A DNA stretch of 64,000 nucleotides, from the NCBI RefSeq assembly GCF_000010325.1, contig NC_009662.1, positions 702,501 through 766,500 on the forward strand. Reading direction: 5' to 3'. The translations under genes were made by a program, and so were the position numbers. The stretch comes from Nitratiruptor sp. SB155-2 (GTDB lineage: Bacteria; Campylobacterota; Campylobacteria; Campylobacterales; Nitratiruptoraceae). The stretch's first letter is position 1. Every line of letters begins with the position of its first letter. Positions 1-64,000 of the stretch are shown here, piece after piece. The notes beneath the pieces are model-generated. The model was not told the origin of the DNA and searched no databases. It saw nothing but the letters and a program-made list of their open reading frames with translations.

Positions 1-69
1 ATCAAAAGGGCGGATGAGGCCCTTTATCGTGCCAAAGAGAAGGGGAGAAACCGAGTTGAAGTTATTTAA
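1..69 (+). CDS. C-terminal end of a GGDEF diguanylate cyclase (partial)
   Basis: Only the last 22 codons lie in the window, in frame 1, ending at TAA. The residues ADEALYRAKEKGRNRV are the classic last helix and strand of a GGDEF domain, which makes cyclic di-GMP from two GTP. The GGDEF motif and any sensor domain lie to the left, so activity cannot be judged. The stop overlaps the 3' end of the convergent yggS gene by 8 bases. Confidence 0.8.
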   Translation: MKRADEALYRAKEKGRNRVEVI

Positions 70-739
70 AAAAGAGCGAACCGATTCGTACCATATTGGA
101 GCCGCAGCGAATGGCCAGCTCAAAATCGTTGCTCATCCCCATAGAACAGATTTTAGCTCCATGGGGTTGTAAAGACTCGAAAATTTTATAGGTCGTCTCA
201 AAACTTTTTTGGATCAATGTGGTATCATCAGTGTGGGCTCCTATGGTCATGACACCACAAAGATTGATATGTTTTGTCTCCTCGATGATCTTTAAATATT
301 CGTCATACGCAACTTCTGGCAAAACACCGGCTTTGCTCTCCTCTTTCGCACTATTGATCTGCAAGAGGCAATCCATCTTTTTGCCTTTTCTTTCTAACCG
401 TTTATCTATTTCGATTGCTAGTTCCAGACTGTCGAGGGATTGCATGAGCCAAGGATCGAGATCGATGAGGTGGTTGATCTTGTTTTTTTGAAGTCTTCCG
501 ATAAAGTGCCACTCGATCGGAAGATCGCCTAGAGCCTCGGATTTGGTTTTGAGATCTTGGACCCTGCTTTCTCCAAAGGCTCTTTGTCCAAGTTCATAGA
601 GCGCTTCTATCTCCTCAGCTCCTACATATTTTGTCACAGCAACTATCTGAACAATATGGTGTTCGCTTCGCTCCATTCTCGCTTTTTCGACTCGTTGTAC
701 GATTTCATCGAAATTGTCTCTTAGTCTATACTTATCCAC
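62..739 (-). CDS. yggS: YggS/PLPBP family pyridoxal phosphate homeostasis protein
   Basis: 225 aa, the usual family length. The segment VAVTKYVG near residue 37 carries the lysine that binds pyridoxal phosphate, and the C-terminal SMGMSNDFELAIRCGSNMVRIG is the phosphate-binding region. Family members are single-domain PLP carriers without known catalysis that keep B6 and amino-acid pools balanced in the cytoplasm. It is the last gene of the minus-strand operon and its start overlaps the end of rseP by 8 bases, so it is probably translationally coupled. Confidence 0.93.
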   Translation of the reverse strand: MDKYRLRDNFDEIVQRVEKARMERSEHHIVQIVAVTKYVGAEEIEALYELGQRAFGESRVQDLKTKSEALGDLPIEWHFIGRLQKNKINHLIDLDPWLMQSLDSLELAIEIDKRLERKGKKMDCLLQINSAKEESKAGVLPEVAYDEYLKIIEETKHINLCGVMTIGAHTDDTTLIQKSFETTYKIFESLQPHGAKICSMGMSNDFELAIRCGSNMVRIGSLFFK

Positions 740-1796
740 TATACACTCCTAATAACCTGTTGATATCGTTGTAAAGACCAAGTCCCATAAGGCCTATGAG
801 AAAGATCCATCCAGCAAGTGTGATTTTATAAAGAGTCTCTTCACTGGGTGCATGTTTCGTGATCATTTCATACAGATTGATCATAATATGCCCACCATCA
901 AGAGCCGGAATAGGGAGTAGATTTAAAATCCCAAGGTTTACCGAGATCAATGCAGTGAAACTCAGAAGCGCCACAAGACCTGCTTGACTAGCTTTTGCAG
1001 TTACATCCATAATGGTGAGTACACCACCGATCTCTTTTGGCGAGACGACACCTTCGATCATCTTCTCTATACCCAACAGAATGAATTTACTTGCTTCGAT
1101 CGTTTTATCATAGGCCACTTGAATAGCTTCTAAAGGGGAGTAGTGCACTTTTATGTAGGCATTTGCCGGTGCGATTCCGATCATAGGGCGTTGCACCTCT
1201 TCGCCAAAAATATTTTTTGTTTTCATGATTTTGGGTTGTAAGGTGACAATCTCTTTTTTTCCATTGCGATCAATAAGAAGTTTGAGCGGTGCATGAGAAT
1301 GAGCGATGATGCGACTTAAATCTTCCCATGTTTTAATCTTTTGTCCATTGATTGCCAAGATCGTATCACCTTTTTGCAGATGTGCTTTGGCTGCCGGAGA
1401 GTCTGGAAGAACTTGACCCACTTTTGGTGCTAGCACATCATATCCACTGAGTGCGATATAGAGGTAAAGTAAAAAAGCGAGAAAAAAGTTTGCAAACGGA
1501 CCTGCAAAAAGGATGATGATTCTCTGCCACGGTTTTTTGGTCGTATAGCTGTCCGGATCGAAGCTTTTTGCGGTAGGATCGGTATCGTCCTGTCCTTTCA
1601 TCTTCACATAGCCACCCAAAGGAATGGCACTGATAGCCCACTCAGTCCCACAACACCGTTTTTTCGTTAAAATCGGTCCAAAACCGATACTAAAACGCTC
1701 AACTGTAACTCCAAAAAACCGCGCAGCCAAAAAGTGACCAAGTTCATGAAAAAAGATCAAAAAAGATAAAACGAGTAAACTGACTAAAAATCCCAT
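732..1796 (-). CDS. rseP: RseP-type site-2 intramembrane metalloprotease
   Basis: 354 aa, M50 family. HELGH at residues 17-21 in the first membrane helix supplies two zinc ligands and the catalytic Glu. A single PDZ domain follows at about 120-190 (PKVGQVLPDSPAAKAHLQKG), and the C-terminal helix has NLLPIPALDGGH with the third zinc-ligand Asp. E. coli RseP has two PDZ domains; one is common in shorter homologues. Such enzymes cut anti-sigma factors or remnant signal peptides within the inner membrane. The substrate here is unknown and no anti-sigma gene is nearby. Its start abuts the stop of pgsA. Confidence 0.93.
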   Translation of the reverse strand: MGFLVSLLVLSFLIFFHELGHFLAARFFGVTVERFSIGFGPILTKKRCCGTEWAISAIPLGGYVKMKGQDDTDPTAKSFDPDSYTTKKPWQRIIILFAGPFANFFLAFLLYLYIALSGYDVLAPKVGQVLPDSPAAKAHLQKGDTILAINGQKIKTWEDLSRIIAHSHAPLKLLIDRNGKKEIVTLQPKIMKTKNIFGEEVQRPMIGIAPANAYIKVHYSPLEAIQVAYDKTIEASKFILLGIEKMIEGVVSPKEIGGVLTIMDVTAKASQAGLVALLSFTALISVNLGILNLLPIPALDGGHIMINLYEMITKHAPSEETLYKITLAGWIFLIGLMGLGLYNDINRLLGVYSG

Positions 1797-2323
1797 TATC
1801 GTAAATACTCCTTAATATATTCATATCCGCTATAGAGTGTGATAATGACTGCAAACCAAAGCAGCAGAGCACCTCCCGGCCAATTCATAATCAAAAACCC
1901 GATAGCGATCATCTGCATAATCGTTTTTATTTTTCCTAAAAAAGAGGCAGCTATCTCTTTACCGCTTCCTGCAGCCGAGACCCGAAGACCGGTTATAAAA
2001 AACTCTCTTGTTAATATGAGATAGACCGCCCATGGATCAGCTCTGCCAAGTACCATCAATCCTAAAAAGCCAGCAAGAGTGAGCATTTTATCGGCTAATG
2101 GATCGAGAATCTTCCCAAGTTCTGTGATCTGGTTGAAACTTCGAGCGATGTACCCATCAAAAAAGTCGGTAATACTTGCTAATACGAACAGAAAAGCGGC
2201 CGAAAAATCGAGCCAAGAGGGATGTATATGCTCAAAAACTGATAGATCTCTATTGACGAGGAGCATAAACATGAGTGGTGCAATGAGCAGTCGAGTAAAA
2301 GCCAAAATATTTGGAATATTCAT
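1796..2323 (-). CDS. pgsA: CDP-diacylglycerol-glycerol-3-phosphate 3-phosphatidyltransferase
   Basis: 175 aa, hydrophobic, with several membrane helices. The CDP-alcohol phosphatidyltransferase signature D-G-x2-A-R-x8-G-x3-D-x3-D is visible as ITDFFDGYIARSF followed by ELGKILDPLADK at about residues 60-85. It makes phosphatidylglycerophosphate, the committed step to phosphatidylglycerol, in the inner membrane. The gene overlaps both neighbours by single bases, so it is expressed with fabL-like and rseP, putting lipid synthesis and membrane proteolysis in one transcript. Confidence 0.94.
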   Translation of the reverse strand: MNIPNILAFTRLLIAPLMFMLLVNRDLSVFEHIHPSWLDFSAAFLFVLASITDFFDGYIARSFNQITELGKILDPLADKMLTLAGFLGLMVLGRADPWAVYLILTREFFITGLRVSAAGSGKEIAASFLGKIKTIMQMIAIGFLIMNWPGGALLLWFAVIITLYSGYEYIKEYLR

Positions 2324-3087
2324 CAGCTGAAACTTGTTCCTCCATCAACTACAATAGTCTGTCCCGTAATCCAACTGGCATCTTCTGTACACAAAAACCA
2401 GCAAGCACCTGCAAGATCCTCCGGTTTTCCCATGCGGCCCAATGGACTTCTTGCGACGGTTTCGGCTTTGACCTCTTCATAGTTTGGAAAGGCTCGTAAA
2501 GCGTCTGTGTCAATGGGACCGCCACTAACTGCATTGACCCGGATATTTTTTTCTCCAAGCTCATGGGCTGCATATTTGACCATAGTTTCAACGGCCGCTT
2601 TACTGCTGCCATGACCGGCGTAGTTTGGAGTATAGACGAGGTTTCCGGTTGAACTCATGGAAATGATGACACCACCACCTACTTTTTCCATTCTTTTCGC
2701 GGCTTCCTGTGCACCGACGACAAAGGCTAGGACAGTGGCAGTATAGATGTTATTGAGTCCTTTTGGTTTGAGGCGCATAAAGGGTCCAAATCCACCGACC
2801 ACGGGTCGACCAGATATGATTGCATTGGAGATGAAAAAATCGACTCTTTCAAAATCTTCATCTATTTTTTTGAATAACTCTTTATATTCGTTTGGTTCCA
2901 AAATATTGAGGGGGTAGGCTTTGGCCTTGATGCCATATTGTTCACTCATCTCTTGAGCCAATGCGTTGGCAAGCTCTTCATTTGAATTGTAAGTAAATGC
3001 GACATTGATCCCTTCTTTGGCAAATCTCTCTACGATCGCTCGTCCTATTCCTCGAGTCCCTCCGCTGATGACAAGTGTTTTGCTCAT
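2323..3087 (-). CDS. FabL-like enoyl-ACP reductase (SDR family)
   Basis: 254 aa short-chain dehydrogenase/reductase. GGTRGIG at residues 9-15 is the dinucleotide-binding loop. The expected YxxxK is absent (the position before K163 reads HGSSK), but Tyr156 and Lys163 form Y-x6-K, the spacing of enoyl-ACP reductases. The following VNAVSGGPIDTDAL and the C-terminal GQTIVVDGG strongly recall Bacillus FabL. Such enzymes reduce trans-2-enoyl-ACP with NADPH in fatty-acid elongation. Some epsilon homologues are annotated as 7-alpha-hydroxysteroid dehydrogenase, which this motif argues against. Whether the genome also has FabI is not visible. Confidence 0.75.
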   Translation of the reverse strand: MSKTLVISGGTRGIGRAIVERFAKEGINVAFTYNSNEELANALAQEMSEQYGIKAKAYPLNILEPNEYKELFKKIDEDFERVDFFISNAIISGRPVVGGFGPFMRLKPKGLNNIYTATVLAFVVGAQEAAKRMEKVGGGVIISMSSTGNLVYTPNYAGHGSSKAAVETMVKYAAHELGEKNIRVNAVSGGPIDTDALRAFPNYEEVKAETVARSPLGRMGKPEDLAGACWFLCTEDASWITGQTIVVDGGTSFS

Positions 3088-3971
3088 TATACTACCTCAT
3101 ATTTTGCTAATGTTTTTTCGATGAGCTGCATATGCTCTTTGCTTGGTTCTAAGAGTGGCAGGCGATACTCCAGGGTATCGATAAGACCGGCTATGTACAT
3201 CGCCGCTTTAATAGGAATAGGATTTGATTCGCAAAAGAGCGCTTTATTTATATCGAAAAGTTCGTCGTTGATCATCTTTGCCGTATCGAATTGACCCGCA
3301 AGTCCAGCATGTACGAGCATCGAGATTTTGTCAGGCAAGAGGTTCGCCGTTACAGAAATTACACCCATTCCGCCGTTTGCTATGATAGGGTAGTTGATCG
3401 CATCATCGCCACTGATCACATAGAGTTCTGGTCGTTTTGCAAGGAGTTCGACACATCGCTCAATCGATCCGGTTGCTTCTTTGATCCCATAAATGTTATT
3501 CACATCATCAAAAAGACGACAGACAGTTTCTGGTTTGATATCGACGCCAGTTCTTCCCGGAACGTTGTATAAAAGTACCGGGATATCCACAGATTCTGCC
3601 AAAGCCTTATAGTGTTGATATAGACCTTCCTGGGTAGGTTTGTTGTAATATGGGCTCACGCTCAATATTGCATCTGCTCCCGCTTTTTGGGCAAATTGGG
3701 CCAGATCGATCGCTTCATGGGTCGCATTGCTTCCAGCACCTGCCATCACTTTTGTGGATGTTCCTTTGCATACTTCCACAGCTATTTCGATACACCGTTT
3801 ATGCTCTGCATGGCTGAGAGTCGCGCTTTCTCCAGTGGTTCCTACCGGTACCACTGCATCGATAGCATTGTCGATCTGTCTTTGGATGAGCCTGGCATAG
3901 GCCTCTTCATCCAGTTTCCCATTGCGAAACGGGGTGATAAGTGCGGTCATTGCTCCTTTTACTTTTTCCAT
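3087..3971 (-). CDS. dapA: 4-hydroxy-tetrahydrodipicolinate synthase
   Basis: 294 aa from ATG at 3971; the codon before it (TTG) is also open but the ATG sits 5 bases after AAGGA. It condenses pyruvate with aspartate semialdehyde in lysine and diaminopimelate synthesis. Seen: GTTGESATL near residue 45, the Tyr in [24 protein letters not shown], and the Schiff-base Lys in [10 protein letters not shown] near 162. The start overlaps the upstream peptidase stop as TGATG. DapA feeds peptidoglycan, consistent with envelope genes downstream. Confidence 0.96.
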
Positions 3972-5269
3972 CAATCTTCCTTTCTCATAATCACGGTAGT
4001 CGAATTTTTCTTTGTAAAATATTTTTTTGCCACTTCGCTCAAGTCTTGGGTTTTCAGTTTGTCGATGTTTTCTTCATAATGCAGTAACGGTTCGATATTG
4101 CCTCTTGCAAAATAGGCACCGAAAAGATCAGCCACATTACTTGAGTTTTCCAGTGAAAAGATAAAGTCGGCTTTTGTATTGATTTTGATTTTATCAAGTT
4201 CACTTTTTGTGATTTTGCCTTTTTTTATTCTCTCGATTTCACGCCAAATCTCTTTTTCGATCTGTTCAGCAGTGATTCCTGGATTTGCCACGGCCAAAAA
4301 GAGAAAAACACCTGGATCCTTGTTTTCCATATTGTAGCCATATATCTGATTGACCATCTTTTTTTCATCCACCAATTTTTTGTAAAGCCTACTGCTTTTA
4401 CCGCTACTAAGAAGCTCGCTCAAAGCGCTTAACGCTACCTGGTCCTTATCTTCAAAATTTGGAATATGAAACGCGATGGCAATCATCTGGGTTTGTACGT
4501 CGCGCTGGATATAGACCCTTTTGGGTCCATCTTGAGGTGGTTCCACCTGATGGACCTCTGGGATATCGCAGCAGTTTTTGATATGTTCAAAATGTTTTTT
4601 CGCCAAAGCAAATACTTCATCTTTATCCACGTCACCTGCGACGATGATAATGGCGTTTTTTGGCTGATAGTAGGTTTTGTGAAATTTTCTAATATCTTCT
4701 ATCGTCCAGCTTTGGATATCTTTCATAAATCCAATCGGCGTCCAGTGGTAGGGATGGTAAATGTATGTGTTGTTGAAAAGTCTGAAATAGAGATAGCCCG
4801 TCGGATTGTTATCTGTCCGCCATCGTCGCTCTTCTGCCACGACTTCACGCTCAGTCAAAAACTCTTTTTCATCAAGTTTCAGATTTTCCATAAGCTCGCT
4901 AAAAAGCCACAGGGATTTGTCCAAGTGCTCTTTTGCGCTTTTGATGAAGTAGTGAGTATAGTCAAATCCGGTCGAAGCGTTGTCCACGCCACCAAAGCTT
5001 TTGACGATCTCGTCAAACTCACCGGCTTTGAGGTGTTTGGTGGATTTGAAGTTTAAGTGCTCCAGCATATGGGCGATTCCGCTTTTACCCATCACTTCGT
5101 TTCTGCTGCCAACTTTATAGAAGATATCGGTAGTGATGACACCGCTACCTTTTTTCATAGGAATAGCTATGACTTTTAGGCCGTTTTTGAGTGTCGTTTC
5201 ATGATATTTTGGTAAACTGCTTGCCATCAATCCTCCAATGATCAAAAATAGTAGGATAAGTTTTTTCAT
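3971..5269 (-). CDS. M16 family zinc peptidase (processing-peptidase-like)
   Basis: 432 aa. The inverted zinc motif HxxEH appears as HMLEH at about residues 67-71, with the downstream Glu in [13 protein letters not shown]. The N-terminus [18 protein letters not shown] is a signal peptide, so the enzyme is probably periplasmic. The length fits a single two-domain M16 half, as in the paired subunits or homodimers of YmxG/PqqL type. Placement between pyrD and dapA with 4-base overlaps indicates operon expression. The substrate cannot be told. Confidence 0.9.
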
Positions 5270-6321
5270 CGTATATCGATTCCTATCGCTTCAGATATGT
5301 GAGTAAAACCATCCTTTTTCAGATATTCAATGAGCCCCTCATTGATACTTTTTACCAATCCCGGTCCTCCGTAGATAAAGGAAGTATAGATTTGTAAAAG
5401 CGTGGCTCCATGTCGTATTCTTCGGTAGGCTTCCTCTGCACTATCGATTCCACCTACACTGATAAGAACAGTTTTACCGAAAAGCTCCTTTGCAACCGCT
5501 TTAAAAATAGCAAAACTTTTTTCCTTGATCACTTTTCCGCTGACACCCCCAAAATCTTTCGCACCTCGTAAAAGAGAGTAGTCGATGGAGGTATTCGTCG
5601 CGATTACTCCTGCCGCTCCTGCATCTACTGCCGTACTACACAAAGATACTGCCTGATCTTCACTCATATCGGGTGCAATTTTAAGTAAAACTGGCGTATT
5701 GGTCAGCTCTTTAGCCATGGAAAAAAGCTCTTTGATGAAGGATTCGTTTTGTAAATCACGTAGACCCGGTGTATTTGGACTTGAGATATTGATGACAAGA
5801 TAATCGCTCAATGAATGGAAGGTTTTGATCAAAAATCGATAATCTTGCAATGCTTGTTCATCGGGAGTCGTTTTGTTTTTACCGATATTGACACCTATCG
5901 GAAAAGAGGCTGGCGTGATTCTTTGCAGTCTTGCCTTGATCACTTCGGCTCCATCGTTGTTGAATCCCATGGCGTTTTGGATGGCTTCTTGTTTGATGTA
6001 GCGAAAAAGTCTCGGTTTAGGGTTGCCACTTTGGGGTTTAGGGGTAACGGTACCGATTTCTACATATCCAAAACCAAGAGCATGGAGCGTTTTTGTCATC
6101 GTTGCGTTTTTGTCAAAACCCGCAGCGATTCCCAAAGGGTTGCAAAAAGTTTTTCCAAAGAGTTCTTGCGAAAGCATCGGGTCTTTGACCAAAAACTTTT
6201 CTTGCAATCTGTTTAAGATAAACGGGAAAAAAGAAGCCAGTTCAAAAGCACTCTCTGCAATATGATGAGCTGTTTCCGGATCGAAGTGAAAAAGGATTTT
6301 TTTGATACTTTCGTAGTCCAT
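5266..6321 (-). CDS. pyrD: Dihydroorotate dehydrogenase (quinone), class 2
   Basis: 351 aa from the ATG at 6321, which has GGGAGT just upstream. A start 28 codons earlier would run into the divergent trmA and adds residues unlike the family. The N-terminal helical extension (MDYESIKKILFHFDPETAHH) is the quinone-binding membrane patch of class 2 enzymes. FMN-site and catalytic segments GVNIGKNK and ISSPNTPGLR are present. It oxidises dihydroorotate to orotate in pyrimidine synthesis and passes electrons to the quinone pool. It is the first gene of the operon running down to yggS. Confidence 0.95.
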   Translation of the reverse strand: MDYESIKKILFHFDPETAHHIAESAFELASFFPFILNRLQEKFLVKDPMLSQELFGKTFCNPLGIAAGFDKNATMTKTLHALGFGYVEIGTVTPKPQSGNPKPRLFRYIKQEAIQNAMGFNNDGAEVIKARLQRITPASFPIGVNIGKNKTTPDEQALQDYRFLIKTFHSLSDYLVINISSPNTPGLRDLQNESFIKELFSMAKELTNTPVLLKIAPDMSEDQAVSLCSTAVDAGAAGVIATNTSIDYSLLRGAKDFGGVSGKVIKEKSFAIFKAVAKELFGKTVLISVGGIDSAEEAYRRIRHGATLLQIYTSFIYGGPGLVKSINEGLIEYLKKDGFTHISEAIGIDIR

Positions 6322-6382
6322 TATACTCCCGATTTTTTGGAATTTATTATACAATAAAGCGCTATTTTTCGAAAGGAACGGT

Positions 6383-7465
6383 ATGGAGTGCAAATACTTT
6401 GGCAAATGTGGAAGCTGTTCTTTGTATGAAGGCGGATATGAAGAGCAGTTACAAAAAAAAGTTCATGAATTTGAAAAACTATTTGGATTGGAGCCAGAAA
6501 TTTTTCCATCAAAACAGAGTCGCTACAGAGCTCGTGCAGAGTTTCGATATATCGATGGAGAATATGCCATGCATAGACTCCATGAGAAGGGCTTGGTGAC
6601 CATAGATGCTTGTGAAATGGTGCTCGAATCTATCTATGAACTGATGTCAAAGTTACGTCTGCTCATCAATAAGCATGAAATTTTGTCCAACAGATTGTAT
6701 AGGGTCGATTTTTTAAGTGGTTTGAGTGGTGAATCTTTGGTGACCATGGTGTATCACAGACCAATCGATGAAGCGTGGGAAAAGGCAGCCAACGAGATTG
6801 CCAAAGCGTTGCATATAGATATCGTTGGCAGAAGCAGGGGAAAAAAAATCGTTATAGGTAAAGAGTATATCACCGAAAAGCTTCCTGTTTTTGAAAAAGA
6901 GTTTCTATTTCGTCATTATGAAGGGAGTTTTACACAGCCAAATCCGTATGTGAACATAAAAATGATCGAGTGGGCCGGGCGTATCGCAAAGGATTTGCAG
7001 GGTGATTTGCTGGAGCTATATTGTGGAGCGGGCAATTTTACGTTGCCGTTGTCACGCTATTTCGAAAAAGTACTTGCAACCGAAGTGAACAAATCTTCGA
7101 TCAAGGCTGCAAAAGAGAATGTAGCACTCAATGGCATAGAAAATGTGGAATTCGTACGGCTCAGCAGTCAGGAGGTGACACAGGCGTTACGAGGTGTACG
7201 AGATTTTCGAAGGCTTGAAAATATCGATTTACACTCGTACAATTTCCAAACGGTATTTGTCGATCCGCCCCGCTGCGGGCTTGACGATGATACGAGAGAA
7301 CTCGTGCGGGAGTTTGATAATATCGTATACATCTCTTGCAATCCACAAACGCTTCATAGAGATTTGGAGGAGCTTTCAAAAACGCATACGGTCCAAAAAG
7401 TGGCTGTTTTTGATCAATTTCCATATACCCCGCATCTAGAGAGCGGAGTATACCTTACACGTTAA
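6383..7465 (+). CDS. trmA: tRNA (uracil-5-)-methyltransferase TrmA
   Basis: 360 aa, close to E. coli TrmA (366). The SAM site LLELYCGAGNFTLPLS lies near residue 210, and the C-terminus carries VDPPRCGLDD and the catalytic Cys in YISCNPQTL. It makes 5-methyluridine at tRNA position 54. GAAAGGAA precedes the ATG. It is divergent from pyrD across a 61-base gap that must hold both promoters; the A+T run TTATTATACAAT there is a possible -10 for either direction. Its 3' end overlaps convergent ychF by 11 bases. Confidence 0.95.
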   Translation: MECKYFGKCGSCSLYEGGYEEQLQKKVHEFEKLFGLEPEIFPSKQSRYRARAEFRYIDGEYAMHRLHEKGLVTIDACEMVLESIYELMSKLRLLINKHEILSNRLYRVDFLSGLSGESLVTMVYHRPIDEAWEKAANEIAKALHIDIVGRSRGKKIVIGKEYITEKLPVFEKEFLFRHYEGSFTQPNPYVNIKMIEWAGRIAKDLQGDLLELYCGAGNFTLPLSRYFEKVLATEVNKSSIKAAKENVALNGIENVEFVRLSSQEVTQALRGVRDFRRLENIDLHSYNFQTVFVDPPRCGLDDDTRELVREFDNIVYISCNPQTLHRDLEELSKTHTVQKVAVFDQFPYTPHLESGVYLTR

Positions 7466-8552
7466 ATCGAAAATGCATCACATCGCCATCCTGGACGATG
7501 TACTCTTTTCCCTCCAGGCGCATTTTTCCGGCCTCTTTGGCTCCTTGCTCGCCCCCATATTTGATAAAATCTTCGTAGCTGATCACTTCGGCTCGGATAA
7601 ATCCTTTTTCAAAATCACCATGAATTACACCGGCTGCTTGAGGAGCTGTCCATCCTTTGTGGATCGTCCAGCTTCGCACCTCTTTGACACCAGCCGTGAA
7701 ATAGCTGATAAGTCCCAGTCTGTCAAAAGCCGTTCGGATGATTTTATCGAGTCCTGACTCTTCTACTCCCATTTCATTCAAAAGCTCTTTTGCCTCTTCA
7801 TCGCTGAGACCAACGAGTTCCTCTTCCAGTTTTGCACAGAGTTTAATCACATCGGCACCCACATCACTTGCATACTTTTTGACCGTTTGTACATATTCGT
7901 TGTCTTCCAGCATTCCCTCTTCATCCACGTTTGCTCCAAAGATTACAGGTTTCGCGCTCAAAAATCGAAGCTCTTTGTTGAGGGTTTCAAATGCTTCATT
8001 TTTATTTTCAAATGTTCGTACCGGTTTGAGCTCTTCAAGGTGCTTTTTGAGCTCTTCGGCAACTTCCAAAAGTGGGGCGATTTTTTTGTCTGCTTTTGCC
8101 TGTTTTTTGAGTCTCTCTATCTTCTTTTCAAGCTGTTGCAAATCGGCAAATATCAGTTCAGTCTCGATGATCTCTATATCTCGGATCGGATCGACGCTGC
8201 CTTCGACATGGGTAATGTTCCCGTCATCAAAACACCTCACCATATGCAAAATCATATCCGTTTCACGGATATTGCTCAAAAACTGGTTTCCTAAACCTTC
8301 ACCTTTGCTGGCACCCTTGACAAGTCCTGCAATATCGACAAAATCGATAGTAGAGTGCTGAACTCTTTGGGGGTTGACTATCTTTGCAAGCTCTTGTAAC
8401 CTTGGATCAGGAACGGGAACAACCGCTTTGTTTGGCTCAATCGTACAAAATGGATAGTTTTGTGCTTCCGCATTTTGCGCTTTTGTCAGTGCATTGAATG
8501 TTGTTGATTTTCCGACATTAGGAAGTCCTACGATACCGACACTTAGTCCCAT
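7455..8552 (-). CDS. ychF: YchF/OLA1-type redox-regulated ATPase
   Basis: 365 aa from ATG at 8552, preceded by AAGGAAAATC; the open frame extends 18 codons further but without family similarity. G1 GLPNVGKS at about 9-16, G3 [16 protein letters not shown], a central coiled coil (about 130-200, Lys/Glu rich), and a C-terminal TGS-like domain. The G4 motif has the NxxE form (ANVDEE) that favours ATP over GTP. The protein associates with ribosomes and stress responses in other bacteria. A minus-strand -10 (TATAAT, 8586-8591) suggests its own promoter. Confidence 0.95.
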
Positions 8553-8598
8553 GATTTTCCTTAAGAGAAGTTTAAAATTTGTGGAATTATAGCACAAT

Positions 8599-8613
8599 TG
8601 GGCCAAAGGCCCA
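8599..8613 (-). terminator. Short hairpin after pepA
   Basis: TGGGCC-AAA-GGCCCA makes a 6-bp G+C-rich stem with a 3-base loop just past the pepA stop and just before the ychF -10 box. No long U tract follows, so it may only be an mRNA 3' stabiliser or a partial terminator separating pepA and ychF transcripts. Confidence 0.35.
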
Positions 8614-8618
8614 TGAGA

Positions 8619-10097
8619 TCATTTTGAAGGGTGATTTTTTACATATTTGTATACAAACTCTTTTTGCAGCCATTTTACGACCATTCGAACGCCTGCACCG
8701 CTTGCGCCGTAAGGGTTGTACCCCCACTCTTTTTCTACATAGGCTGGACCAGCTATATCGAGATGAAGCCATTTGTCTTTGTTTTTCTCTTCGATAAATT
8801 CACTTAAAAAGAGTGCTGCTGTAATGGCACCACCATATCGGGAAGAGCTGATATTGCAAATATCGGCAATCTTGGATTCAAGGAGTTTTGGCAAGTATCG
8901 ATTGAATGGTAAGATACCAGCGAGTTCACCGCTACTTTTTGCAGCACCGACCATCGCCTCCTTCAACTCCTCATTGTGTCCCATGACACCTGTGGTATAT
9001 TCGCCAAGAGCTACAACACATGCTCCCGTGAGCGTAGCCATATCGATGATGTAGTCCGGTTCAATCTTTTCTTGGGCATAGCATAGGCAATCTGCCAAAA
9101 CGAGACGTCCTTCGGCATCAGTGTTTCTTACTTCAATCGTTTTCCCGTTTTTGGCAACAAGCACATCATCCGGTTTATAGGCGTTTCCTCCAACCATATT
9201 TTCTGCAAGTCCCAAAATGGCATGCACTTCTACAGGAAGTCCTAATTTTTTGGCCGCTTTGATGATTCCAAGAGCAGCGCTCGCTCCACTTTTATCTGCT
9301 TTCATCGTTACCATGTAATCACTTGGCTTCAAGCTCAAACCGCCGCTGTCGTATGTGAGACCTTTCCCAACGATGGCTACTTTTGCTTTTGCATTGTCAG
9401 GTTTGTAGGTGAGATGCACAAGTCTTGGAGGATTGGCACTCGCTTTTGCCACAGCCAAAAAGGCGTTCATTCCCTCTTTTTTCAAATCTTTTTCATCCAA
9501 AATCTTGATTTCGAGGTCATTACTGTGGGCAATCTCTTTTGCAAGTTCGGCAAAGGTTTCTGGATAGATCTCATTCGGTGGCGTATTGACGATATCGCGA
9601 ACCAGATTGGTCGCTTTTGCCACGATTTTTGCCTCATGAATGCTCTCTTGAGCCTTTTCGAGTGTAAAGTTCTTGTCACTGTACTCTTCGTTCGCAAAGA
9701 TGATTTTTTCCAAACCTTTGGAATCTTTTTTGCTTTTGTACTTTTTGAATTCATAATCGCCTAAAATGGCGCCTTCTACAAAAGCTTTGATGTTCGTAAT
9801 AGGGCAGTTTTGGATATAGACGCCGGCTTTTGCCGTTTTAAATCCTTTGCCTTTAAGGGCTTTGACCGCTTTGGCAGCAGCAATGCGTATCTCATCGTGA
9901 TCGAGTTTGCTTCCTACATAGATTCTTCTTTTTTCCGGTAAAAAAGCTACCTCTTCGCTTCCTCCTTTGAAACCCAAAAGTTCAAGTTCACTTTTGTCTT
10001 TGACCCATTTATGATCAAGGTTCTTGTCTATTACAAGTATGATCTCGATATCAGCATCTATTTGAGACAGTTTTTTATCAACAATTTCGCATTTCAT
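8619..10097 (-). CDS. pepA: Leucyl aminopeptidase (M17)
   Basis: 492 aa, normal for PepA (about 480-503). Catalytic-domain motifs: VGKGLTYDSGGLSLK (metal ligand and catalytic Lys), MKADKSGASAALG, and the signature NTDAEGRLVLAD at about residue 330. It is a hexameric two-metal enzyme releasing N-terminal residues from peptides in the cytoplasm. Some homologues also bind DNA; this sequence alone does not show that. It lies downstream of the DedA gene with a 13-base gap, so co-transcription is likely. Confidence 0.95.
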   Translation of the reverse strand: MKCEIVDKKLSQIDADIEIILVIDKNLDHKWVKDKSELELLGFKGGSEEVAFLPEKRRIYVGSKLDHDEIRIAAAKAVKALKGKGFKTAKAGVYIQNCPITNIKAFVEGAILGDYEFKKYKSKKDSKGLEKIIFANEEYSDKNFTLEKAQESIHEAKIVAKATNLVRDIVNTPPNEIYPETFAELAKEIAHSNDLEIKILDEKDLKKEGMNAFLAVAKASANPPRLVHLTYKPDNAKAKVAIVGKGLTYDSGGLSLKPSDYMVTMKADKSGASAALGIIKAAKKLGLPVEVHAILGLAENMVGGNAYKPDDVLVAKNGKTIEVRNTDAEGRLVLADCLCYAQEKIEPDYIIDMATLTGACVVALGEYTTGVMGHNEELKEAMVGAAKSSGELAGILPFNRYLPKLLESKIADICNISSSRYGGAITAALFLSEFIEEKNKDKWLHLDIAGPAYVEKEWGYNPYGASGAGVRMVVKWLQKEFVYKYVKNHPSK

Positions 10098-10110
10098 GCT
10101 TTCTTCTCCT

Positions 10111-10788
10111 TCAGTTTTTTTCCGTTACTCTATGGAAATAGTAATAGATACTGCCTCCAATAATCAGTGCCAGCGGCAATGCATAGTACCAGTGCTCTTT
10201 TGCCCACTTGACAATCTGTAAAATCTCTTCACCAAAAATATAGGCCGGAATGATAGTCATGGCAGCCCAAATTTGAGCACTGATGAAATTGATGAGGGCA
10301 AACTTTTTTGCACTGTAACGCGTCAGTCCAATAGCCATAGGAATAATTGTCCTCATGCCATAAAGATAGCGCTGAATAAAAATGACTGGCCAGCCATATT
10401 TTTTCAAAAGCAGGTGTGCAAGAGCAAATTTGCGTCGCTGTTTGTGCATGAGATTGTGTATGTAATGTTTATTGAAACGACCAATGTAAAAATAGATCTG
10501 ATCTCCTACGAATCCACCAAGACCCGCTACAATTATGGAAAGCCAAAGATTCATATCGCCTGTATGGCTGAGAACTCCGGCCATAACTAGGCCGGTTTCC
10601 CCTTCCATAATGGACCATACAAATAAAATGACATACCCATACGTTTTTAGTAGATAGACAAATTTCTCTTCAAGATTGTTTCCCGGAGCAAGATAGAGCT
10701 GATATCCAAGATAGGCTATGAACAAAAAGACAAAGCCCAAAAAGGCTTGTATCAGCCAATCTTTATTTTTTTCAAAAAACTTTTTCAT
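10111..10788 (-). CDS. DedA family membrane protein
   Basis: 225 aa with four to five membrane helices. The family hallmark is present: GFVGDQIYFYIGR near residue 95, and the re-entrant segment with FIQRYLYGMRTIIPMAIGLTRYS near 145. Some DedA proteins flip phospholipids or undecaprenyl phosphate and are needed for membrane energetics. Which substrate applies here is unknown. It sits 7 bases after trpB and 13 before pepA in the same direction. Confidence 0.9.
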   Translation of the reverse strand: MKKFFEKNKDWLIQAFLGFVFLFIAYLGYQLYLAPGNNLEEKFVYLLKTYGYVILFVWSIMEGETGLVMAGVLSHTGDMNLWLSIIVAGLGGFVGDQIYFYIGRFNKHYIHNLMHKQRRKFALAHLLLKKYGWPVIFIQRYLYGMRTIIPMAIGLTRYSAKKFALINFISAQIWAAMTIIPAYIFGEEILQIVKWAKEHWYYALPLALIIGGSIYYYFHRVTEKN

Positions 10789-10795
10789 CTGTTTC

Positions 10796-11995
10796 CTAAT
10801 CGAAATGGAGTAGAGATTTTGCCTGAATCATATCTTTATCCCCTCGACCAGAGAGGTTGACGATAACGAGGCTATTTTGGATATCGTTCATTTTTTTAAG
10901 ATAGGCTACCGCATGGGAACTTTCAAAAGCCGGAATGATTCCCTCTTTCTGGCTGAGCCACACAAAAGCATCCAAAGCCTCTTGATCGGTTATGGCATCA
11001 TACTGCACAACCCCTTCATCTTTCAAAAAGGAGTGTTCAGGCCCAATCCCTGGATAATCAAGACCCGCACTTATGGAGTGCGCCTCTAAAATCTGACCCT
11101 CTTCATCTTGGAGCACATAGCTCATCTGGCCATGGAGCACTCCAGGACTCCCTTTGGCAAGGCTTGCTCCATGTTTGTCGGTGTCAAGTCCAAGACCTCC
11201 AGCTTCGATACCGATGCACTGGGTTTCTTCTTCATCCAAAAAGGCGTTGAATATGCCCATTGCGTTGCTTCCACCTCCTATACAAGCGATTACGTAATCT
11301 GGAAGCCTTTTTTCAGCCGTTAATATTTGTGCTTTTGCTTCGTAACCGATGATTCCTTGGAAATCTCGAACAATCATAGGATACGGATGAGGTCCAGCGA
11401 CTGTACCGATGACGTAGAAGGTGTCTCTGGCATTGCTGACCCAGTGACGAATCGCTTCATTCATTGCGTCTTTCAATGTTCGAGAGCCGTTCTTGACTGA
11501 GTGTACCTTCGCACCAAGCAGTTTCATCCGAAAAACGTTGAGTTCTTGTCTCTTTACATCTTTTTCGCCCATAAAGATTTCACATTCGAGTCCAAAAAGG
11601 GCCGCCATTGTAGCAGTAGCCACACCATGCTGTCCTGCACCTGTTTCTGCAATCACCTTTTTCTTGCCAAGTTTTTTGGCGACAAGCCCTTGCAATATTG
11701 TGTTGTTGATCTTATGGGCACCCGTATGGTTGAGGTCCTCTCTCTTGAGATAGACAGTGGCTCCAAGCTCTTTTGAGATATTTTGTGCATAGTAGAGTGG
11801 ACTGGGGCGTCCCACATAGTTTTCAAGATAGTATCTCGCTTCTTTCCAAAACTCTTCGTCAAAGCGTAGTTTCTTATACTCTTCTTCCAGTTCCAAAAGA
11901 ATAGGCATCAAGGTTTCCGGGACATAACGCCCTCCATGAATACCAAAATGTCCAAATTCGTCCGGGTCAAATTTGCTTGGTTTTGGAATGTACAT
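10796..11995 (-). CDS. trpB: Tryptophan synthase beta subunit
   Basis: 399 aa, TrpB1 length. PLP Lys in [11 protein letters not shown] near residue 90; GAGQHG, and the phosphate loop GGGSNAMG near 235. It joins indole and serine to tryptophan. No trpA or other trp gene is adjacent: its neighbours are apt and a DedA gene, so tryptophan genes are dispersed here. The start overlaps the apt stop by one base. Confidence 0.96.
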
Positions 11996-12543
11996 TATGC
12001 GATCTCCAATACACTATAGATATTTGTCAGTTTTTTCAGTTTCTCTTCACCATTGAGAAATTTCAAATTGATGATGAAACAGGCCTCAACAAGTTCTTGT
12101 CCCGTTTTTTGAATGAGTTTCGCAGCGGCTTGAGCCGTGCCGCCAGTAGCTATCAAATCATCGATGAGCAGTACTCTTTTGCCTTCACCACGAAAAGCGT
12201 CAATATGGATCTCGATCTCATCTACGCCATATTCAAGGGCATACTTTTCGCTTATCGTCGTATAGGGGAGCTTTCCTTTCTTACGAACAGGGACAAATCC
12301 AATGCCTAGCCTTGTGGCGAGGGCTGCACCAAAAATAAATCCTCGACTTTCAATTCCAGCGACAAAGTCGATATTTTTTTCTTTATATCTCTCTTCCAAA
12401 TGTTCCATGAGCATCGTAAATGCTGATGCGTTGTTAAGTAGCGTAGTTATATCTTTAAAAACGATACCAGGTTTTGGGAAATCTGGGACATCTCGGATGG
12501 TTGAGAGTAGAAACTCTTTTTGTTCATTTGTCAGATTTTTCAT
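11995..12543 (-). CDS. apt: Adenine phosphoribosyltransferase
   Basis: 182 aa from ATG at 12543, chosen because GGAGG lies 6 bases upstream; the frame is open 4 codons further to a TTG but that would sit on the Shine-Dalgarno. PRPP motif [14 protein letters not shown] near residue 120 and the flexible-loop region [20 protein letters not shown]. It salvages adenine to AMP. The ribosome-binding site lies inside a 35-aa gene that overlaps apt in another frame, so the two are probably coupled. Confidence 0.96.
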
Positions 12544-12631
12544 TTTTTCCTCCAAAGAGTATCACTTTGATCCCGATTAGAATCACCATTAACAGTGCAA
12601 AAAAGAAGTATCCCGCGATCTCTATGCTCAT
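12524..12631 (-). CDS. Small single-pass membrane protein between rpiB and apt
   Basis: 35 aa, short and easily missed. It starts with ATG at 12631, sharing one base with the rpiB stop (TAATG), and ends with TGA at 12524, 20 bases inside apt. A short MSIEIA head is followed by a hydrophobic stretch [20 protein letters not shown], then a charged tail GGKNEKSDK, so it looks like a one-helix inner-membrane peptide with the tail in the cytoplasm. Its own codons carry the apt Shine-Dalgarno. Function unknown. Support is the perfect coupling geometry and the helix; conservation was not tested. Confidence 0.6.
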
Positions 12632-13071
12632 TATTCTTCCAAAGCCATGATTTTTTTGACTCTGTTTTCGTGTCGTCCACCTTCAAACTCTGTATTGCAC
12701 CATGCATCAATAATAGATTCCACAACGCCCGGTCCAACGACTCGCTCTCCAAAGCATACGATATTTGCATCATTGTGTGCTCGTGCCATTTGTGCTGTGT
12801 AGTAGTCGTGCACTTCGGCTGCTCGTATCCCTTTTATTTTGTTTGCTGCAATACTCATACCGATCCCAGTACCGCAAATGAGTACGCCAAAGCTCTCTTT
12901 GTCGGCAGCCACTGCTCTTGCTACTTTTTCGGCATAGTCTGGATAATCGACTCGTTCACTGCTATAGGTTCCAAGGTCTTCCACTTCGTATCCTCTTTTT
13001 TGCAAAAGCTTGATCACCAAACCTTTGATAGCGAACCCTGCATGGTCACATCCGATATATACTTTTTTCAT
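12631..13071 (-). CDS. rpiB: Ribose-5-phosphate isomerase B
   Basis: 146 aa from ATG at 13071, with AAAGG about 8 bases upstream; 5 further upstream codons are open but lack a site. GCDHAGF at the N-terminus and CGTGIGMSIAANK with the catalytic Cys near 66. It interconverts ribose-5-phosphate and ribulose-5-phosphate. It is followed with one-base overlap by the 35-aa membrane peptide gene and then apt, linking ribose phosphate supply to nucleotide salvage. Confidence 0.94.
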   Translation of the reverse strand: MKKVYIGCDHAGFAIKGLVIKLLQKRGYEVEDLGTYSSERVDYPDYAEKVARAVAADKESFGVLICGTGIGMSIAANKIKGIRAAEVHDYYTAQMARAHNDANIVCFGERVVGPGVVESIIDAWCNTEFEGGRHENRVKKIMALEE

Positions 13072-13072
13072 T

Positions 13073-13768
13073 TTAAATCCTTTCAAGTAAACTGAGTAGA
13101 TGGATAAAATCGATTCCTGTTAATTGGCTAAACAAAACTAAAAGATAGTACACAGGTAAAAAGAAAAATTGGCTTAAGGGCGTTGCCAAAATGACAATCA
13201 AAAGAATCATCCCGTAAGGGAAAAGATATTGATAGAATTTGACGACTGCATCTAATCTAAGCCATCGTGCCAGATACATCACTGCATTCGCTCCATCCAG
13301 TGGTGGAATAGGCCAAAGATTGAAGACACCTAGAACGATATTGATCAAAACGCTTTGAGCCAAAAATAGAAACAGAAACGTCTCAAATAAACCATCCGGT
13401 TTTCCAAGCCAAGCAAGGAGTATGGCACTGATGATAGCGAGGATGAAGTTGTATGTCACTCCGGCCAGGCTCACTGCAATGGCACCAAACTCTTTTCCGT
13501 TTCTTAAGACAATCTGCATGTTCACCGGCACCGGTTTTGCCCATCCAAAAATAAATCCAGCATTTGCAATGTATAAAAGTGCAGGAACTATTATTGTTCC
13601 TACAGGATCGATATGGACAATAGGATTGATGCTCAGCCTGCCGGCAAGTTTTGCCGTAGGGTCTCCATATCTGTATGCTACAAGTCCATGCATAATCTCA
13701 TGCCCTATGACAGAAACCATCAAAGCCAAGATCATGGCGGCAATATTGAGGATTTTAATGGTTTCCAC
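13073..13768 (-). CDS. M50 family site-2 protease-like membrane protein (YwhC/SpoIVFB type)
   Basis: 231 aa, six or so membrane helices. HEIMH at residues 23-27 is the zinc site with catalytic Glu, and NLWPIPPLDGANAVMYL near 155 gives the third ligand. It lacks a PDZ or CBS domain, placing it with the minimal S2P proteins and apart from RseP at 732-1796. Substrate unknown. The start overlaps the end of lepB by 14 bases, so two membrane proteases acting on precursor or membrane proteins are coupled. Confidence 0.88.
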   Translation of the reverse strand: METIKILNIAAMILALMVSVIGHEIMHGLVAYRYGDPTAKLAGRLSINPIVHIDPVGTIIVPALLYIANAGFIFGWAKPVPVNMQIVLRNGKEFGAIAVSLAGVTYNFILAIISAILLAWLGKPDGLFETFLFLFLAQSVLINIVLGVFNLWPIPPLDGANAVMYLARWLRLDAVVKFYQYLFPYGMILLIVILATPLSQFFFLPVYYLLVLFSQLTGIDFIHLLSLLERI

Positions 13769-14600
13769 TCTCTATTTCCCTCATTGCTTCTTCAATCTGT
13801 GAAACTGTTTTTCCTACTCTTTCCCATCTTGGAACATAATTCTCATCCCAGCTCCAGTAGATGAACCAAGGTTTTCCTACAATAAGTTTATAAGGAACCG
13901 GTCCCCAAAATCGGCTATCATTGGAGTGGTCACGATTGTCTCCCATCATGAAAAACTGACCTTTTGGTACTTTAAAGTAAAAGGCATTCACGTCAATTTG
14001 TGGATCGTAGGGTGGCAAGCCTTCGACGATTACCGGCTCCATCGCCAAAGATTTGTTCATATAGTATAAAAGCATGTTTCTAAAGGTGTCTACTTGCGGA
14101 TCATAGTGGATGCCCGGGTGCGCGTCCATATAAGGATTGACAACCCAAAGCTTCCCGGAAATAGTGACAATTTTGTTTTTTGGATAGTGCTTTCGTATCC
14201 AATCATCTCCTTCATGGAAATGGATTAAAAGGCGTTCGTTTTGAAAAAGAATTTCATCCCCTCCCAGGGCGACGCAGCGCTTCACGTAGTGGATTTTTGG
14301 ATTGACTGGGTAGCGGAAAATGACGATGTCTCCTCGTTTTGGTTTTGGACCTTCGATAAGATGTCCATCACCATCAAGATCAGGAAGTACCGGGATTTCG
14401 AGCCATGGAATGTGGGGTGTTGGAATGCCATAGGTAAATTTTTTGACAAAAAGATGATCACCGATGAGGAGCGTGTTTTTCATACTTCCACTCGGGATGA
14501 CAAATGCCTGTGCTATAAAAAAAATGACAAGAAGAACGATAACGATCGTTCCGGTCCAGGTATTGGACCAGTGGTAGAACTTTTTAAGTTTCTCTTTCAA
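13755..14600 (-). CDS. lepB: Signal peptidase I
   Basis: 281 aa. A single N-terminal membrane helix (about 17-34) leads directly into IPSGSM with the catalytic Ser at residue 39. The general base Lys is in HYVKRCVALGGD near 122, and GDNRDHSNDSRFWGPVP is box E. It removes signal peptides of exported proteins at the periplasmic face. E. coli LepB has two anchors; one anchor is common elsewhere. The start overlaps the folD stop by 4 bases. Confidence 0.95.
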   Translation of the reverse strand: MKEKLKKFYHWSNTWTGTIVIVLLVIFFIAQAFVIPSGSMKNTLLIGDHLFVKKFTYGIPTPHIPWLEIPVLPDLDGDGHLIEGPKPKRGDIVIFRYPVNPKIHYVKRCVALGGDEILFQNERLLIHFHEGDDWIRKHYPKNKIVTISGKLWVVNPYMDAHPGIHYDPQVDTFRNMLLYYMNKSLAMEPVIVEGLPPYDPQIDVNAFYFKVPKGQFFMMGDNRDHSNDSRFWGPVPYKLIVGKPWFIYWSWDENYVPRWERVGKTVSQIEEAMREIESGNH

Positions 14601-15445
14601 GAGCGTTTCCTTTGTTTGGCGGCTTTTATGGTATTTTTCAAAAGCATGGCGATAGTCATGGGGCCGACACCACCTGGAACGGGAGTGATGTAGGAAGCTT
14701 TTTTGCTGACATTTTCGAAATCCACATCTCCGACAATCTTATTACCGACTTTATTGATACCAATATCGATGACGATGGCTCTCTCTTTTACCATATCAGC
14801 AGTGATGAGATTGGGCTTTCCGACACCTACTGCGATAATGTCCGCCTTTTTCGTGTGTTCGGCCAAATCTTTGGTATATATATGACAGATATCCACTGTG
14901 GCAAAACGATTGAGAAGAAGCGCAGCCATCGGTTTTCCCACGATATTGCTCGCTCCTACTACACATGCATTCATTCCCTTGACATCGATACCGTACTCAT
15001 CCAAAAGCTCCATGACACCTAGTGGCGTACAAGGTGCGAATGTATCGAGACCCTGCATAAGTCGGCCAAAATTGTACGGGTGAAATCCATCCACATCTTT
15101 TGCCGGATCGATGAGCTCCAAAATCTTGGTTGTATCGATATGTTTTGGAAGCGGTAATTGGACCAATATGCCATCGATGTTTGGATTTTTATTCATCATC
15201 GAGATTGTCTCTTCGATCTCTTTTTGGCTGATGGATTCGGGCATCTCATGGACGATGGAGTAGATTCCTACATCTTTGCAGGCCCTTGCTTTCATTTTGA
15301 CATAGGTATGACTGGCTGGATCGTCCCCGACAAGTATCACAGCGAGACCCGGAATGATATCTTGCTCTTTTTTTAGCTCTTCAACCTCTTTTTTGATCGA
15401 TTCTTTGATCTTTTGGGAGAGCTTCTTTCCATCTAAAATCTGCAT
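14597..15445 (-). CDS. folD: Bifunctional methylene-THF dehydrogenase/methenyl-THF cyclohydrolase
   Basis: 282 aa, the standard length. YVKMKARACKDVGI carries the catalytic Lys and Tyr region near 50; QLPLPKH, GASNIVGKPMA (NADP loop) and the C-terminal PVPGGVGPMTIAMLLKNT are all present. It supplies 10-formyl-THF for purines and formyl-Met. First gene of the minus-strand operon reaching to ychF, transcribed divergently from the cytochrome c gene across a 74-base gap. Confidence 0.96.
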   Translation of the reverse strand: MQILDGKKLSQKIKESIKKEVEELKKEQDIIPGLAVILVGDDPASHTYVKMKARACKDVGIYSIVHEMPESISQKEIEETISMMNKNPNIDGILVQLPLPKHIDTTKILELIDPAKDVDGFHPYNFGRLMQGLDTFAPCTPLGVMELLDEYGIDVKGMNACVVGASNIVGKPMAALLLNRFATVDICHIYTKDLAEHTKKADIIAVGVGKPNLITADMVKERAIVIDIGINKVGNKIVGDVDFENVSKKASYITPVPGGVGPMTIAMLLKNTIKAAKQRKRS

Positions 15446-15474
15446 AAAACGCCTCTTTTTATGGGTTTAAAAAT

Positions 15475-15493
15475 TTTTGATATGATATCAAAA
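15475..15493. promoter_or_regulatory. Perfect 9-bp-arm palindrome between folD and a cytochrome c gene
   Basis: TTTTGATAT-G-ATATCAAAA is a perfect inverted repeat with a single central base, the shape of an operator for a dimeric regulator. It lies just left of TATATT (15495-15500), a fair -10 box for the rightward cytochrome gene, so a bound protein would cover the -35 to -10 spacer. No regulator gene is adjacent, so the binding protein is unknown. A low-complexity A+T coincidence is possible. Confidence 0.4.
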
Positions 15494-15519
15494 CTATATT
15501 GTAAGTTGGTTTAAGGAAA

Positions 15520-15867
15520 ATGGTGAGACTCTTTTTTGTTCTTCTTTTCAGTATCTATACTTTTGCGCTTGATGACTCTTTTATCACAAAAGATGAATAC
15601 GCCAAAATGCTTTATAAAAATCCAAGAGGTATTGGTTGTGACAAGTGTCACGGAAAAAAGGGTGAAGGAAGAGTTATAGGAAAGTACAGAGATGGAAATG
15701 TAACGAAGGTTATAAAAGGACCTGAAATTACCAATATAGACTATCACAGTTTCCATAAAGCGCTTACGACACAAAAACACCATTTGATGCCCCACTACTT
15801 TTTGACAGATAAAGAGATTAAAACTCTATACTATTACCTACAAAAAAGCAAAAAGAAGAAAAAATGA
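15520..15867 (+). CDS. Periplasmic monohaem cytochrome c
   Basis: 115 aa. Signal peptide MVRLFFVLLFSIYTFA, then CDKCH at residues 40-44 binds one haem, and MPHYFLTDKEI near 90 offers the distal Met ligand. This is the class I cytochrome c fold of small electron carriers. AAGGAAA precedes the ATG. The last codons overlap the CitE-like gene as ATGA, so the two are co-translated although no biochemical link is evident. The redox partner is unknown. Confidence 0.85.
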   Translation: MVRLFFVLLFSIYTFALDDSFITKDEYAKMLYKNPRGIGCDKCHGKKGEGRVIGKYRDGNVTKVIKGPEITNIDYHSFHKALTTQKHHLMPHYFLTDKEIKTLYYYLQKSKKKKK

Positions 15868-16802
15868 TTTTTGATGCAGAAACGATTGAGAGAATTCAAG
15901 CAGCCATAGATGCAAAAGATATCGATTTTTTTGAACAAAAACTGCACCCAAGAGAAAGAGAAAGAAGCAGAATGGCCATTCGCACTGCACTCATGGTGTC
16001 GGCTCATAGAGCAAAGCATCTCAACAAACTAGACGAAATCAAAGCGGATACCGTTATACTCAACCTTGAAGATGGTGTGGCTCCACAATATAAAGAAGTG
16101 GCACGGTATGCCTTGGCCTATTTTTTGCAGCATGTGCCCGAGAATGTTCCTTTGTTGGTTGTACGAACAAATCCTTTGCAAGAAGGGGGAGAAGAGGAGA
16201 TCGAGTTTCTCAATCCCTTTTTTCCTGATGCATTTCGGATTCCAAAAGTACGCCAATTGAGCGATGTGAAAAATGCGCTTTGGCTGGCAGACGATGCAAT
16301 CGATATTCATCTTTCCATTGAAACGAAAGAGGCATTTGCACTGTTGACGCAGTTACGTGTGGAAGAGAGAGTGCAAGCCTACTATCTCGGAATTTTGGAT
16401 CTTTTGGCAGATCTAAACATCGAACAAAGTGTTTTGAAACTGAATAATCCGACAATCGATTATATTCTTGCGAGATTTTTATTTGAATCAAAAATGGCAG
16501 AAGTGGTCCCAGTGAGTTTCGTCTATCAAGAGTATCAAAACGTAGAAGAGTTTGAAGCATGGTGTAGACATGAAAAGGCGATGGGATTTGACGCGAAAGC
16601 CTGTATCTCTCCAAAACAGGTGGAAATTGCGAATAGGATTTTCGCTTCTTTTGATGTGGAGCGAGCCCGGTATATCAAAAAGCGTTTCGAAGAGATGGCA
16701 AAACAGGGTATAACCGGTTTTCGTGATGAGAAGTACGGTTTTATCGATGAGCCTATCTATAAAGATGCCTTGAATCTTTTAAAGCGAACGCAAAAAACCT
16801 AA
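15864..16802 (+). CDS. CitE-like HpcH/HpaI family lyase
   Basis: 312 aa, TIM-barrel C-C lyase of the citrate lyase beta/malyl-CoA lyase superfamily. Near the N-terminus SAHRAKHLNKLDEIKADTVILNLEDGV carries the metal-linked acidic residue after the second strand; VVRTNPL gives the substrate Arg and LSIETKEAF the catalytic Glu. No citD/citF genes are nearby, so it is not part of a citrate lyase complex here. Possible roles are cleavage of a CoA thioester or of a free 2-hydroxy acid. Its end overlaps the convergent hyfI-like gene by 24 bases. Confidence 0.75.
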   Translation: MIFDAETIERIQAAIDAKDIDFFEQKLHPRERERSRMAIRTALMVSAHRAKHLNKLDEIKADTVILNLEDGVAPQYKEVARYALAYFLQHVPENVPLLVVRTNPLQEGGEEEIEFLNPFFPDAFRIPKVRQLSDVKNALWLADDAIDIHLSIETKEAFALLTQLRVEERVQAYYLGILDLLADLNIEQSVLKLNNPTIDYILARFLFESKMAEVVPVSFVYQEYQNVEEFEAWCRHEKAMGFDAKACISPKQVEIANRIFASFDVERARYIKKRFEEMAKQGITGFRDEKYGFIDEPIYKDALNLLKRTQKT

Positions 16803-17282
16803 GAATCCTCTCACAATTTCATCTGGAGTTGGAGGGCACCCCGGAATATGATATGCAACGGGCAGATGTTCTTTGACGGGTCCTTTGATAGCGAAGCTAT
16901 CTTTAAAAAGAGTACCCTGTGTGCAGTCACCAAGAGTAATCACCCATTTGGGTGAGGGGAGCTGTTCATAGGCATCGAGCAGATGTGGCAACATGTTGAA
17001 GGTTACAACCCCGCTTACTAGCAAAATGTCTGCATGTCTCGGACTCGCAACAAAACGGATACCAAGACGTTCAAGATCATAATAGGGATTGGACAGGGCA
17101 TTGCACTCTGCTTCGCATGCATTGCAGCTGCCGCTATCAACCATGCGAATGGCAAGAGAGCCGGAGAATTTTTTGCCAATTTCACTTTTGAGTGATTTTT
17201 TTATTGTTTCCAGTTCTTCATCAGCCCAACTGTTTTGTGTCTGTATCCCTTTTCGAAAACGCTGTACCCAAAAATCTATCAT
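16779..17282 (-). CDS. Complex-I/hydrogenase-4-like small subunit (HyfI/NuoB type)
   Basis: 167 aa. Cys53, Cys56 (GSCNACEAEC), Cys120 (LGDCTQG) and Cys149 (IPGCPPTPDEI) are the four ligands of the proximal 4Fe-4S cluster in NuoB and group 4 hydrogenase small subunits. The cluster site is therefore intact. It is the last gene of the six-gene operon and overlaps the large-subunit gene as ATGA. Taken with a large subunit without nickel ligands, it would pass electrons to or from a non-hydrogen partner. Confidence 0.85.
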   Translation of the reverse strand: MIDFWVQRFRKGIQTQNSWADEELETIKKSLKSEIGKKFSGSLAIRMVDSGSCNACEAECNALSNPYYDLERLGIRFVASPRHADILLVSGVVTFNMLPHLLDAYEQLPSPKWVITLGDCTQGTLFKDSFAIKGPVKEHLPVAYHIPGCPPTPDEIVRGFLGFLRSL

Positions 17283-18643
17283 AAATCGCTCCCTGCATAA
17301 CTTAAATCACAACTTTTGTTGATAAGTGGAAAATCGGCGATAATGTTTTTTGGCATCATCAAGTGGAGTGCCTGCCAATTGATGAAACTTGGATCCCTTG
17401 CGAAAAACCGATCAATTTTTTGATCTTTGATTTTAAGATAGAGCATCACTTCTCCCAGTGAACTTTCCGTGAATGCAAAATATTCACCATCTTCGAATGC
17501 ATTCAAGACAACTTCATCCTCTTGAAAATCGAGTAGGTTTCGTATGATTTGTATACTATTCTTCACTTCCTGTAACCTCACTTTAAAACGTGCCGCCACA
17601 TCACCACTTTCTTGAGTTTGGATAGAAAAGCCGTGTTCTTTGTAAAATGGGACTTCTCTTCTATCTATATGGATGCCGCTTGCCCGTGCCACAACGCCGA
17701 GGGTAGAGTATTTTAAAGCTTTTTTTTGTGAGAGTTTTCCAGTGGTATCGAGTCTGTCCCATAAAGATGGAATCTCGATAATCCATTTTTCAAAAAAGTC
17801 CATTTTCTTTTCTAAATCGTTCAAAAATGAGTGTAAAGCATTTTGATCAAATTTTCTTGCCACTCCTCTAATGGCACCAAAACCGAATCGATGGTTTGTC
17901 AAAGTTTTGAGCACTCTTCTCGTATCTTCAGCCAACATTGAAGAGTAGGCTAGAGCCGCACCGAAGCCCGCATCGTTTGGAATAAATCCGAGATCAACCA
18001 AATGGTGGGCGATTCGTTCCAGTTCTAAAAGAATCGATCCATACTTTTGGATGTTTTCATTTTCTCCTTGCTTGGAAGCTTGCCGTAAAAGATCGAGATA
18101 GGCTAGTTGATAAGCGATACTTTCGTTTCCACTGATTCTCTCTACGATATGCCATGCATCTTTAGGATCTTTTCTTTCCACTATTTTTTCAATGCCGCGA
18201 TATTTATAAAAATGGCGAACTTCAAGATGGAGTATCGATTCTCCCTCTTGGGAAAAATGAAAATGGCCAGGTTCTATGATGCCGGCATGGATGGGACCTA
18301 CGCCGACTTGAAAGATGCCATCCCCTTCTATAACTTCGTAATGATAAGGTTTGAAAGGAACTGGGTCGATATGTTTGTGTGTAAATTCTTTTCGCATAGG
18401 ATGGATGTTGGGAAATCTTTCATGATGAATGAGAGGCCTGTTGTCGAAGGTGTTAAGGATTTTAATACCAAAATCATCATGCATCTTTCGTTCGAACCAA
18501 ACTGCGGCCGGATAGGCTTGAGCAATGCTTTCGATTTCAGGATTGTCCTTGTCGATAGGAGTTTTTTCAATTTTTGAATCAAAAACATCAATGATTTCGA
18601 AATGATCCTGAAGTTCTTGGGCAAATCTAGCAATAAAACGCAT
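17279..18643 (-). CDS. Hydrogenase-like large subunit lacking Ni ligands (HyfG/NuoCD type)
   Basis: 454 aa: an N-terminal NuoC-like part (FERKMHDDFGI near 50) fused to a NuoD/hydrogenase large-subunit part (RGIEK at 149-153, LLELERIAHHLVDLG). In true [NiFe] hydrogenases a CxxC pair follows near RGIEK and a DPCxxC closes the protein. Here the places read ERISGNES (168-175) and DPSFIN (417-422), and the only cysteine is at 445. The site cannot bind a NiFe centre. This matches the described energy-converting-hydrogenase-related (Ehr) class. The real electron donor or acceptor is unknown. Confidence 0.85.
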   Translation of the reverse strand: MRFIARFAQELQDHFEIIDVFDSKIEKTPIDKDNPEIESIAQAYPAAVWFERKMHDDFGIKILNTFDNRPLIHHERFPNIHPMRKEFTHKHIDPVPFKPYHYEVIEGDGIFQVGVGPIHAGIIEPGHFHFSQEGESILHLEVRHFYKYRGIEKIVERKDPKDAWHIVERISGNESIAYQLAYLDLLRQASKQGENENIQKYGSILLELERIAHHLVDLGFIPNDAGFGAALAYSSMLAEDTRRVLKTLTNHRFGFGAIRGVARKFDQNALHSFLNDLEKKMDFFEKWIIEIPSLWDRLDTTGKLSQKKALKYSTLGVVARASGIHIDRREVPFYKEHGFSIQTQESGDVAARFKVRLQEVKNSIQIIRNLLDFQEDEVVLNAFEDGEYFAFTESSLGEVMLYLKIKDQKIDRFFARDPSFINWQALHLMMPKNIIADFPLINKSCDLSYAGSDL

Positions 18644-18652
18644 CCAATCCCT

Positions 18653-20056
18653 TTACAATATAGTTTGTATAACTTTGAAGTTGGCTAAAAGAATCACCAC
18701 GGCAATGGCAAAAAGAAATAGGGCCGATATATCCGATGTATAGACCGATTTCACTTCTTCGTTTCCGTTATATTTCATCTGTTGATAGATATCGATGAAT
18801 TTATAAAATATGATTGCAAGTAAAAAGAGCATGAAAGTGATAGCTGTAAACATCAACAGAAGATGGTGGCTCTTTTTCGCCATTTCCACCATTGCCGAAA
18901 AGCCAAAAATTTCGCTAAAAAATAGGGGACTTGGGGGAAGGGCGATAATTGCCAACATAAAAAGAGCCACTAAAAGAGCAAAAACTCTACCCTTGACTCC
19001 TTTAAATCCTTTTAGTGCCCCCGCAATGTGGTATTTCCCTTGTGTTTCCAAAACTCCGGTGGAAATAAAAAGTGCCGGTTTCAACAGAGCATGCGCACCA
19101 AAATGAAGAAGTGCCGCGAAATATCCGCCACTTACCCAAAAAATTGCAATCAAAACCATATGTTCAATCCCGCTGAGGCTAAAAAGTCTCATAAAATCTT
19201 TGACTCTATAAATCAAAAAAGCAACGATGAAAAGCGTCAAAAGTGCATAAAAATAAGTAAAACCGACTAGATGAGATTCATTGATAGATTTTGCCAGCAA
19301 ACTGAATCGGAAAAAACCTGTCATGATAGCACTTTCCAAAATCCCGCTAAAAAGGGCTGCGACAGGATAGTGTGAAGCCCGTTCTATATTGGCAAGCCAA
19401 AGATTCATGGGGAAAAAGCCCATTTTAATAAAACTCCCCACTGCTATAAAAGCAAAGCCTATTTCAAAAAGGTACGGTGCATTCATTGTGTGTATAGCAC
19501 TTTGTAATTTTGTAAAAAGCATAGCCTCTTCGCCAAGTACAGGCTTGGCTGCTGCGTAAATGAGTATGATGCCAAAGAGGATCAGTGAAATAGCGATCGT
19601 ACCGACGATCATGTAGTTCCAAGCCTCTTTCGAGGCAAATTGTGTCTGATTTGTTTTAATCATATAGACGCTACTGAGTGTGGCAAGCTCCAAACCCACC
19701 CAAAAAAGTCCCATGCTGTTTGCAGTAATACTTAGGATTACACCGATCCAAAAAGTGGCGAAAAACCTATAGAAACGTTTATACTCTTGAGCATCGATAG
19801 CCACATGCTTTTGAAGACTCTCAAGTGCCAGTGTTACACCAATTCCCACAATGGAGCTCAAAATCAAGATATATTTCGCAAGGGCATCAATATGGATGAG
19901 TCCATTCCAATAGAACGTTTGTGGTTGAAAAAGCAGTATGAATGTAGGGATCAGGATCAATGCACTGACAAGTGGAAGAACTTTTTTCGTTTTTTTCGTA
20001 TCGAAAAAACTAAAAAGTATCATCAGTACTGGTGGTAAAAATAGCAGTTCAAACAT
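18653..20056 (-). CDS. Hydrogenase-4/complex-I-like antiporter subunit (HyfF/NuoN type)
   Basis: 467 aa from ATG at 20056, which has GAGGT 8 bases upstream; the frame is open 13 codons further, inside hyfE. About 13-14 membrane helices of the Mrp-antiporter/NuoLMN family; charged helix residues include the Lys in AALLHFGAHALLKPALF. These subunits move ions across the membrane. It overlaps the end of the HyfE-like gene by 8 bases. Confidence 0.85.
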   Translation of the reverse strand: MFELLFLPPVLMILFSFFDTKKTKKVLPLVSALILIPTFILLFQPQTFYWNGLIHIDALAKYILILSSIVGIGVTLALESLQKHVAIDAQEYKRFYRFFATFWIGVILSITANSMGLFWVGLELATLSSVYMIKTNQTQFASKEAWNYMIVGTIAISLILFGIILIYAAAKPVLGEEAMLFTKLQSAIHTMNAPYLFEIGFAFIAVGSFIKMGFFPMNLWLANIERASHYPVAALFSGILESAIMTGFFRFSLLAKSINESHLVGFTYFYALLTLFIVAFLIYRVKDFMRLFSLSGIEHMVLIAIFWVSGGYFAALLHFGAHALLKPALFISTGVLETQGKYHIAGALKGFKGVKGRVFALLVALFMLAIIALPPSPLFFSEIFGFSAMVEMAKKSHHLLLMFTAITFMLFLLAIIFYKFIDIYQQMKYNGNEEVKSVYTSDISALFLFAIAVVILLANFKVIQTIL

Positions 20057-20636
20057 GTCGTACCTCTTTGGTAAGCAGTAGGTTGATAATGACAACAGCC
20101 ATCAAAAGATCAAAAAAGATACCAAGTTCAATCAACATAGGCATCCCCTGTGTTGCACTCATGGCCAAAAGAAAAAGAGCATTTTCAAGGATTAAAAATC
20201 CGATTATTTTTGGGAAAATCGCTTTATGCTCTATCATCAATAACAGTGCCAAAAAGAGTGAAGCAATGGAAAGAGAGATGTAGTTTTTGTTGAATGAGTG
20301 CAATACGGGATCGACAAGGTAGAAAGTAAAAACCAGTATAGCCGGAATGAGCAAAATGGAGTATTGGATCTTGATGGATGGCTGGATGTCCCTTTGGGTA
20401 TCAAATTTTTTGGAAAAATATTTCAAAATGTAGGGGATGAAAAATCCTTTTAATGCAATAGTTATCGAACCAGAGACAATCATAGCGGTATCTGCAATGT
20501 TTGAGCCTATAATGATAGCGGCAGCGCCTAAGAAAATAGAGTTGAGTGCATACCATACAAAAAGTCTATAGAGTCTCGTGGTCAAAATAGCGGTGATGAG
20601 TGTCGAGAGAAAGAGTCCTATGAAAAAATTGCCCAT
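20049..20636 (-). CDS. HyfE/NuoK-like membrane subunit
   Basis: 195 aa, six or so membrane helices; the second half resembles NuoK (conserved acidic residue in the membrane: LMIEHKAIFPKIIGFLILENALFLL). HyfE is the hydrogenase-4 counterpart of NuoK with an added N-terminal part. It lies one base after the HyfC-like gene. The presence of HyfE and HyfF separates this operon from formate hydrogenlyase-1 (hyc), which lacks them. Confidence 0.82.
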   Translation of the reverse strand: MGNFFIGLFLSTLITAILTTRLYRLFVWYALNSIFLGAAAIIIGSNIADTAMIVSGSITIALKGFFIPYILKYFSKKFDTQRDIQPSIKIQYSILLIPAILVFTFYLVDPVLHSFNKNYISLSIASLFLALLLMIEHKAIFPKIIGFLILENALFLLAMSATQGMPMLIELGIFFDLLMAVVIINLLLTKEVRHV

Positions 20637-20637
20637 T

Positions 20638-21558
20638 CTAAGCTCCTAAAATGTAATAACTAATCAGTGATAAAAATGCAAAAATAATGGCGATACCTAA
20701 AAGATTTGGTACTTTAAAAAGTCTTAGTTTGGCAGTATTGACTTCAATGAACGCAACGGCAACACTCACGAATGCGATTTTGATCAAAAAGAGTCCCAGT
20801 GCAAATAAAAAGGGCAGATTCGCACCGAAAGGGAGAAAAAAACTGACAAATAGTGTTGCAAATATCATAAACTTCAAACTTGATGCACTTTCGATGAGTG
20901 CCAGATAGAATCCCGAAATATCCAGGATCATCGCTTCATGGACCATGGTCAGTTCCAGATGGGTTTCAGGGTTGTCCACAGGAATGCGGCCATTTTCTGC
21001 CAACAACAGGATAAAAAATGCGATAGCTGCGAAGGTAAAGCTCGCTAGATGTTTGATGGGGAAGTGATTGTTGAGATTAAGGGCCGCTTTTGCCACACCC
21101 AGATCTTTTGCTATAAGCGATAGGCTGAAAATGACGAGTACCATGGCTGGTTCCACCAAAGCGGAAATAAACGCTTCCCTGCTACTTCCAATACCTCCGA
21201 AACTGCTGGCACTATCGAGACCTAAAAGCATGAGAAAAAAAGTGGAAAGGGTTATGAGCCCGGTGATAGTAAAAGCGTCTACGAATCCAACATAGTAAGA
21301 GTTTGAAGAAGGGACAGGAAGAAAAAAAAGAACAAGGACGAGCGGTGCTAATACCATATAAGGTGCAATAGATGTTATGGAACTTGCTTCTTTGCTAATA
21401 ATCACCTCTTTTGCTATAAGTTTCGAAAAATCTTTATAGCCTTGCAAGAGGGATACCGGTTTTTTATAGAGTAGCCACATTTTTACTGCTTTCATAAAAG
21501 TTAAAAACAGAGGGGCTGTCACGATGAGTGTTGCTACAAAGATGAGATATTGGATCAC
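20638..21558 (-). CDS. HyfC/NuoH-like membrane subunit
   Basis: 306 aa, eight membrane helices, NuoH family. LLAENGRIPVDNPETHLELTMVHEAMILDISG is the conserved loop at the interface with the hydrophilic arm, holding the acidic residues linked to quinone or ion coupling. It starts with GTG at 21558, preceded by AGGAG, and overlaps the HyfB-like stop by 4 bases. NuoH-type subunits join the Fe-S/large subunits to the pumping arm, so the membrane anchor of the complex is complete. Confidence 0.88.
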   Translation of the reverse strand: MIQYLIFVATLIVTAPLFLTFMKAVKMWLLYKKPVSLLQGYKDFSKLIAKEVIISKEASSITSIAPYMVLAPLVLVLFFLPVPSSNSYYVGFVDAFTITGLITLSTFFLMLLGLDSASSFGGIGSSREAFISALVEPAMVLVIFSLSLIAKDLGVAKAALNLNNHFPIKHLASFTFAAIAFFILLLAENGRIPVDNPETHLELTMVHEAMILDISGFYLALIESASSLKFMIFATLFVSFFLPFGANLPFLFALGLFLIKIAFVSVAVAFIEVNTAKLRLFKVPNLLGIAIIFAFLSLISYYILGA

Positions 21559-23435
21559 TGCTTGTCTCCTAGAACCAAAATTTTAATACTGACAAGTAAA
21601 ATGAAGAGTTCTACAAGAAACGTTGACCAGTTAAATTGATGGGCAACTATTCGATATCCAAAAAGGACAGAGAGCACGAGGTTGAATATGATGGCGCCAT
21701 AACGAACCTGTTCAAAATGTGCCAATCGATAGAGGTAGTAGCTTATGATATTGAGCACCTTTTTTGTTCCGTCATAAAGCGTAGTTTCAAAGAGCGGTTT
21801 GATATGAACATCATAGAGTGCCGTCGTGAATTTCGTAGTGTGGCCTGCGATGGTTGTTTTGTGAAAATGGACTTGTGGTTTGTAGAGCCATGCAAAGAAT
21901 CGGCGAATGGGACCTGCAAAACCCGTAGCTGAATATTGGGTTTTTGCATTGGTATTGTATCCGCATGACCAGGTATGAGAGATTCGTTTTTTTATGCCAA
22001 CTTTTTTTACACCGATAACGAATAGCACTGTTATGAGAAGAAGTGCCACAAGTAAAATGTGAGGTGATACGACCCCTCCGTTATCGGCAATGGAGTGTAT
22101 GTTCCAAAAATTGGGAACTATTCTTTGTGCTACATTACTCCACCCAAACGCAGTGATGGCATCGTTGAAAAGATGAATATAAAAAGGCGCGAAAAGCATT
22201 AAAGATATTGTAACGAGGCCCATAAGGATCATGCCCAAACGCATAAGAGTATTGACTTCTTTGGCATGTTTTGCATTTGTGCTTCTATGAAGACCCAAAA
22301 AGGTGATACCGAAAGCTTTGACGAAGCAGGCTATGGCAAGTCCACCTGTAAGGGCCAAAGCAAAAATGGCAAAAGGAATAGAAATTTTAAGCGAAATATC
22401 GTGGATTGAACTCGAACCAAGAAGAGATTGAAAAATCATCCATTCACTCAAAAATCCATTTGTCGGGGGAAGAGCCGAGATAGATATGGCTGCAAGCAAA
22501 AAACTAAAAGCTGTAATGGGCATCTTTTTGATAAGGCCTCCATATTTTTCGATATTTTTCGTACCTGTTTGATGCAAAACGGATCCAGCCGACATAAATA
22601 GAAGCGATTTAAAGCTCATGTGATTGAAAATATGATAAATAGCTGCGATAAAAGCAAATGCTGAGAGTAGTTTTAATTGCAACGTATCGAAGATCATTCC
22701 CATACCGATGCCGATGAGAATGATCCCTATGTTTTCAATAGAGTGATTGGCTAATAACGCTTTTATATCGTGTTCAGCCAGTGCGTAGAGTACCCCAATT
22801 ACACTAGAGAGGGCGCCTAATATTAGGATAGTGACTCCCCATTCCAAACTCCAAGGATAGAGAATTTCCAGTATCATGCGTAAAAATCCGTATAAAGCGA
22901 TTTTGAGCATTACGCCACTCATCATCGCACTCACGGCACTCGGGGCTGCAGGATGGGCATAGGGAAGCCATACATGCAAGGGCACAACTCCAGCTTTACT
23001 CAAAAACCCAAAGATAAGCATGAAAAACAGAAGTGTAGGGTAAGCAAACTGTTTTGCTATAGGCTGTAATTGATCAAAAGATAGTGAAACATCACCGTTA
23101 CTCACAATGAGAAAGAATAGAAGTATAAAAACAAATCCAAAATGTGTCATAAAAAAGTAAAATCTTGCTGCAGTTGTTGTTTTTTCATCTTTTGCATCTG
23201 TTAAGATAAGTTGCCAGCTTGTAAGACTCATTATTTCCCAAAAAAAGAGAAAAAGCAAAGGGGTATTGGCGATAACGACACCCACCATGGAGAGTATGAA
23301 TGCGAAATAGTGCAAGAGGTAGTGTCTTTTTTGTTCAATGTGGCTAAGATATCCAAAAGAGTAGAAAATATTTGGAACTATTCCTAAAAAAAGAAAAAGT
23401 AGAAAAAGAATGGAAAGTGTATCGAAACTAAACAT
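21555..23435 (-). CDS. HyfB/NuoL-like antiporter subunit
   Basis: 626 aa, about 16 membrane helices of the NuoL/Mrp family. PLHVWLPYAHPAAPSAVSAMMSGV near 175 is the conserved helix pair with the coupling residues, and HIFNHMSFKSLLFMSAG follows. The C-terminus extends beyond the core as in HyfB, including WSCGYNTN. First gene of the operon; GGAG lies 7 bases before the ATG. With the HyfF subunit it gives two antiporter-like modules, one fewer than respiratory complex I. Confidence 0.87.
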   Translation of the reverse strand: MFSFDTLSILFLLFLFLGIVPNIFYSFGYLSHIEQKRHYLLHYFAFILSMVGVVIANTPLLFLFFWEIMSLTSWQLILTDAKDEKTTTAARFYFFMTHFGFVFILLFFLIVSNGDVSLSFDQLQPIAKQFAYPTLLFFMLIFGFLSKAGVVPLHVWLPYAHPAAPSAVSAMMSGVMLKIALYGFLRMILEILYPWSLEWGVTILILGALSSVIGVLYALAEHDIKALLANHSIENIGIILIGIGMGMIFDTLQLKLLSAFAFIAAIYHIFNHMSFKSLLFMSAGSVLHQTGTKNIEKYGGLIKKMPITAFSFLLAAISISALPPTNGFLSEWMIFQSLLGSSSIHDISLKISIPFAIFALALTGGLAIACFVKAFGITFLGLHRSTNAKHAKEVNTLMRLGMILMGLVTISLMLFAPFYIHLFNDAITAFGWSNVAQRIVPNFWNIHSIADNGGVVSPHILLVALLLITVLFVIGVKKVGIKKRISHTWSCGYNTNAKTQYSATGFAGPIRRFFAWLYKPQVHFHKTTIAGHTTKFTTALYDVHIKPLFETTLYDGTKKVLNIISYYLYRLAHFEQVRYGAIIFNLVLSVLFGYRIVAHQFNWSTFLVELFILLVSIKILVLGDKQ

Positions 23436-23578
23436 ATATATGCTCCACGAAGGTTTTACTATTTCAAATTCTTATTATAGTGAGAGAAAAACGGCTTAAA
23501 ATAAGTAAAATTTATCGATTTCGAATTATATATTTATGTAGCTTATTAAAAAATAAAAAATATATACGACTGAATATA
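23436..23578 (-). promoter_or_regulatory. A+T-rich gap with a candidate promoter for the Hyf-like operon
   Basis: On the minus strand TATAAT occurs at 23474-23479, about 40 bases before the HyfB-like start. No good -35 match is seen 16-18 bases upstream, so this is a tentative sigma-70 or Campylobacterota-style promoter with a weak -35. The rest of the gap is low-complexity A+T sequence. A promoter here would separate the operon from the tonB-like gene upstream. Confidence 0.35.
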
Positions 23579-24415
23579 TTAATAAATAATGGAGTATCGG
23601 ACATATATTCGAATGAGTGTTGTCTCTTTAGGAAGGGGGTAGTCTTTATACGCCGTTTTTATCGTTTCCAGTGTATTTTTATCTAAAACCTCATATCCGC
23701 TGGAAGAGAGGATTTTCAATCCGGTAATGTCTCCATTGGGATGAAGATAAAATTCAACCAAATTGACCCCCTCCTGTCTTGTTTTGACAGCGATATAAGG
23801 ATATCCGCGTAAGTAGAGATACTTTTGCGTAATCATGCCGATTTTACTGAGATTATCTTTGATGAATTTTTTTTGGTTTTTGGTAAAAGTGGAAAAGTCG
23901 TTTTTGTACAGTTTTTTGATCTGGGGTGGAAGGTTGGATAGTTTCGGTTTTGGCTGACTTTTTTTGGCAAAAAGCTGCATCAAAGAGGGGACTTTGGATT
24001 GGTTGGTCTCTTTTGTTTCTTTTTTCGACACAAGGGTGTGGTGTACTTTTTTGGGTATGTTCCTTTTTACAAGGTTTGTTCTTTTTTTTATGATTTTACG
24101 TTTTACAACTTTTTCTATCTTTTTTTTCTTTTTGATAGGAACGTTTTTAGATGTATTGAGTTTTTTGAGTTTTTCTTGCAGTTTTTCGATTTTTGGTTCT
24201 TTTTTCTTGGGGTGAAGTGGAGGTTTTTTGAAATTTTTAGATTGCACTTTTGGGGGCATTTTTTTTGGTCGGATAAAACGAATATCGGAAATATTGAACC
24301 GACTCACTTTTTTAGGAAGTGTATGCAGTTTGGGACGCAAGTCGATTTGGAAAATAAGAAAGAGTGCTATATAAAGTAAAAGCGTGATAAAAAAGGATAA
24401 CAGAACTCTATTCAT
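23579..24415 (-). CDS. tonB: TonB-like energy transducer
   Basis: 278 aa. One N-terminal membrane helix (about 7-22), then a long Lys/Pro-rich periplasmic spacer (about 40-175), then a TonB C-terminal domain: GVNLVEFYLHPNGDITGLKILSSSGYEVLDKNTLETI. TonB carries energy from the inner membrane to outer-membrane receptors. No exbB/exbD or receptor gene is adjacent, so its partner set is elsewhere. It sits upstream of the Hyf-like operon on the same strand but with a 143-base gap. Confidence 0.8.
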   Translation of the reverse strand: MNRVLLSFFITLLLYIALFLIFQIDLRPKLHTLPKKVSRFNISDIRFIRPKKMPPKVQSKNFKKPPLHPKKKEPKIEKLQEKLKKLNTSKNVPIKKKKKIEKVVKRKIIKKRTNLVKRNIPKKVHHTLVSKKETKETNQSKVPSLMQLFAKKSQPKPKLSNLPPQIKKLYKNDFSTFTKNQKKFIKDNLSKIGMITQKYLYLRGYPYIAVKTRQEGVNLVEFYLHPNGDITGLKILSSSGYEVLDKNTLETIKTAYKDYPLPKETTLIRIYVRYSIIY

Positions 24416-24474
24416 TTGCTTTTTTCTTTATTTTATAAACTTTAGTGTAAAATCGTATCAAAAAAAGGATAACG

Positions 24475-25758
24475 ATGTTATCAAAAAGTGAAGCTGCATA
24501 TAAAGAGGCCCTTCGTTACATCCCAGGAGGTGTCGATTCCCCGGTTAGAGCATTTAAAAGTGTAGGTGGTGTTCCTCCTTTTATCGATAGAGGCGAGGGC
24601 GCTTTTTTATACGATATTGATGGCAATAGGTACATTGACTATGTCCAAAGCTGGGGACCCCTCATTTTTGGTCATGCGGACAAGGAGACTCTTGAAGCGG
24701 TTTGTGAACAGGCACAAAAAGGGCTCAGTTTCGGTACTCCCACACTCCTGGAAACAGAACTGGCAAGGGAGATCGTAGAACTTTTCGACAATATCGACAA
24801 AATACGATTTGTCAGCAGTGGTACCGAAGCGGTCATGAGTGCCATCAGACTGGCCAGAGGATATACCGGAAGAGACGATATCGTCAAATTTGAAGGGTGT
24901 TACCATGGTCATAGTGATTCACTTTTGGTAAGTGCCGGTAGCGGTGCAGCCACTTTTGGCAATCCCAGCAGTCCAGGGGTACCTGCAGATTTTACGAAGC
25001 ATACGCTTCTTGCTAGGTACAATGACATTGAAAGTGTAAAGAGATGCTTTCAAGCGAGTGACAATATAGCATGTGTGATTATCGAACCGATTGCAGGAAA
25101 TATGGGATTGGTACCTGCTGAAGAGGAGTTTTTACAAGATCTGAGAAAACTGTGTGACGAACATGGCGCTCTTTTGATATTCGATGAAGTGATGAGTGGG
25201 TTTCGTGCAAGTCTCAAAGGTGCACAAGGATTCACTTCTGTCGTTCCAGACATGGTGACCTTTGGTAAAGTAATAGGCGGAGGGATGCCAGTTGGTGCCT
25301 TTGGGGCACGTGCCGAAATCATGGCGCACTTAAGTCCTGAGGGTCCAGTGTACCAAGCGGGAACTTTAAGTGGCAATCCTGTGGCCATGGTAGCTGGACT
25401 TAGTGTTATACGAAGACTGAAAAATGATCCATCCATCTATGAAGTACTTGAGGCAAGGGCAAAAGGGCTTGTCGGTGGATTTAAAAAAATAGCTGATAGC
25501 TTCGGAGTACCTTTGCAAGTGGATGTGCGAGGCAGTATGTTTGGGTTTTTCTTCAACGAAAAACCAGTGAAGAATTTTGATGATGCAAAGCAAAGTGATC
25601 TTGAATTTTTTGCCAAATTTCATCAAGAGATGATCAAACGGGGTATCTACTTTGCATGCAGTCAGTTTGAAGCTGGATTCATCTGTACGCCACTGGATGA
25701 AAAACTGATCGATGAAACACTCGAAAAGATTGAAGAAGGACTTAAAAAGATCGTATGA
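24475..25758 (+). CDS. hemL: Glutamate-1-semialdehyde 2,1-aminomutase
   Basis: 427 aa, typical length. [34 protein letters not shown] and the PLP Lys in [18 protein letters not shown] near 265. It makes 5-aminolevulinate from glutamate-1-semialdehyde in the C5 haem pathway. The leader AAAAAAGGATAACG precedes the ATG, and TAAAAT (24448-24453) is a plausible -10. The following atpZ gene overlaps its stop. hemH lies 12 kb away. Confidence 0.96.
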
Positions 25759-26051
25759 AACAACCAAAATATAGAAAAATCATAGAGGGCGCTGAAGCCC
25801 TCTCGTTGGGAGTGTCCGTAGTCGTTGCTATTTTGATAGGTGTCGCAATAGGGTACTGGCTCAAAAAGACGTTTGGTTATACCTGGCTTTTTTGGCTGGG
25901 AGTCTTTTGGGGCGTGGCTGCTGCAATTTTAAATATCTATAAAGCCTACCAAAAGCAGAAAAGAGAGCTGGATGAACTTGCCAAGGACCCACGATACAAA
26001 AACTATTACGACAAGACCGACGATGAGGATCTTAAAGAGTTTGAAGAGTGA
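25755..26051 (+). CDS. atpZ: AtpZ/AtpI-like F0F1 ATP synthase assembly protein
   Basis: 98 aa, two membrane helices (about 15-35 and 43-62) joined by a short turn, with a charged C-terminal tail. The segment [14 protein letters not shown] is typical of the AtpZ/AtpI family, which helps assemble the c-ring. It is coupled to hemL by ATGA and followed by a second small membrane protein. No other atp gene is near, as is common in this phylum. Confidence 0.75.
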
Positions 26052-26545
26052 AACAGTTTTTTCGTATCGCATTTATCGTTGATCTTACAGTGATCATAGC
26101 ATCCTTTTTTATCGGTAACCGATACTTTTTACTCAATTCTCAGCTTGCTTTTATTTCATCTTTACTTGTAGTGCTCGGATCCTTTTATGGGTATAAAAAG
26201 ATGATTGAAAAAAGAGTCGGTACGGTTACGAAAGATATTATCGATGATATTGAAGATAGGTTTGATTTGTACGATGAAGAGCAAGAATCCATCCAGGATG
26301 CCAAAGCTTTGTTTGAAGAGGAAAAAGCCAAGATAAAAGGAGCAAAAAAAGGGCTTACGAATTTTTTGAAAACGGCAAACGGCTTTTTTTCTCCCTATAG
26401 ACTTTTTGGATATCTTTTTATGGTAATAGCGATTTTAGTGCTGATTAAGCATTCGATGTTCGATGCATGGAGTTTTTTAATGGGGCTTGGAGTGGTTCCT
26501 GTAAGCGCTTTGATTATGGCTTTAGTACCGGCAAAGAGCCGGTAG
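26048..26545 (+). CDS. Conserved-looking membrane protein of unknown function
   Basis: 165 aa, starting at GTG 26048 overlapping the atpZ stop (GTGA). Two N-terminal helices (about 5-22 and 30-47), an acidic cytoplasmic segment with DDIEDRFDLYDEEQESIQDAK, a basic stretch, and two C-terminal helices. Not recognised as a named family. Tight coupling to atpZ suggests a role near the ATP synthase or membrane, but this is inference. Confidence 0.7.
   Translation: MKQFFRIAFIVDLTVIIASFFIGNRYFLLNSQLAFISSLLVVLGSFYGYKKMIEKRVGTVTKDIIDDIEDRFDLYDEEQESIQDAKALFEEEKAKIKGAKKGLTNFLKTANGFFSPYRLFGYLFMVIAILVLIKHSMFDAWSFLMGLGVVPVSALIMALVPAKSR
26526..26544. terminator. Hairpin between convergent genes
   Basis: TACCGGC-AAAGA-GCCGGTA forms a 7-bp stem with a 5-base loop at the very end of the 165-aa membrane protein gene and just past the rpoD stop. 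It can fold on either transcript and may act as a bidirectional end. There is no clear U tract on either side, so termination strength is doubtful. Confidence 0.4.
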
Positions 26546-26546
26546 G

Positions 26547-28373
26547 TTACTCTTCGATGTAGTTTTTGATTTTTCTTCCGACTTTCGGGTGTTTGAGTTT
26601 TTTGATAGCGCTGCTTTCGATCTGACGTACACGTTCTCTTGTGACATTGAGCTCTTTTCCTATCTCTTCGAGTGTTCGGTCACTCTCATCTGGCATGAGT
26701 CCAAATCGCATACGTACTACTGCTTTCTCACGTTCATTGAGGTTTTCTAAAATCTCTTCGATTTTACTTTTCATATCCTCTTTCATGATAACTTCCAAAG
26801 GATTCGGCGCATTTTTGTCTTCGATAAAGTCGCCAAATTTGCCATCTTCCTCATTCCCGATAGGAGCTTCTAAGCTAACAGGTTCTTTCGTTATTTTGAT
26901 GACATTTTTAACTTTTTCAACTGGCATACCGACTTCTTCGGCAATTGTTTCTACATCGGGCTCTTTGCCTGTTTCTTGGAGGTGCTTTCGAACGATTTTG
27001 TTGATTCTGTTGATTGTTTCAATCATATGAATAGGTATACGAATCGTTCGTGCCTGATCCGCTATGGCCCGACTGATAGCCTGTCTGATCCACCAGGTAG
27101 CGTATGTGGAAAATTTATACCCCTTTTTATACTCAAATTTGTCTACAGCCTTCATAAGCCCGATATTACCCTCTTGGATAAGGTCCAAAAATGGCAAACC
27201 TCTATTGGTGTATCGTTTGGCGATAGAGACAACAAGTCTGAGGTTGCTTTTGGCCATTCGAGTTTTGGCCTCTTCACTGATTTTTTTACCCCGTTTGATC
27301 TGTTCCAAAATCTCTGCAAGCTGTTCTGGATCAAGGTTGAATCCCTTTTTGCTCGCCTCTTTAGCCTGAAAAAGTTTTTTGATATCCATATAGGTACTGA
27401 CCATTGTCGCTTCTGGAACGCGTGCGGCGATCTCCTCTTTGGAAAGATGTGTGATTTCACTCAGGAGCTTTCTATGGTTCTCTCGAAGCTGTTCATTGAA
27501 TAGAGGAAGTTTATATTCCAATTTTTTGAGCTCTTTTTCAAAGCCTTCGTCGCTTTTGAGAGCAGTCTCCATCGATTTGACCAACTCGTTGATCAGTTTA
27601 CTTGTAGGACCAAGTTCAAGGAGTCTCTCTTTCATCTGCTTTTTCTTGAAAGCCACTACAAGCTCGTGATGAAATTTCTGCTCAGGTGTAGCATCTTCTG
27701 GAAGCTCTTTGTCTCTTGCTTTGAGCCACTCTTTTTTCGCTTTTTCCAAAGCTTTGAACAGTTCGATTATTTTCTTTTCGCGTTTGGAGTATTTTGCTTT
27801 CTTTTTCGCTTCTTTATCGAGATGTTCATCCTCTTCTACTTCTTCTTCATCCTCGAAACTTTTGAAAAGCTCTTTTACTCTTCTTTCTCTATTGATAAGA
27901 GGTTCTTTGTAATCAAGAATGAAATCTATCAAATAGGGGACAGAGCAGATCGCATCGAGAATGATATTTTCTCCAAGCTCGATCTTTTTGGAAAGTTCAA
28001 TCTCTTCCTCTTTTGTCAAAAGAGGGATCTGCCCCATCTCTCTTAGGTACATTCGAACGGGACTGTCGCTTCTGCTCCATTCCAAAAGCTCTTTGTCTTT
28101 TGTAAGATCAAACTCCTCGGCTAGCTCCTCTTCAGAGAGTTTCTTACGTTCTTCCTCTTTTTTCTCTTTTTCTTCTATATTGAGTCTTTTTGCGGCTTCA
28201 CCACTTGTGATGATGTCTACTTTATATTTTTTTTGTAGTACCAGGATTTTTTTGGCTTGGGCAAGCGTAGGCTGTCGATCGAAAAAATCGACAAGTTGTT
28301 CGTAAGTGACATACCCTTTTTCATGCTCTTTGAAAAACTCTTCAAGTTTTTTGGTCAAATCTTTTGCAGCCAT
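26547..28373 (-). CDS. rpoD: RNA polymerase sigma-70 factor RpoD
   Basis: 608 aa. Region 1.1 at the N-terminus, region 1.2 [19 protein letters not shown], a Lys/Glu-rich non-conserved insert (about 150-300), region 2 [21 protein letters not shown] and [17 protein letters not shown], region 3 [10 protein letters not shown], region 4 [17 protein letters not shown]. It is the main housekeeping sigma. A consensus sigma-70 promoter lies upstream (28430-28457), which fits self-dependent expression. Confidence 0.97.
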
Positions 28374-28429
28374 TCAGTGCAGCTCCTTGATTGAAGTTTT
28401 GGGAGGTGTGATGTAATGAGTTTGCGCCG

Positions 28430-28457
28430 ATTATATCATAAAGTTGCGATTTGTCAA
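28430..28457 (-). promoter_or_regulatory. Consensus sigma-70 promoter of rpoD
   Basis: On the minus strand TTGACA is followed after 16 bases by TATAAT, both perfect consensus. Transcription would start near 28423, about 50 bases before the rpoD ATG. A perfect -35 is unusual for Campylobacterota, where it is often weak. Confidence 0.75.
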
Positions 28458-28490
28458 GTCCTTCATGGGAGATGATAGGATCGAAGAAAT

Positions 28491-28567
<77 letters not shown>

Positions 28568-28574
28568 TCAGAAG

Positions 28575-28649
28575 TGGCTGGGGTGGGAGGATTCGAACCC
28601 CCGAATGGCGGGACCAAAACCCGCTGCCTTACCGCTTGGCGACACCCCA
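28575..28649 (-). tRNA. tRNA-Gln (TTG)
   Basis: 75 nt with encoded CCA, anticodon TTG, acceptor TGGGGTG pairing with CACCCCA and a G discriminator. First gene of a two-tRNA unit with tRNA-fMet. Promoter at 28663-28691. Confidence 0.95.
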
Positions 28650-28662
28650 ATATTCAGGCGAA

Positions 28663-28691
28663 ATTATAATATGCTACTTAATAATTGTCAA
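28663..28691 (-). promoter_or_regulatory. Consensus promoter of the Gln-fMet tRNA unit
   Basis: On the minus strand TTGACA, a 17-base spacer and TATAAT precede tRNA-Gln by 13 bases: a perfect consensus promoter. The inferred left end of the IS481-like element is only 5 bases upstream of the -35 box, so insertion spared the core promoter but replaced its upstream sequence. Confidence 0.75.
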
Positions 28692-29746
28692 GTTATTGTA
28701 TAAGTCCAATACATATGGCACTCATAATGATTTTCAGGGAGGAATTGTACCGGAGATTTGAGATTAAGTGAATGGTGTGGTATTTTGGTATTGTAATCGA
28801 TAAGCCATTTTGCTAATTTTTTATTGAATTCTTGTAAGTCTGTAAAGAGTACATCTTCATAGTATTGAATAAACTGTTCTTGGATGGTTCTGTTAAATCT
28901 CTCATTGTGTGCATTCATTTTAGGACTTTTAGGATATGTCCAATAATGTGTGAGACCTTTTTGTTCAAGCAGAGCGTCAAACTCTTTTTTGAACTCACTG
29001 CCATTATCAGAAAGAATTGCGAGTTTACGTTTATGTTTGATAGATGTTATTCCATCGATGAGAGCTTCCAAGGCGTATGCAGTATGTTTTGCTCTTTTGG
29101 ATGGAATTGCCACTGCGAATGCAATACGTGTGAGTGGGTCTATCATGGTAAGGATATATCGTTTTATACCGTTTGAGACTATTTGGATGGTATCTACTGC
29201 CCAGAGTTCAAATGGTTTAGTTTTAAGGTTTTTGGGTTTGCGACTTTTTTGAACTCTCTTTTTTGGTTGAACTTTTCCTTTTGTATCGATGCGATAGGGA
29301 ACGAGTCTCATTGTATCTGGTGCTTTTGCGATAATTCTTCCTATTGTTGATTCTGAAGGAGTTTTCACTCCTTTTGCTTCACAAAAGGGTTTCAGTAGAT
29401 GGTAGAGTTTTGCTTTACCGATGTTGGGATATTTTTCTCTTAATCGTTTTATCTCTTTTATAACTTCTAGTGGTACTTTTGACTCTCTTACTTTTTTTGG
29501 TTTACGTGATTTTGGGTTTAAGGCTTTGATATCTCCATTTGCATCATTGAAACTCTTTTTCCAGCGATAAAGCGTTCTTCTGCTTACTCCAAAAGCCTCT
29601 ATTGTAGCTTCCAATCCATATTTTTGCCAAAACTCCAGTATCTTTTTTCTTCTTTTTGCCTCTTCACTTATCATGAGGCTATTGTAATAGATTTGCTTTA
29701 ATCTTTTATACCCTTTGAGCCCTGGAAATGTGTATCTGATTTGCAC
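28688..29746 (-). CDS. IS481-like DDE transposase
   Basis: 352 aa. N-terminal helix-turn-helix (YGLEATIEAFGVSRRTLYRWKKSF near 40-65), a second HTH-like domain, and an rve integrase core: Asp in LWAVDTIQ, Asp in LSDNGSEF, Glu in NAHNERFNRTIQEQ. The frame is complete. If the element ends at 28697, the last two codons and the stop come from host DNA; the stop TGA is inside the tRNA -35 box TTGACA. Confidence 0.88.
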   Translation of the reverse strand: MQIRYTFPGLKGYKRLKQIYYNSLMISEEAKRRKKILEFWQKYGLEATIEAFGVSRRTLYRWKKSFNDANGDIKALNPKSRKPKKVRESKVPLEVIKEIKRLREKYPNIGKAKLYHLLKPFCEAKGVKTPSESTIGRIIAKAPDTMRLVPYRIDTKGKVQPKKRVQKSRKPKNLKTKPFELWAVDTIQIVSNGIKRYILTMIDPLTRIAFAVAIPSKRAKHTAYALEALIDGITSIKHKRKLAILSDNGSEFKKEFDALLEQKGLTHYWTYPKSPKMNAHNERFNRTIQEQFIQYYEDVLFTDLQEFNKKLAKWLIDYNTKIPHHSLNLKSPVQFLPENHYECHMYWTYTIT

Positions 29747-29792
29747 TCCTCTCTCCTCTTTGGAGAGTGCCAGATCTGAATGAACTTATGCA
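28697..29792 (-). mobile_element. IS481-family-like insertion sequence
   Basis: About 1.1 kb with imperfect terminal inverted repeats: the left end begins TGTATAAGTCC and continues to TGGCACTC, the right end reads GAGTGCCAGATC through ACTTATGCA. Paired segments are GAGTGCCA and ACTTAT-CA with one gap between. No clear target duplication is visible, and the exact ends are inferred. One transposase gene lies inside. It sits between the tRNA promoter and leuD. Confidence 0.65.
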
Positions 29793-29873
29793 GGATGTAT
29801 GAAAAATTGCTACAGTTTTTGTCTTTTATGACCATTTTTGATAAAATCAGCAAAAATTTATTGAGGAGCTTTG

Positions 29874-30376
29874 ATGAATATGATTACTGGAAAGGTCTGG
29901 AAATTTGGAGACAATATTGATACTGACCTTATAATTGCAGCACGCTACCTAAATACATCGGATCCTCATGAGCTGGCAAAACATGTGATGGAGGATGCGG
30001 ATCCGGATTTTGTAAAAAAACTACAACCGGGTGATATTATTGTCGCAGGCGAGAATTTCGGATGCGGAAGTAGTCGAGAACACGCTCCTATAGCCCTTAA
30101 AGCTGCAGGTGTCGCGGCGGTTGTTGCAAAAAGTTTTGCACGCATTTTCTATCGCAACGCATTTAATATGGGGTTGCCGATATTTGAGCTAAGTGAGACG
30201 GATAAGATCAATGAAGGAGATCTCATCTCAATCGATATGGAAAAGGGTGTGGTGAAAGATCTCAATAAACACATTGAATATAAATTGCACCGATTCCTCC
30301 ATTTATGCAAGAGCTTTTGGCTTGTGGTGGATTGATGAACTATGCCAAGGCACAGATTTTGGAGGAACAAAAATGA
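29874..30376 (+). pseudogene. leuD: 3-isopropylmalate dehydratase small subunit with apparent frameshift
   Basis: The start ATG at 29874 follows [25 protein letters not shown] and [18 protein letters not shown] are the LeuD swivel-domain motifs of the short archaeal-like type. After EYK at 30284 the frame continues as [11 protein letters not shown] and stops at 30335, which is not LeuD-like. From 30290 another frame reads [14 protein letters not shown] and ends at TGA 30374-30376, overlapping leuB as ATGA: the expected C-terminus. One base seems to be missing between 30284 and 30290. Either a real mutation, affecting leucine synthesis, or a sequence error. The shifted product would be 153 aa. 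Confidence 0.8.
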
Positions 30377-31443
30377 AAAAATATAAAGTAGCCCTTATCA
30401 AAGGGGATGGAATTGGTCCTGAAATCATCGATGAAGCGGTCAAAGTCTTAGATGCGGTCAGTGTCAAGGAGGGGTTTGAGATTACGTACAAAGAGGCTCT
30501 CCTTGGAGGAGCTGCGATCGATGTAGTTGGAGATCCGATCCCGCAAGAAACTATTGAAATAGCAAAAGAGTGCGATGCCGTACTTTTTGGTGCGATAGGC
30601 GGACCAAAATGGGATGAACTGCCACGGGAAAAGCGTCCAGAAACCGGTCTGTTGAAGCTTCGAAAAGCATTGGAAGTATTTGCAAATCTTCGCCCGGTAA
30701 CTGTGTATGATGAATTGGTAAACGCATCTACATTAAAACCCGAAGTGATCCAGGGGACTGATCTTATGGTGGTTCGGGAGCTGATTGGTGGGATCTATTT
30801 TGGTCAACCAAGAGCCCTTGAAGAAGATAGGGCATACAACACAATGGTCTATACAAAGGCAGAGGTGAAAAGAATAGCCAAGAAAGCTTTTGAAATCGCA
30901 CTGAAAAGAAGGAAAAAAGTAACCTCGGTTGACAAAGCCAATGTGCTGGAAGTGAGTCAGCTTTGGAGAGAGACGGTCAATGAGGTTGCAAAAGAGTATC
31001 CGGATGTTGTTGTAGAACATATGTATGTGGATAATGCTGCAATGCAACTTGTACGAGATCCAAAACAGTTCGATGTGATTTTAACAGGGAATATTTTTGG
31101 CGATATTTTGAGTGATGAAGCGAGTATGCTTAGCGGTTCCATTGGTTTACTTCCAAGCGCGAGCATTGGCGAACAGTATGGACTCTATGAGCCGATTCAC
31201 GGAAGCGCACCGGATATAGCAGGGCAAGGGATTGCAAATCCGATTGCTACGATTGCCAGTGCAGCGATGATGTTACGCTATCAGTTTGGGGAAACAGATG
31301 CTGCCGATCGCATAGAAAATGCCATAAAAAAAGTATTGAAAGAGGGGTATAGAACGAAAGATATTGCCTCATTTGATGCAAAAGAGGTGATAACGACTAG
31401 CGAAATGGGTTCACTCATCGCTCAATATGCAAGTGAATTTTGA
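30373..31443 (+). CDS. leuB: 3-isopropylmalate dehydrogenase
   Basis: 356 aa from ATG 30373, preceded by GGAGGAACAAAA. The frame is open far upstream but that part is leuD in another frame. KGDGIGPEI at the N-terminus, [13 protein letters not shown] (substrate Arg and Tyr), [12 protein letters not shown], and the NAD site [14 protein letters not shown]. It oxidises and decarboxylates 3-isopropylmalate in leucine synthesis. It is coupled to leuD; leuC and leuA are not in the window. Confidence 0.96.
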
Positions 31444-32605
31444 ACATCGGGGTCGATACCCCGAACTCATTGAACTTCTTCCAAAACATCTACAAAAAGA
31501 ACTCGACATCTTAAAAAAGTTCTTCCTTGATAAATCAGATCGCGTTTATATGGTCGGGGGCGCTGTTCGAGATTTGATTCGAATTGTTTTAGAAAAGCAA
31601 CCCATTGCTATCGTCGATCTTGATATCGAGGTGTATGGTATCAAGCCAAAAGAGTTTGATGCATTGATGCTACAGCTTGGTGCAAAAGGGGTTGGAAAAA
31701 GCTTTTTTGTCTATAAATACAAAGAGCATATCGATATATCTTTGCCTCGAATTGAGTCAAAAGTTGGGAGAGGCCACAAAGCATTCGTTGTGGATTTGGC
31801 AAAAGATGAAAAGAGTGCCAGTATTCGAAGAGATTTTAAGATGAATGCGCTGATGCTCAATATCTTCACTGGAGAACTACTCGATTTTTGGGGAGGAGTG
31901 GAAGATATTAAGCATAAGCGTATCTCTATTATCGATGCGGAGAAATTCAAAGAGGATAGTTTGCGGGTGCTTCGGGCAATGCAGTTTAGTGCACGATTTG
32001 GATATAGGATTGAAAAAAGAAGCTGCAAAGTGATGCAAGGTATCGCTTTGGACGATTTGAGTCATGAACGCATATTTTGGGAATTTGAGAAGATGTTTCA
32101 AGCCCACTTTTTACATTTTGGACTCTATGCATTGATTACTTTGCATATTGATCGAAAACTATTTAATGTACACATTTCTAGAATGAAATTTTTTGAAATA
32201 GCCCTAGAATTGATGAGAAATAGAGCAAGTTTTCAAAAGCATCTGTACAAGTTCGAATTTTTATATATATTGGCTATGAAGCTACACAAAAAAGCTACTT
32301 TTTTTTTAGAGATTTTACAAACGCCAAAAGAGTATTTTAAAGCCTTTAAAAAACAAAAAGCCATTCCGAGATATCGTAGCGACCGATTCGTTGTAGGACT
32401 AGCTACAAATTATCCCATCAAAAACTGGCTTGGAAACTACAAACAAGATGTTACAATACGGGCAAAAAACTTCGGTGTTTGGGAAGAAAAGTTTCAACCG
32501 GTGCATGCGAAAGAGTTGATGCAAGAAGGATTCGATGGGCCTGCATTGGGCCAGGAACTTCGGAAACGAACGTTGCAAATAATCAGACAAAGGTTTGCCA
32601 AATGA
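31427..32605 (+). CDS. tRNA nucleotidyltransferase/poly(A) polymerase family protein
   Basis: 392 aa, class II nucleotidyltransferase head: [10 protein letters not shown] near residue 40, the metal-binding DLDIEVYG near 66, [24 protein letters not shown], and the neck motif [18 protein letters not shown]. This fits a CCA-adding enzyme or one of a split A-adding/CC-adding pair; sequence alone does not decide. The second half is divergent and rich in Phe and Lys. The start overlaps leuB by 17 bases. Confidence 0.82.
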
Positions 32606-33438
32606 AAACATATCGGGTACTCATCGACTGTAAAGACCAGAAGGGACTAGTGTTTCATATTTCAAAAATCTTTTTTGACAATAACCTTAATATCGAAAAA
32701 AACGATGAATTTGTGGATGTCGAAAACAATAAATTTTTTATGAGAAGCGTTGTAAAAGGCCATATCGAAAGAGAAGAGTTGTTACAGCTTTTGCTAGAAG
32801 CTTTACCAAAAGATGCAAACATAAAAGTGATCACGCCGAGAAAAAAGAAAGTGGTTTTGATGGCAACGAAAGAGAGCCATGTCTTGGGGGACATTTTGAT
32901 CCGACACTTCGATGGAGAGCTTCCTATCGATATCATAGCCGTCATCAGCAATTACGATCTTTTGCGTCCACTCGTGGAAAAGTTTGGTATTGATTACTTT
33001 CATGTCCCACATGGAGATCTTTCACGAAGTGAACATGAAGAGAAAATTTTGTCTCTTTTAGAGATGTTCGAACAGATCGACTATATCGTCTTGGCCAAAT
33101 ATATGCGAATATTGACGCCAGATTTTGTCAAAAAATACGAGAACAGAATCATCAACATTCATCACTCTTTTCTTCCCGCATTTATCGGAGCCAATCCATA
33201 CAAACAAGCCTATGACAGGGGGGTGAAGATTATTGGGGCAACTGCTCATTTTGTCAATGACAATTTGGATGAAGGACCGATTATCGCTCAAGATGTTTTG
33301 CCAGTGGATCACACCTTTAGTTGGCAGGAGATGCGAAAAGCTGGTCGTGATATCGAAAAGATTGTTTTGGCAAGGGCATTGAAGTTGGCTGTGGAAGATA
33401 GAATCTTTGTTTATGCCAATAAAACGGTTATTTTTTAA
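32602..33438 (+). CDS. purU: Formyltetrahydrofolate deformylase
   Basis: 278 aa from ATG 32602, overlapping the previous stop as ATGA. N-terminal ACT domain (RVLIDCKDQKGLVFHISKIF), then a formyltransferase fold: VVLMATKESHVLGDIL, NIHHSFLPAFIGANPYKQA with the catalytic Asn-His pair, and GATAHFVNDNLDEGPIIAQ with the catalytic Asp. It hydrolyses 10-formyl-THF to formate and THF, balancing one-carbon pools fed by FolD. Confidence 0.95.
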   Translation: MKTYRVLIDCKDQKGLVFHISKIFFDNNLNIEKNDEFVDVENNKFFMRSVVKGHIEREELLQLLLEALPKDANIKVITPRKKKVVLMATKESHVLGDILIRHFDGELPIDIIAVISNYDLLRPLVEKFGIDYFHVPHGDLSRSEHEEKILSLLEMFEQIDYIVLAKYMRILTPDFVKKYENRIINIHHSFLPAFIGANPYKQAYDRGVKIIGATAHFVNDNLDEGPIIAQDVLPVDHTFSWQEMRKAGRDIEKIVLARALKLAVEDRIFVYANKTVIF

Positions 33439-33908
33439 TGTTCAATATTGTGTTAGTTCATCCGCAGATCCCGCCAAATACTGGCAATATCGGGAGATTG
33501 TGCGTCAATACCGGCTCGACGCTGCATCTTGTCAAGCCTTTAGGGTTTGATATTAGCCAAAAGGCAGTAAAAAGGGCCGGACTTGATTACTGGGAGAAGC
33601 TTGATCTGAAGGTGTGGGATTCTCTTGATGAGTTATTGCATAATTGTAATCTTTCAAGAGCCTTTTTTGCAACTACAAAAAGCAGTAAGCCCTATTTCCA
33701 AGTCCAATACCAACCGGGAGATTTTCTTTTTTTTGGCAGTGAAACGAAGGGATTACCGATGGAACTTATGGAAAAACATTGGGAACATGCAGTGACTATC
33801 CCCATGACAAAAGAGGGGCGAAGTCTGAATCTGGCTGTCAGTGTTGGTGTCATTGTGTATGAAGGGATAAGGCAAAATTTTAAAACCTTTACAGAAGCGA
33901 TGGCCTAA
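33438..33908 (+). CDS. trmL: tRNA (cytidine/uridine-34 2'-O)-methyltransferase TrmL
   Basis: 156 aa SPOUT methyltransferase, the length of E. coli TrmL. HPQIPPNTGNIGRLCVNTG, FGSETKGLP and IPMTKEGRSLNLAVSVGVI form the knotted SAM site. It methylates the wobble ribose of a tRNA-Leu. The start shares a base with the purU stop; the 3' end overlaps the convergent YdjM-like gene by 20 bases. Confidence 0.93.
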   Translation: MFNIVLVHPQIPPNTGNIGRLCVNTGSTLHLVKPLGFDISQKAVKRAGLDYWEKLDLKVWDSLDELLHNCNLSRAFFATTKSSKPYFQVQYQPGDFLFFGSETKGLPMELMEKHWEHAVTIPMTKEGRSLNLAVSVGVIVYEGIRQNFKTFTEAMA

Positions 33909-34407
33909 TAAACCATATTTCTAAACCTATAAGTCCAGAAAAAAGAAGAAAATAGAGCTGCTCTTTGAAAGATCCTGTAGGAAAACGAAGAGTCTTTGGG
34001 AAAATTACGAGTTTTTTGCCACAACAAAAATTGCTGATGCCCCGTATGGTCATGGCATCTCCCAAAATATGTAAAGGATACCCTGTCATGATGCCTATGG
34101 CAATAGGAAGAGGTATGATATGCGTTGCAATTGCAGTTGTCATTCCAAAATAAACGGCGAAAACTCCTCTCATGGAGTGGGTAAATCCCCTATGTTTTGC
34201 AAAAAGTGTCACAATGAATGAAAACAGAGGAATTTTTTTAGAAATATAGGAATTCATGTGATCTAGATCGGGCAAAAGTGCCGCTAAAGCGACGGCCATG
34301 ACAAAATTTTGTAGATCAATATAAGTGATGAGATCATGAGCATACAATAAAAGCGCAGGTGGCAAAGCTATAGATTCGGCAAAAGCTATATGCGTTTTGT
34401 AAGTCAT
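33889..34407 (-). CDS. YdjM-like membrane-bound metal-dependent hydrolase family protein
   Basis: 172 aa from ATG 34407; the open frame reaches 29 codons further but the family begins MTYKTHIAF. PDLDH near 48, KHRGFTHS near 70 and PLHILGDAMT near 115 are the conserved His/Asp clusters, set between membrane helices. Family members (DUF457) are inner-membrane proteins presumed to be hydrolases; none of their substrates is firmly known. The ribosome site is weak. Confidence 0.8.
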   Translation of the reverse strand: MTYKTHIAFAESIALPPALLLYAHDLITYIDLQNFVMAVALAALLPDLDHMNSYISKKIPLFSFIVTLFAKHRGFTHSMRGVFAVYFGMTTAIATHIIPLPIAIGIMTGYPLHILGDAMTIRGISNFCCGKKLVIFPKTLRFPTGSFKEQLYFLLFSGLIGLEIWFIRPSLL

Positions 34408-34432
34408 AGGAAAATTATAGCAAAGGGTTAAT

Positions 34433-34543
34433 ATGAAAGAGATTGTAGATGGTGTTATGACGGTTGCGTTCGTTCTTTTTATGATTTGGCTCATTGTGGG
34501 CTACCATCATCAAAAGGGGCATCATAAGCGAGATGAAAACTAA
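34433..34543 (+). CDS. Small single-pass membrane protein upstream of glyS
   Basis: 36 aa. ATG 34433 follows AAAGGG by 4 bases. One helix (about VMTVAFVLFMIWLIVGY) then a His/Lys-rich tail HHQKGHHKRDEN. It fits the gap between the divergent YdjM-like gene and glyS, with glyS starting 34 bases later. Function unknown. The codons look real, but conservation was not tested. Confidence 0.5.
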   Translation: MKEIVDGVMTVAFVLFMIWLIVGYHHQKGHHKRDEN

Positions 34544-34577
34544 ATTAGTATACAATAGCAACTAAAAAAGGGTGATG

Positions 34578-36608
34578 ATGACAGAGCCTTTACTGATAGA
34601 AATAGGCGTTGAAGAGCTTCCCGCAATTCCTTTTTTAAAAGAGCTTCCAAATATTGAAAAAAAATGGGAAAAGATCCTCGAAGCCAATGGTCTTTTATGT
34701 GAATTCGAATTTTTCTATACTCCAAGAAGATTGGTTTTGTGGCATCGAAATTTTAAAACGAAACAGGATACCACCTATCAGGAGTATTTTGGAGCTCCTC
34801 TTCATATTGCATTTAAAGATGGCCAGCCAACCCCTGCTGCAACCGGCTTTGCGAAGAAATGCGGTGTAAGTGTGGAAGAGCTCTCTACAACGAAGCGTGG
34901 TTCAACAGAGATTTTATATTACAAAAAAGAGATTTCAGGCAAGCCATCTGTCGAAATACTCCCTGAGATGGTATATGAGTGGCTCAAATCCCTTGATTTT
35001 GGCAAATCCATGCGATGGGGAAATTTGAAAGAATCTTTCATAAGACCAATTCGATGGGGGATCATCAATCTGGGTGAACGTTTTATCAAAGCAGAGCTTT
35101 TTGGTATTACCACTGCCAACTATACCTATTTGCATCGAAGTGTAACTACCGAGCCTGTTCAGGTAGCAAATGCAAAAGAGTATTTTGAGGTGTTAAAAAA
35201 TGGCGGTGTCCTTCTTTACCCCGAAGCGCGTTATGAAAAGATTGATGTAGAGTTTGCTGGAATAGAGAAAGAGGGAATCGTCATAGAAAAAGATGAAGAG
35301 CTTCTAGCTGAGGTGGTAGCCATCACGGAATTTCCAACAGCTTTGAAAGGAAGTTTTGAAGAGAAGTTTTTACAACTTCCTCCAGAAGTTATCGTAACAA
35401 GCATGAAAGAGCATCAACGCTATTTTCCTGTGTATAAAGAGGGGAAACTGCAAAACGGATTTGTTTTTGTAAGCAACGCTTATACAGATGATTTTTCGCT
35501 TATTGTCAAAGGAAACGAGCGGGTACTAAAAGCCAGACTTTCCGATGCCCTCTTTTTTTGGGAAAACGATCTCAAAAAGGGACTCGATTTTGAAGGTCTC
35601 GAAAATGTAGTGTTTATGGACGGCCTTGGAACACTTTTTGATAAAGAGGTGCGTGAACTCAAAATTGCCAATCATCTTTTGGAAGATTATCGTGCGCTTT
35701 TTAGCGAATCTGGCGTTACAAAGGCGATGTTAGAGCGGGCCATCATGCTCAGTTACGCCGATTTGCTCACAGAAATGGTATATGAATTTACCGAATTGCA
35801 AGGAATTATGGGCTACTACTACGCTTTGGCTCAAGGAGAGGACGAGGCGGTGGCTCTTGCCATCAAGGAGCAGTACTTGCCAAGTGGAGAAGAGAGTGAC
35901 CTCCCTTCGACACTTTTTAGCGCCCTCGTAGCGTTATCGAAAAAACTTGATACATTGATGGCTCTTTTTAGTGTAGGGAAGATTCCTACAGGATCGAAAG
36001 ATCCTTTTGGCTTACGACGTGCAGCAAATGGCGTGATACGAATTGTGTTGGCCTATAACCTTGACTTTGATATTTCAAAGATATTTGATGAAATCAGGGG
36101 TGAGTATAAAGATTTTGATACGAACAAGCTAGAAAACTTTTTTATCGAAAGAATCAACCAGTTTTATGATGTCAACCCATCTGTTATCAAAGCCGTAATT
36201 GAGAGTGGTGAAAGAGATCTTGTTCAGATAGACAAAAAGATTAAAGCATTGGCTACAATTGTGGAAAGTAGCGATTTTAAAGATATTTTTACCACTTTCA
36301 AGAGAGTTGCAAACATTGTCAAAGATGTTGATGTGTCAAAAGAGACTCCAGTGGATGAAAATCTTTTTGAAAGCGAGTATGAAAAAAGACTGTGGGATCG
36401 GTTTAACGAAGTCTATACAAAGGAATATCCAGATTATGAATCTCGTTTAGATGCACTTTTTGGCCTCAAACACGATATCGATCTTTTCTTCGATAATGTC
36501 TTGGTCAATGCCGAAGATGAGCGTTTGCGCCAAAACAGAAAAAATCTGATTGCTTCGATCTATAAAGCTTTTAAAGAGATAGCTGATATTAAAGAGATCA
36601 GCGTGTAA
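34578..36608 (+). CDS. glyS: Glycyl-tRNA synthetase beta subunit
   Basis: 676 aa from ATG 34578, five bases after AAGGG; GTG and ATG codons just before it are too near the site. N-terminal LLIEIGVEELPAIPF, the HD-like motif region TSMKEHQRYFPVY, PTGSKDPFGLRRAANGVIRI near 480 and a C-terminal anticodon-binding domain. It works with the alpha subunit GlyQ, which is not in the window, to charge tRNA-Gly. Confidence 0.95.
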   Translation: MTEPLLIEIGVEELPAIPFLKELPNIEKKWEKILEANGLLCEFEFFYTPRRLVLWHRNFKTKQDTTYQEYFGAPLHIAFKDGQPTPAATGFAKKCGVSVEELSTTKRGSTEILYYKKEISGKPSVEILPEMVYEWLKSLDFGKSMRWGNLKESFIRPIRWGIINLGERFIKAELFGITTANYTYLHRSVTTEPVQVANAKEYFEVLKNGGVLLYPEARYEKIDVEFAGIEKEGIVIEKDEELLAEVVAITEFPTALKGSFEEKFLQLPPEVIVTSMKEHQRYFPVYKEGKLQNGFVFVSNAYTDDFSLIVKGNERVLKARLSDALFFWENDLKKGLDFEGLENVVFMDGLGTLFDKEVRELKIANHLLEDYRALFSESGVTKAMLERAIMLSYADLLTEMVYEFTELQGIMGYYYALAQGEDEAVALAIKEQYLPSGEESDLPSTLFSALVALSKKLDTLMALFSVGKIPTGSKDPFGLRRAANGVIRIVLAYNLDFDISKIFDEIRGEYKDFDTNKLENFFIERINQFYDVNPSVIKAVIESGERDLVQIDKKIKALATIVESSDFKDIFTTFKRVANIVKDVDVSKETPVDENLFESEYEKRLWDRFNEVYTKEYPDYESRLDALFGLKHDIDLFFDNVLVNAEDERLRQNRKNLIASIYKAFKEIADIKEISV

Positions 36609-37636
36609 TGTACGATTTTCTTATCATAGGGGCGGGAAGTGCCGGCGCACATACCGCTTGTTTTTTGAAAGAAGCGGGGGCAAAAGTTGCAGTTGTAGAG
36701 CAAAGTGGCATTGGCGCTGGTGGCAGTGGTGCTGCAGGGGCGTTTATTACGCCTCGAATCGGCAAAGGCGGCCCCATTCAGCGATGGACGAACGAAGCAT
36801 TTCGGTTTACTATCAAACGATATGAACAATCTCGCCACTTTTACCAAACGGGTCTTTTGAGACTTCCTAAAGAGGGTGACTCTTTTGAAAGGTTAGAACA
36901 CTATCTTGATATCGAATACGAGAAAAAAGAGAATGGTTTTTTCTTTGCCAAGGCCGGTGTCCTCAAAGCAAAACCATACCTAGAATACCTTTTACATAAT
37001 ATCGATACATTTTTTTTCGAAGCGACTATTGAGAGAAGGGGTGATTGTTTTCAAGTCGGTCCTGTGCAAGCAAAAAAGGTTATCTTGGCTACCGGGGCAT
37101 GGGATCAGCTTATCGATGAACCCTATATAACAATTGGAAAAACAAGCGGCGTACGATTCGATGTACGAACAAATCTTGCTTTGCCGTATTCAATCCATCA
37201 AAAGGTTTCAGTCTCTGCAAATATCGATGGTATAGTAGCTATTGGGGCAACCCATCAAAGGCTGGAATATCCATCCAAGCCTCAACCTCTATCCTTTTTG
37301 TTTGATGAAGCGAAAAGGATGGTTGGAGAGTTTTCCTACGAAATTGAACAGATGTATTGCGGTATACGTAGTAGCGTCAACGATCATCTCCCAATTATTG
37401 GAGAGCTGATCGATACCAAAGAAGTACCCCGTATAACCAATTTTAAAAGGCTGGATCTTTCCCAATTACCGCGAAAAGGTGTCTATATTATCAATGGCCT
37501 AGGAGGCAGAGGTTTTGTTTTTGGTCCCTTTGTGGCTAAAATACTGAGTGATCATTTGATCAAAAATGAACCCATTCCTTGGGAGCTCGATGTGGATCGA
37601 TATTTTGTTCGTTACTTGAAAAAAGGAAAGAGATGA
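36608..37636 (+). CDS. FAD-dependent oxidoreductase, MnmC C-terminal type
   Basis: 342 aa, DAO fold. GAGSAGAHTACFLKEAG at 8-24 is the FAD-binding loop; GAAGAFITPRIGKGGP and the C-terminal NGLGGRGFVFGPFVAKILSDHL resemble the oxidase domain of MnmC, which removes the carboxymethyl group of cmnm5U34 in tRNA. Unlike E. coli MnmC there is no fused methyltransferase. A DadA-like amino-acid oxidase is the alternative. It overlaps glyS and hemH by one and four bases. Confidence 0.65.
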   Translation: MYDFLIIGAGSAGAHTACFLKEAGAKVAVVEQSGIGAGGSGAAGAFITPRIGKGGPIQRWTNEAFRFTIKRYEQSRHFYQTGLLRLPKEGDSFERLEHYLDIEYEKKENGFFFAKAGVLKAKPYLEYLLHNIDTFFFEATIERRGDCFQVGPVQAKKVILATGAWDQLIDEPYITIGKTSGVRFDVRTNLALPYSIHQKVSVSANIDGIVAIGATHQRLEYPSKPQPLSFLFDEAKRMVGEFSYEIEQMYCGIRSSVNDHLPIIGELIDTKEVPRITNFKRLDLSQLPRKGVYIINGLGGRGFVFGPFVAKILSDHLIKNEPIPWELDVDRYFVRYLKKGKR

Positions 37637-38562
37637 AAGCGATAGTTTTACTCAACATGGGTGGTCCAAACAATCTTGAAGAGGTGGAGCTTTTTTTAAG
37701 AAACATGTTCAATGATAAAAATATCCTGCCTATTCGAAACGATCTTCTTAGAAAATTTGTTGCTTACATGATCACCCAAGGCAGGAAAAAAGAGGCAAGA
37801 AGCAATTATGAAAAGCTCGGAGGCAAAAGCCCTCTCAATTTTTATACAGACAGATTGATAGCAAAACTTCAAAAACGCTTGCCTGATGTGTACGTAACCA
37901 AAGCGATGCGTTATACGCCCCCTTTTGCCAAAGAAGCGATAAAAGAGCTTATGTATCACAATGTACGTGAGGTTTTTTTAATACCACTTTATCCCCACTA
38001 TTCAACTACGACCACAAAGTCGAGTCTGGAAGATTTTTACAATATGGCAAAAGGAGTGGGGTATCATGCGAGATTTCATGATATAGCAAATTTTTATGAA
38101 AATAGACTGTACAATCAAGCCATCATTGAAAGAATTGAGGAAGCGTTGGATGGCGAGGATACAAAAGAGTATGAACTGGTTTTCAGTGCCCATTCACTTC
38201 CACAAAAGATTATCGAAAAGGGTGATCCCTATTTGCAAGAGGTACAAGAGCATGTAAAGATACTAACTTCCATATTGGAAGAGAAATTTTCAGGATACCA
38301 TTTAGCATTTCAGTCGAAACTTGGACCTGTGAAGTGGCTCGAGCCGGGCTTAGATGAAAAACTTGAAGAACTAAAAGGCAAAAAAATTCTTGTGTACCCG
38401 ATCTCCTTTACTCTCGATAATAGTGAAACTGAATTTGAGCTCCATATCGAATATGCACAGATTGCACAAAAAATAGGGGTAAAGAAGTACAAAGTTGCAC
38501 GGTGTCCAAATGAGAGTGATCGGTTTGTTGATGCATTGGTTGATATCTATCAAAGGATGTGA
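37633..38562 (+). CDS. hemH: Ferrochelatase
   Basis: 309 aa from ATG 37633, overlapping the preceding stop as ATGA. LLNMGGPNNLEEVELFL, YPHYSTTTTKSSLEDF, FSAHSLPQKI with the metal-site His, and WLEPGLDEKL; ISFTLDNSETEFEL holds the C-terminal Glu cluster. It inserts iron into protoporphyrin IX as the last step of haem synthesis, needed for the cytochromes. Confidence 0.95.
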   Translation: MKAIVLLNMGGPNNLEEVELFLRNMFNDKNILPIRNDLLRKFVAYMITQGRKKEARSNYEKLGGKSPLNFYTDRLIAKLQKRLPDVYVTKAMRYTPPFAKEAIKELMYHNVREVFLIPLYPHYSTTTTKSSLEDFYNMAKGVGYHARFHDIANFYENRLYNQAIIERIEEALDGEDTKEYELVFSAHSLPQKIIEKGDPYLQEVQEHVKILTSILEEKFSGYHLAFQSKLGPVKWLEPGLDEKLEELKGKKILVYPISFTLDNSETEFELHIEYAQIAQKIGVKKYKVARCPNESDRFVDALVDIYQRM

Positions 38563-38565
38563 GGA

Positions 38566-39474
38566 GTGAAAAAAGTAGGATATCTGTTTGATCCGATTTT
38601 TTGCGAGCATGGCAGTGACGAGCATATAGAAAATAGATTTCGAGTGCTGAGTATTGATGACGCTTTAAACGATTTTCCGATGATCCCTTTTCCCGTCCAT
38701 ATGGCAAGCAAAGAAGAGTTGTATCAGATTCACGAAGCCCATTATGTAGATTGGGTGGAACATGCCTATGAAAACGGATATCGGTTTATCTTGAATGAAG
38801 ATACCTTGCTTACACCAAGAAGTTATGAAGTGGCCAGCTTCGCAGCTGGATCAACTAAATCCATAGTAGATGGGTTTGCAGAAGGAAAAATCCAAAGAGC
38901 TTTTTTAAATCTTCGTCCACCTGCTCACCATGCAGAGCGTAGAACCGGACAGGGCTTTTGTATTTTCAACAACGTTGCGTTTATGGCACGATATGCACAA
39001 AAAAGAGGTTTTGAAAAGGTGTTGATCATCGATTTTGATGTGCATCATGGCAATGGAACGCAAGATATCTTTTATGAAGATGACACGGTTTTTTACTTCA
39101 GTACTCATGAAAGAAATAATTATCCCTATTTTACAGGAAGCGAAGAGGAGATAGGTGAGGGCAGAGGAAAAGGGTACAACTGCAATAGGCCCTATGAAGA
39201 TTATTGTGATGATGCAACGTTGCTGAAACTGTATGATGATCTTCCGGAGTGGTTCGATTTTGACATCATGCTTGTCAGTGCAGGTTATGACCTTATGCAA
39301 GATGAAACCATCTCGACTGCACAAATCACTTTCGATGGCTTGCGAAAACTTGTTCGAAAAATTTTGGCTTTTAGCGGTGACAAACCTGTAGCCTTCGTAC
39401 TTGAAGGGGGGTACAACATACAAAGCCTTGCAAAGAGTGCACAAATCACCATAGAAGAGTTATTGAACGCATGA
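38566..39474 (+). CDS. Histone deacetylase family amidohydrolase
   Basis: 302 aa, starting at GTG 38566 with AAAGGA 8 bases upstream. The arginase-like zinc site is complete: RPPAHHAE (general-base His pair), DFDVHHGNGTQ (two ligands) and SAGYDLMQDE (third). Bacterial members include acetylpolyamine and acetoin-linked deacetylases; the substrate here is unknown. It is placed between hemH and an ABC exporter with 4-base gaps or overlaps. Confidence 0.88.
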   Translation: MKKVGYLFDPIFCEHGSDEHIENRFRVLSIDDALNDFPMIPFPVHMASKEELYQIHEAHYVDWVEHAYENGYRFILNEDTLLTPRSYEVASFAAGSTKSIVDGFAEGKIQRAFLNLRPPAHHAERRTGQGFCIFNNVAFMARYAQKRGFEKVLIIDFDVHHGNGTQDIFYEDDTVFYFSTHERNNYPYFTGSEEEIGEGRGKGYNCNRPYEDYCDDATLLKLYDDLPEWFDFDIMLVSAGYDLMQDETISTAQITFDGLRKLVRKILAFSGDKPVAFVLEGGYNIQSLAKSAQITIEELLNA

Positions 39475-41222
39475 TTAGGACAAAAGATCTTTATGTAAAA
39501 CTATTTCAATACAAAAAACTTTTTATTTTTGGTCAGATACTAGCTCTCATGGCAACTCTCGCCAGTGTTCCCACTCCACTGTTGATGCCTTTGCTAGTGG
39601 ATGAGGTGTTGCTCAATAAACCAGGGAAACTTTTACATTTTATCGATCAAACGTTTGGAAGTGGTTCGGCTTTATACTATACCCTCGTCGTTTTGGCTCT
39701 TACACTATTTCTTCGAGGTGTGTATGTTTTCCTTCAAGTATGGCAAATCAAAGTGTTTCAATCTATTTCGAAAACGATTAGCTACGATATTCGAAAACGT
39801 GTCTTAGCCCACTTGCAAAAAGTCGCTATGCAAGAGTTTGAGCTCATGGGAAGTGGGAAGATCGTTTCAAGACTTATTACAGATATAGAAACGATAGACA
39901 CTTTTTTAAGTTCTGGTATTAGTAAACTGTTGATCAGTGTTTTATCTCTGATAGGCGTCTGTATAGTTCTACTGTGGATCCATTGGCAACTGGCACTTTT
40001 TATAATTCTACTCAATCCATTAGTGGTCATTTTTTCAAGTAAACTTGCTAGACGCGTAGCAAAACTGAAAAAAGAGGAGAATCTCTCCATAGAGATTTTT
40101 CAAAACGCATTGACAGAGACTCTGGAATTATTCGAACAGATAAGAGCTGCAAACAAAGAACGACACTTTTTTGCAAAACTTTTTCAGTATGCCAAAGAGG
40201 TAAAAGAGAAATCTGTAAGATTTTCCTACAAGAGTGAAGCGGCTTCTCGAATCAGTTTTCTGGTTTTTGTAGCGGGGTTTGAACTTTTCAGGGCTGCGGG
40301 AATAGTTACGGTAGCCTATAGCGACCTTTCTATTGGCCTGATGATGGCAATATTTGGCTATCTTTGGTTTATGATGACACCTATTCAAGAACTTATCAAT
40401 ATCATCTATGCAAAAAGAAATGCCGATATGGCACTGAAAAGAATCAATGAACTCCTCTCTTTGAAAAAAGAGCCGAACTATCCTCATATAAGTAATCCTT
40501 TTACTAAAAGGCCTGTCCAAATCGATCTAAAAAATGTATATTTTGGCTATCATGAAAATGTTCCAGTACTCAAAAATCTTACATGTATCATTCCTGCTGG
40601 AAAAATAAGTGCCATTGTGGGAGCGAGTGGGAGTGGAAAAACCACATTGAGTAGACTGTTAGTTGGCTTTTATGCTCCAAATAGCGGAGATATCTTTTAT
40701 AATGGTACGAGTTATACAAAGATCGGTCTTGACGCTATACGGGAAAACGTATCACTTATTCTTCAAACTCCCATACTGTTTAATGATACGATCCGATTCA
40801 ATATAACATTGGGAAAAACCTATGATGAATTGAAAATTGTGGAAGCTTTAAAACTAGCCCAGATATATGATGTGGTTTCCAAGCTACCAGATGGTTTGGA
40901 GACGGTTGTTGGCAAAGGTGGTGTTCGTTTAAGTGGGGGAGAGAGGCAGCGAATAGCTATCGCACGGATGATATTGCAAGATCCAGCAGTCGTGATTTTG
41001 GACGAGGCAACTTCTGCAATCGATATGGAGACGGAAAAACTTCTTTTTTGTGCATTGAAAGATTTTTTTAGTCGACGAACGACGCTTTTGATTGCCCATA
41101 GGCCGAGCACCATCCAAGAAGCTGATGAAATATTTTTCATGGAGCATGGACAAATCGTTCGTCATATGGATTTTCGTAAATATAAAGAGGAATTAGAAAG
41201 AAATTTGTGTATACTATCTTGA
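39471..41222 (+). CDS. ABC exporter, fused permease and ATPase (MsbA-like)
   Basis: 583 aa. Six membrane helices (about 20-300), then an ATPase domain: Walker A GASGSGKTT near 381, signature LSGGERQRIAIARM, Walker B VVILDEATSAID. It is a homodimeric type IV exporter of the lipid or drug class. Neighbours give no clear substrate. The start overlaps the HDAC gene as ATGA. Confidence 0.88.
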   Translation: MIRTKDLYVKLFQYKKLFIFGQILALMATLASVPTPLLMPLLVDEVLLNKPGKLLHFIDQTFGSGSALYYTLVVLALTLFLRGVYVFLQVWQIKVFQSISKTISYDIRKRVLAHLQKVAMQEFELMGSGKIVSRLITDIETIDTFLSSGISKLLISVLSLIGVCIVLLWIHWQLALFIILLNPLVVIFSSKLARRVAKLKKEENLSIEIFQNALTETLELFEQIRAANKERHFFAKLFQYAKEVKEKSVRFSYKSEAASRISFLVFVAGFELFRAAGIVTVAYSDLSIGLMMAIFGYLWFMMTPIQELINIIYAKRNADMALKRINELLSLKKEPNYPHISNPFTKRPVQIDLKNVYFGYHENVPVLKNLTCIIPAGKISAIVGASGSGKTTLSRLLVGFYAPNSGDIFYNGTSYTKIGLDAIRENVSLILQTPILFNDTIRFNITLGKTYDELKIVEALKLAQIYDVVSKLPDGLETVVGKGGVRLSGGERQRIAIARMILQDPAVVILDEATSAIDMETEKLLFCALKDFFSRRTTLLIAHRPSTIQEADEIFFMEHGQIVRHMDFRKYKEELERNLCILS

Positions 41223-41244
41223 GAATAACAAAAAAAGGATAACG

Positions 41245-41655
41245 ATGAAAATACCAGGCAATATCGCCGAATTGAAGGCGTATGTAGCGGATAATTTTGG
41301 AAAATTGAGTACAGAAGCACAACTTGAGGTTTTGAAACTTCTTCATAAATATATCCAAAATGAAGAGATAGTGAAAAAAGAGTTGGAACTGGAACAAAAG
41401 CTCCTAGATGAAGAGAAGGCGACAAAGATATGTGCTATTGACGATGAGGAAGCCGCTATACAAGAAGAGATTCTTGAAGAGATACGACGCCATAATCATA
41501 TCGATGTACATATGTTCAAAGATGCAAGTAGTGATCCTAGAGACGAAGATGCAAAATATGTAGATAAAACAATGGATAAGGCAATCAAAGATCCAAACGA
41601 TCCAATGGTAGAATATCTTGATGATCTTGAAGAGCAGGAAAAGCCAGAAAGTTGA
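41245..41655 (+). CDS. Acidic hypothetical protein
   Basis: 136 aa, not recognised. Strongly acidic and helical: an amphipathic N-terminal half (IPGNIAELKAYVADNFGKL), then KELELEQKLLDEEKATK suggests a short coiled coil, and a C-terminal tail MVEYLDDLEEQEKPES. No signal peptide. AAAAAAGGATAACG before the ATG is identical to the hemL leader. It stands between the ABC exporter and a tRNA and may be expressed with the exporter. Confidence 0.65.
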   Translation: MKIPGNIAELKAYVADNFGKLSTEAQLEVLKLLHKYIQNEEIVKKELELEQKLLDEEKATKICAIDDEEAAIQEEILEEIRRHNHIDVHMFKDASSDPRDEDAKYVDKTMDKAIKDPNDPMVEYLDDLEEQEKPES

Positions 41656-41663
41656 AGTTGAAG

Positions 41664-41738
41664 TGGCGACCCCAGGGGGACTCGAACCCCCGTCACCGCC
41701 GTGAAAGGGCGGTGTCCTAACCGCTAGACGATGGGGCC
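41664..41738 (-). tRNA. tRNA-Glu (TTC)
   Basis: 75 nt with encoded CCA, anticodon TTC, acceptor GGCCCCA pairing with TGGGGTC including one G-U pair. It is antisense to the surrounding genes and must have its own promoter in the short gap before the L,D-transpeptidase gene. Confidence 0.95.
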
Positions 41739-41794
41739 ACGATTTGTGGTTCCGAAATATTAATCAATTTTGCCTTAAAGGAATATAAAACTTT

Positions 41795-43273
41795 ATGAGA
41801 ATCCTGTTTCTTTTCCTGATTCCTCTTATGTTGTTGAGCAATAGCGATGAATTCAATCAAACAAAAACTCCTGATCCAAACCCTCTCTTCCAATCCGTCT
41901 GGTTTTACGAAAATGGAGCAGAAAAAGAGGAACTCTATACCCTCATTGGGCAGATCAAAAAGGATAACACGCTTTTATGCAAAAATAGGCTGACAAAACC
42001 TTTGCTAAAGCTTGAAAGGTTATTGCGAGAATATAGAGTTGATGCGAATGATGATTTAAAAAATGATATTGAAAAATTGGCATATGCCCTTCAGTTGCAA
42101 TATTTTAATATACGGAACAATGGCTGTTACCGGCCAGAAATGATCTTGCAAGATCATTATCTGCCTCCAACGAAAAAATCGTACGATCATATTTTGCAAA
42201 ACCCCTATCTTGATATGTTATATGAAATTTTAAACAAGTATGAAAATATCAAAAAACGTGGAGGCTGGGGTGTGATAACCCTGAGTAACGATTATGCGTA
42301 CTTGCTTCCTGGCAAAAAATATGACGAAGTTGTCCAGCTGAGATGGCGACTTATGCAGGAGGGATATCTTAAAGATCAAAATATGACGGATACAGTTTAT
42401 GATGAGAATCTTAAATTGGCCGTAGAAGAGTTTCAAAGAAGACATTTTTTAAAACCTGATGGCATAGTTGGACCAACTACATTGAAAGTATTGAATGAGA
42501 GTGTAGAGAGTATTATTGAAAAAATTTTGATCAATATCGAACGATTGCGATGGTATTTGCAAGAGGATAAGAGTTATGTATTCGTCAATATTCCACAATT
42601 TAGGCTTTTTTTATGGCATGACGGGGATATGGTTTTTGATTCGAAAGTGATTGTTGGTAGAAAGGAGAGACCAACTCCATTAATGAGACATGAGATCTCT
42701 TATGCAGTTCTCAATCCATACTGGAGGGCTCCAAAAACGATTATTGCTCAGGATATTTTGCCAAAACTGAAAGCCGGAAAATTTGAAGAGCTTGAAAAAG
42801 AGGGGATCATCGCTTCCTTGGATCGATATGCAAATGAGACAATTCCTTTTGATTTGATTTATTGGGATGCTATAGATTTGTCCACTTTCCCCATTGTTTT
42901 TCTGCAAAAACCTGGACCGAAAAACTTTCTTGGTTTCGTGAAACTGATGTTTCCAAATAAGTATGATGTATACTTGCATGATACCAATGCAAGAGATCTG
43001 TTTAGATACTCATATCGCGCACTGAGTTCTGGATGTGTTCGAGTAGAAAAACCTATCGAACTGTTCCATCTTGTTGAAGGAACTTTAAGTTACCGAGAAA
43101 TCTTTGATAGATTGTGGGACCATCAAACAAAAAAAGTACGGATCCATCCAAAATTTCCTGTTTATTTGATGTATATAACTGTCATGAAAGAAGATGATGG
43201 CAACATCTATTTCTATCCGGACATCTATCAATTGGATAGAAAAATAAAAGATTATGTTACAATTTTGCACTAA
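41795..43273 (+). CDS. L,D-transpeptidase, YcbB/LdtD type
   Basis: 492 aa. Signal peptide MRILFLFLIPLMLLSNS; a YcbB-type N-terminal scaffold; a peptidoglycan-binding domain near 200-235 (AVEEFQRRHFLKPDGIVGPTTLKVL); YkuD catalytic domain with VYLHDTNARDLF and SSGCVRVEKP (catalytic Cys near 413). It makes 3-3 cross-links in peptidoglycan in the periplasm. The next gene is YcbK-like, the same pairing as ycbB-ycbK in E. coli. Confidence 0.9.
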   Translation: MRILFLFLIPLMLLSNSDEFNQTKTPDPNPLFQSVWFYENGAEKEELYTLIGQIKKDNTLLCKNRLTKPLLKLERLLREYRVDANDDLKNDIEKLAYALQLQYFNIRNNGCYRPEMILQDHYLPPTKKSYDHILQNPYLDMLYEILNKYENIKKRGGWGVITLSNDYAYLLPGKKYDEVVQLRWRLMQEGYLKDQNMTDTVYDENLKLAVEEFQRRHFLKPDGIVGPTTLKVLNESVESIIEKILINIERLRWYLQEDKSYVFVNIPQFRLFLWHDGDMVFDSKVIVGRKERPTPLMRHEISYAVLNPYWRAPKTIIAQDILPKLKAGKFEELEKEGIIASLDRYANETIPFDLIYWDAIDLSTFPIVFLQKPGPKNFLGFVKLMFPNKYDVYLHDTNARDLFRYSYRALSSGCVRVEKPIELFHLVEGTLSYREIFDRLWDHQTKKVRIHPKFPVYLMYITVMKEDDGNIYFYPDIYQLDRKIKDYVTILH

Positions 43274-43284
43274 GAGGAGGGTCG

Positions 43285-43824
43285 ATGGATAGAAGAGATT
43301 TTTTGAAAAAAAGTTCACTATTTAGTGTCTCGATACTTATCCCTTCATTTGCGAAAGCTGCCCAATATGAAAAAGTGCTCCAACTGTACCATGTCCATAC
43401 CGGTGAAAGACGGAAGGTAACATTTTGGCTTGACGGAGAGTATATTCCAGAAGAGATCGAGAGTTTACAATATTTTCTTCGAGATTTTAGAAATGATGAA
43501 ATACATCCAATCGATATAAAAGTTATCGAATATCTTTATGATGTATCGAAAAAATGTTCTCATGATCGTGAGATACATGTCCTCTCAGCATATCGATCTC
43601 CATCTACAAATGAGTACCTACGCCATCATGGTGGAGGTGTCGCAAAACAAAGTTATCATCTTTTTGGAAAAGCGATCGATTTTCGAATACCTGGAATTTC
43701 GCTTCATCACGTTCGAAATACTGCTTTATCACTACATAAAGGGGGTGTGGGATACTATCCAAAATCAGGTTTTATCCACATCGATAGTGGAAAACCAAGA
43801 TCTTGGAGATATCCAAAATCATAA
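43285..43824 (+). CDS. YcbK-like Tat-exported M15/DUF882 peptidase
   Basis: 179 aa. The N-terminus MDRRDFLKKSSLF is a twin-arginine signal ending at AKAA. The core has LSAYRSPSTNEYLR, SYHLFGKAIDFRI and GGVGYYPKSGFIHID: the His and Asp zinc ligands of M15 DD-carboxypeptidase-like enzymes. It probably trims peptidoglycan. GGAGGG precedes the ATG, 11 bases after the L,D-transpeptidase stop. Confidence 0.87.
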   Translation: MDRRDFLKKSSLFSVSILIPSFAKAAQYEKVLQLYHVHTGERRKVTFWLDGEYIPEEIESLQYFLRDFRNDEIHPIDIKVIEYLYDVSKKCSHDREIHVLSAYRSPSTNEYLRHHGGGVAKQSYHLFGKAIDFRIPGISLHHVRNTALSLHKGGVGYYPKSGFIHIDSGKPRSWRYPKS

Positions 43825-44270
43825 TGTTCGATTTCATCTTATATCTTCATCTATTGGCTGCTACTGTTTGGATTGGAGGAAGTGTTTTTCTCTTTGCTCT
43901 TGGAATCTTTCTACGTGATAAAGAGGCACAAAAAAAGGTCTATTTCCATGTCGGTCCCATCTATGGATATGTTGAAAGTGTTTGGTTGACAATCCTGATC
44001 ATTACTGGTTTGTGGATGTTTTTTCATATGGGACTGCAAAATGTATTTAATGGCGAAGTGAAAAGACTTGCGTTTTTGCTTCAATATAAGCTCATACTTG
44101 TTGCGCTCATTACAATTGCAACTATTGTCCATATGTATATTGCATTCAAGACAAATGGAAAAGAGCGGACGAAACTCCAACTTCTTCTGTCTCGAGGAAG
44201 TAGTATGGCCATTTTTGTACTGAATCTCATGATATTGTGGTTTGCTATGCAGATACGAACACTTTTATAG
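43824..44270 (+). CDS. CopD-like four-helix membrane protein
   Basis: 148 aa from ATG 43824, overlapping the previous stop as TAATG. Four membrane helices; [15 protein letters not shown] in the first carries the His of CopD/YkoY-type proteins. Members are linked to copper uptake or to haem-like cofactors, but no copper genes are near. Role uncertain. Confidence 0.65.
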
Positions 44271-44280
44271 AAAGGAAGCT

Positions 44281-45648
44281 ATGCGATTATCAATCATTGG
44301 TACAGGATATGTAGGGCTCGTAACTGGGGCTTGTATGGCACAGATGGGAAACAGTGTCATTTGTGTCGATATCGATGAAGAAAAAATTGAAAAACTCAAA
44401 AAAGGTATCATTCCCATTTATGAACCGGGTCTTGAAGAGATAGTCAAAGAAAATTTCAAAATAGGGACTTTGCACTTTACCACTGATATCAAAGATGCAT
44501 TAAAAAGAAGTGATATCGTGTTTATCGCAGTGGGAACGCCACAGGGTGAAGATGGGAGTGCCGATTTGCAGTATGTTTTGGCTGTGGCAAAAGATATCGG
44601 AAAATATATGACCCATCCGTTGATTGTGGTGGATAAATCTACCGTGCCTGTGGGAACTGCCGATAAGGTACGAGCGACGATCCAAAATGAACTCAAAAAT
44701 CGTCTTGAAAACGGTGAGATCACAGAAGGCGAATATCAAGAACTTATGGAATTCGATGTAGTGAGCAATCCGGAGTTTTTGAAAGAAGGTGATGCGGTCA
44801 ATGATTTTATGAAACCGGATCGTGTGGTCATTGGAGCAGATAAAGAGAAGAGCATGCAGATTCTTAAAGAGTTATATGCTCCATTTACAAGAAATCATGA
44901 GCGATTTATCGCTATGGATATACGAAGTGCAGAGCTCACAAAATATGCAGCTAATGCCATGCTTGCTACAAAAATCAGCTTTATGAATGAGATGGCTAAG
45001 ATAGCTGAAGCGGTAGGTGCTGATATCAACAAAGTGCGTGTCGGCATAGGAAGCGATAGCCGTATCGGTTATAGCTTTATCTACCCAGGTGTCGGATATG
45101 GTGGAAGTTGTTTTCCAAAAGATGTGAAAGCGCTTGAGAAGATTGCTATAGATGCTGGAGTGGAGCCAAAAATCATCAAAGCTGTAGAGGCTGTCAACAA
45201 AGAGCAAAGAGTCTATTTTCTAAACAAAATTCTTCAAAGATTTGGAGAAGATTTGCAAGGGAAAACCTTTGCGTTATGGGGTCTCAGTTTTAAACCGGAA
45301 ACAGATGATATGAGAGAAGCTCCATCGATAACGATTGTTAAAGAGTTGACAAGCCGTGGTGCCAAAATCAAAGCCTATGATCCAAAAGCGATGGAAGAAG
45401 CAAAAAATTTTTGGCTTAAAGGTATTTCTAATATTGAATATTGCGATAATAAATATGATGCGTTAAATGATGCAGATGCAATGATTCTAGTTACTGAATG
45501 GAAAGAGTTTCGCAGCCCAGATTTTATAGAGATGCAAAAGCGACTCAAAAATCCTCTCATTTTTGATGGAAGAAACCAATATAACAAAGAAAAACTCAAA
45601 GAATATGGTTTCGAGTACCATCAAGTAGGTGTGCAAGCCGCAATGTAA
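44281..45648 (+). CDS. ugd: UDP-glucose 6-dehydrogenase
   Basis: 455 aa from ATG 44281, preceded by [26 protein letters not shown] (NAD loop), [11 protein letters not shown], the catalytic Cys in [16 protein letters not shown] near 262 and [15 protein letters not shown]. It makes UDP-glucuronate for surface polysaccharide. It is the last core gene before the A+T-rich island. Confidence 0.95.
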
Positions 45649-45832
45649 AAAATAGGATCAAGATGTCATGTTTATATGAGTTTGTATAATCGTGATATCT
45701 TTTTACTATATCGCCTCTAAAGTAAATTAAGAAACAGTCATCGAACGAAATGTGACAATGATCATGATCATTAAATAAAAAGAATTGCATAATCTAAGTT
45801 AGCCGGTAAGAAACATATTATATAGCAATTAG

Positions 45833-45863
45833 CAATTATGGCATGACAAGTATGCCATAATTG
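45833..45863. repeat. Perfect 12-bp inverted repeat
   Basis: CAATTATGGCAT, a 7-base loop GACAAGT, then ATGCCATAATTG. An overlapping second symmetry, TGACAA to TTGTCA, spans 45844-45866. No U tract follows, so it looks less like a terminator than a protein or recombination site, or a mobile-element end. Confidence 0.6.
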
Positions 45864-46040
45864 TCAAGTTTACTTATTAGCTAAAAAAAGTTTTTTATTT
45901 GAAATTATGTTCCTTCTTTGTTGAATATAAAAAGCACATAATCAAGATAATTCAGATGCCTCTAATCCTACAAAAAATTTATTTTTGCCACAAAAAAGTT
46001 CTTTGATGATGGAAGAGTTGAAAAAATTTTTTAAACTTTA

Positions 46041-46084
46041 CTATGCAAATAAAATTTATTTGTATTCAAAAAAACTTTGCATAG
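46041..46084. repeat. Nested inverted repeats
   Basis: CTATGCAAA (46041-46049) and TTTGCATAG (46076-46084) are perfect arms. Inside them CAAATAAA-A-TTTATTTG is a second palindrome. The A+T bias of the region makes part of this likely by chance. No gene is adjacent. Confidence 0.5.
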
Positions 46085-46363
46085 TTTAATTTGACTCCAT
46101 AATCTCATGATTTTTCGTTGGACTTTCTCACAAAATAGAAAAAAGATATCAAAAATATGGCTATATCTATCAAGAAGCTCTTCAAGGCGTTTTGTGGAAA
46201 TAAAGCATCAAATCCATAAGTGAACATTATTTACGCTATTAAAAATAATTTAAATATTTTTAATATTAGTTTGAAACAACATAAGTGTTTAACATGTCAT
46301 ATCTTTTGAGAATATTATAATTTTTTTGGATAAAATACTAAATAAATTATTTTGGAAAAAGTT

Positions 46364-48376
46364 ATGGAAAATTTTTTTGATGCACATGATAATTGGAAAA
46401 TAGTTAAGAAATTAGTTAAAGAAGCTAAAAAAGGAGAATATTTCAGTATAAGCGATTTGAATCTTAGCAATGAGACAGAACTGTATTTAAAGAAAAACTT
46501 TTCAAAAGGTATATATGGCCATCAAAAAAAAGCTATTGAGTTATTTCAAAAAAAACAAAATATATGCATTACAACATCCACAGCTTCGGGTAAATCTTTA
46601 ATATTTCAGGTCTGCTCTCTTGAAACAATTCATAAAAATATTAATAGTAAAATTATGGCTATCTATCCTTTAAAAGCACTTTCAAATGAACAATATGAGA
46701 AATTTTCAAAAATTAGCGATATTTTAAAAGTAGGACGTATAGATGGTTCTGTGGATATATCAGAAAGAATTAATATTCTTAAAAACTCAAATATAATAAT
46801 TTTTACTCCAGATGTTATTCATGCATGGCTATTAGATAATTTATCAGATAAAAATGTTACCAACTTTTTTGCAAATCTTAATCTTGTTGTAATAGATGAA
46901 GCACATTTATATTCCGGAGTATTTGAAAGTAATAGCGCTTATGTATTCCGAAGAATAAATCATATTGTATCCCTTCTAAAAAATAATGTACCTCAATATA
47001 TTGTTGCTTCGGCAACTATTAAGGATCCAAAACAACACTTAAATATATTGTGCGGTATTGATTTTGAAATCATCGATGAAAAATTTGATACATCGCCTGA
47101 GTATGAAAAAGAAATATTGTTAGTTGAAAAATCTTCAACTCAAGATTTATTAAATGTATTGAGTGAATTATTTGCCTATATTATAAAAGAGACAGATAAA
47201 AACTTTATTACATTTGTTGATAGTAGAAAACAGACTGAATATATCGCAACTATTAGTTCTTGAAAATTATTAGAAAAAAATAGTGAAGATGAAAATGTTA
47301 ATAGTTATTTAGAGGAAATGATTGAAAAAGACAATTCCATATGTCCTTATAGATCTGGCTATGAGGAAGAGGATAGACATAACATTCAAAATAAATTAAA
47401 TAATGGAACTTTAAGAGGCATAATAAGTACTAGTGCTTTAGAGGCTGGTATTGATATTCTGCATTTAGATATCGTGATATTAATCGGAATTCCAGATTCT
47501 GCAACAAGTTTATATCAAAGAATAGGAAGAGTAGGAAGGCAAAAAAAAGGTACTATTATAGTTATAAATGATGGTTCCTCTATTAGCAATGCAGTTTTTT
47601 CTAATAAAATAGACTTTTTTAATATCCCATTTCAAGAGAGTGCATTATATTTAGAAAATCATCGAATTGAATATATTCATGTTTTATGTTTGGCAAGAGA
47701 AAATGGTGAGCATGATCAAGTTTGTCAACCAAGAAACTGTGGAATAAAAGTTTATGAAACTAAAATAAATTTTCCTAAATCTTTCATAGAACTTTGTAAA
47801 AAAGAAATAGCTGGTGAAATATCAACAGAGTTTCAAATTATGAAATCTCAATGTGGTGATGACCCTAATCATTTTTTCCCTTTAAGAGACATTGATGATC
47901 AGTATAAAGTAGTTTATAGGTCTGGTCCAAATATAAAACATTTAGGAACATTGTCTTATTCACAAGTTATGAGAGAAGCTTATCCGGGAGCTGTTTATTA
48001 TTATAAAAAGCCATATAGGGTTTACAATATAGATCACTACAAAAAAACAATTGAAGTAAGAAAAGAAAAATATTATACTACCCAGCCTATAACTTTTGAC
48101 CCTATCATAAGACCTAATTTCTCACATGAAAATATTTTGAATGCAATAAAAATTAGTGACATATATATAGTAGAAACAGTTTTGCAAATAAGTGAACTTA
48201 TAAGTGGATTTAAAGAAAGACGCGGTCCCAATGAAATTGAATTTGATTATCCATTAAATGGAATAAACAGCCTATTTTATAAGAAAAAATTTTTTGCAAG
48301 AAATTACTTTACTACGGGTATTGTAATAATAAATAAAACCTTTAATGATTTGAATAATAAAGAACTCCTATACTGA
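46364..48376 (+). pseudogene. DEAD/DEAH-box helicase (YprA/MrfA-like), interrupted and truncated
   Basis: ATG 46364. Motif I TSTASGKSLIF, II VIDEAHLY, III ASATI in the first half, then after an in-frame TGA (47261-47263) the same frame continues with ISTSALEAGIDI (motif V) and YQRIGRVGRQKKG (motif VI). LSYSQVMREAYPGAVYYYKKPYRVYNID is the region before the DUF1998 zinc domain in YprA-like helicases. That domain is missing: the IS3-family element begins at 48374 and supplies the stop. A single substitution (for example of TGG or CGA) explains the TGA. Helicases of this type occur in DISARM, Dpd and some BREX loci. Confidence 0.82.
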
Positions 48377-48435
48377 CCCCCAGAATAACTGCACAAGATA
48401 TAATACATAAAGAGTGAAAGATAAAAGGGTCAGCA

Positions 48436-48756
48436 ATGGAGAAATTAAATAAAAACCAAGAAGAGATAAAGCGCTTTACAGCAAAGAAGAAAGCTTCCAT
48501 AGTCATGGATATTTTTCAAGGTAAAACAACAGTATCTGAAGTTGCGAGAAAGTATGATTTGACACCTGGAGCAATAGAGGAGTGGATGGAAGAGGCTTGC
48601 AGAGGGATGGAGAATCAGCTTCGAGCCAGACCTAAAGATATAGCTGCCATGTATGAAGAGAAGATAAAAGATATGAAGGCAGTTATAGGTGAATTGACAT
48701 TGGAGAATATCGCATTAAAAAAGTACGACGCTCTGTTCGGAAAAGAGAAGAAGTGA
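48436..48756 (+). CDS. IS3-family transposase OrfA
   Basis: 106 aa. Helix-turn-helix of the IS3 OrfA type: KASIVMDIFQGKTTVSEVARKY then DLTPGAIEEWMEEA, followed by a Leu-rich coiled coil (ELTLENIALKKYDALF) that dimerises. OrfB starts at its stop in the -1 frame. Confidence 0.88.
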   Translation: MEKLNKNQEEIKRFTAKKKASIVMDIFQGKTTVSEVARKYDLTPGAIEEWMEEACRGMENQLRARPKDIAAMYEEKIKDMKAVIGELTLENIALKKYDALFGKEKK

Positions 48757-49571
48757 TGCAAGTTCAGAGCGAGATGAGAAATGAAGGTTACTCAATCAGC
48801 ATCACAAAGCTTTGTTCTCTTTTTGATCTTCCACGCAGGAGCTTTTATTATAAACCAATTAAAAGAATGCAAAAACTAGATGAGGGGCGTGTTAAAAAAG
48901 TCAAAGAGATGATTGAAAAGTTTCCAACGTATGGCTATCGTCGTTTAGCTTTGCTGCTTGGGATGAACAAAAAAGCGGTGCAGCGCATTCTGCAACTAAA
49001 AAGTTGGCAGGTAAGAAAGCGTTCCAAAGGCCATAGGGCAAGAGCCAAAATGATGCCTTCGCGTTCACACTATCCCAATCAAAGATGGGCCATTGATATG
49101 ACCCGTGTATACAGTAGCGGTGATGGCTGGAGTACTTTGGCTTGTGTGATTGATACTTATACAAGAGAAATCGTTGGATGGAGACTTTCTAAAAGCGGTA
49201 AAGCAACAACAGCAGAGGCAGTTTTGCAAGAAGGTCTAATCTATCGCTTTGGAAAACTCAAACGACTACAAGAGCCAATTATCCTTCGAAGCGATAACGG
49301 CCTAGTATTTAGCAGTAAATCGTTCACCAAAACAGCTCAAGATTACAATTTTACTCAGGAATTTATCACTCCCTATACTCCTGAACAGAATGGCATGATT
49401 GAGAGATTTTTCCGAACCATAAAGGAAGAGTGTATCTGGCACTACAATTTCAAATCACTCAAGGAGGCAAACAAAATCATTGGAGAATGGATCAATTTTT
49501 ACAACCAAAAACGAAAACATTCAGCGCTGCAGTACAAAACACCTGCGGAAGTGTTTCGTTTAGTGGCTTAG
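48756..49571 (+). CDS. IS3-family transposase OrfB (DDE integrase)
   Basis: 271 aa from ATG 48756, which overlaps the OrfA stop. N-terminal HTH_21-like part, then the DDE core: Asp in QRWAIDMTRV, Asp in LRSDNGLVF, Glu in QNGMIERFFRTIKEE, with the following Lys/Arg. A fusion OrfAB by -1 frameshifting is usual in the family; the A-rich GGAAAAGAGAAGAAG near the overlap could serve. Both frames are intact, so the element may be active. Confidence 0.9.
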   Translation: MQVQSEMRNEGYSISITKLCSLFDLPRRSFYYKPIKRMQKLDEGRVKKVKEMIEKFPTYGYRRLALLLGMNKKAVQRILQLKSWQVRKRSKGHRARAKMMPSRSHYPNQRWAIDMTRVYSSGDGWSTLACVIDTYTREIVGWRLSKSGKATTAEAVLQEGLIYRFGKLKRLQEPIILRSDNGLVFSSKSFTKTAQDYNFTQEFITPYTPEQNGMIERFFRTIKEECIWHYNFKSLKEANKIIGEWINFYNQKRKHSALQYKTPAEVFRLVA

Positions 49572-49593
49572 GTGTGCAGAAAGTAAGGGGTCA

Positions 49594-49644
49594 TTACATA
49601 TTCCTAAGCCTTCAAAAGTTAAAGATATTGAAGAGGAGCTATAA
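49594..49644 (+). pseudogene. 3' tail of a protein gene stranded beyond the IS element
   Basis: From the first base after the IS, an open frame reads LHIPKPSKVKDIEEEL then TAA, ending directly against the Panacea-domain gene and containing its Shine-Dalgarno GAGGAG. It looks like a real protein C-terminus and is best explained as the end of the helicase, the intervening DUF1998 region having been deleted. A short tail cannot prove this. Confidence 0.45.
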
Positions 49645-50133
49645 ATGGCTACACTTAAAGATATTATATATTATATTTTAAAAAAGTATCCAAATAAAAA
49701 ACATCTCTCAAATGCAAGATTAACAAAATTAATTTATTTAATAGACTGGTATTCTGCAATTCACTATAACAAACAAATTTCTAATATAAAATGGTATTTT
49801 GATAATTATGGACCATTTGTATGGGATGTATTGGATGAAATTAAAAAAAATCCAAAATTATTTAAAATAAAACATACAACTAATTTTTTTGGAAATAACA
49901 AAAAAATAATTGAAAATATTGAAAATAATTACAATCCAAATATCAATGATCATGAAAAGCAGGTAATAAACAAAATTATAGATATTACCAAAGATAAGAA
50001 CTGGTCAGCCTTTATAAATTTAGTCTATTCGACTTACCCAATATTAGTATCTGAAAAGTATTCTTATTTAAATTTAATAAATAAAGCAAAAAAATTTAGA
50101 GAATTAAAAAAGTTAAAAAAGGATAATAAATAA
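49645..50133 (+). CDS. Panacea/SocA-like domain protein
   Basis: 162 aa. HLSNARLTKLIYLIDWYSAIHYNKQI and KWYFDNYGPFVWDVLDEI are the Panacea (DUF4065, SocA-like) signature. Such proteins are antitoxins for many unrelated toxins, often in defence or phage loci. No separate small toxin stands beside it; the flanks are the IS and the pglX remnant. GAGGAG is placed 8 bases before the ATG. Very A+T-rich codons. Confidence 0.78.
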   Translation: MATLKDIIYYILKKYPNKKHLSNARLTKLIYLIDWYSAIHYNKQISNIKWYFDNYGPFVWDVLDEIKKNPKLFKIKHTTNFFGNNKKIIENIENNYNPNINDHEKQVINKIIDITKDKNWSAFINLVYSTYPILVSEKYSYLNLINKAKKFRELKKLKKDNK

Positions 50134-51921
50134 ATGCCGATATTTATAAGATTAACGAATTATAAAAGTAGTGAAGAGAAAGAGAGAGGTTTTTTTGATC
50201 CAAAAAATAGGTTTATTGCAAAACAGGAGGTTTTTTTTAAGATTCCAGGAGCTCCTATTGCGTATTGGGTGAGTGATAGGGTTAGGGAGATTTTTGAGAA
50301 AAGTGAGAAGCTGTTAAATAATGCAAAATTCAGTAATGGTATAAATACAGGGGACAATGATAATTTTTTAAAACTATGGTATGAAATTGAATATTATAAA
50401 ATTGGATTTAATATTTCAAATTTTTTTGAAGCAAAAAATTCAATGAAAAAATGGTTTCCTTATAACAAAGGTGGGGAATTTCAAAAATGGTATGGTAACA
50501 ATGAATATCTCATAAATTGGGAAAATGATGGAGAAAAAATTAAAAAATTTGCAGTTATAAGAAACAAAGGGGGTCATTGGTCAAGATATTTATGTGGAAT
50601 GGATTATCATTTTAAAGAATCTATAACTTGGTCATTTGTTAGTTCTTCTAATTTTGGAATAAGATTTAAAGAAAAAGGATTTATGTTTGATGTTGGTGGC
50701 TCTTCGATGTTTCCCAATAAAAAAGAATATTTCTATTATTTTGGAGCATTTTTTAATACCAAAATATCTTTTTATTTTTTAAAAAATATAAATCCTACAT
50801 TAAATTTTCAAACAGGAAATATAGCAAAACTACCCATAATCTTCCCAAAATCCGAACAAACAAAACAAAAAATCGACCAACTAACTGAGGAGTGTATAGA
50901 CATCTCAAAAGAAGAGTGGGACAGCAGAGAAACATCGTGGGATTTTACTAAAAATGAGCTTTTAAAACATAAAACCGATGGAAAGATTGAAACAGCCTAT
51001 GAAAATTATTGTGAGTTTTGGAGAGAGAAGTTTTATAAACTTCATCAAAATGAAGAAGAGTTAAACAGACTTTTTATCAATATTTATGAATTGCAAGATG
51101 AGCTAACCCCTGATGTGCCTTTAGAAGATATAACGATACTTAAAAAAGAAGCAAAAATAGTAAATGGTGAACTTGAATTTAATAAAGATGAGATTATAAA
51201 GCAATTTATCTCTTATGCAGTTGGTGTGATGTTTGGACGATATTCTTTAGATCACGAAGGTTTACGCATTGCCGATATGGGAGCCAGCATAAAAGAGGCA
51301 AATGAAAAGTTTGACATTCAAAATACTACATTTGAAATAGATGATGACAATATCATCCCTGTTTTGGAAGATGAGTATTTTAGTGATGATATAGTAGCAA
51401 GGTTTAGAAAATTTTTAGAGATTACTTTTGGTAAAGAACATTTGATAGAAAATCTTAATTTTATCCAAGAAGCTCTTGGTATGGATATAAGAAAATATTT
51501 TTATAAGGAGTTTATAAAAGATCATATCCAAAGGTACAAAAAAAGACCGATTTATTGGATGATTACCTCCCCAAATAAAACATTTCAAGCATTGATTTAT
51601 ATGCATAGATACTATCCGGATATTTTTGCAAAAGTTAGAAACGATTATCTTTTAGAGCTAATTGTAAAGCTTAATACTCAAAAAGAGTATTTATATAATC
51701 AGTTAGATAGTGCTATTTCAAATAGCGAAAAGAAAAAGATTGATAAGCAGATAAAAGAGATAGAAAAAAAGCTAAAAGAGCTTTATGAATTTGATAAAAA
51801 CTATCTTGAAAAATATGCCAATAATCTGATAGACATAAATTTGGATGATGGAGTAAAGGTAAATTATTGTAAATTCAAAGATATTTTGTATCCAATCAGT
51901 GGACTTTGCAAAGGGAAATAA
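50134..51921 (+). CDS. pglX: PglX C-terminal half without methylase domain (BREX)
   Basis: 595 aa, about half the usual PglX length of near 1200. It begins just at the target-recognition part (FAKQEVFFKIPGAPIAYWVS region near 30-50) and keeps KKRPIYWMITSPNKTFQALIYMHRY near 470-490 and the C-terminal coiled coil. The N-terminal adenine-methylase part with the SAM loop and NPPY motif is absent. Either a deletion remnant or a specificity cassette awaiting recombination. The frame is open throughout. It ends SGLCKGK, copied by the direct repeat. Confidence 0.8.
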   Translation: MPIFIRLTNYKSSEEKERGFFDPKNRFIAKQEVFFKIPGAPIAYWVSDRVREIFEKSEKLLNNAKFSNGINTGDNDNFLKLWYEIEYYKIGFNISNFFEAKNSMKKWFPYNKGGEFQKWYGNNEYLINWENDGEKIKKFAVIRNKGGHWSRYLCGMDYHFKESITWSFVSSSNFGIRFKEKGFMFDVGGSSMFPNKKEYFYYFGAFFNTKISFYFLKNINPTLNFQTGNIAKLPIIFPKSEQTKQKIDQLTEECIDISKEEWDSRETSWDFTKNELLKHKTDGKIETAYENYCEFWREKFYKLHQNEEELNRLFINIYELQDELTPDVPLEDITILKKEAKIVNGELEFNKDEIIKQFISYAVGVMFGRYSLDHEGLRIADMGASIKEANEKFDIQNTTFEIDDDNIIPVLEDEYFSDDIVARFRKFLEITFGKEHLIENLNFIQEALGMDIRKYFYKEFIKDHIQRYKKRPIYWMITSPNKTFQALIYMHRYYPDIFAKVRNDYLLELIVKLNTQKEYLYNQLDSAISNSEKKKIDKQIKEIEKKLKELYEFDKNYLEKYANNLIDINLDDGVKVNYCKFKDILYPISGLCKGK

Positions 51922-51928
51922 TGGATAT
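51904..51928. repeat. 25-bp direct repeat, left copy
   Basis: CTTTGCAAAGGGAAATAATG plus GATAT, identical to 52668-52692. It spans the last codons and stop of pglX and what would have been the first codons of pglZ (ATGGATAT, here followed by a stop three codons on). It therefore marks the left edge of the inserted AbiEii-type cassette. Confidence 0.9.
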
Positions 51929-51958
51929 GTTATAATTTAAAAAAATAATGGCAAGAAA

Positions 51959-52321
51959 ATGAGAGATACAGTTTTTAATCCTAAAGATTATGAGATAAAC
52001 TATTTTTGGCAAACCAGAAGCTCATCAGTACAAAGTAAAAGCTCTCTTATAAGGGCTGTACTAAAAGGATTAAATAAAAAAGATATTTTTACTATTTGTA
52101 AAGTATATGGAATAAAAACTGTTCAAAATGAGCTTGATAGCTATTATAAAGAGTTATATAAAAAAGGATTTTATGATTTTAGAGGATTAAAAGTGCCTCT
52201 AAAACAAAGAAATTATAAAAAAGATCCTCTCTATAGAGAAATAAAAGGTTATATATGTGACTTCGCAAGTCAAAAAGATTTTAGACATTTTCGCAAAAAA
52301 AGAGTTTTTAAAAGAAAATGA
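51959..52321 (+). CDS. Small protein paired with an AbiEii-type gene (putative antitoxin)
   Basis: 120 aa. FNPKDYEINYFWQTRSSS near the N-terminus and a helical body; basic C-terminus RHFRKKRVFKRK. It is not the classical AbiEi winged-helix antitoxin. Small genes of this shape often precede AbiEii-like nucleotidyltransferases, and the two frames overlap by 65 bases, so an antitoxin role is inferred from position only. Confidence 0.55.
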   Translation: MRDTVFNPKDYEINYFWQTRSSSVQSKSSLIRAVLKGLNKKDIFTICKVYGIKTVQNELDSYYKELYKKGFYDFRGLKVPLKQRNYKKDPLYREIKGYICDFASQKDFRHFRKKRVFKRK

Positions 52322-52685
52322 TCTGTATTTTATAGGTGGAACTGCATTAAGCTACTACTTAAATCATAGAATTTCTGAAGATATAGATTTCATATCTTCC
52401 GTTCCTCTCAATCATCGCTTAATAAAAAAAGAGATGTTATCTCTCAATGCCAAATTTATAGAAGATGAAAATGCCAGTAGATTAAGAATTGCCGGTGATA
52501 TTGCTCAAAATATTCATTCTACAATAATCGATAAAGAAAATCTATTCAATTTTGTAAAAAATATGTCTGAACCTATCGATGATGAGACGGTATATCTAAA
52601 AGAAAATTCAAATAAATATTTATTGTTTGAAGATTTAAAAGAAACATTGATAAAAACAATTAAAGGGCTTTGCAAAGGGAAATAA
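52257..52685 (+). CDS. AbiEii/AbiGii-type nucleotidyltransferase, C-terminally cut
   Basis: 142 aa from GTG 52257, with AAAGG upstream. YFIGGTALSYYLNHRISEDIDF is the nucleotidyltransferase core (GGTAL and the DxDF pair) of type IV toxin AbiEii. Family members usually exceed 200 aa; here the later helical region with its conserved Lys-Asp is missing and the protein ends GLCKGK, exactly the end of PglX, because the frame runs into the 25-bp repeat. The stop overlaps pglZ as TAATG. Confidence 0.75.
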   Translation: MTSQVKKILDIFAKKEFLKENDLYFIGGTALSYYLNHRISEDIDFISSVPLNHRLIKKEMLSLNAKFIEDENASRLRIAGDIAQNIHSTIIDKENLFNFVKNMSEPIDDETVYLKENSNKYLLFEDLKETLIKTIKGLCKGK

Positions 52686-52692
52686 TGGATAT
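52668..52692. repeat. 25-bp direct repeat, right copy
   Basis: Identical to 51904-51928 and placed 764 bases later. This copy holds the stop of the cut AbiEii-like gene and the working start codon of pglZ, including its Shine-Dalgarno AAAGGG. Confidence 0.9.
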
Positions 52693-55096
52693 AGAAAGTA
52701 GACTTAAAGAGCTTTTTAATGAGCAAAAAATCATCTTTTGGTACGATGAAAATGGAGAGCTAAAAGATGAGTTTGAAAATATCGAAATTGATGGAGTTAA
52801 AAAGCTTGAAATTGATCAGAATGAGTTTGGCATAAAGGTAGAGGTTTTAACAAACAAAAAACAAAAATATCTCATATACTCTCCATATCCTGCTCCAAAA
52901 GATGAAGATAATTGGCTACTCGATCTAAATCTAGCAAATTATATCTTTAGAGCTGATAGGGCATCTTTGATTTTAGATACATTGGGATTGGATCTTGAGT
53001 TTAAAGAGTTTATAAAAGAACATCTAAAATTTTTCAACTCCAAAAAAAGAATGCAGGAGCTAAAAGCAAAGCTTGAAAAAGAAAATAAAGAGTCGCTTAT
53101 TATCAAAATGGCTTCCATACTGCTAAAAAGTGATGAGACGATGGAATCAGTTCTTTTGAAGATTTTTGAGAAGGGAAGTGACGAGCTTGAAAAGTTTGGA
53201 CTTGATCGCGAGATTTTTGAAATAGCTTCTAAAAAATTCGGATTCGAAATAAAAAGTGTTGATGATCTTTTATATAAACTGTTTGAAAACTATTTTGCTT
53301 ACAATGTTTATGGGAAAAGTCATTATAAAGTCGATGCAAGAGTCTTTTTGAAGCAATGGATGGAAAATATAAAATATCAAAATCTTTTTAAACAGATAAG
53401 TCAAAAGATAGCAAAAGATTTACATATTGTAAATGAGCTTGAAAAGCTTGCAATAGAACAAAAGAGCCGTTGTGAAGTTTATGAAGAGTGTGAGCAAGAG
53501 ATTATCAAATGGATCCTTGGCTCTTTGGTTGCAAAAGAGAATTTAAAAGAGATTTTAGAGCTTATAAAATCAAGAGAAGACAAGATATGGTTTAAAGAGT
53601 ACGAAAATATCTATAAAGCTCTTTTTTTTGCGGCCAAATTGTTTGATACTCAAAGTAGATATTCATTTAGTAGCTTTAAAAATGCCATTAATGAATATGC
53701 TTCAATACATTATAAAGCAGATCTTTATTATAGAAAATACCATTATTTTAGAGAAAAATCAGAAAAAGTTGAGCTTTTAAAGGTTTTGGATGAGGAGATA
53801 GAAAATTTCTATCTCAATGCGGTTTTAAGAGAAGCCAATGATCAGTTTGATAAGTTTGTAAAAGAGTATAAAGTCGATGAAGAGCATCAGCAAAACTTTT
53901 TTAAAAAGTTTGTAAAGCCTTATATAGATAGTAACAAAAAGTTATTTGTAATTATCAGCGATGCTTTGCGTTACGAAGCTGCTAAAGAGCTTGAGAATAT
54001 TATAAACAAAATGGATAAATTTGAGTCTGAAACTTCATATCTCATATCTTCCTTGCCAAGTTATACACAGCTTGGAATGGCAGCACTTTTACCTCACAAG
54101 AAATTATCTCAAGAAGATAGCGATCTTGTTTTGGTTGATGATAAAAATTCTAGTGGAATTGTAAATAGAGATAAAATTCTAAAAAGTTACAGTGAGTCTT
54201 TTAGTGCAATTTGGTATGAAGATTATCTAAAACTAGATAGAGAAAAAGGAAGAGAACTGACTAAAAACAACTCTTTAATTTATATCTATCATGATGAGAT
54301 AGATAAAACTGGCGAAAAAGATGAAACGAATACATTTAATGCAGTTCAAAGCACATTTGATACTTTAATCAAACTCATCAAGCAGATCAACAATTTCAAT
54401 GGATATAATATTTTAATTGTAAGCGATCATGGATTTTTGTCTACGAAATCTCCAACAAAAGCAAGTGAGTTTTGTCCTAAACCAGAAGGTGATATTATTA
54501 GGTTAAATAGGCGATTTGTAATTGGAAAAAATTTTACAAATAAAAGTTGCACCCACTCATTTAATGCAAATGAACTTGGAATAGAGAGTGATAATAGCTA
54601 TTTGATAGCAAAATCAATCAATAAAATAAGAGTGCAAGGTGGAGGAAATAGATATGTCCATGGAGGAGCTACATTACAAGAGATTGTAATTCCTGTTATA
54701 AAGATAAGAAAAAAAAGAGTAAGTGATGTAAGAGATGTAGAGGTTGATATTTTACCTATAAGTACAATTTCTACAAATATCGTCAATATAACTTTGTATC
54801 AAAAAGAGCCGATAAGCGAAAAAGTGAGACCAGTTACTTTGAAGATCGCGTTTGAACTTGATGGAGAAATTTTATCTGATGTGCAAACAGTGACTTTTGA
54901 TAAGAGTGATGAATATAGTGAAAACAGAGAGGTAAAAGTGCCTTTGACATTCAAAGGTGAAATTAAAAATTATAATAATAAAACTATAAAGCTTGTTGCT
55001 AGGAAAGTAAAAGAAAATTCTTCTGTCGAGCCTATATATAAAGAGTTGGATGTGAAAGTATCTATTGCCTTTTTTAATGAATTTGATGAGTTTTAG
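52685..55096 (+). CDS. pglZ: BREX alkaline-phosphatase-like protein PglZ
   Basis: 803 aa from ATG 52685, preceded by AAAGGGAAATA. N-terminal IIFWYDENGELKDEF and SPYPAPKDEDNWLLDLNLAN are typical of BREX-1 PglZ. The phosphatase-like domain shows VIISDALRYEAAKEL near 430 and ILIVSDHGFLST near 585, with metal-binding Asp/His. PglZ binds PglX in BREX and is required for defence. The gene appears intact. Confidence 0.9.
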   Translation: MDIESRLKELFNEQKIIFWYDENGELKDEFENIEIDGVKKLEIDQNEFGIKVEVLTNKKQKYLIYSPYPAPKDEDNWLLDLNLANYIFRADRASLILDTLGLDLEFKEFIKEHLKFFNSKKRMQELKAKLEKENKESLIIKMASILLKSDETMESVLLKIFEKGSDELEKFGLDREIFEIASKKFGFEIKSVDDLLYKLFENYFAYNVYGKSHYKVDARVFLKQWMENIKYQNLFKQISQKIAKDLHIVNELEKLAIEQKSRCEVYEECEQEIIKWILGSLVAKENLKEILELIKSREDKIWFKEYENIYKALFFAAKLFDTQSRYSFSSFKNAINEYASIHYKADLYYRKYHYFREKSEKVELLKVLDEEIENFYLNAVLREANDQFDKFVKEYKVDEEHQQNFFKKFVKPYIDSNKKLFVIISDALRYEAAKELENIINKMDKFESETSYLISSLPSYTQLGMAALLPHKKLSQEDSDLVLVDDKNSSGIVNRDKILKSYSESFSAIWYEDYLKLDREKGRELTKNNSLIYIYHDEIDKTGEKDETNTFNAVQSTFDTLIKLIKQINNFNGYNILIVSDHGFLSTKSPTKASEFCPKPEGDIIRLNRRFVIGKNFTNKSCTHSFNANELGIESDNSYLIAKSINKIRVQGGGNRYVHGGATLQEIVIPVIKIRKKRVSDVRDVEVDILPISTISTNIVNITLYQKEPISEKVRPVTLKIAFELDGEILSDVQTVTFDKSDEYSENREVKVPLTFKGEIKNYNNKTIKLVARKVKENSSVEPIYKELDVKVSIAFFNEFDEF

Positions 55097-55104
55097 GGGA
55101 TATT

Positions 55105-57126
55105 ATGAGTTTAAATGAAAAATTAACTCAAAATTTTTTAGGCAAAGTAGTTAGAAAAGATCTAACAAAGCTTATTAAAGAGGGCGCCAATGTTCCTATA
55201 TATGTTTTGGAGTATCTGCTTGGAATGTATGCTGCAACAGATGATGAAGAGCTTATCAAAGAGGGAGTAAATAAGGTTAAGGAGATCTTGGCGAAAAATT
55301 ATGTAAGACCTGATGAAAAAGAGATAGTAAAATCAAGGATAAAAGAGAGAGGCAGATACAAAATAATTGATAAGATTTTTGCGAAACTCAATGAAAAAGA
55401 AAATGTTTATGAAGCAGAATTTAGCAATCTCGGAATAAAAAAAGTGATAATTGATGAAAGTTATATAAAAAAATATCAAAAACTTTTAGCTGGAGGAGTG
55501 TGGGCAATTATTACTTTAGAATATTTTTTTGAAGAAAACTCAAAATATTCCCCTTTTCATATAGAAGAACTTAAACCTATTCAGATGCCAAATTTTGATT
55601 TTGAAGAGTTTATTGCTAAAAGAAAAAATTTTACCCGTGAAGAGTGGATGGATATAGTTATTAGAAGTACGGGAATGGAGCCAACGCAATTTGAAGATAA
55701 TGCAAAATGGCATCTCATTGCCAGACTCATTCCTTTTGTAGAAAATAACTATAATATGTGTGAATTAGGACCTAGAGGGACAGGAAAAAGTTTTGTCTAT
55801 AAAGAGTTATCTCCATACTCTATACTAATCAGCGGCGGACAGACTACGGTAGCAAATCTATTTTATAACTTAAGAGAAAGAACGGTAGGTTTGGTTGGAA
55901 GCTGGGATGTTGTAGCTTTTGATGAAGTTGCCGGAATAAAGTTTAAAGATAAAGATGGCATACAGATAATGAAAGATTATATGGAAAGTGGGAGTTTTGC
56001 GAGAGGTAAGCAACAAGTACAGGCAAAAGCCTCTTTTGTATTTGTTGGAAATATTGATGGCAGTATTGAAAATATTGTGAAAACCTCTCATCTATTAAGT
56101 CCTTTCCCACAAGAGATGATTGATACTGCTTTTTTTGATAGATTTCACAACTACATTCCTGGTTGGGAAATTCCTAAAATGAGACCGGAATTTTTTACCA
56201 ATGAATATGGATTTATCACGGATTATATGGCTGAGTGGATGAGAGAGCTTCAAAAATATAATTTTTCCAACGCAATAGATAAATATTTTAAATTAGGGCG
56301 TGACCTTAATCAAAGAGATGTGAAAGCTGTTAAAAAAACTGTGAGTGGGTTACTAAAAATTTTACATCCTGATGAAAGCTATACAAAAGATGATGTCAGA
56401 GATGCTCTTGAATACGCTTTGATAGCAAGGCGAAGAATCAAAGAGCAGTTAAAAAAAATAGGAGGTATGGAATTTTATGATGTTAATTTTTCATACATAG
56501 ATCTATCTGAAGGAAGTGAAATTAGAGTTAGTGTACCTGAAAGTAGTGCTAAAACATTGATTCCATCAGATACATTACCTCCCGGAACTGTTTATACAAT
56601 TGGCGTAAATCCTGAAAATGGACATAAGGGTTTAATTCGATTAGATTTGCAGGTTATTTCTGGAAGTGGCAAATTTGAGCATACTGGATTTAATAATTCA
56701 GAAGTCAAGGAAGAGATAAAAGAGGCGATCAGTTTTATACAGGCAAATCTTCATAGAATTTCAGCCAATGCCAATTTTAAAAATTATGATTACCATTTAA
56801 AAGCTACTGATATTCAATCAATTGGAAAATTCAAAAATATCGAACTATCAATTTTTATAAGTCTATGTAGTGGGATTTTACAAAAAAGTCTACTTCCTCA
56901 AATGGTGATTTTGGGAAGTATGAGTATAGGTGGAGCAATTATTGGAAGTCAAAATCTTGCTGATTTTATGCAAATTGCAGGTGATAGCGGGGCTAAGCGT
57001 ATTTTGATTCCAGCGATTGATATGGCTCAAATTGGAAAAGTACCAGCTGATTTGTTAAGCAGGTTTCAGTTGATTATATATTCTGATCCAATCGATGCGG
57101 TTTTTAAAGCTTTGGGAGTAGAGTAA
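55105..57126 (+). CDS. brxL: BREX Lon-like AAA protein BrxL
   Basis: 673 aa. N-terminal LGKVVRKDLTKLIKEGANVPIYVLEYLLG is typical of BrxL; Walker A GPRGTGKS near 230, Walker B VVAFDEVAG near 275; the C-terminal part resembles a Lon protease domain, with GSMSIGGAIIGSQNLADF in the region of the catalytic Ser. Known BrxL forms DNA-binding rings. Placed last in the operon as in BREX-1. Intact. Confidence 0.92.
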   Translation: MSLNEKLTQNFLGKVVRKDLTKLIKEGANVPIYVLEYLLGMYAATDDEELIKEGVNKVKEILAKNYVRPDEKEIVKSRIKERGRYKIIDKIFAKLNEKENVYEAEFSNLGIKKVIIDESYIKKYQKLLAGGVWAIITLEYFFEENSKYSPFHIEELKPIQMPNFDFEEFIAKRKNFTREEWMDIVIRSTGMEPTQFEDNAKWHLIARLIPFVENNYNMCELGPRGTGKSFVYKELSPYSILISGGQTTVANLFYNLRERTVGLVGSWDVVAFDEVAGIKFKDKDGIQIMKDYMESGSFARGKQQVQAKASFVFVGNIDGSIENIVKTSHLLSPFPQEMIDTAFFDRFHNYIPGWEIPKMRPEFFTNEYGFITDYMAEWMRELQKYNFSNAIDKYFKLGRDLNQRDVKAVKKTVSGLLKILHPDESYTKDDVRDALEYALIARRRIKEQLKKIGGMEFYDVNFSYIDLSEGSEIRVSVPESSAKTLIPSDTLPPGTVYTIGVNPENGHKGLIRLDLQVISGSGKFEHTGFNNSEVKEEIKEAISFIQANLHRISANANFKNYDYHLKATDIQSIGKFKNIELSIFISLCSGILQKSLLPQMVILGSMSIGGAIIGSQNLADFMQIAGDSGAKRILIPAIDMAQIGKVPADLLSRFQLIIYSDPIDAVFKALGVE

Positions 57127-57144
57127 GTGATGAGTTTGACAAGG

Positions 57145-57167
57145 CTCGAACCTGTGACCAACCAGTT
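57145..57167 (-). repeat. Decayed partial copy of the adjacent CAU tRNA
   Basis: CTCGAACCTGTGACCAACC plus AGTT matches 57201-57223 of the intact tRNA at 21 of 23 positions, covering the T arm, variable loop and 3' anticodon strand. Weaker similarity extends to the left. It lies between brxL and the tRNA and may be an old attachment-site copy or a degraded tandem tRNA. Confidence 0.6.
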
Positions 57168-57183
57168 CTATCCTCAAAATGCT

Positions 57184-57260
57184 TGGTGGGCTCGGCAGGA
57201 CTCGAACCTGCGACCAACCGGTTATGAGCCGGTTGCTCTAACCAACTGAGCTACGAGCCC
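57184..57260 (-). tRNA. tRNA with CAT anticodon (elongator Met, or Ile2)
   Basis: 77 nt with encoded CCA; acceptor GGGCTCG pairs with CGAGCCC. It lacks initiator features. CAU is read by elongator tRNA-Met or, after lysidine modification, tRNA-Ile; the body GTAGCTCAGTTGGTTAGAGC is closer to elongator Met. Its 3' end faces the BREX island. It is 1 base from the rodA stop and may be co-transcribed with it. Confidence 0.93.
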
Positions 57261-57261
57261 T

Positions 57262-58365
57262 TCAAAGTTGTCTGGAATTATACAAAAATCTAAATCTGAA
57301 TGCAAGAAGATGCTCTAAAATACCGAATAAAATCATAAAATTGATAAAACTGCTTCCTCCATAACTCATAAATGGTAACGGAACACCCACAACCGGAGCC
57401 AATCCCACTGTCATGGCGATATTGACGCTCATATAGGTAAAAATCAAAAGAGCGATACTGGCAGCCACGACCTGCGTGAAAAAGTCTCCTTTTAATTTGA
57501 CATAAATACTAAAAAGATGCAGTATAAGAAGTCCATAGAGAAAAAGAAGCAGCATTGCACCGAAAAAACCGAAACGTTCTATAAAATATGCAAAAATAAA
57601 ATCACTAGTGGCGATAGGAAGAAATTTGAGCTGGGTCTGTGTTGCCTCTTGGGATGGCTTGCCGGTCAATCCTCCCGAACCTATCGCAATGATTGATTGT
57701 TGGACGTGATAGCTCGGTTTTTCACTTAAAAAATCTTCTATTCTTTTCTTTTGATAGTCATGTAAAAGATATTTATATGAAACGGGAACCATGAAAGAAA
57801 ATATCATAAAAAGAGTGATCCATATTTTCCAATGGACTCCGATGATAAATAGCACACCATACCCGATAATGAGCAAAATCAAGGCTGTTCCAAGATCTGG
57901 CTCTTTTGCGATGAGTAGAAATGGAAGCAGGATATAAAAAGAGATTTTGAAAAATTCCTTCCATCCGTAGCCGGATTTAGGGGGAGGGTTGTTATGAACA
58001 AGGTAGGCAAGCATGAGGATGAAAGCCGGTTTGAAAAGTTCCGATGGTTGAAGGGTAAAATGTGTAAAAGGGATTTCAAGCCATCTTTTGGCACCGAGTT
58101 TACTCACACCAAAAAGATCTACACTAATCAGCAAGACAATCATAAACCAATACATTGATGGGATGAGCCACTTATACTCTCTAATAGGAGAGAGAAAAGC
58201 GATAACAAAACTAGCAAATCCAAGCGCGTAGTAGATCATCTGTTTGTGGGCTAAAACGGGATTGACATCTTTTATGAGGTAATGCGAAATAATAAGAAAT
58301 GGTATAATCAAAATTAAAAGCACAGTATCGAAATGCAAGAAAATTCGTCTGTCGATTCCTATCAT
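57262..58365 (-). CDS. rodA: RodA/FtsW-family SEDS glycosyltransferase
   Basis: 367 aa from ATG 58365, the RodA length; about ten membrane helices. Conserved PSELFKPAF, KEPDLGTALIL, GSGGLTGKPSQEATQTQLKFLPIATSDFIFAYFIE and VGVPLPFMSYGGSS. It polymerises peptidoglycan during elongation with a class B PBP. RodA is preferred over FtsW by FLPIATSDFIFA and length. The Shine-Dalgarno is weak. Confidence 0.9.
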   Translation of the reverse strand: MIGIDRRIFLHFDTVLLILIIPFLIISHYLIKDVNPVLAHKQMIYYALGFASFVIAFLSPIREYKWLIPSMYWFMIVLLISVDLFGVSKLGAKRWLEIPFTHFTLQPSELFKPAFILMLAYLVHNNPPPKSGYGWKEFFKISFYILLPFLLIAKEPDLGTALILLIIGYGVLFIIGVHWKIWITLFMIFSFMVPVSYKYLLHDYQKKRIEDFLSEKPSYHVQQSIIAIGSGGLTGKPSQEATQTQLKFLPIATSDFIFAYFIERFGFFGAMLLLFLYGLLILHLFSIYVKLKGDFFTQVVAASIALLIFTYMSVNIAMTVGLAPVVGVPLPFMSYGGSSFINFMILFGILEHLLAFRFRFLYNSRQL

Positions 58366-58409
58366 GAGGCTACTTTTTTTTTCACACAATTATATCTTAA
58401 AGGAGATTA

Positions 58410-59369
58410 TTGGAAAAAATAACATTTACAAATAGGGAAAAAGAGCGACTTGATAAAGCACTTGCCAAGAAGTTGCAAAAACCAAGAAACCAAATCGAAC
58501 AACTTATTAAACAGGGGTATGTTCGCATCAATGGAAAGATCGAGAAGAAGGCTGGAAGTAAGCTTAAAAGTGGCGATTTGGTAGAAGTGACCATCCCTGA
58601 ACCTAAAGTTTCACAGCCAAAAGATGTCCATTTCGATGTGGAAAGAATTTATGAAGATGAGGATATATTGGTCTTAAACAAACCTGCCGGCCTTGTTGTC
58701 CATCCGGCCCCAAGTGTCAAAGAGCCTACGCTTGTGGATTGGCTCAAAGCAAACGATATTTCTCTTTCAACACTCAGTGGAGAAGAGCGCCATGGTATCG
58801 TGCATAGACTTGACAAGGAAACGAGCGGATTGATTGTAATTGCTAAAAACAATGAGACCCATCAGGCTCTATCGAAGCAGCTACAGGATAAAAGTATGGG
58901 TCGATACTATCTGGCAATTGTCGAGCCGCCTTTAAAAGAGGACCTCATAATAGAAAAACCGATTGCAAGAAATCCCAAAAATAGATTGAAAATGGGAGTA
59001 GTGGAGGGCGGAAGATATGCTAAATCCGCTTTTGTAAAACTAACGACGAGTAAAAATAATAAATATGAATTAATCGGAGCAAAACTTTTTACTGGCAGGA
59101 CACATCAAATAAGAGTCCATTTGGCTTCGATAAACCGCCATATTCTGGGTGATAGTTTATATGGCTTTAAGAGCAAAAGCGTTACAATACCTAGAGTTTT
59201 TTTACATGCTTATATACTCTATCTCAAGCATCCAAAGAGTGGGGAAAAGATGCGTTTTTTGGCACCTGTTCCGGAAGATATGCTTGACTTTTTGCAAAAA
59301 TATTTCGAGGAGAATATTGATGAAACGATTCATGTGGATAGCTTTATTGGGCGTTTTGCTTCTTTTTAG
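58410..59369 (+). CDS. rluD: Ribosomal large subunit pseudouridine synthase, RluD type
   Basis: 319 aa, starting at TTG 58410, five bases after AAAGGAG. S4 domain at about 10-70 (KALAKKLQKPRNQIEQLIKQG), then the catalytic GIVHRLDKETSGLIV with Asp near 138, and TGRTHQIRVHLA. It modifies 23S rRNA helix 69. The end overlaps the start of the next gene by 50 bases, unusual in this compact genome but consistent with both reading frames. Confidence 0.92.
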   Translation: MEKITFTNREKERLDKALAKKLQKPRNQIEQLIKQGYVRINGKIEKKAGSKLKSGDLVEVTIPEPKVSQPKDVHFDVERIYEDEDILVLNKPAGLVVHPAPSVKEPTLVDWLKANDISLSTLSGEERHGIVHRLDKETSGLIVIAKNNETHQALSKQLQDKSMGRYYLAIVEPPLKEDLIIEKPIARNPKNRLKMGVVEGGRYAKSAFVKLTTSKNNKYELIGAKLFTGRTHQIRVHLASINRHILGDSLYGFKSKSVTIPRVFLHAYILYLKHPKSGEKMRFLAPVPEDMLDFLQKYFEENIDETIHVDSFIGRFASF

Positions 59370-60558
59370 CGGATGTGCCGTTCAACCTCAGCCATCCAAA
59401 CCGAAAATCGATCCAAATTTACCAACTGTTTCAAAGATTCGTAGTCTATCAGATATGACCTCTATTGCTTTGGAATGGAATCCAGTATATGATGATAGAA
59501 TTGCCGGATACAACATTTATCGCTCTACAACCGGAAAAAAATATAAACGCATTGCAGTGATTAAAGATAGGTACAGCTCCCACTATCTGGATAAAAAACT
59601 TAAACCAGCAACAAAATATTTTTATACGATGAGTACCTTTAATAAAGACAAAAGAGAATCTAGACTGAGTCAGCCTCACGAAGTTTCAACGGCTCCATAC
59701 CCGGAACCTATCGCATTTGCGGAGGCGATCGATCATTTGCCAAGAGAAGTAAAATTGATCTGGCGACCCCATCCGAACCCGAGAGTCCAGTGGTATGTGA
59801 TTGAGCGTAGCACCCCTGAAAACGAAAAATGGAAAGAGGTTGCCAGACTTCAAGGCAGGCTCAATGCAGAATATATCGACAGAGGACTTGAGGATAAGAA
59901 AATATATCTGTACCGGATTAAAGCAATTACTTGCGATGGGGTAGAGTCCAAACCGACACTTCCTATAAAAGCCTCTACGAAACCAAGACCGAAAGTGGTA
60001 CAAGGTCTTAAAGCGACAACGAATCTTCCTAAAAAGATTGTGGTGACCTGGCGGCCAAATAGCGAACCCGATTTACAATACTACAAAGTCTACAAAAGTA
60101 TTTTCCAAATCGGACCGTATCTTGTGGTTGCCAAAACAAAAAGTACGAAGTATGTCGATCTTTTGGATGAGGATGGCGTCAAACGCTATTACAAGGTGAC
60201 GGCAGTGGATGCAGACGGTTTGGAAAGCTTCAAGCAAGATGTTCCTGCTGTGGGACAAACACTTCCAAAACCGTTGCCGCCTGTCGTTATGGAACACAAA
60301 TTGGAAAATGGAACGCTGTTTATACGATGGACATCTCCCGATCAAAGAGCGGTGAGCTATATCGTGGATAAAAAAGAGATCGATGGTATTTTGAATGTAA
60401 AAGAGTTTGAGTATAAAAACATCAAAAGCACATCGTTTACTGATGCTGGTTTGAGACCAGGTGTAAAATATGTGTACAAAATATATGCCGTGGATAAATA
60501 TGGACTTGTTTCCAAACCGAGTGAAAAGATTGAGATTAAAATACCGGAACAAGAGTAG
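59320..60558 (+). CDS. Fibronectin type III repeat lipoprotein
   Basis: 412 aa from ATG 59320, with GAGGAG upstream. Lipoprotein signal MKRFMWIALLGVLLLFSGC; Cys20 would be lipidated, followed by AVQP so outer-membrane sorting is expected. Four fibronectin-III-like domains follow, each with an ALEWNP/LIWRPH/VTWRPN/IRWTSP strand and a YRS/YKV-type tyrosine strand. Such proteins bind other proteins or the cell wall. Exact role unknown. Confidence 0.82.
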   Translation: MKRFMWIALLGVLLLFSGCAVQPQPSKPKIDPNLPTVSKIRSLSDMTSIALEWNPVYDDRIAGYNIYRSTTGKKYKRIAVIKDRYSSHYLDKKLKPATKYFYTMSTFNKDKRESRLSQPHEVSTAPYPEPIAFAEAIDHLPREVKLIWRPHPNPRVQWYVIERSTPENEKWKEVARLQGRLNAEYIDRGLEDKKIYLYRIKAITCDGVESKPTLPIKASTKPRPKVVQGLKATTNLPKKIVVTWRPNSEPDLQYYKVYKSIFQIGPYLVVAKTKSTKYVDLLDEDGVKRYYKVTAVDADGLESFKQDVPAVGQTLPKPLPPVVMEHKLENGTLFIRWTSPDQRAVSYIVDKKEIDGILNVKEFEYKNIKSTSFTDAGLRPGVKYVYKIYAVDKYGLVSKPSEKIEIKIPEQE

Positions 60559-61737
60559 ATGCCGCATATCGTAGCGAAGCATTTTCACCATTTCGATACG
60601 CCCGTTACGAAAGAGGGGTATCGATTTTTATGGTTTGCAAGGCCTTTGGTCAATGCCAAAGATGAACTGGTTGCTGTCGAATATGATAAAAAACCTTTTT
60701 TACTGACGATAAAACCCAAAAGGGATGGTACTTTTGTCATAAAGGGTGACAAGATAACAAGACTCTCTCCTACTGTCTTAATGAAAATGGCTCTGAAAAA
60801 TTTTTGTGATCTGGCACAATGTGATGTGTTGTACGACAATCTTTCAACGATTAAAACTTCTCATGCACAAAAAGCAAGAGAGTTTCTGAAAGAGATAGAC
60901 TTTTTCATTGAACAATTTCCCAAAAACAAAGAGGTTTGGATAGAGATAGGATTTGGCAGTGGAAGACATCTACTTTATCAAGCACAGCAGCATCCCGATA
61001 CGATATTCATAGGAATTGAAATCCACAAGCCTTCCGTTGAACAAGTCCTTAAGCAAATCGCGTTGAAAGATTTGAAAAATCTTTATATTATAGATTACGA
61101 TGCGAGGCTCTTTTTGGAGTTTGTTCCTTCGAATGTGGTAGGAAAGATATTCGTTCATTTCCCAGTGCCTTGGGATAAAAAACCTCACAGAAGAGTCTTC
61201 TCCAAGCCTTTTATCGAAGAAGCCAAGCGAGTCTTGAAAGTGGATGGCGTTTTAGAACTGCGTACAGACAGTATCAACTATTTCGAGTATGCTTTGGATC
61301 TTTTGTTGCAAGAAAAAAAAGTCAAATTTGAAGTTGCAAAAAATATCGAGCCTCCTGTGAGTAGCAAATATGAAGATCGATGGACTAGGCTAGGAAAAGA
61401 TATCTATGATATTCGTATGTTCAATCTGGAGTTTTCCGAACAACCAATTTTACATTGCGACTTTTCATTCGAAACTGTTTCATATGATGAGTCAAAACTT
61501 GAGCAATTACATTTCACTCCCCAAGTATATGATAATTTTTTTGTCCATTTTGAAAAACTCTATGCCATTGAAAATGGTGGGAAGGTAATACGTCTCTCTT
61601 TTGGAAGCTTTGATCGTCCTGAGCACAAATATCTCGTATTCAAAGATGGAAATATCTCTTATTTTCCTAAAAAGCCGGTTTTGTCCAAAGCGAATGTAGC
61701 AGCACATAAAAAGATTTTGGAGCTGCTTCATGGCTAA
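60559..61737 (+). CDS. trmB: tRNA (guanine-N7-)-methyltransferase TrmB, long form
   Basis: 392 aa, against about 240 in E. coli. A Campylobacterota-type N-terminal extension (about 1-125), then the methyltransferase: WIEIGFGSGRHLLYQAQQHP, IGIEIHKPSVEQ, FVHFPVPWDKKPHRRVF and LRTDSINYFEYA; a C-terminal extension follows to the end. It makes m7G46 in tRNA. The gene begins directly after the previous stop and ends 8 bases inside ftsE. Confidence 0.92.
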   Translation: MPHIVAKHFHHFDTPVTKEGYRFLWFARPLVNAKDELVAVEYDKKPFLLTIKPKRDGTFVIKGDKITRLSPTVLMKMALKNFCDLAQCDVLYDNLSTIKTSHAQKAREFLKEIDFFIEQFPKNKEVWIEIGFGSGRHLLYQAQQHPDTIFIGIEIHKPSVEQVLKQIALKDLKNLYIIDYDARLFLEFVPSNVVGKIFVHFPVPWDKKPHRRVFSKPFIEEAKRVLKVDGVLELRTDSINYFEYALDLLLQEKKVKFEVAKNIEPPVSSKYEDRWTRLGKDIYDIRMFNLEFSEQPILHCDFSFETVSYDESKLEQLHFTPQVYDNFFVHFEKLYAIENGGKVIRLSFGSFDRPEHKYLVFKDGNISYFPKKPVLSKANVAAHKKILELLHG

Positions 61738-62404
61738 GAGCGTTATCATCGCAAAAGATCTCACTTTGGCATACAAAAAAGATAGACCTGTAATAAAAAA
61801 TAGTACATTTGACATTAAAAGTGGCAGTTTTGTTTTGATAACGGGTGCGAGCGGAAGCGGAAAATCGACACTTTTGAAATCTTTTTACGGTGAAATGAAG
61901 CCCTTGCAAGGAGTTTTGAAAATAGGAGGGATCTCCCTTCATGATATCACCTCTTCGAAGCTCTCACTACTGAGGCGAAATCTTGGAATCATCTTTCAAG
62001 ATTACAGACTCATCAACGAATGGAATGTCAAGCGCAATGTGATGTTGCCACTGGTCATAGCTGGTTTTCCAAAAGAGGTTTGCGAAGAGCAGACAAAAAA
62101 ACTTCTCAAACATGTGAAACTAAGCGGAAAAGAGTTTGCATATCCACTTGAACTGAGCGGTGGAGAACAGCAAAGGGTCGCCATGGCAAGAGCCCTTGCA
62201 CACAATCCTTTCATCATTTTGGCCGATGAACCTACTGGCAATCTTGATGAGTACTCTTCCAAAGTGATTTGGGGGTTGCTGGAGGGGGCAAACGTACAGC
62301 TAGGAACTACGGTAGTCGTCGTTACACATTCCATACCCAAATATCTTGGAGTTCATTTCAAACATTATCATATAGACAACGGGATAGTGCATGCGATCTC
62401 TTAA
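61730..62404 (+). CDS. ftsE: Cell-division ABC ATPase FtsE
   Basis: 224 aa. Walker A GASGSGKST near 40, LSGGEQQRVAMARAL, Walker B FIILADEPTGNLDE. Followed at once by an ftsX-type permease and an EnvC-like gene, so it is the FtsEX complex that triggers peptidoglycan hydrolysis at the septum. It overlaps trmB by 8 and ftsX by 14 bases. Confidence 0.92.
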   Translation: MAKSVIIAKDLTLAYKKDRPVIKNSTFDIKSGSFVLITGASGSGKSTLLKSFYGEMKPLQGVLKIGGISLHDITSSKLSLLRRNLGIIFQDYRLINEWNVKRNVMLPLVIAGFPKEVCEEQTKKLLKHVKLSGKEFAYPLELSGGEQQRVAMARALAHNPFIILADEPTGNLDEYSSKVIWGLLEGANVQLGTTVVVVTHSIPKYLGVHFKHYHIDNGIVHAIS

Positions 62405-63206
62405 AAATCATCTCTCTTTGATTATTCCTCTTTTTGCAATCCTGTTTGCTGTAGAGTTTTATCTATTGATAGAGCGGGCAATTCACTCTTACGAAAAAAA
62501 ATTGGCGCAAGACTATTCTATTATTCTTGTTGCAAAAAAACCGTTGGATACTAACAGTTTAAAAAAACAGTTTCCTCTTATTGCGAATGTTGAAAGTATC
62601 GATCCTAAGCAAGTGATAAAGAGATTGAAAATGAGAGGAATTGAAGTCGATTTTCAATCCTTAGAAAATTTCTTGCCCTATTTTTACAAAATTACTTTAC
62701 AAAAATTTCTTTCCAATGAAGAGATAGAAAAGATAAAAAAGAAGCTTTTGCACCTTTCTTCAGTAACAAGAGTAGAAATTTTCACTCAGACCCATCATAA
62801 AATGTATCAATTTTTACTTTTTGTAAAGAACATTACCCAATTATTCTTGGCTATTATTGTGCTTACAAGTGGTATGTTGGTTTTCAAACAGATCGAGATA
62901 TGGTTTTTGGAACACAAGGAGCGAATGTATATCATGTCACTATTTGGTGCCTCTTGGTGGATGCGCAATGCCGTTTTGTTTAAACTTGCAATAACAGATA
63001 CTATAGCGAGCGTTGTCTTGGTTGCAGGAGTGGTTTGGTATCTCCTTCATACCCATCTTTTTCAATCCTTTTTGGGGTTGGATCTTACATTCGATCCAAA
63101 TACCATCGTCTTCGAAGATGCCGGCTGGTTATTTTCGATAGGATTGATTGTGTCGTTTATCACGATTGTAATCATCTCTATGAAAGAGCCAAGTTCGGGT
63201 AGATGA
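62391..63206 (+). CDS. ftsX: Cell-division permease FtsX
   Basis: 271 aa. Four membrane helices: one N-terminal (about 11-27), three in the C-terminal half. The periplasmic part between (about 30-145) is the loop that binds EnvC-type activators. LFGASWWMRNAVLFKLAI is typical of FtsX. The stop overlaps the next gene as ATGA. Confidence 0.9.
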   Translation: MRSLKNHLSLIIPLFAILFAVEFYLLIERAIHSYEKKLAQDYSIILVAKKPLDTNSLKKQFPLIANVESIDPKQVIKRLKMRGIEVDFQSLENFLPYFYKITLQKFLSNEEIEKIKKKLLHLSSVTRVEIFTQTHHKMYQFLLFVKNITQLFLAIIVLTSGMLVFKQIEIWFLEHKERMYIMSLFGASWWMRNAVLFKLAITDTIASVVLVAGVVWYLLHTHLFQSFLGLDLTFDPNTIVFEDAGWLFSIGLIVSFITIVIISMKEPSSGR

Positions 63207-64000
63207 GAATTTTCATAATTCCTTTTTTGATCATTGTCAGTCTATTTGGTACACAAATAGAGAAGAGAATCTCTGCATCAAAAACGAAACTTATACAAAC
63301 ATCGAAAAAAATATCTGGTGTCAATACGACACTTGCAAAATTGGCTCGTTCTATACGTAAACTAAGAACTGATCTTGACTCAATCGATACGAGATTATCA
63401 GCACTTTCCAAAAAGTATGAGAATTTATCCAAACAGTACAAGGAAAAACGAAAAACTGCCCACGATTTAAATCAATCCATTCATATATTATGTGAGAAGG
63501 AGACGCTCCTGCGGCAAAACCTTGTACTTCTCATATCCCAAAATTTTTCAAAATCTCTTTTACTCTCTTCACTGCATCAACCCACGCAGGAGGCTATCTT
63601 AGATGAAGAGACTTTGAAAGCCATTGAAAAAATTGAGAAGAGTCGGATCAAACAGATGGGATCGGAATATGAGAAAACGAAGCAAAAACTGCAAAAGCAA
63701 CAGGAAAAACTCACCAGGCTTCAAAAGGAGATTCAACAGATCATCTCTTTACAAAAAGATCTCAAAAAACTAAAGAAACAAAAACAGGAAAAAATTAAAG
63801 TACTTTCAAAGAAAAAGAGGCGTTACGATGAAGAGCTTCAAGCTTTGATGGAGCAGAAACGCTCTTTGGCCAAAACATTGTCGAGACTGCAGATCCTACA
63901 GAGAAGAAGGGGCTCAAAGGCGAAAAATGTATCAGTGAAGAAATATGGATCGAAATCGTATAAAAAGATCAAAACTGTTCGATATCGCGGACCCAAAACA
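63203..64000 (+). CDS. envC: EnvC-like murein hydrolase activator, N-terminal part (partial)
   Basis: 266 codons before the window ends, no stop. Signal peptide MRIFIIPFLIIVSLFG, then a long coiled coil (about 25-240) rich in Lys, Leu and Gln, such as QKLQKQQEKLTRLQKEIQQI, as in EnvC. The expected C-terminal LytM/M23 domain lies beyond the edge. Order ftsE-ftsX-envC supports the assignment. Confidence 0.85.
   Translation, partial: MRIFIIPFLIIVSLFGTQIEKRISASKTKLIQTSKKISGVNTTLAKLARSIRKLRTDLDSIDTRLSALSKKYENLSKQYKEKRKTAHDLNQSIHILCEKETLLRQNLVLLISQNFSKSLLLSSLHQPTQEAILDEETLKAIEKIEKSRIKQMGSEYEKTKQKLQKQQEKLTRLQKEIQQIISLQKDLKKLKKQKQEKIKVLSKKKRRYDEELQALMEQKRSLAKTLSRLQILQRRRGSKAKNVSVKKYGSKSYKKIKTVRYRGPKT

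Follow-up and report, generated by a model that had tools for sequence, protein, structure and literature searches.

A clade of six-gene Ehr complexes in Campylobacterota with a conserved, putatively metal-free pocket, seen from the hyfBCEFGI operon of Nitratiruptor sp. SB155-2

The hyfBCEFGI operon and its products

The window considered here is the whole stretch of 64,000 nucleotides that was analysed, taken from the Nitratiruptor sp. SB155-2 genome, a single contig of 1,877,931 bp. It carries six intact ORFs in the order hyfB-C-E-F-G-I on the minus strand (23435..16779), with families assigned by Pfam and NCBIfam, in agreement with the gene order given in a preliminary description of this DNA. 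The features, in window coordinates, are as follows.

hyfB, 21555..23435, minus strand: antiporter-like membrane subunit, 626 aa; NCBIfam HyfB match
hyfC, 20638..21558, minus strand: NuoH-like membrane anchor, 306 aa; PF00146, E=2.7e-31
hyfE, 20049..20636, minus strand: small membrane subunit, 195 aa; NF008556 (hydrogenase 4 membrane subunit), E=1.1e-13
hyfF, 18653..20056, minus strand: second antiporter-like subunit, 467 aa from ATG; PF00361 and HyfF-type NCBIfam matches
hyfG, 17279..18643, minus strand: NuoD/HycE-like large subunit, 454 aa, no Ni/Fe ligands by HycE alignment and motif table
Ser171-Glu174 codons of hyfG, 18122..18133, minus strand: positions of the first NiFe cysteine pair (HycE Cys241/Cys244)
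Ser448-Gly451 codons of hyfG, 17291..17302, minus strand: positions of the second NiFe cysteine pair (HycE Cys531/Cys534)
hyfI, 16779..17282, minus strand: small subunit, 167 aa, with Cys53/56/120/149; PF01058, E=1.3e-25

The mechanical ORF of hyfF runs to a TTG at 20095; the ATG at 20056 is most likely the start because the homologue in a congeneric relative (L047) is also 467 aa long. In HyfG, a short NuoC-like part is fused to a NuoD/HycE-like part. Neighbouring ORFs and a family search of the neighbourhood contain no adjoining HyfA/HyfH-like ferredoxin gene and no hyp gene, as had been claimed, and no gene for an electron-input or donor subunit was found in or near the operon. Elsewhere in the genome, other nickel-hydrogenase matches are confined to 982.9-987.0 kb, and a separate complex I is encoded at ~281-297 kb.

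The closest solved chains to HyfI are MbhJ (6cfw_J) and HycG (7z0s_G). The motif table confirms its Cys53, Cys56, Cys120 and Cys149, which have the hydrogenase-type CxxC..C..C spacing for one proximal [4Fe-4S] cluster, and these four cysteines are kept in all HyfI rows compared. In the membrane arm, the pump residues of HyfB (Glu67/Lys147/Lys276/Glu331) and HyfF (Glu136/Lys224/Glu395) are kept, as are the E-channel residues of HyfC (Glu136/Asp195/Glu198/Glu202, mapped to NuoH). Because the Fe-S ligands and the pump and E-channel residues are all retained, coupling of an electron transfer to ion movement appears plausible.

A large subunit without nickel-iron ligands

The best solved match of HyfG is E. 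coli HycE (7z0s_E, E=4.7e-43). In the 7z0s_E alignment and by MAFFT, HycE Cys241, Cys244, Cys531 and Cys534 correspond to HyfG Ser171, Glu174, Ser448 and Gly451. The first replacement, and Cys445 as the sole cysteine of HyfG, had been correctly noted in the preliminary description. The second pair had been wrongly placed at Ser419/Asn422, 29 residues away from its true position; those two residues sit in RDPSFINW, aligned to HycE RAATYANW, where there is no metal ligand, whereas Ser448/Gly451 lie in the C-terminal DLSYAGSDL. The last residue of HyfG, Leu454, aligns with HycE Arg537 and the remainder of the HycE chain has no counterpart; HyfG stops at the cleavage point of mature HycE and lacks the cleavable C-terminal tail, a feature not decisive alone.

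Residue roles in the HycE active site, including that of the canopy Arg478, were taken from PMC9474812. Arg478 is replaced by Leu396 in HyfG, with Leu or Ile at this column in 19 of 19 window-clade rows, and its Asp446 preserves the canopy Asp529; this pattern is reversed in the remaining Cys-less rows, which have the canopy Arg in 11/11 and Asn in 10/11. All hydrogenases and all Ehr rows share the loop Glu by the active site (HyfG Glu124, HycE Glu193), and HyfG His214 and Glu359 are likewise kept. The preliminary description had raised a possible quinone site in the cavity. The site does not match that of complex I: HyfG has Ile123 at the column of the quinone His and Gly172 at that of the Tyr, which we take to be a quinone residue, while NuoD of the same genome has His and Tyr at these two columns.

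Many motif residues are invariant despite the loss of the metal they formerly surrounded. Across 17 diverse Ehr rows, mean conservation is 0.81 at 53 motif positions versus 0.52 at the remaining 289 D-domain positions (Mann-Whitney p=5.5e-13), values to be read with the fact that the 53 positions were picked as known motif loops, a choice that favours high conservation. A Foldseek search with the AF2 model of HyfG (mean pLDDT 68.7; pocket loops 97-149 and 420-454 below 50) confirmed the fold, again with 7z0s_E as best match. From these alignments, the pocket appears to be metal-free and strongly conserved, and to differ from both the hydrogenase site and the quinone site of complex I; it bears on the conversion between these two kinds of site.

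Could the operon be a decaying relic, or the missing cysteines a sequencing artefact? The loss of the metal site is what speaks for such a reading. Compared with the L047 copy, which is 88-92% identical, dN/dS is 0.04-0.11 in all six genes and no stops are found; the pocket is conserved above the rest of the protein; and about 29 genomes carry the gene, with identical Cys-less motifs in all aligned window-clade rows. Since the same motifs recur in all these rows under purifying selection, the missing cysteines are due neither to chance nor to sequence error, and we rejected the relic reading as having a negligible probability.

Family, distribution and earlier readings of the operon

In a tree of 49 large subunits (30 Cys-less rows, 17 four-Cys hydrogenases, and Nuo), all 30 Cys-less rows form one clade (100/99) apart from the four-Cys hydrogenases and Nuo, and the window clade is nested within it (100/100). 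A position inside the catalytic group 4 hydrogenases, combined with a recent sequence error at the Cys codons, would have spoken against the earlier assignment to the energy-converting-hydrogenase-related (Ehr) complexes; this is not what the tree shows, and the assignment is upheld by the place of the large subunit in the single Cys-less six-gene clade. The AU test does not reject a single clade of four-Cys hydrogenases (p=0.38), and we therefore make no claim that Ehr originated inside group 4a. With no NiFe CxxC, antiporter-like HyfB and HyfF, HyfC- and HyfE-like subunits and the Cys-less grouping, the complex is, as judged from these sequences, a Campylobacterota clade of six-gene Ehr and not a hydrogenase, its link to the named Ehr family resting on shared features rather than on published Ehr reference sequences.

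One genome scan returned 23 further loci with 58-67% identity, of which 22 are binned as Campylobacterota and one as Thiotrichaceae, plus a weak match over 68 residues in an Acidobacteria contig. A window-type gene is present in 29 of 397 Campylobacterota genomes (28 full length and one contig-end fragment). More distant homologues with the same six genes, at ~33% identity, are found on plasmids of Rhodococcus, Rhizobium, Bradyrhizobium, Paraburkholderia and a methanotroph; the Rhodococcus plasmid order is I-B-C-E-F-G.

About 20 relatives with a long enough contig have the same six-gene order among unrelated neighbours, and among the relatives compared no conserved operon neighbour was seen outside G000 and G029. 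A CitE-like gene and a cytochrome c beside the operon, considered as partners, were dropped for this reason. Beside the CitE-like gene, three further Nitratiruptor genomes have other genes at this site, including one for an EAL/GGDEF protein and, in G013, also those for an acetyltransferase and a TonB-dependent receptor. The genome survey found G013 and G278 to be Ehr-negative, and G399 has no Ehr at this particular site. G031 and G374 carry the operon with other flanks. These differing sites and flanks agree with a remark in a 2014 genome comparison that the operon neighbourhoods are unrelated and the operon was transferred (PMC3958643).

The plasmid operons (L057-L063) also have the B-C-E-F-G-I genes without Ni/Fe cysteines, and share with the window clade the pocket motifs GPxHAGxIEPGHF and NKSxxxxYxG and the small-subunit CxxC..C..C. 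The likeness to the Ehrs of Sulfobacillus (PMC4378227) and comammox Nitrospira (PMC5596200, PMC10284858) is by published description. What sets the window clade apart from other six-gene Ehrs, besides the ~33% identity, is its canopy (Arg lost to Leu/Ile with Asp446 kept, against Arg with Asn), ~30-100 fewer residues ahead of the D domain, and a HyfB without its first two helices. HyfG has 115 residues ahead of the GPxH motif compared to 142-219 in other Ehrs, its NuoC-like part being shortened. The start of HyfB aligns with the column for residue 76 in the NCBIfam HyfB profile, with MFxFDTLS or a close variant in nearly all rows with the 5' end present, whereas other Ehrs and hydrogenases have ~75 or more residues ahead of that column; the hyfB open frame has only 638 codons, making extension by more than ~12 codons impossible. 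In the AF2 model of HyfB (pLDDT 58.7), Glu67, equivalent to NuoL Glu144, is on the third predicted helix. NuoL Glu144 is on helix 5, and the model together with the alignment thus indicates that HyfB lacks the two N-terminal helices of canonical HyfB/NuoL. A similar loss of N-terminal helices is known from metazoan ND2. Taken together, the sequences describe the Campylobacterota clade as a distinct variant of an already known six-gene Ehr type.

Wider comparison places the complex beside two better known systems. With group 4a/FHL enzymes (E. coli HycE, HyfG) it shares the fold, the membrane-arm subunit types and the loop Glu; unlike them it lacks the four Cys, the tail, the canopy Arg and the HycB/HycF subunits. 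With complex I (Nuo) it has homologous subunits and the pump and E-channel residues in common; in contrast to complex I, it has no quinone His/Tyr pair, its small subunit has CxxC rather than tandem CC, and the operon holds none of NuoA/E/F/G/I/J.

The operon of this lineage has already been published, a point missed in the preliminary description. The 2014 comparison, with Nitratiruptor sp. SB155-2 among its genomes, presents hyfBCEFGI of vent Campylobacterota as a putative hydrogenase-4 that would form FHL-2 with an Fdh-H homologue (PMC3958643), and the hyc operon GAmH_0723-0718 of Nautilia profundicola has been presented as an H2-evolving group 4 enzyme (PMC2628731); the operon accounts in these two papers make no mention of missing ligands. 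In G038, two group 4 loci with four Cys, located at 564 kb and 973 kb, are taken as the ech and coo operons, and interpolation puts gene 720 near 672 kb. An Ehr large subunit is encoded at 674 kb, which makes L072 very probably the copy of N. profundicola; this large subunit, too, lacks all four Cys.

Besides these published claims, an H2-evolving hydrogenase, or an FHL-2 with an unlinked Fdh-H homologue, is favoured by the Hyf-like gene order and by a gene for an Fdh-H-like protein in the same genome (1568394-1570433), a gene also present in 26 of 29 carriers. However, this gene is ~850 kb from the operon. At E<=1e-150 it is missing from three carriers (G060, which is a single contig, as well as G330 and G104), and it is encoded in three Nitratiruptor genomes that are Ehr-negative (G013, G278 and G328). 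Moreover, HyfG retains no Ni/Fe ligand, canopy Arg or cleavable tail, and there are no HycB/HycF-type Fe-S subunits in or beside the operon. Another Fdh candidate, of 758 aa at 1457 kb, was set aside, adjoining genes for a 4Fe-4S/DmsC-anchor protein and a transporter-like protein and not the Ehr. Because L072 lacks the four Cys and the Fdh-H-like gene is unlinked and not tied to Ehr, neither published reading fits; judged by its ligand positions the complex cannot be the hydrogenase of the earlier papers, and we consider that reading very improbable. Models of H2 and formate metabolism in vent Campylobacterota would have to change, as two H2-evolving readings are contradicted by sequence.

Possible reactions of the complex

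That the complex is, in general terms, a coupled oxidoreductase of carrier/quinone type seems to us to have slightly less than an even chance. Within it, a soluble low-potential carrier (ferredoxin or flavodoxin) would dock on HyfI, electrons would move between this carrier and a small molecule bound at the former NiFe site, and ions would move through HyfC/E/F/B. Perhaps the likeliest direction is that the ion-motive force drives menaquinol electrons uphill to ferredoxin, and the reduced ferredoxin would then supply the reductive TCA (rTCA) cycle. This exact reaction, ion-driven menaquinol-to-ferredoxin transfer in rTCA Campylobacterota, we put forward only tentatively. ATP-citrate lyase is present in 28 of 29 carriers versus 91 of 368 other genomes (Fisher p=4e-15), a correlational and lineage-confounded association; in family f10, the four Ehr genomes (two window-type, two of another type) are all among the 6/22 with ATP-citrate lyase (p=0.002). 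This co-occurrence suggests a task in rTCA autotrophs. Reducing ferredoxin for the rTCA cycle requires a much lower potential than that of menaquinol. A precedent is the 2M complex I of Nitrospira with doubled NuoM, for which quinol-to-ferredoxin reduction has been proposed (PMC6606698), and comparable to this doubling are tandem hyfB pairs in four loci (L010, L013, L019, L023), whose copies are 74-76% identical, the second HyfB having intact pump residues. The rTCA link, the low ferredoxin potential and the Nitrospira precedent together lead us to rank ion-driven quinol-to-ferredoxin transfer first. The main objection to it is the absence of the complex I quinone residues from the pocket; the lack of a donor subunit in or near the operon, the 91 genomes with ATP-citrate lyase without the complex, the many heterotrophs among carriers of distant Ehrs (in Rhizobium, Rhodococcus and Burkholderiales), and the poor AF2 confidence at the pocket also count against it.

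Other readings have to be weighed against the same features. A soluble dehydrogenase, for formate or another substrate, might feed HyfI, with quinone reduced and ions pumped in the forward direction. FDH-Ehr complexes have been proposed for Riflemargulisbacteria and Saganbacteria (PMC6349859), Ehr subunits of Geobacter sulfurreducens are more abundant on formate than in hydrogen-containing conditions (PMC7894505), and most carriers have the Fdh-H-like gene; yet this gene is not tied to Ehr, no linked dehydrogenase was recognised beside the operon and the relatives have no neighbour in common, which makes this reading rather unlikely in our estimation. In another reading, the substrate of the pocket would be a sulfur compound (sulfane sulfur or polysulfide), to be reduced or oxidised there as it is in archaeal MBS, a non-hydrogenase group 4 relative; MbsL (6u8y_L) is among the sequence and fold matches of HyfG, and many carriers are named Sulfurimonas or Sulfurovum. 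However, MBS is distant (E=2.5e-7) and members of the wider family are found in bacteria for which such sulfur metabolism is not known, and we hold this reading to be unlikely. Finally, the missing electron-input subunit and the intact ion-channel residues would suit a gradient-using device with no net redox task, such as an antiporter or a CO2-hydration module like cyanobacterial NDH-1MS; the conservation of the HyfI Fe-S cysteines in all rows compared argues for a redox function instead, leaving this reading quite doubtful.

The operon is a self-contained six-gene candidate for ferredoxin reduction in rTCA autotrophs living on quinone-level electron donors. A ferredoxin-reducing complex built in this way, with a single Fe-S cluster, a metal-free pocket, one pump module two helices shorter and, in some species, a HyfB duplication that would raise the pump count, is a possibility we entertain with reserve. 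As for further gene content, an additional small gene separates F and G in seven loci, and both copies tested were identified as DUF167/YggU.

The operon site in Nitratiruptor

The Ehr operon locus in Nitratiruptor looks like an exchange site, because three other genomes of the genus (L107, L110 and L111) carry a different gene set there, with an EAL/GGDEF protein and, in G013, also a TonB-dependent receptor and an acetyltransferase. Two further features of the window are listed with the operon.

23435..16779, minus strand: the Ehr operon, hyfB-C-E-F-G-I
16779-16802: 24-bp overlap between the 3' end of hyfI and that of a convergent HpcH/HpaI (CitE-like) gene
28688-29746: ORF resembling an integrase/transposase, judged by eye only, adjoining a sigma-70-like gene

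Variation in operon content

In seven related loci (L007, L010, L012, L013, L020, L023 and L042), the interval between hyfF and hyfG holds an additional gene of 103-129 amino acids, and the copies of L010 and L042 match DUF167 (YggU family, function unknown). hyfB is duplicated in tandem at L010, L013, L019 and L023, with the pump residues intact in both copies.

L042 (G330:C27:82000-101500) contains two interleaved Ehr operons, the window-type genes B-C-E-F-DUF167-G being followed by a complete second six-gene Ehr, its large subunit 37% identical, and only then by hyfI of the first operon. Contig 28 of the same genome, G330, encodes one more Cys-less large subunit, the third, which is very diverged and has the motif NAGTSA (L085).

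Possible occurrence outside Campylobacterota

At L009, a window-type Ehr is encoded by a short contig that binning places in Thiotrichaceae (Gammaproteobacteria), which reflects either a binning error or transfer.
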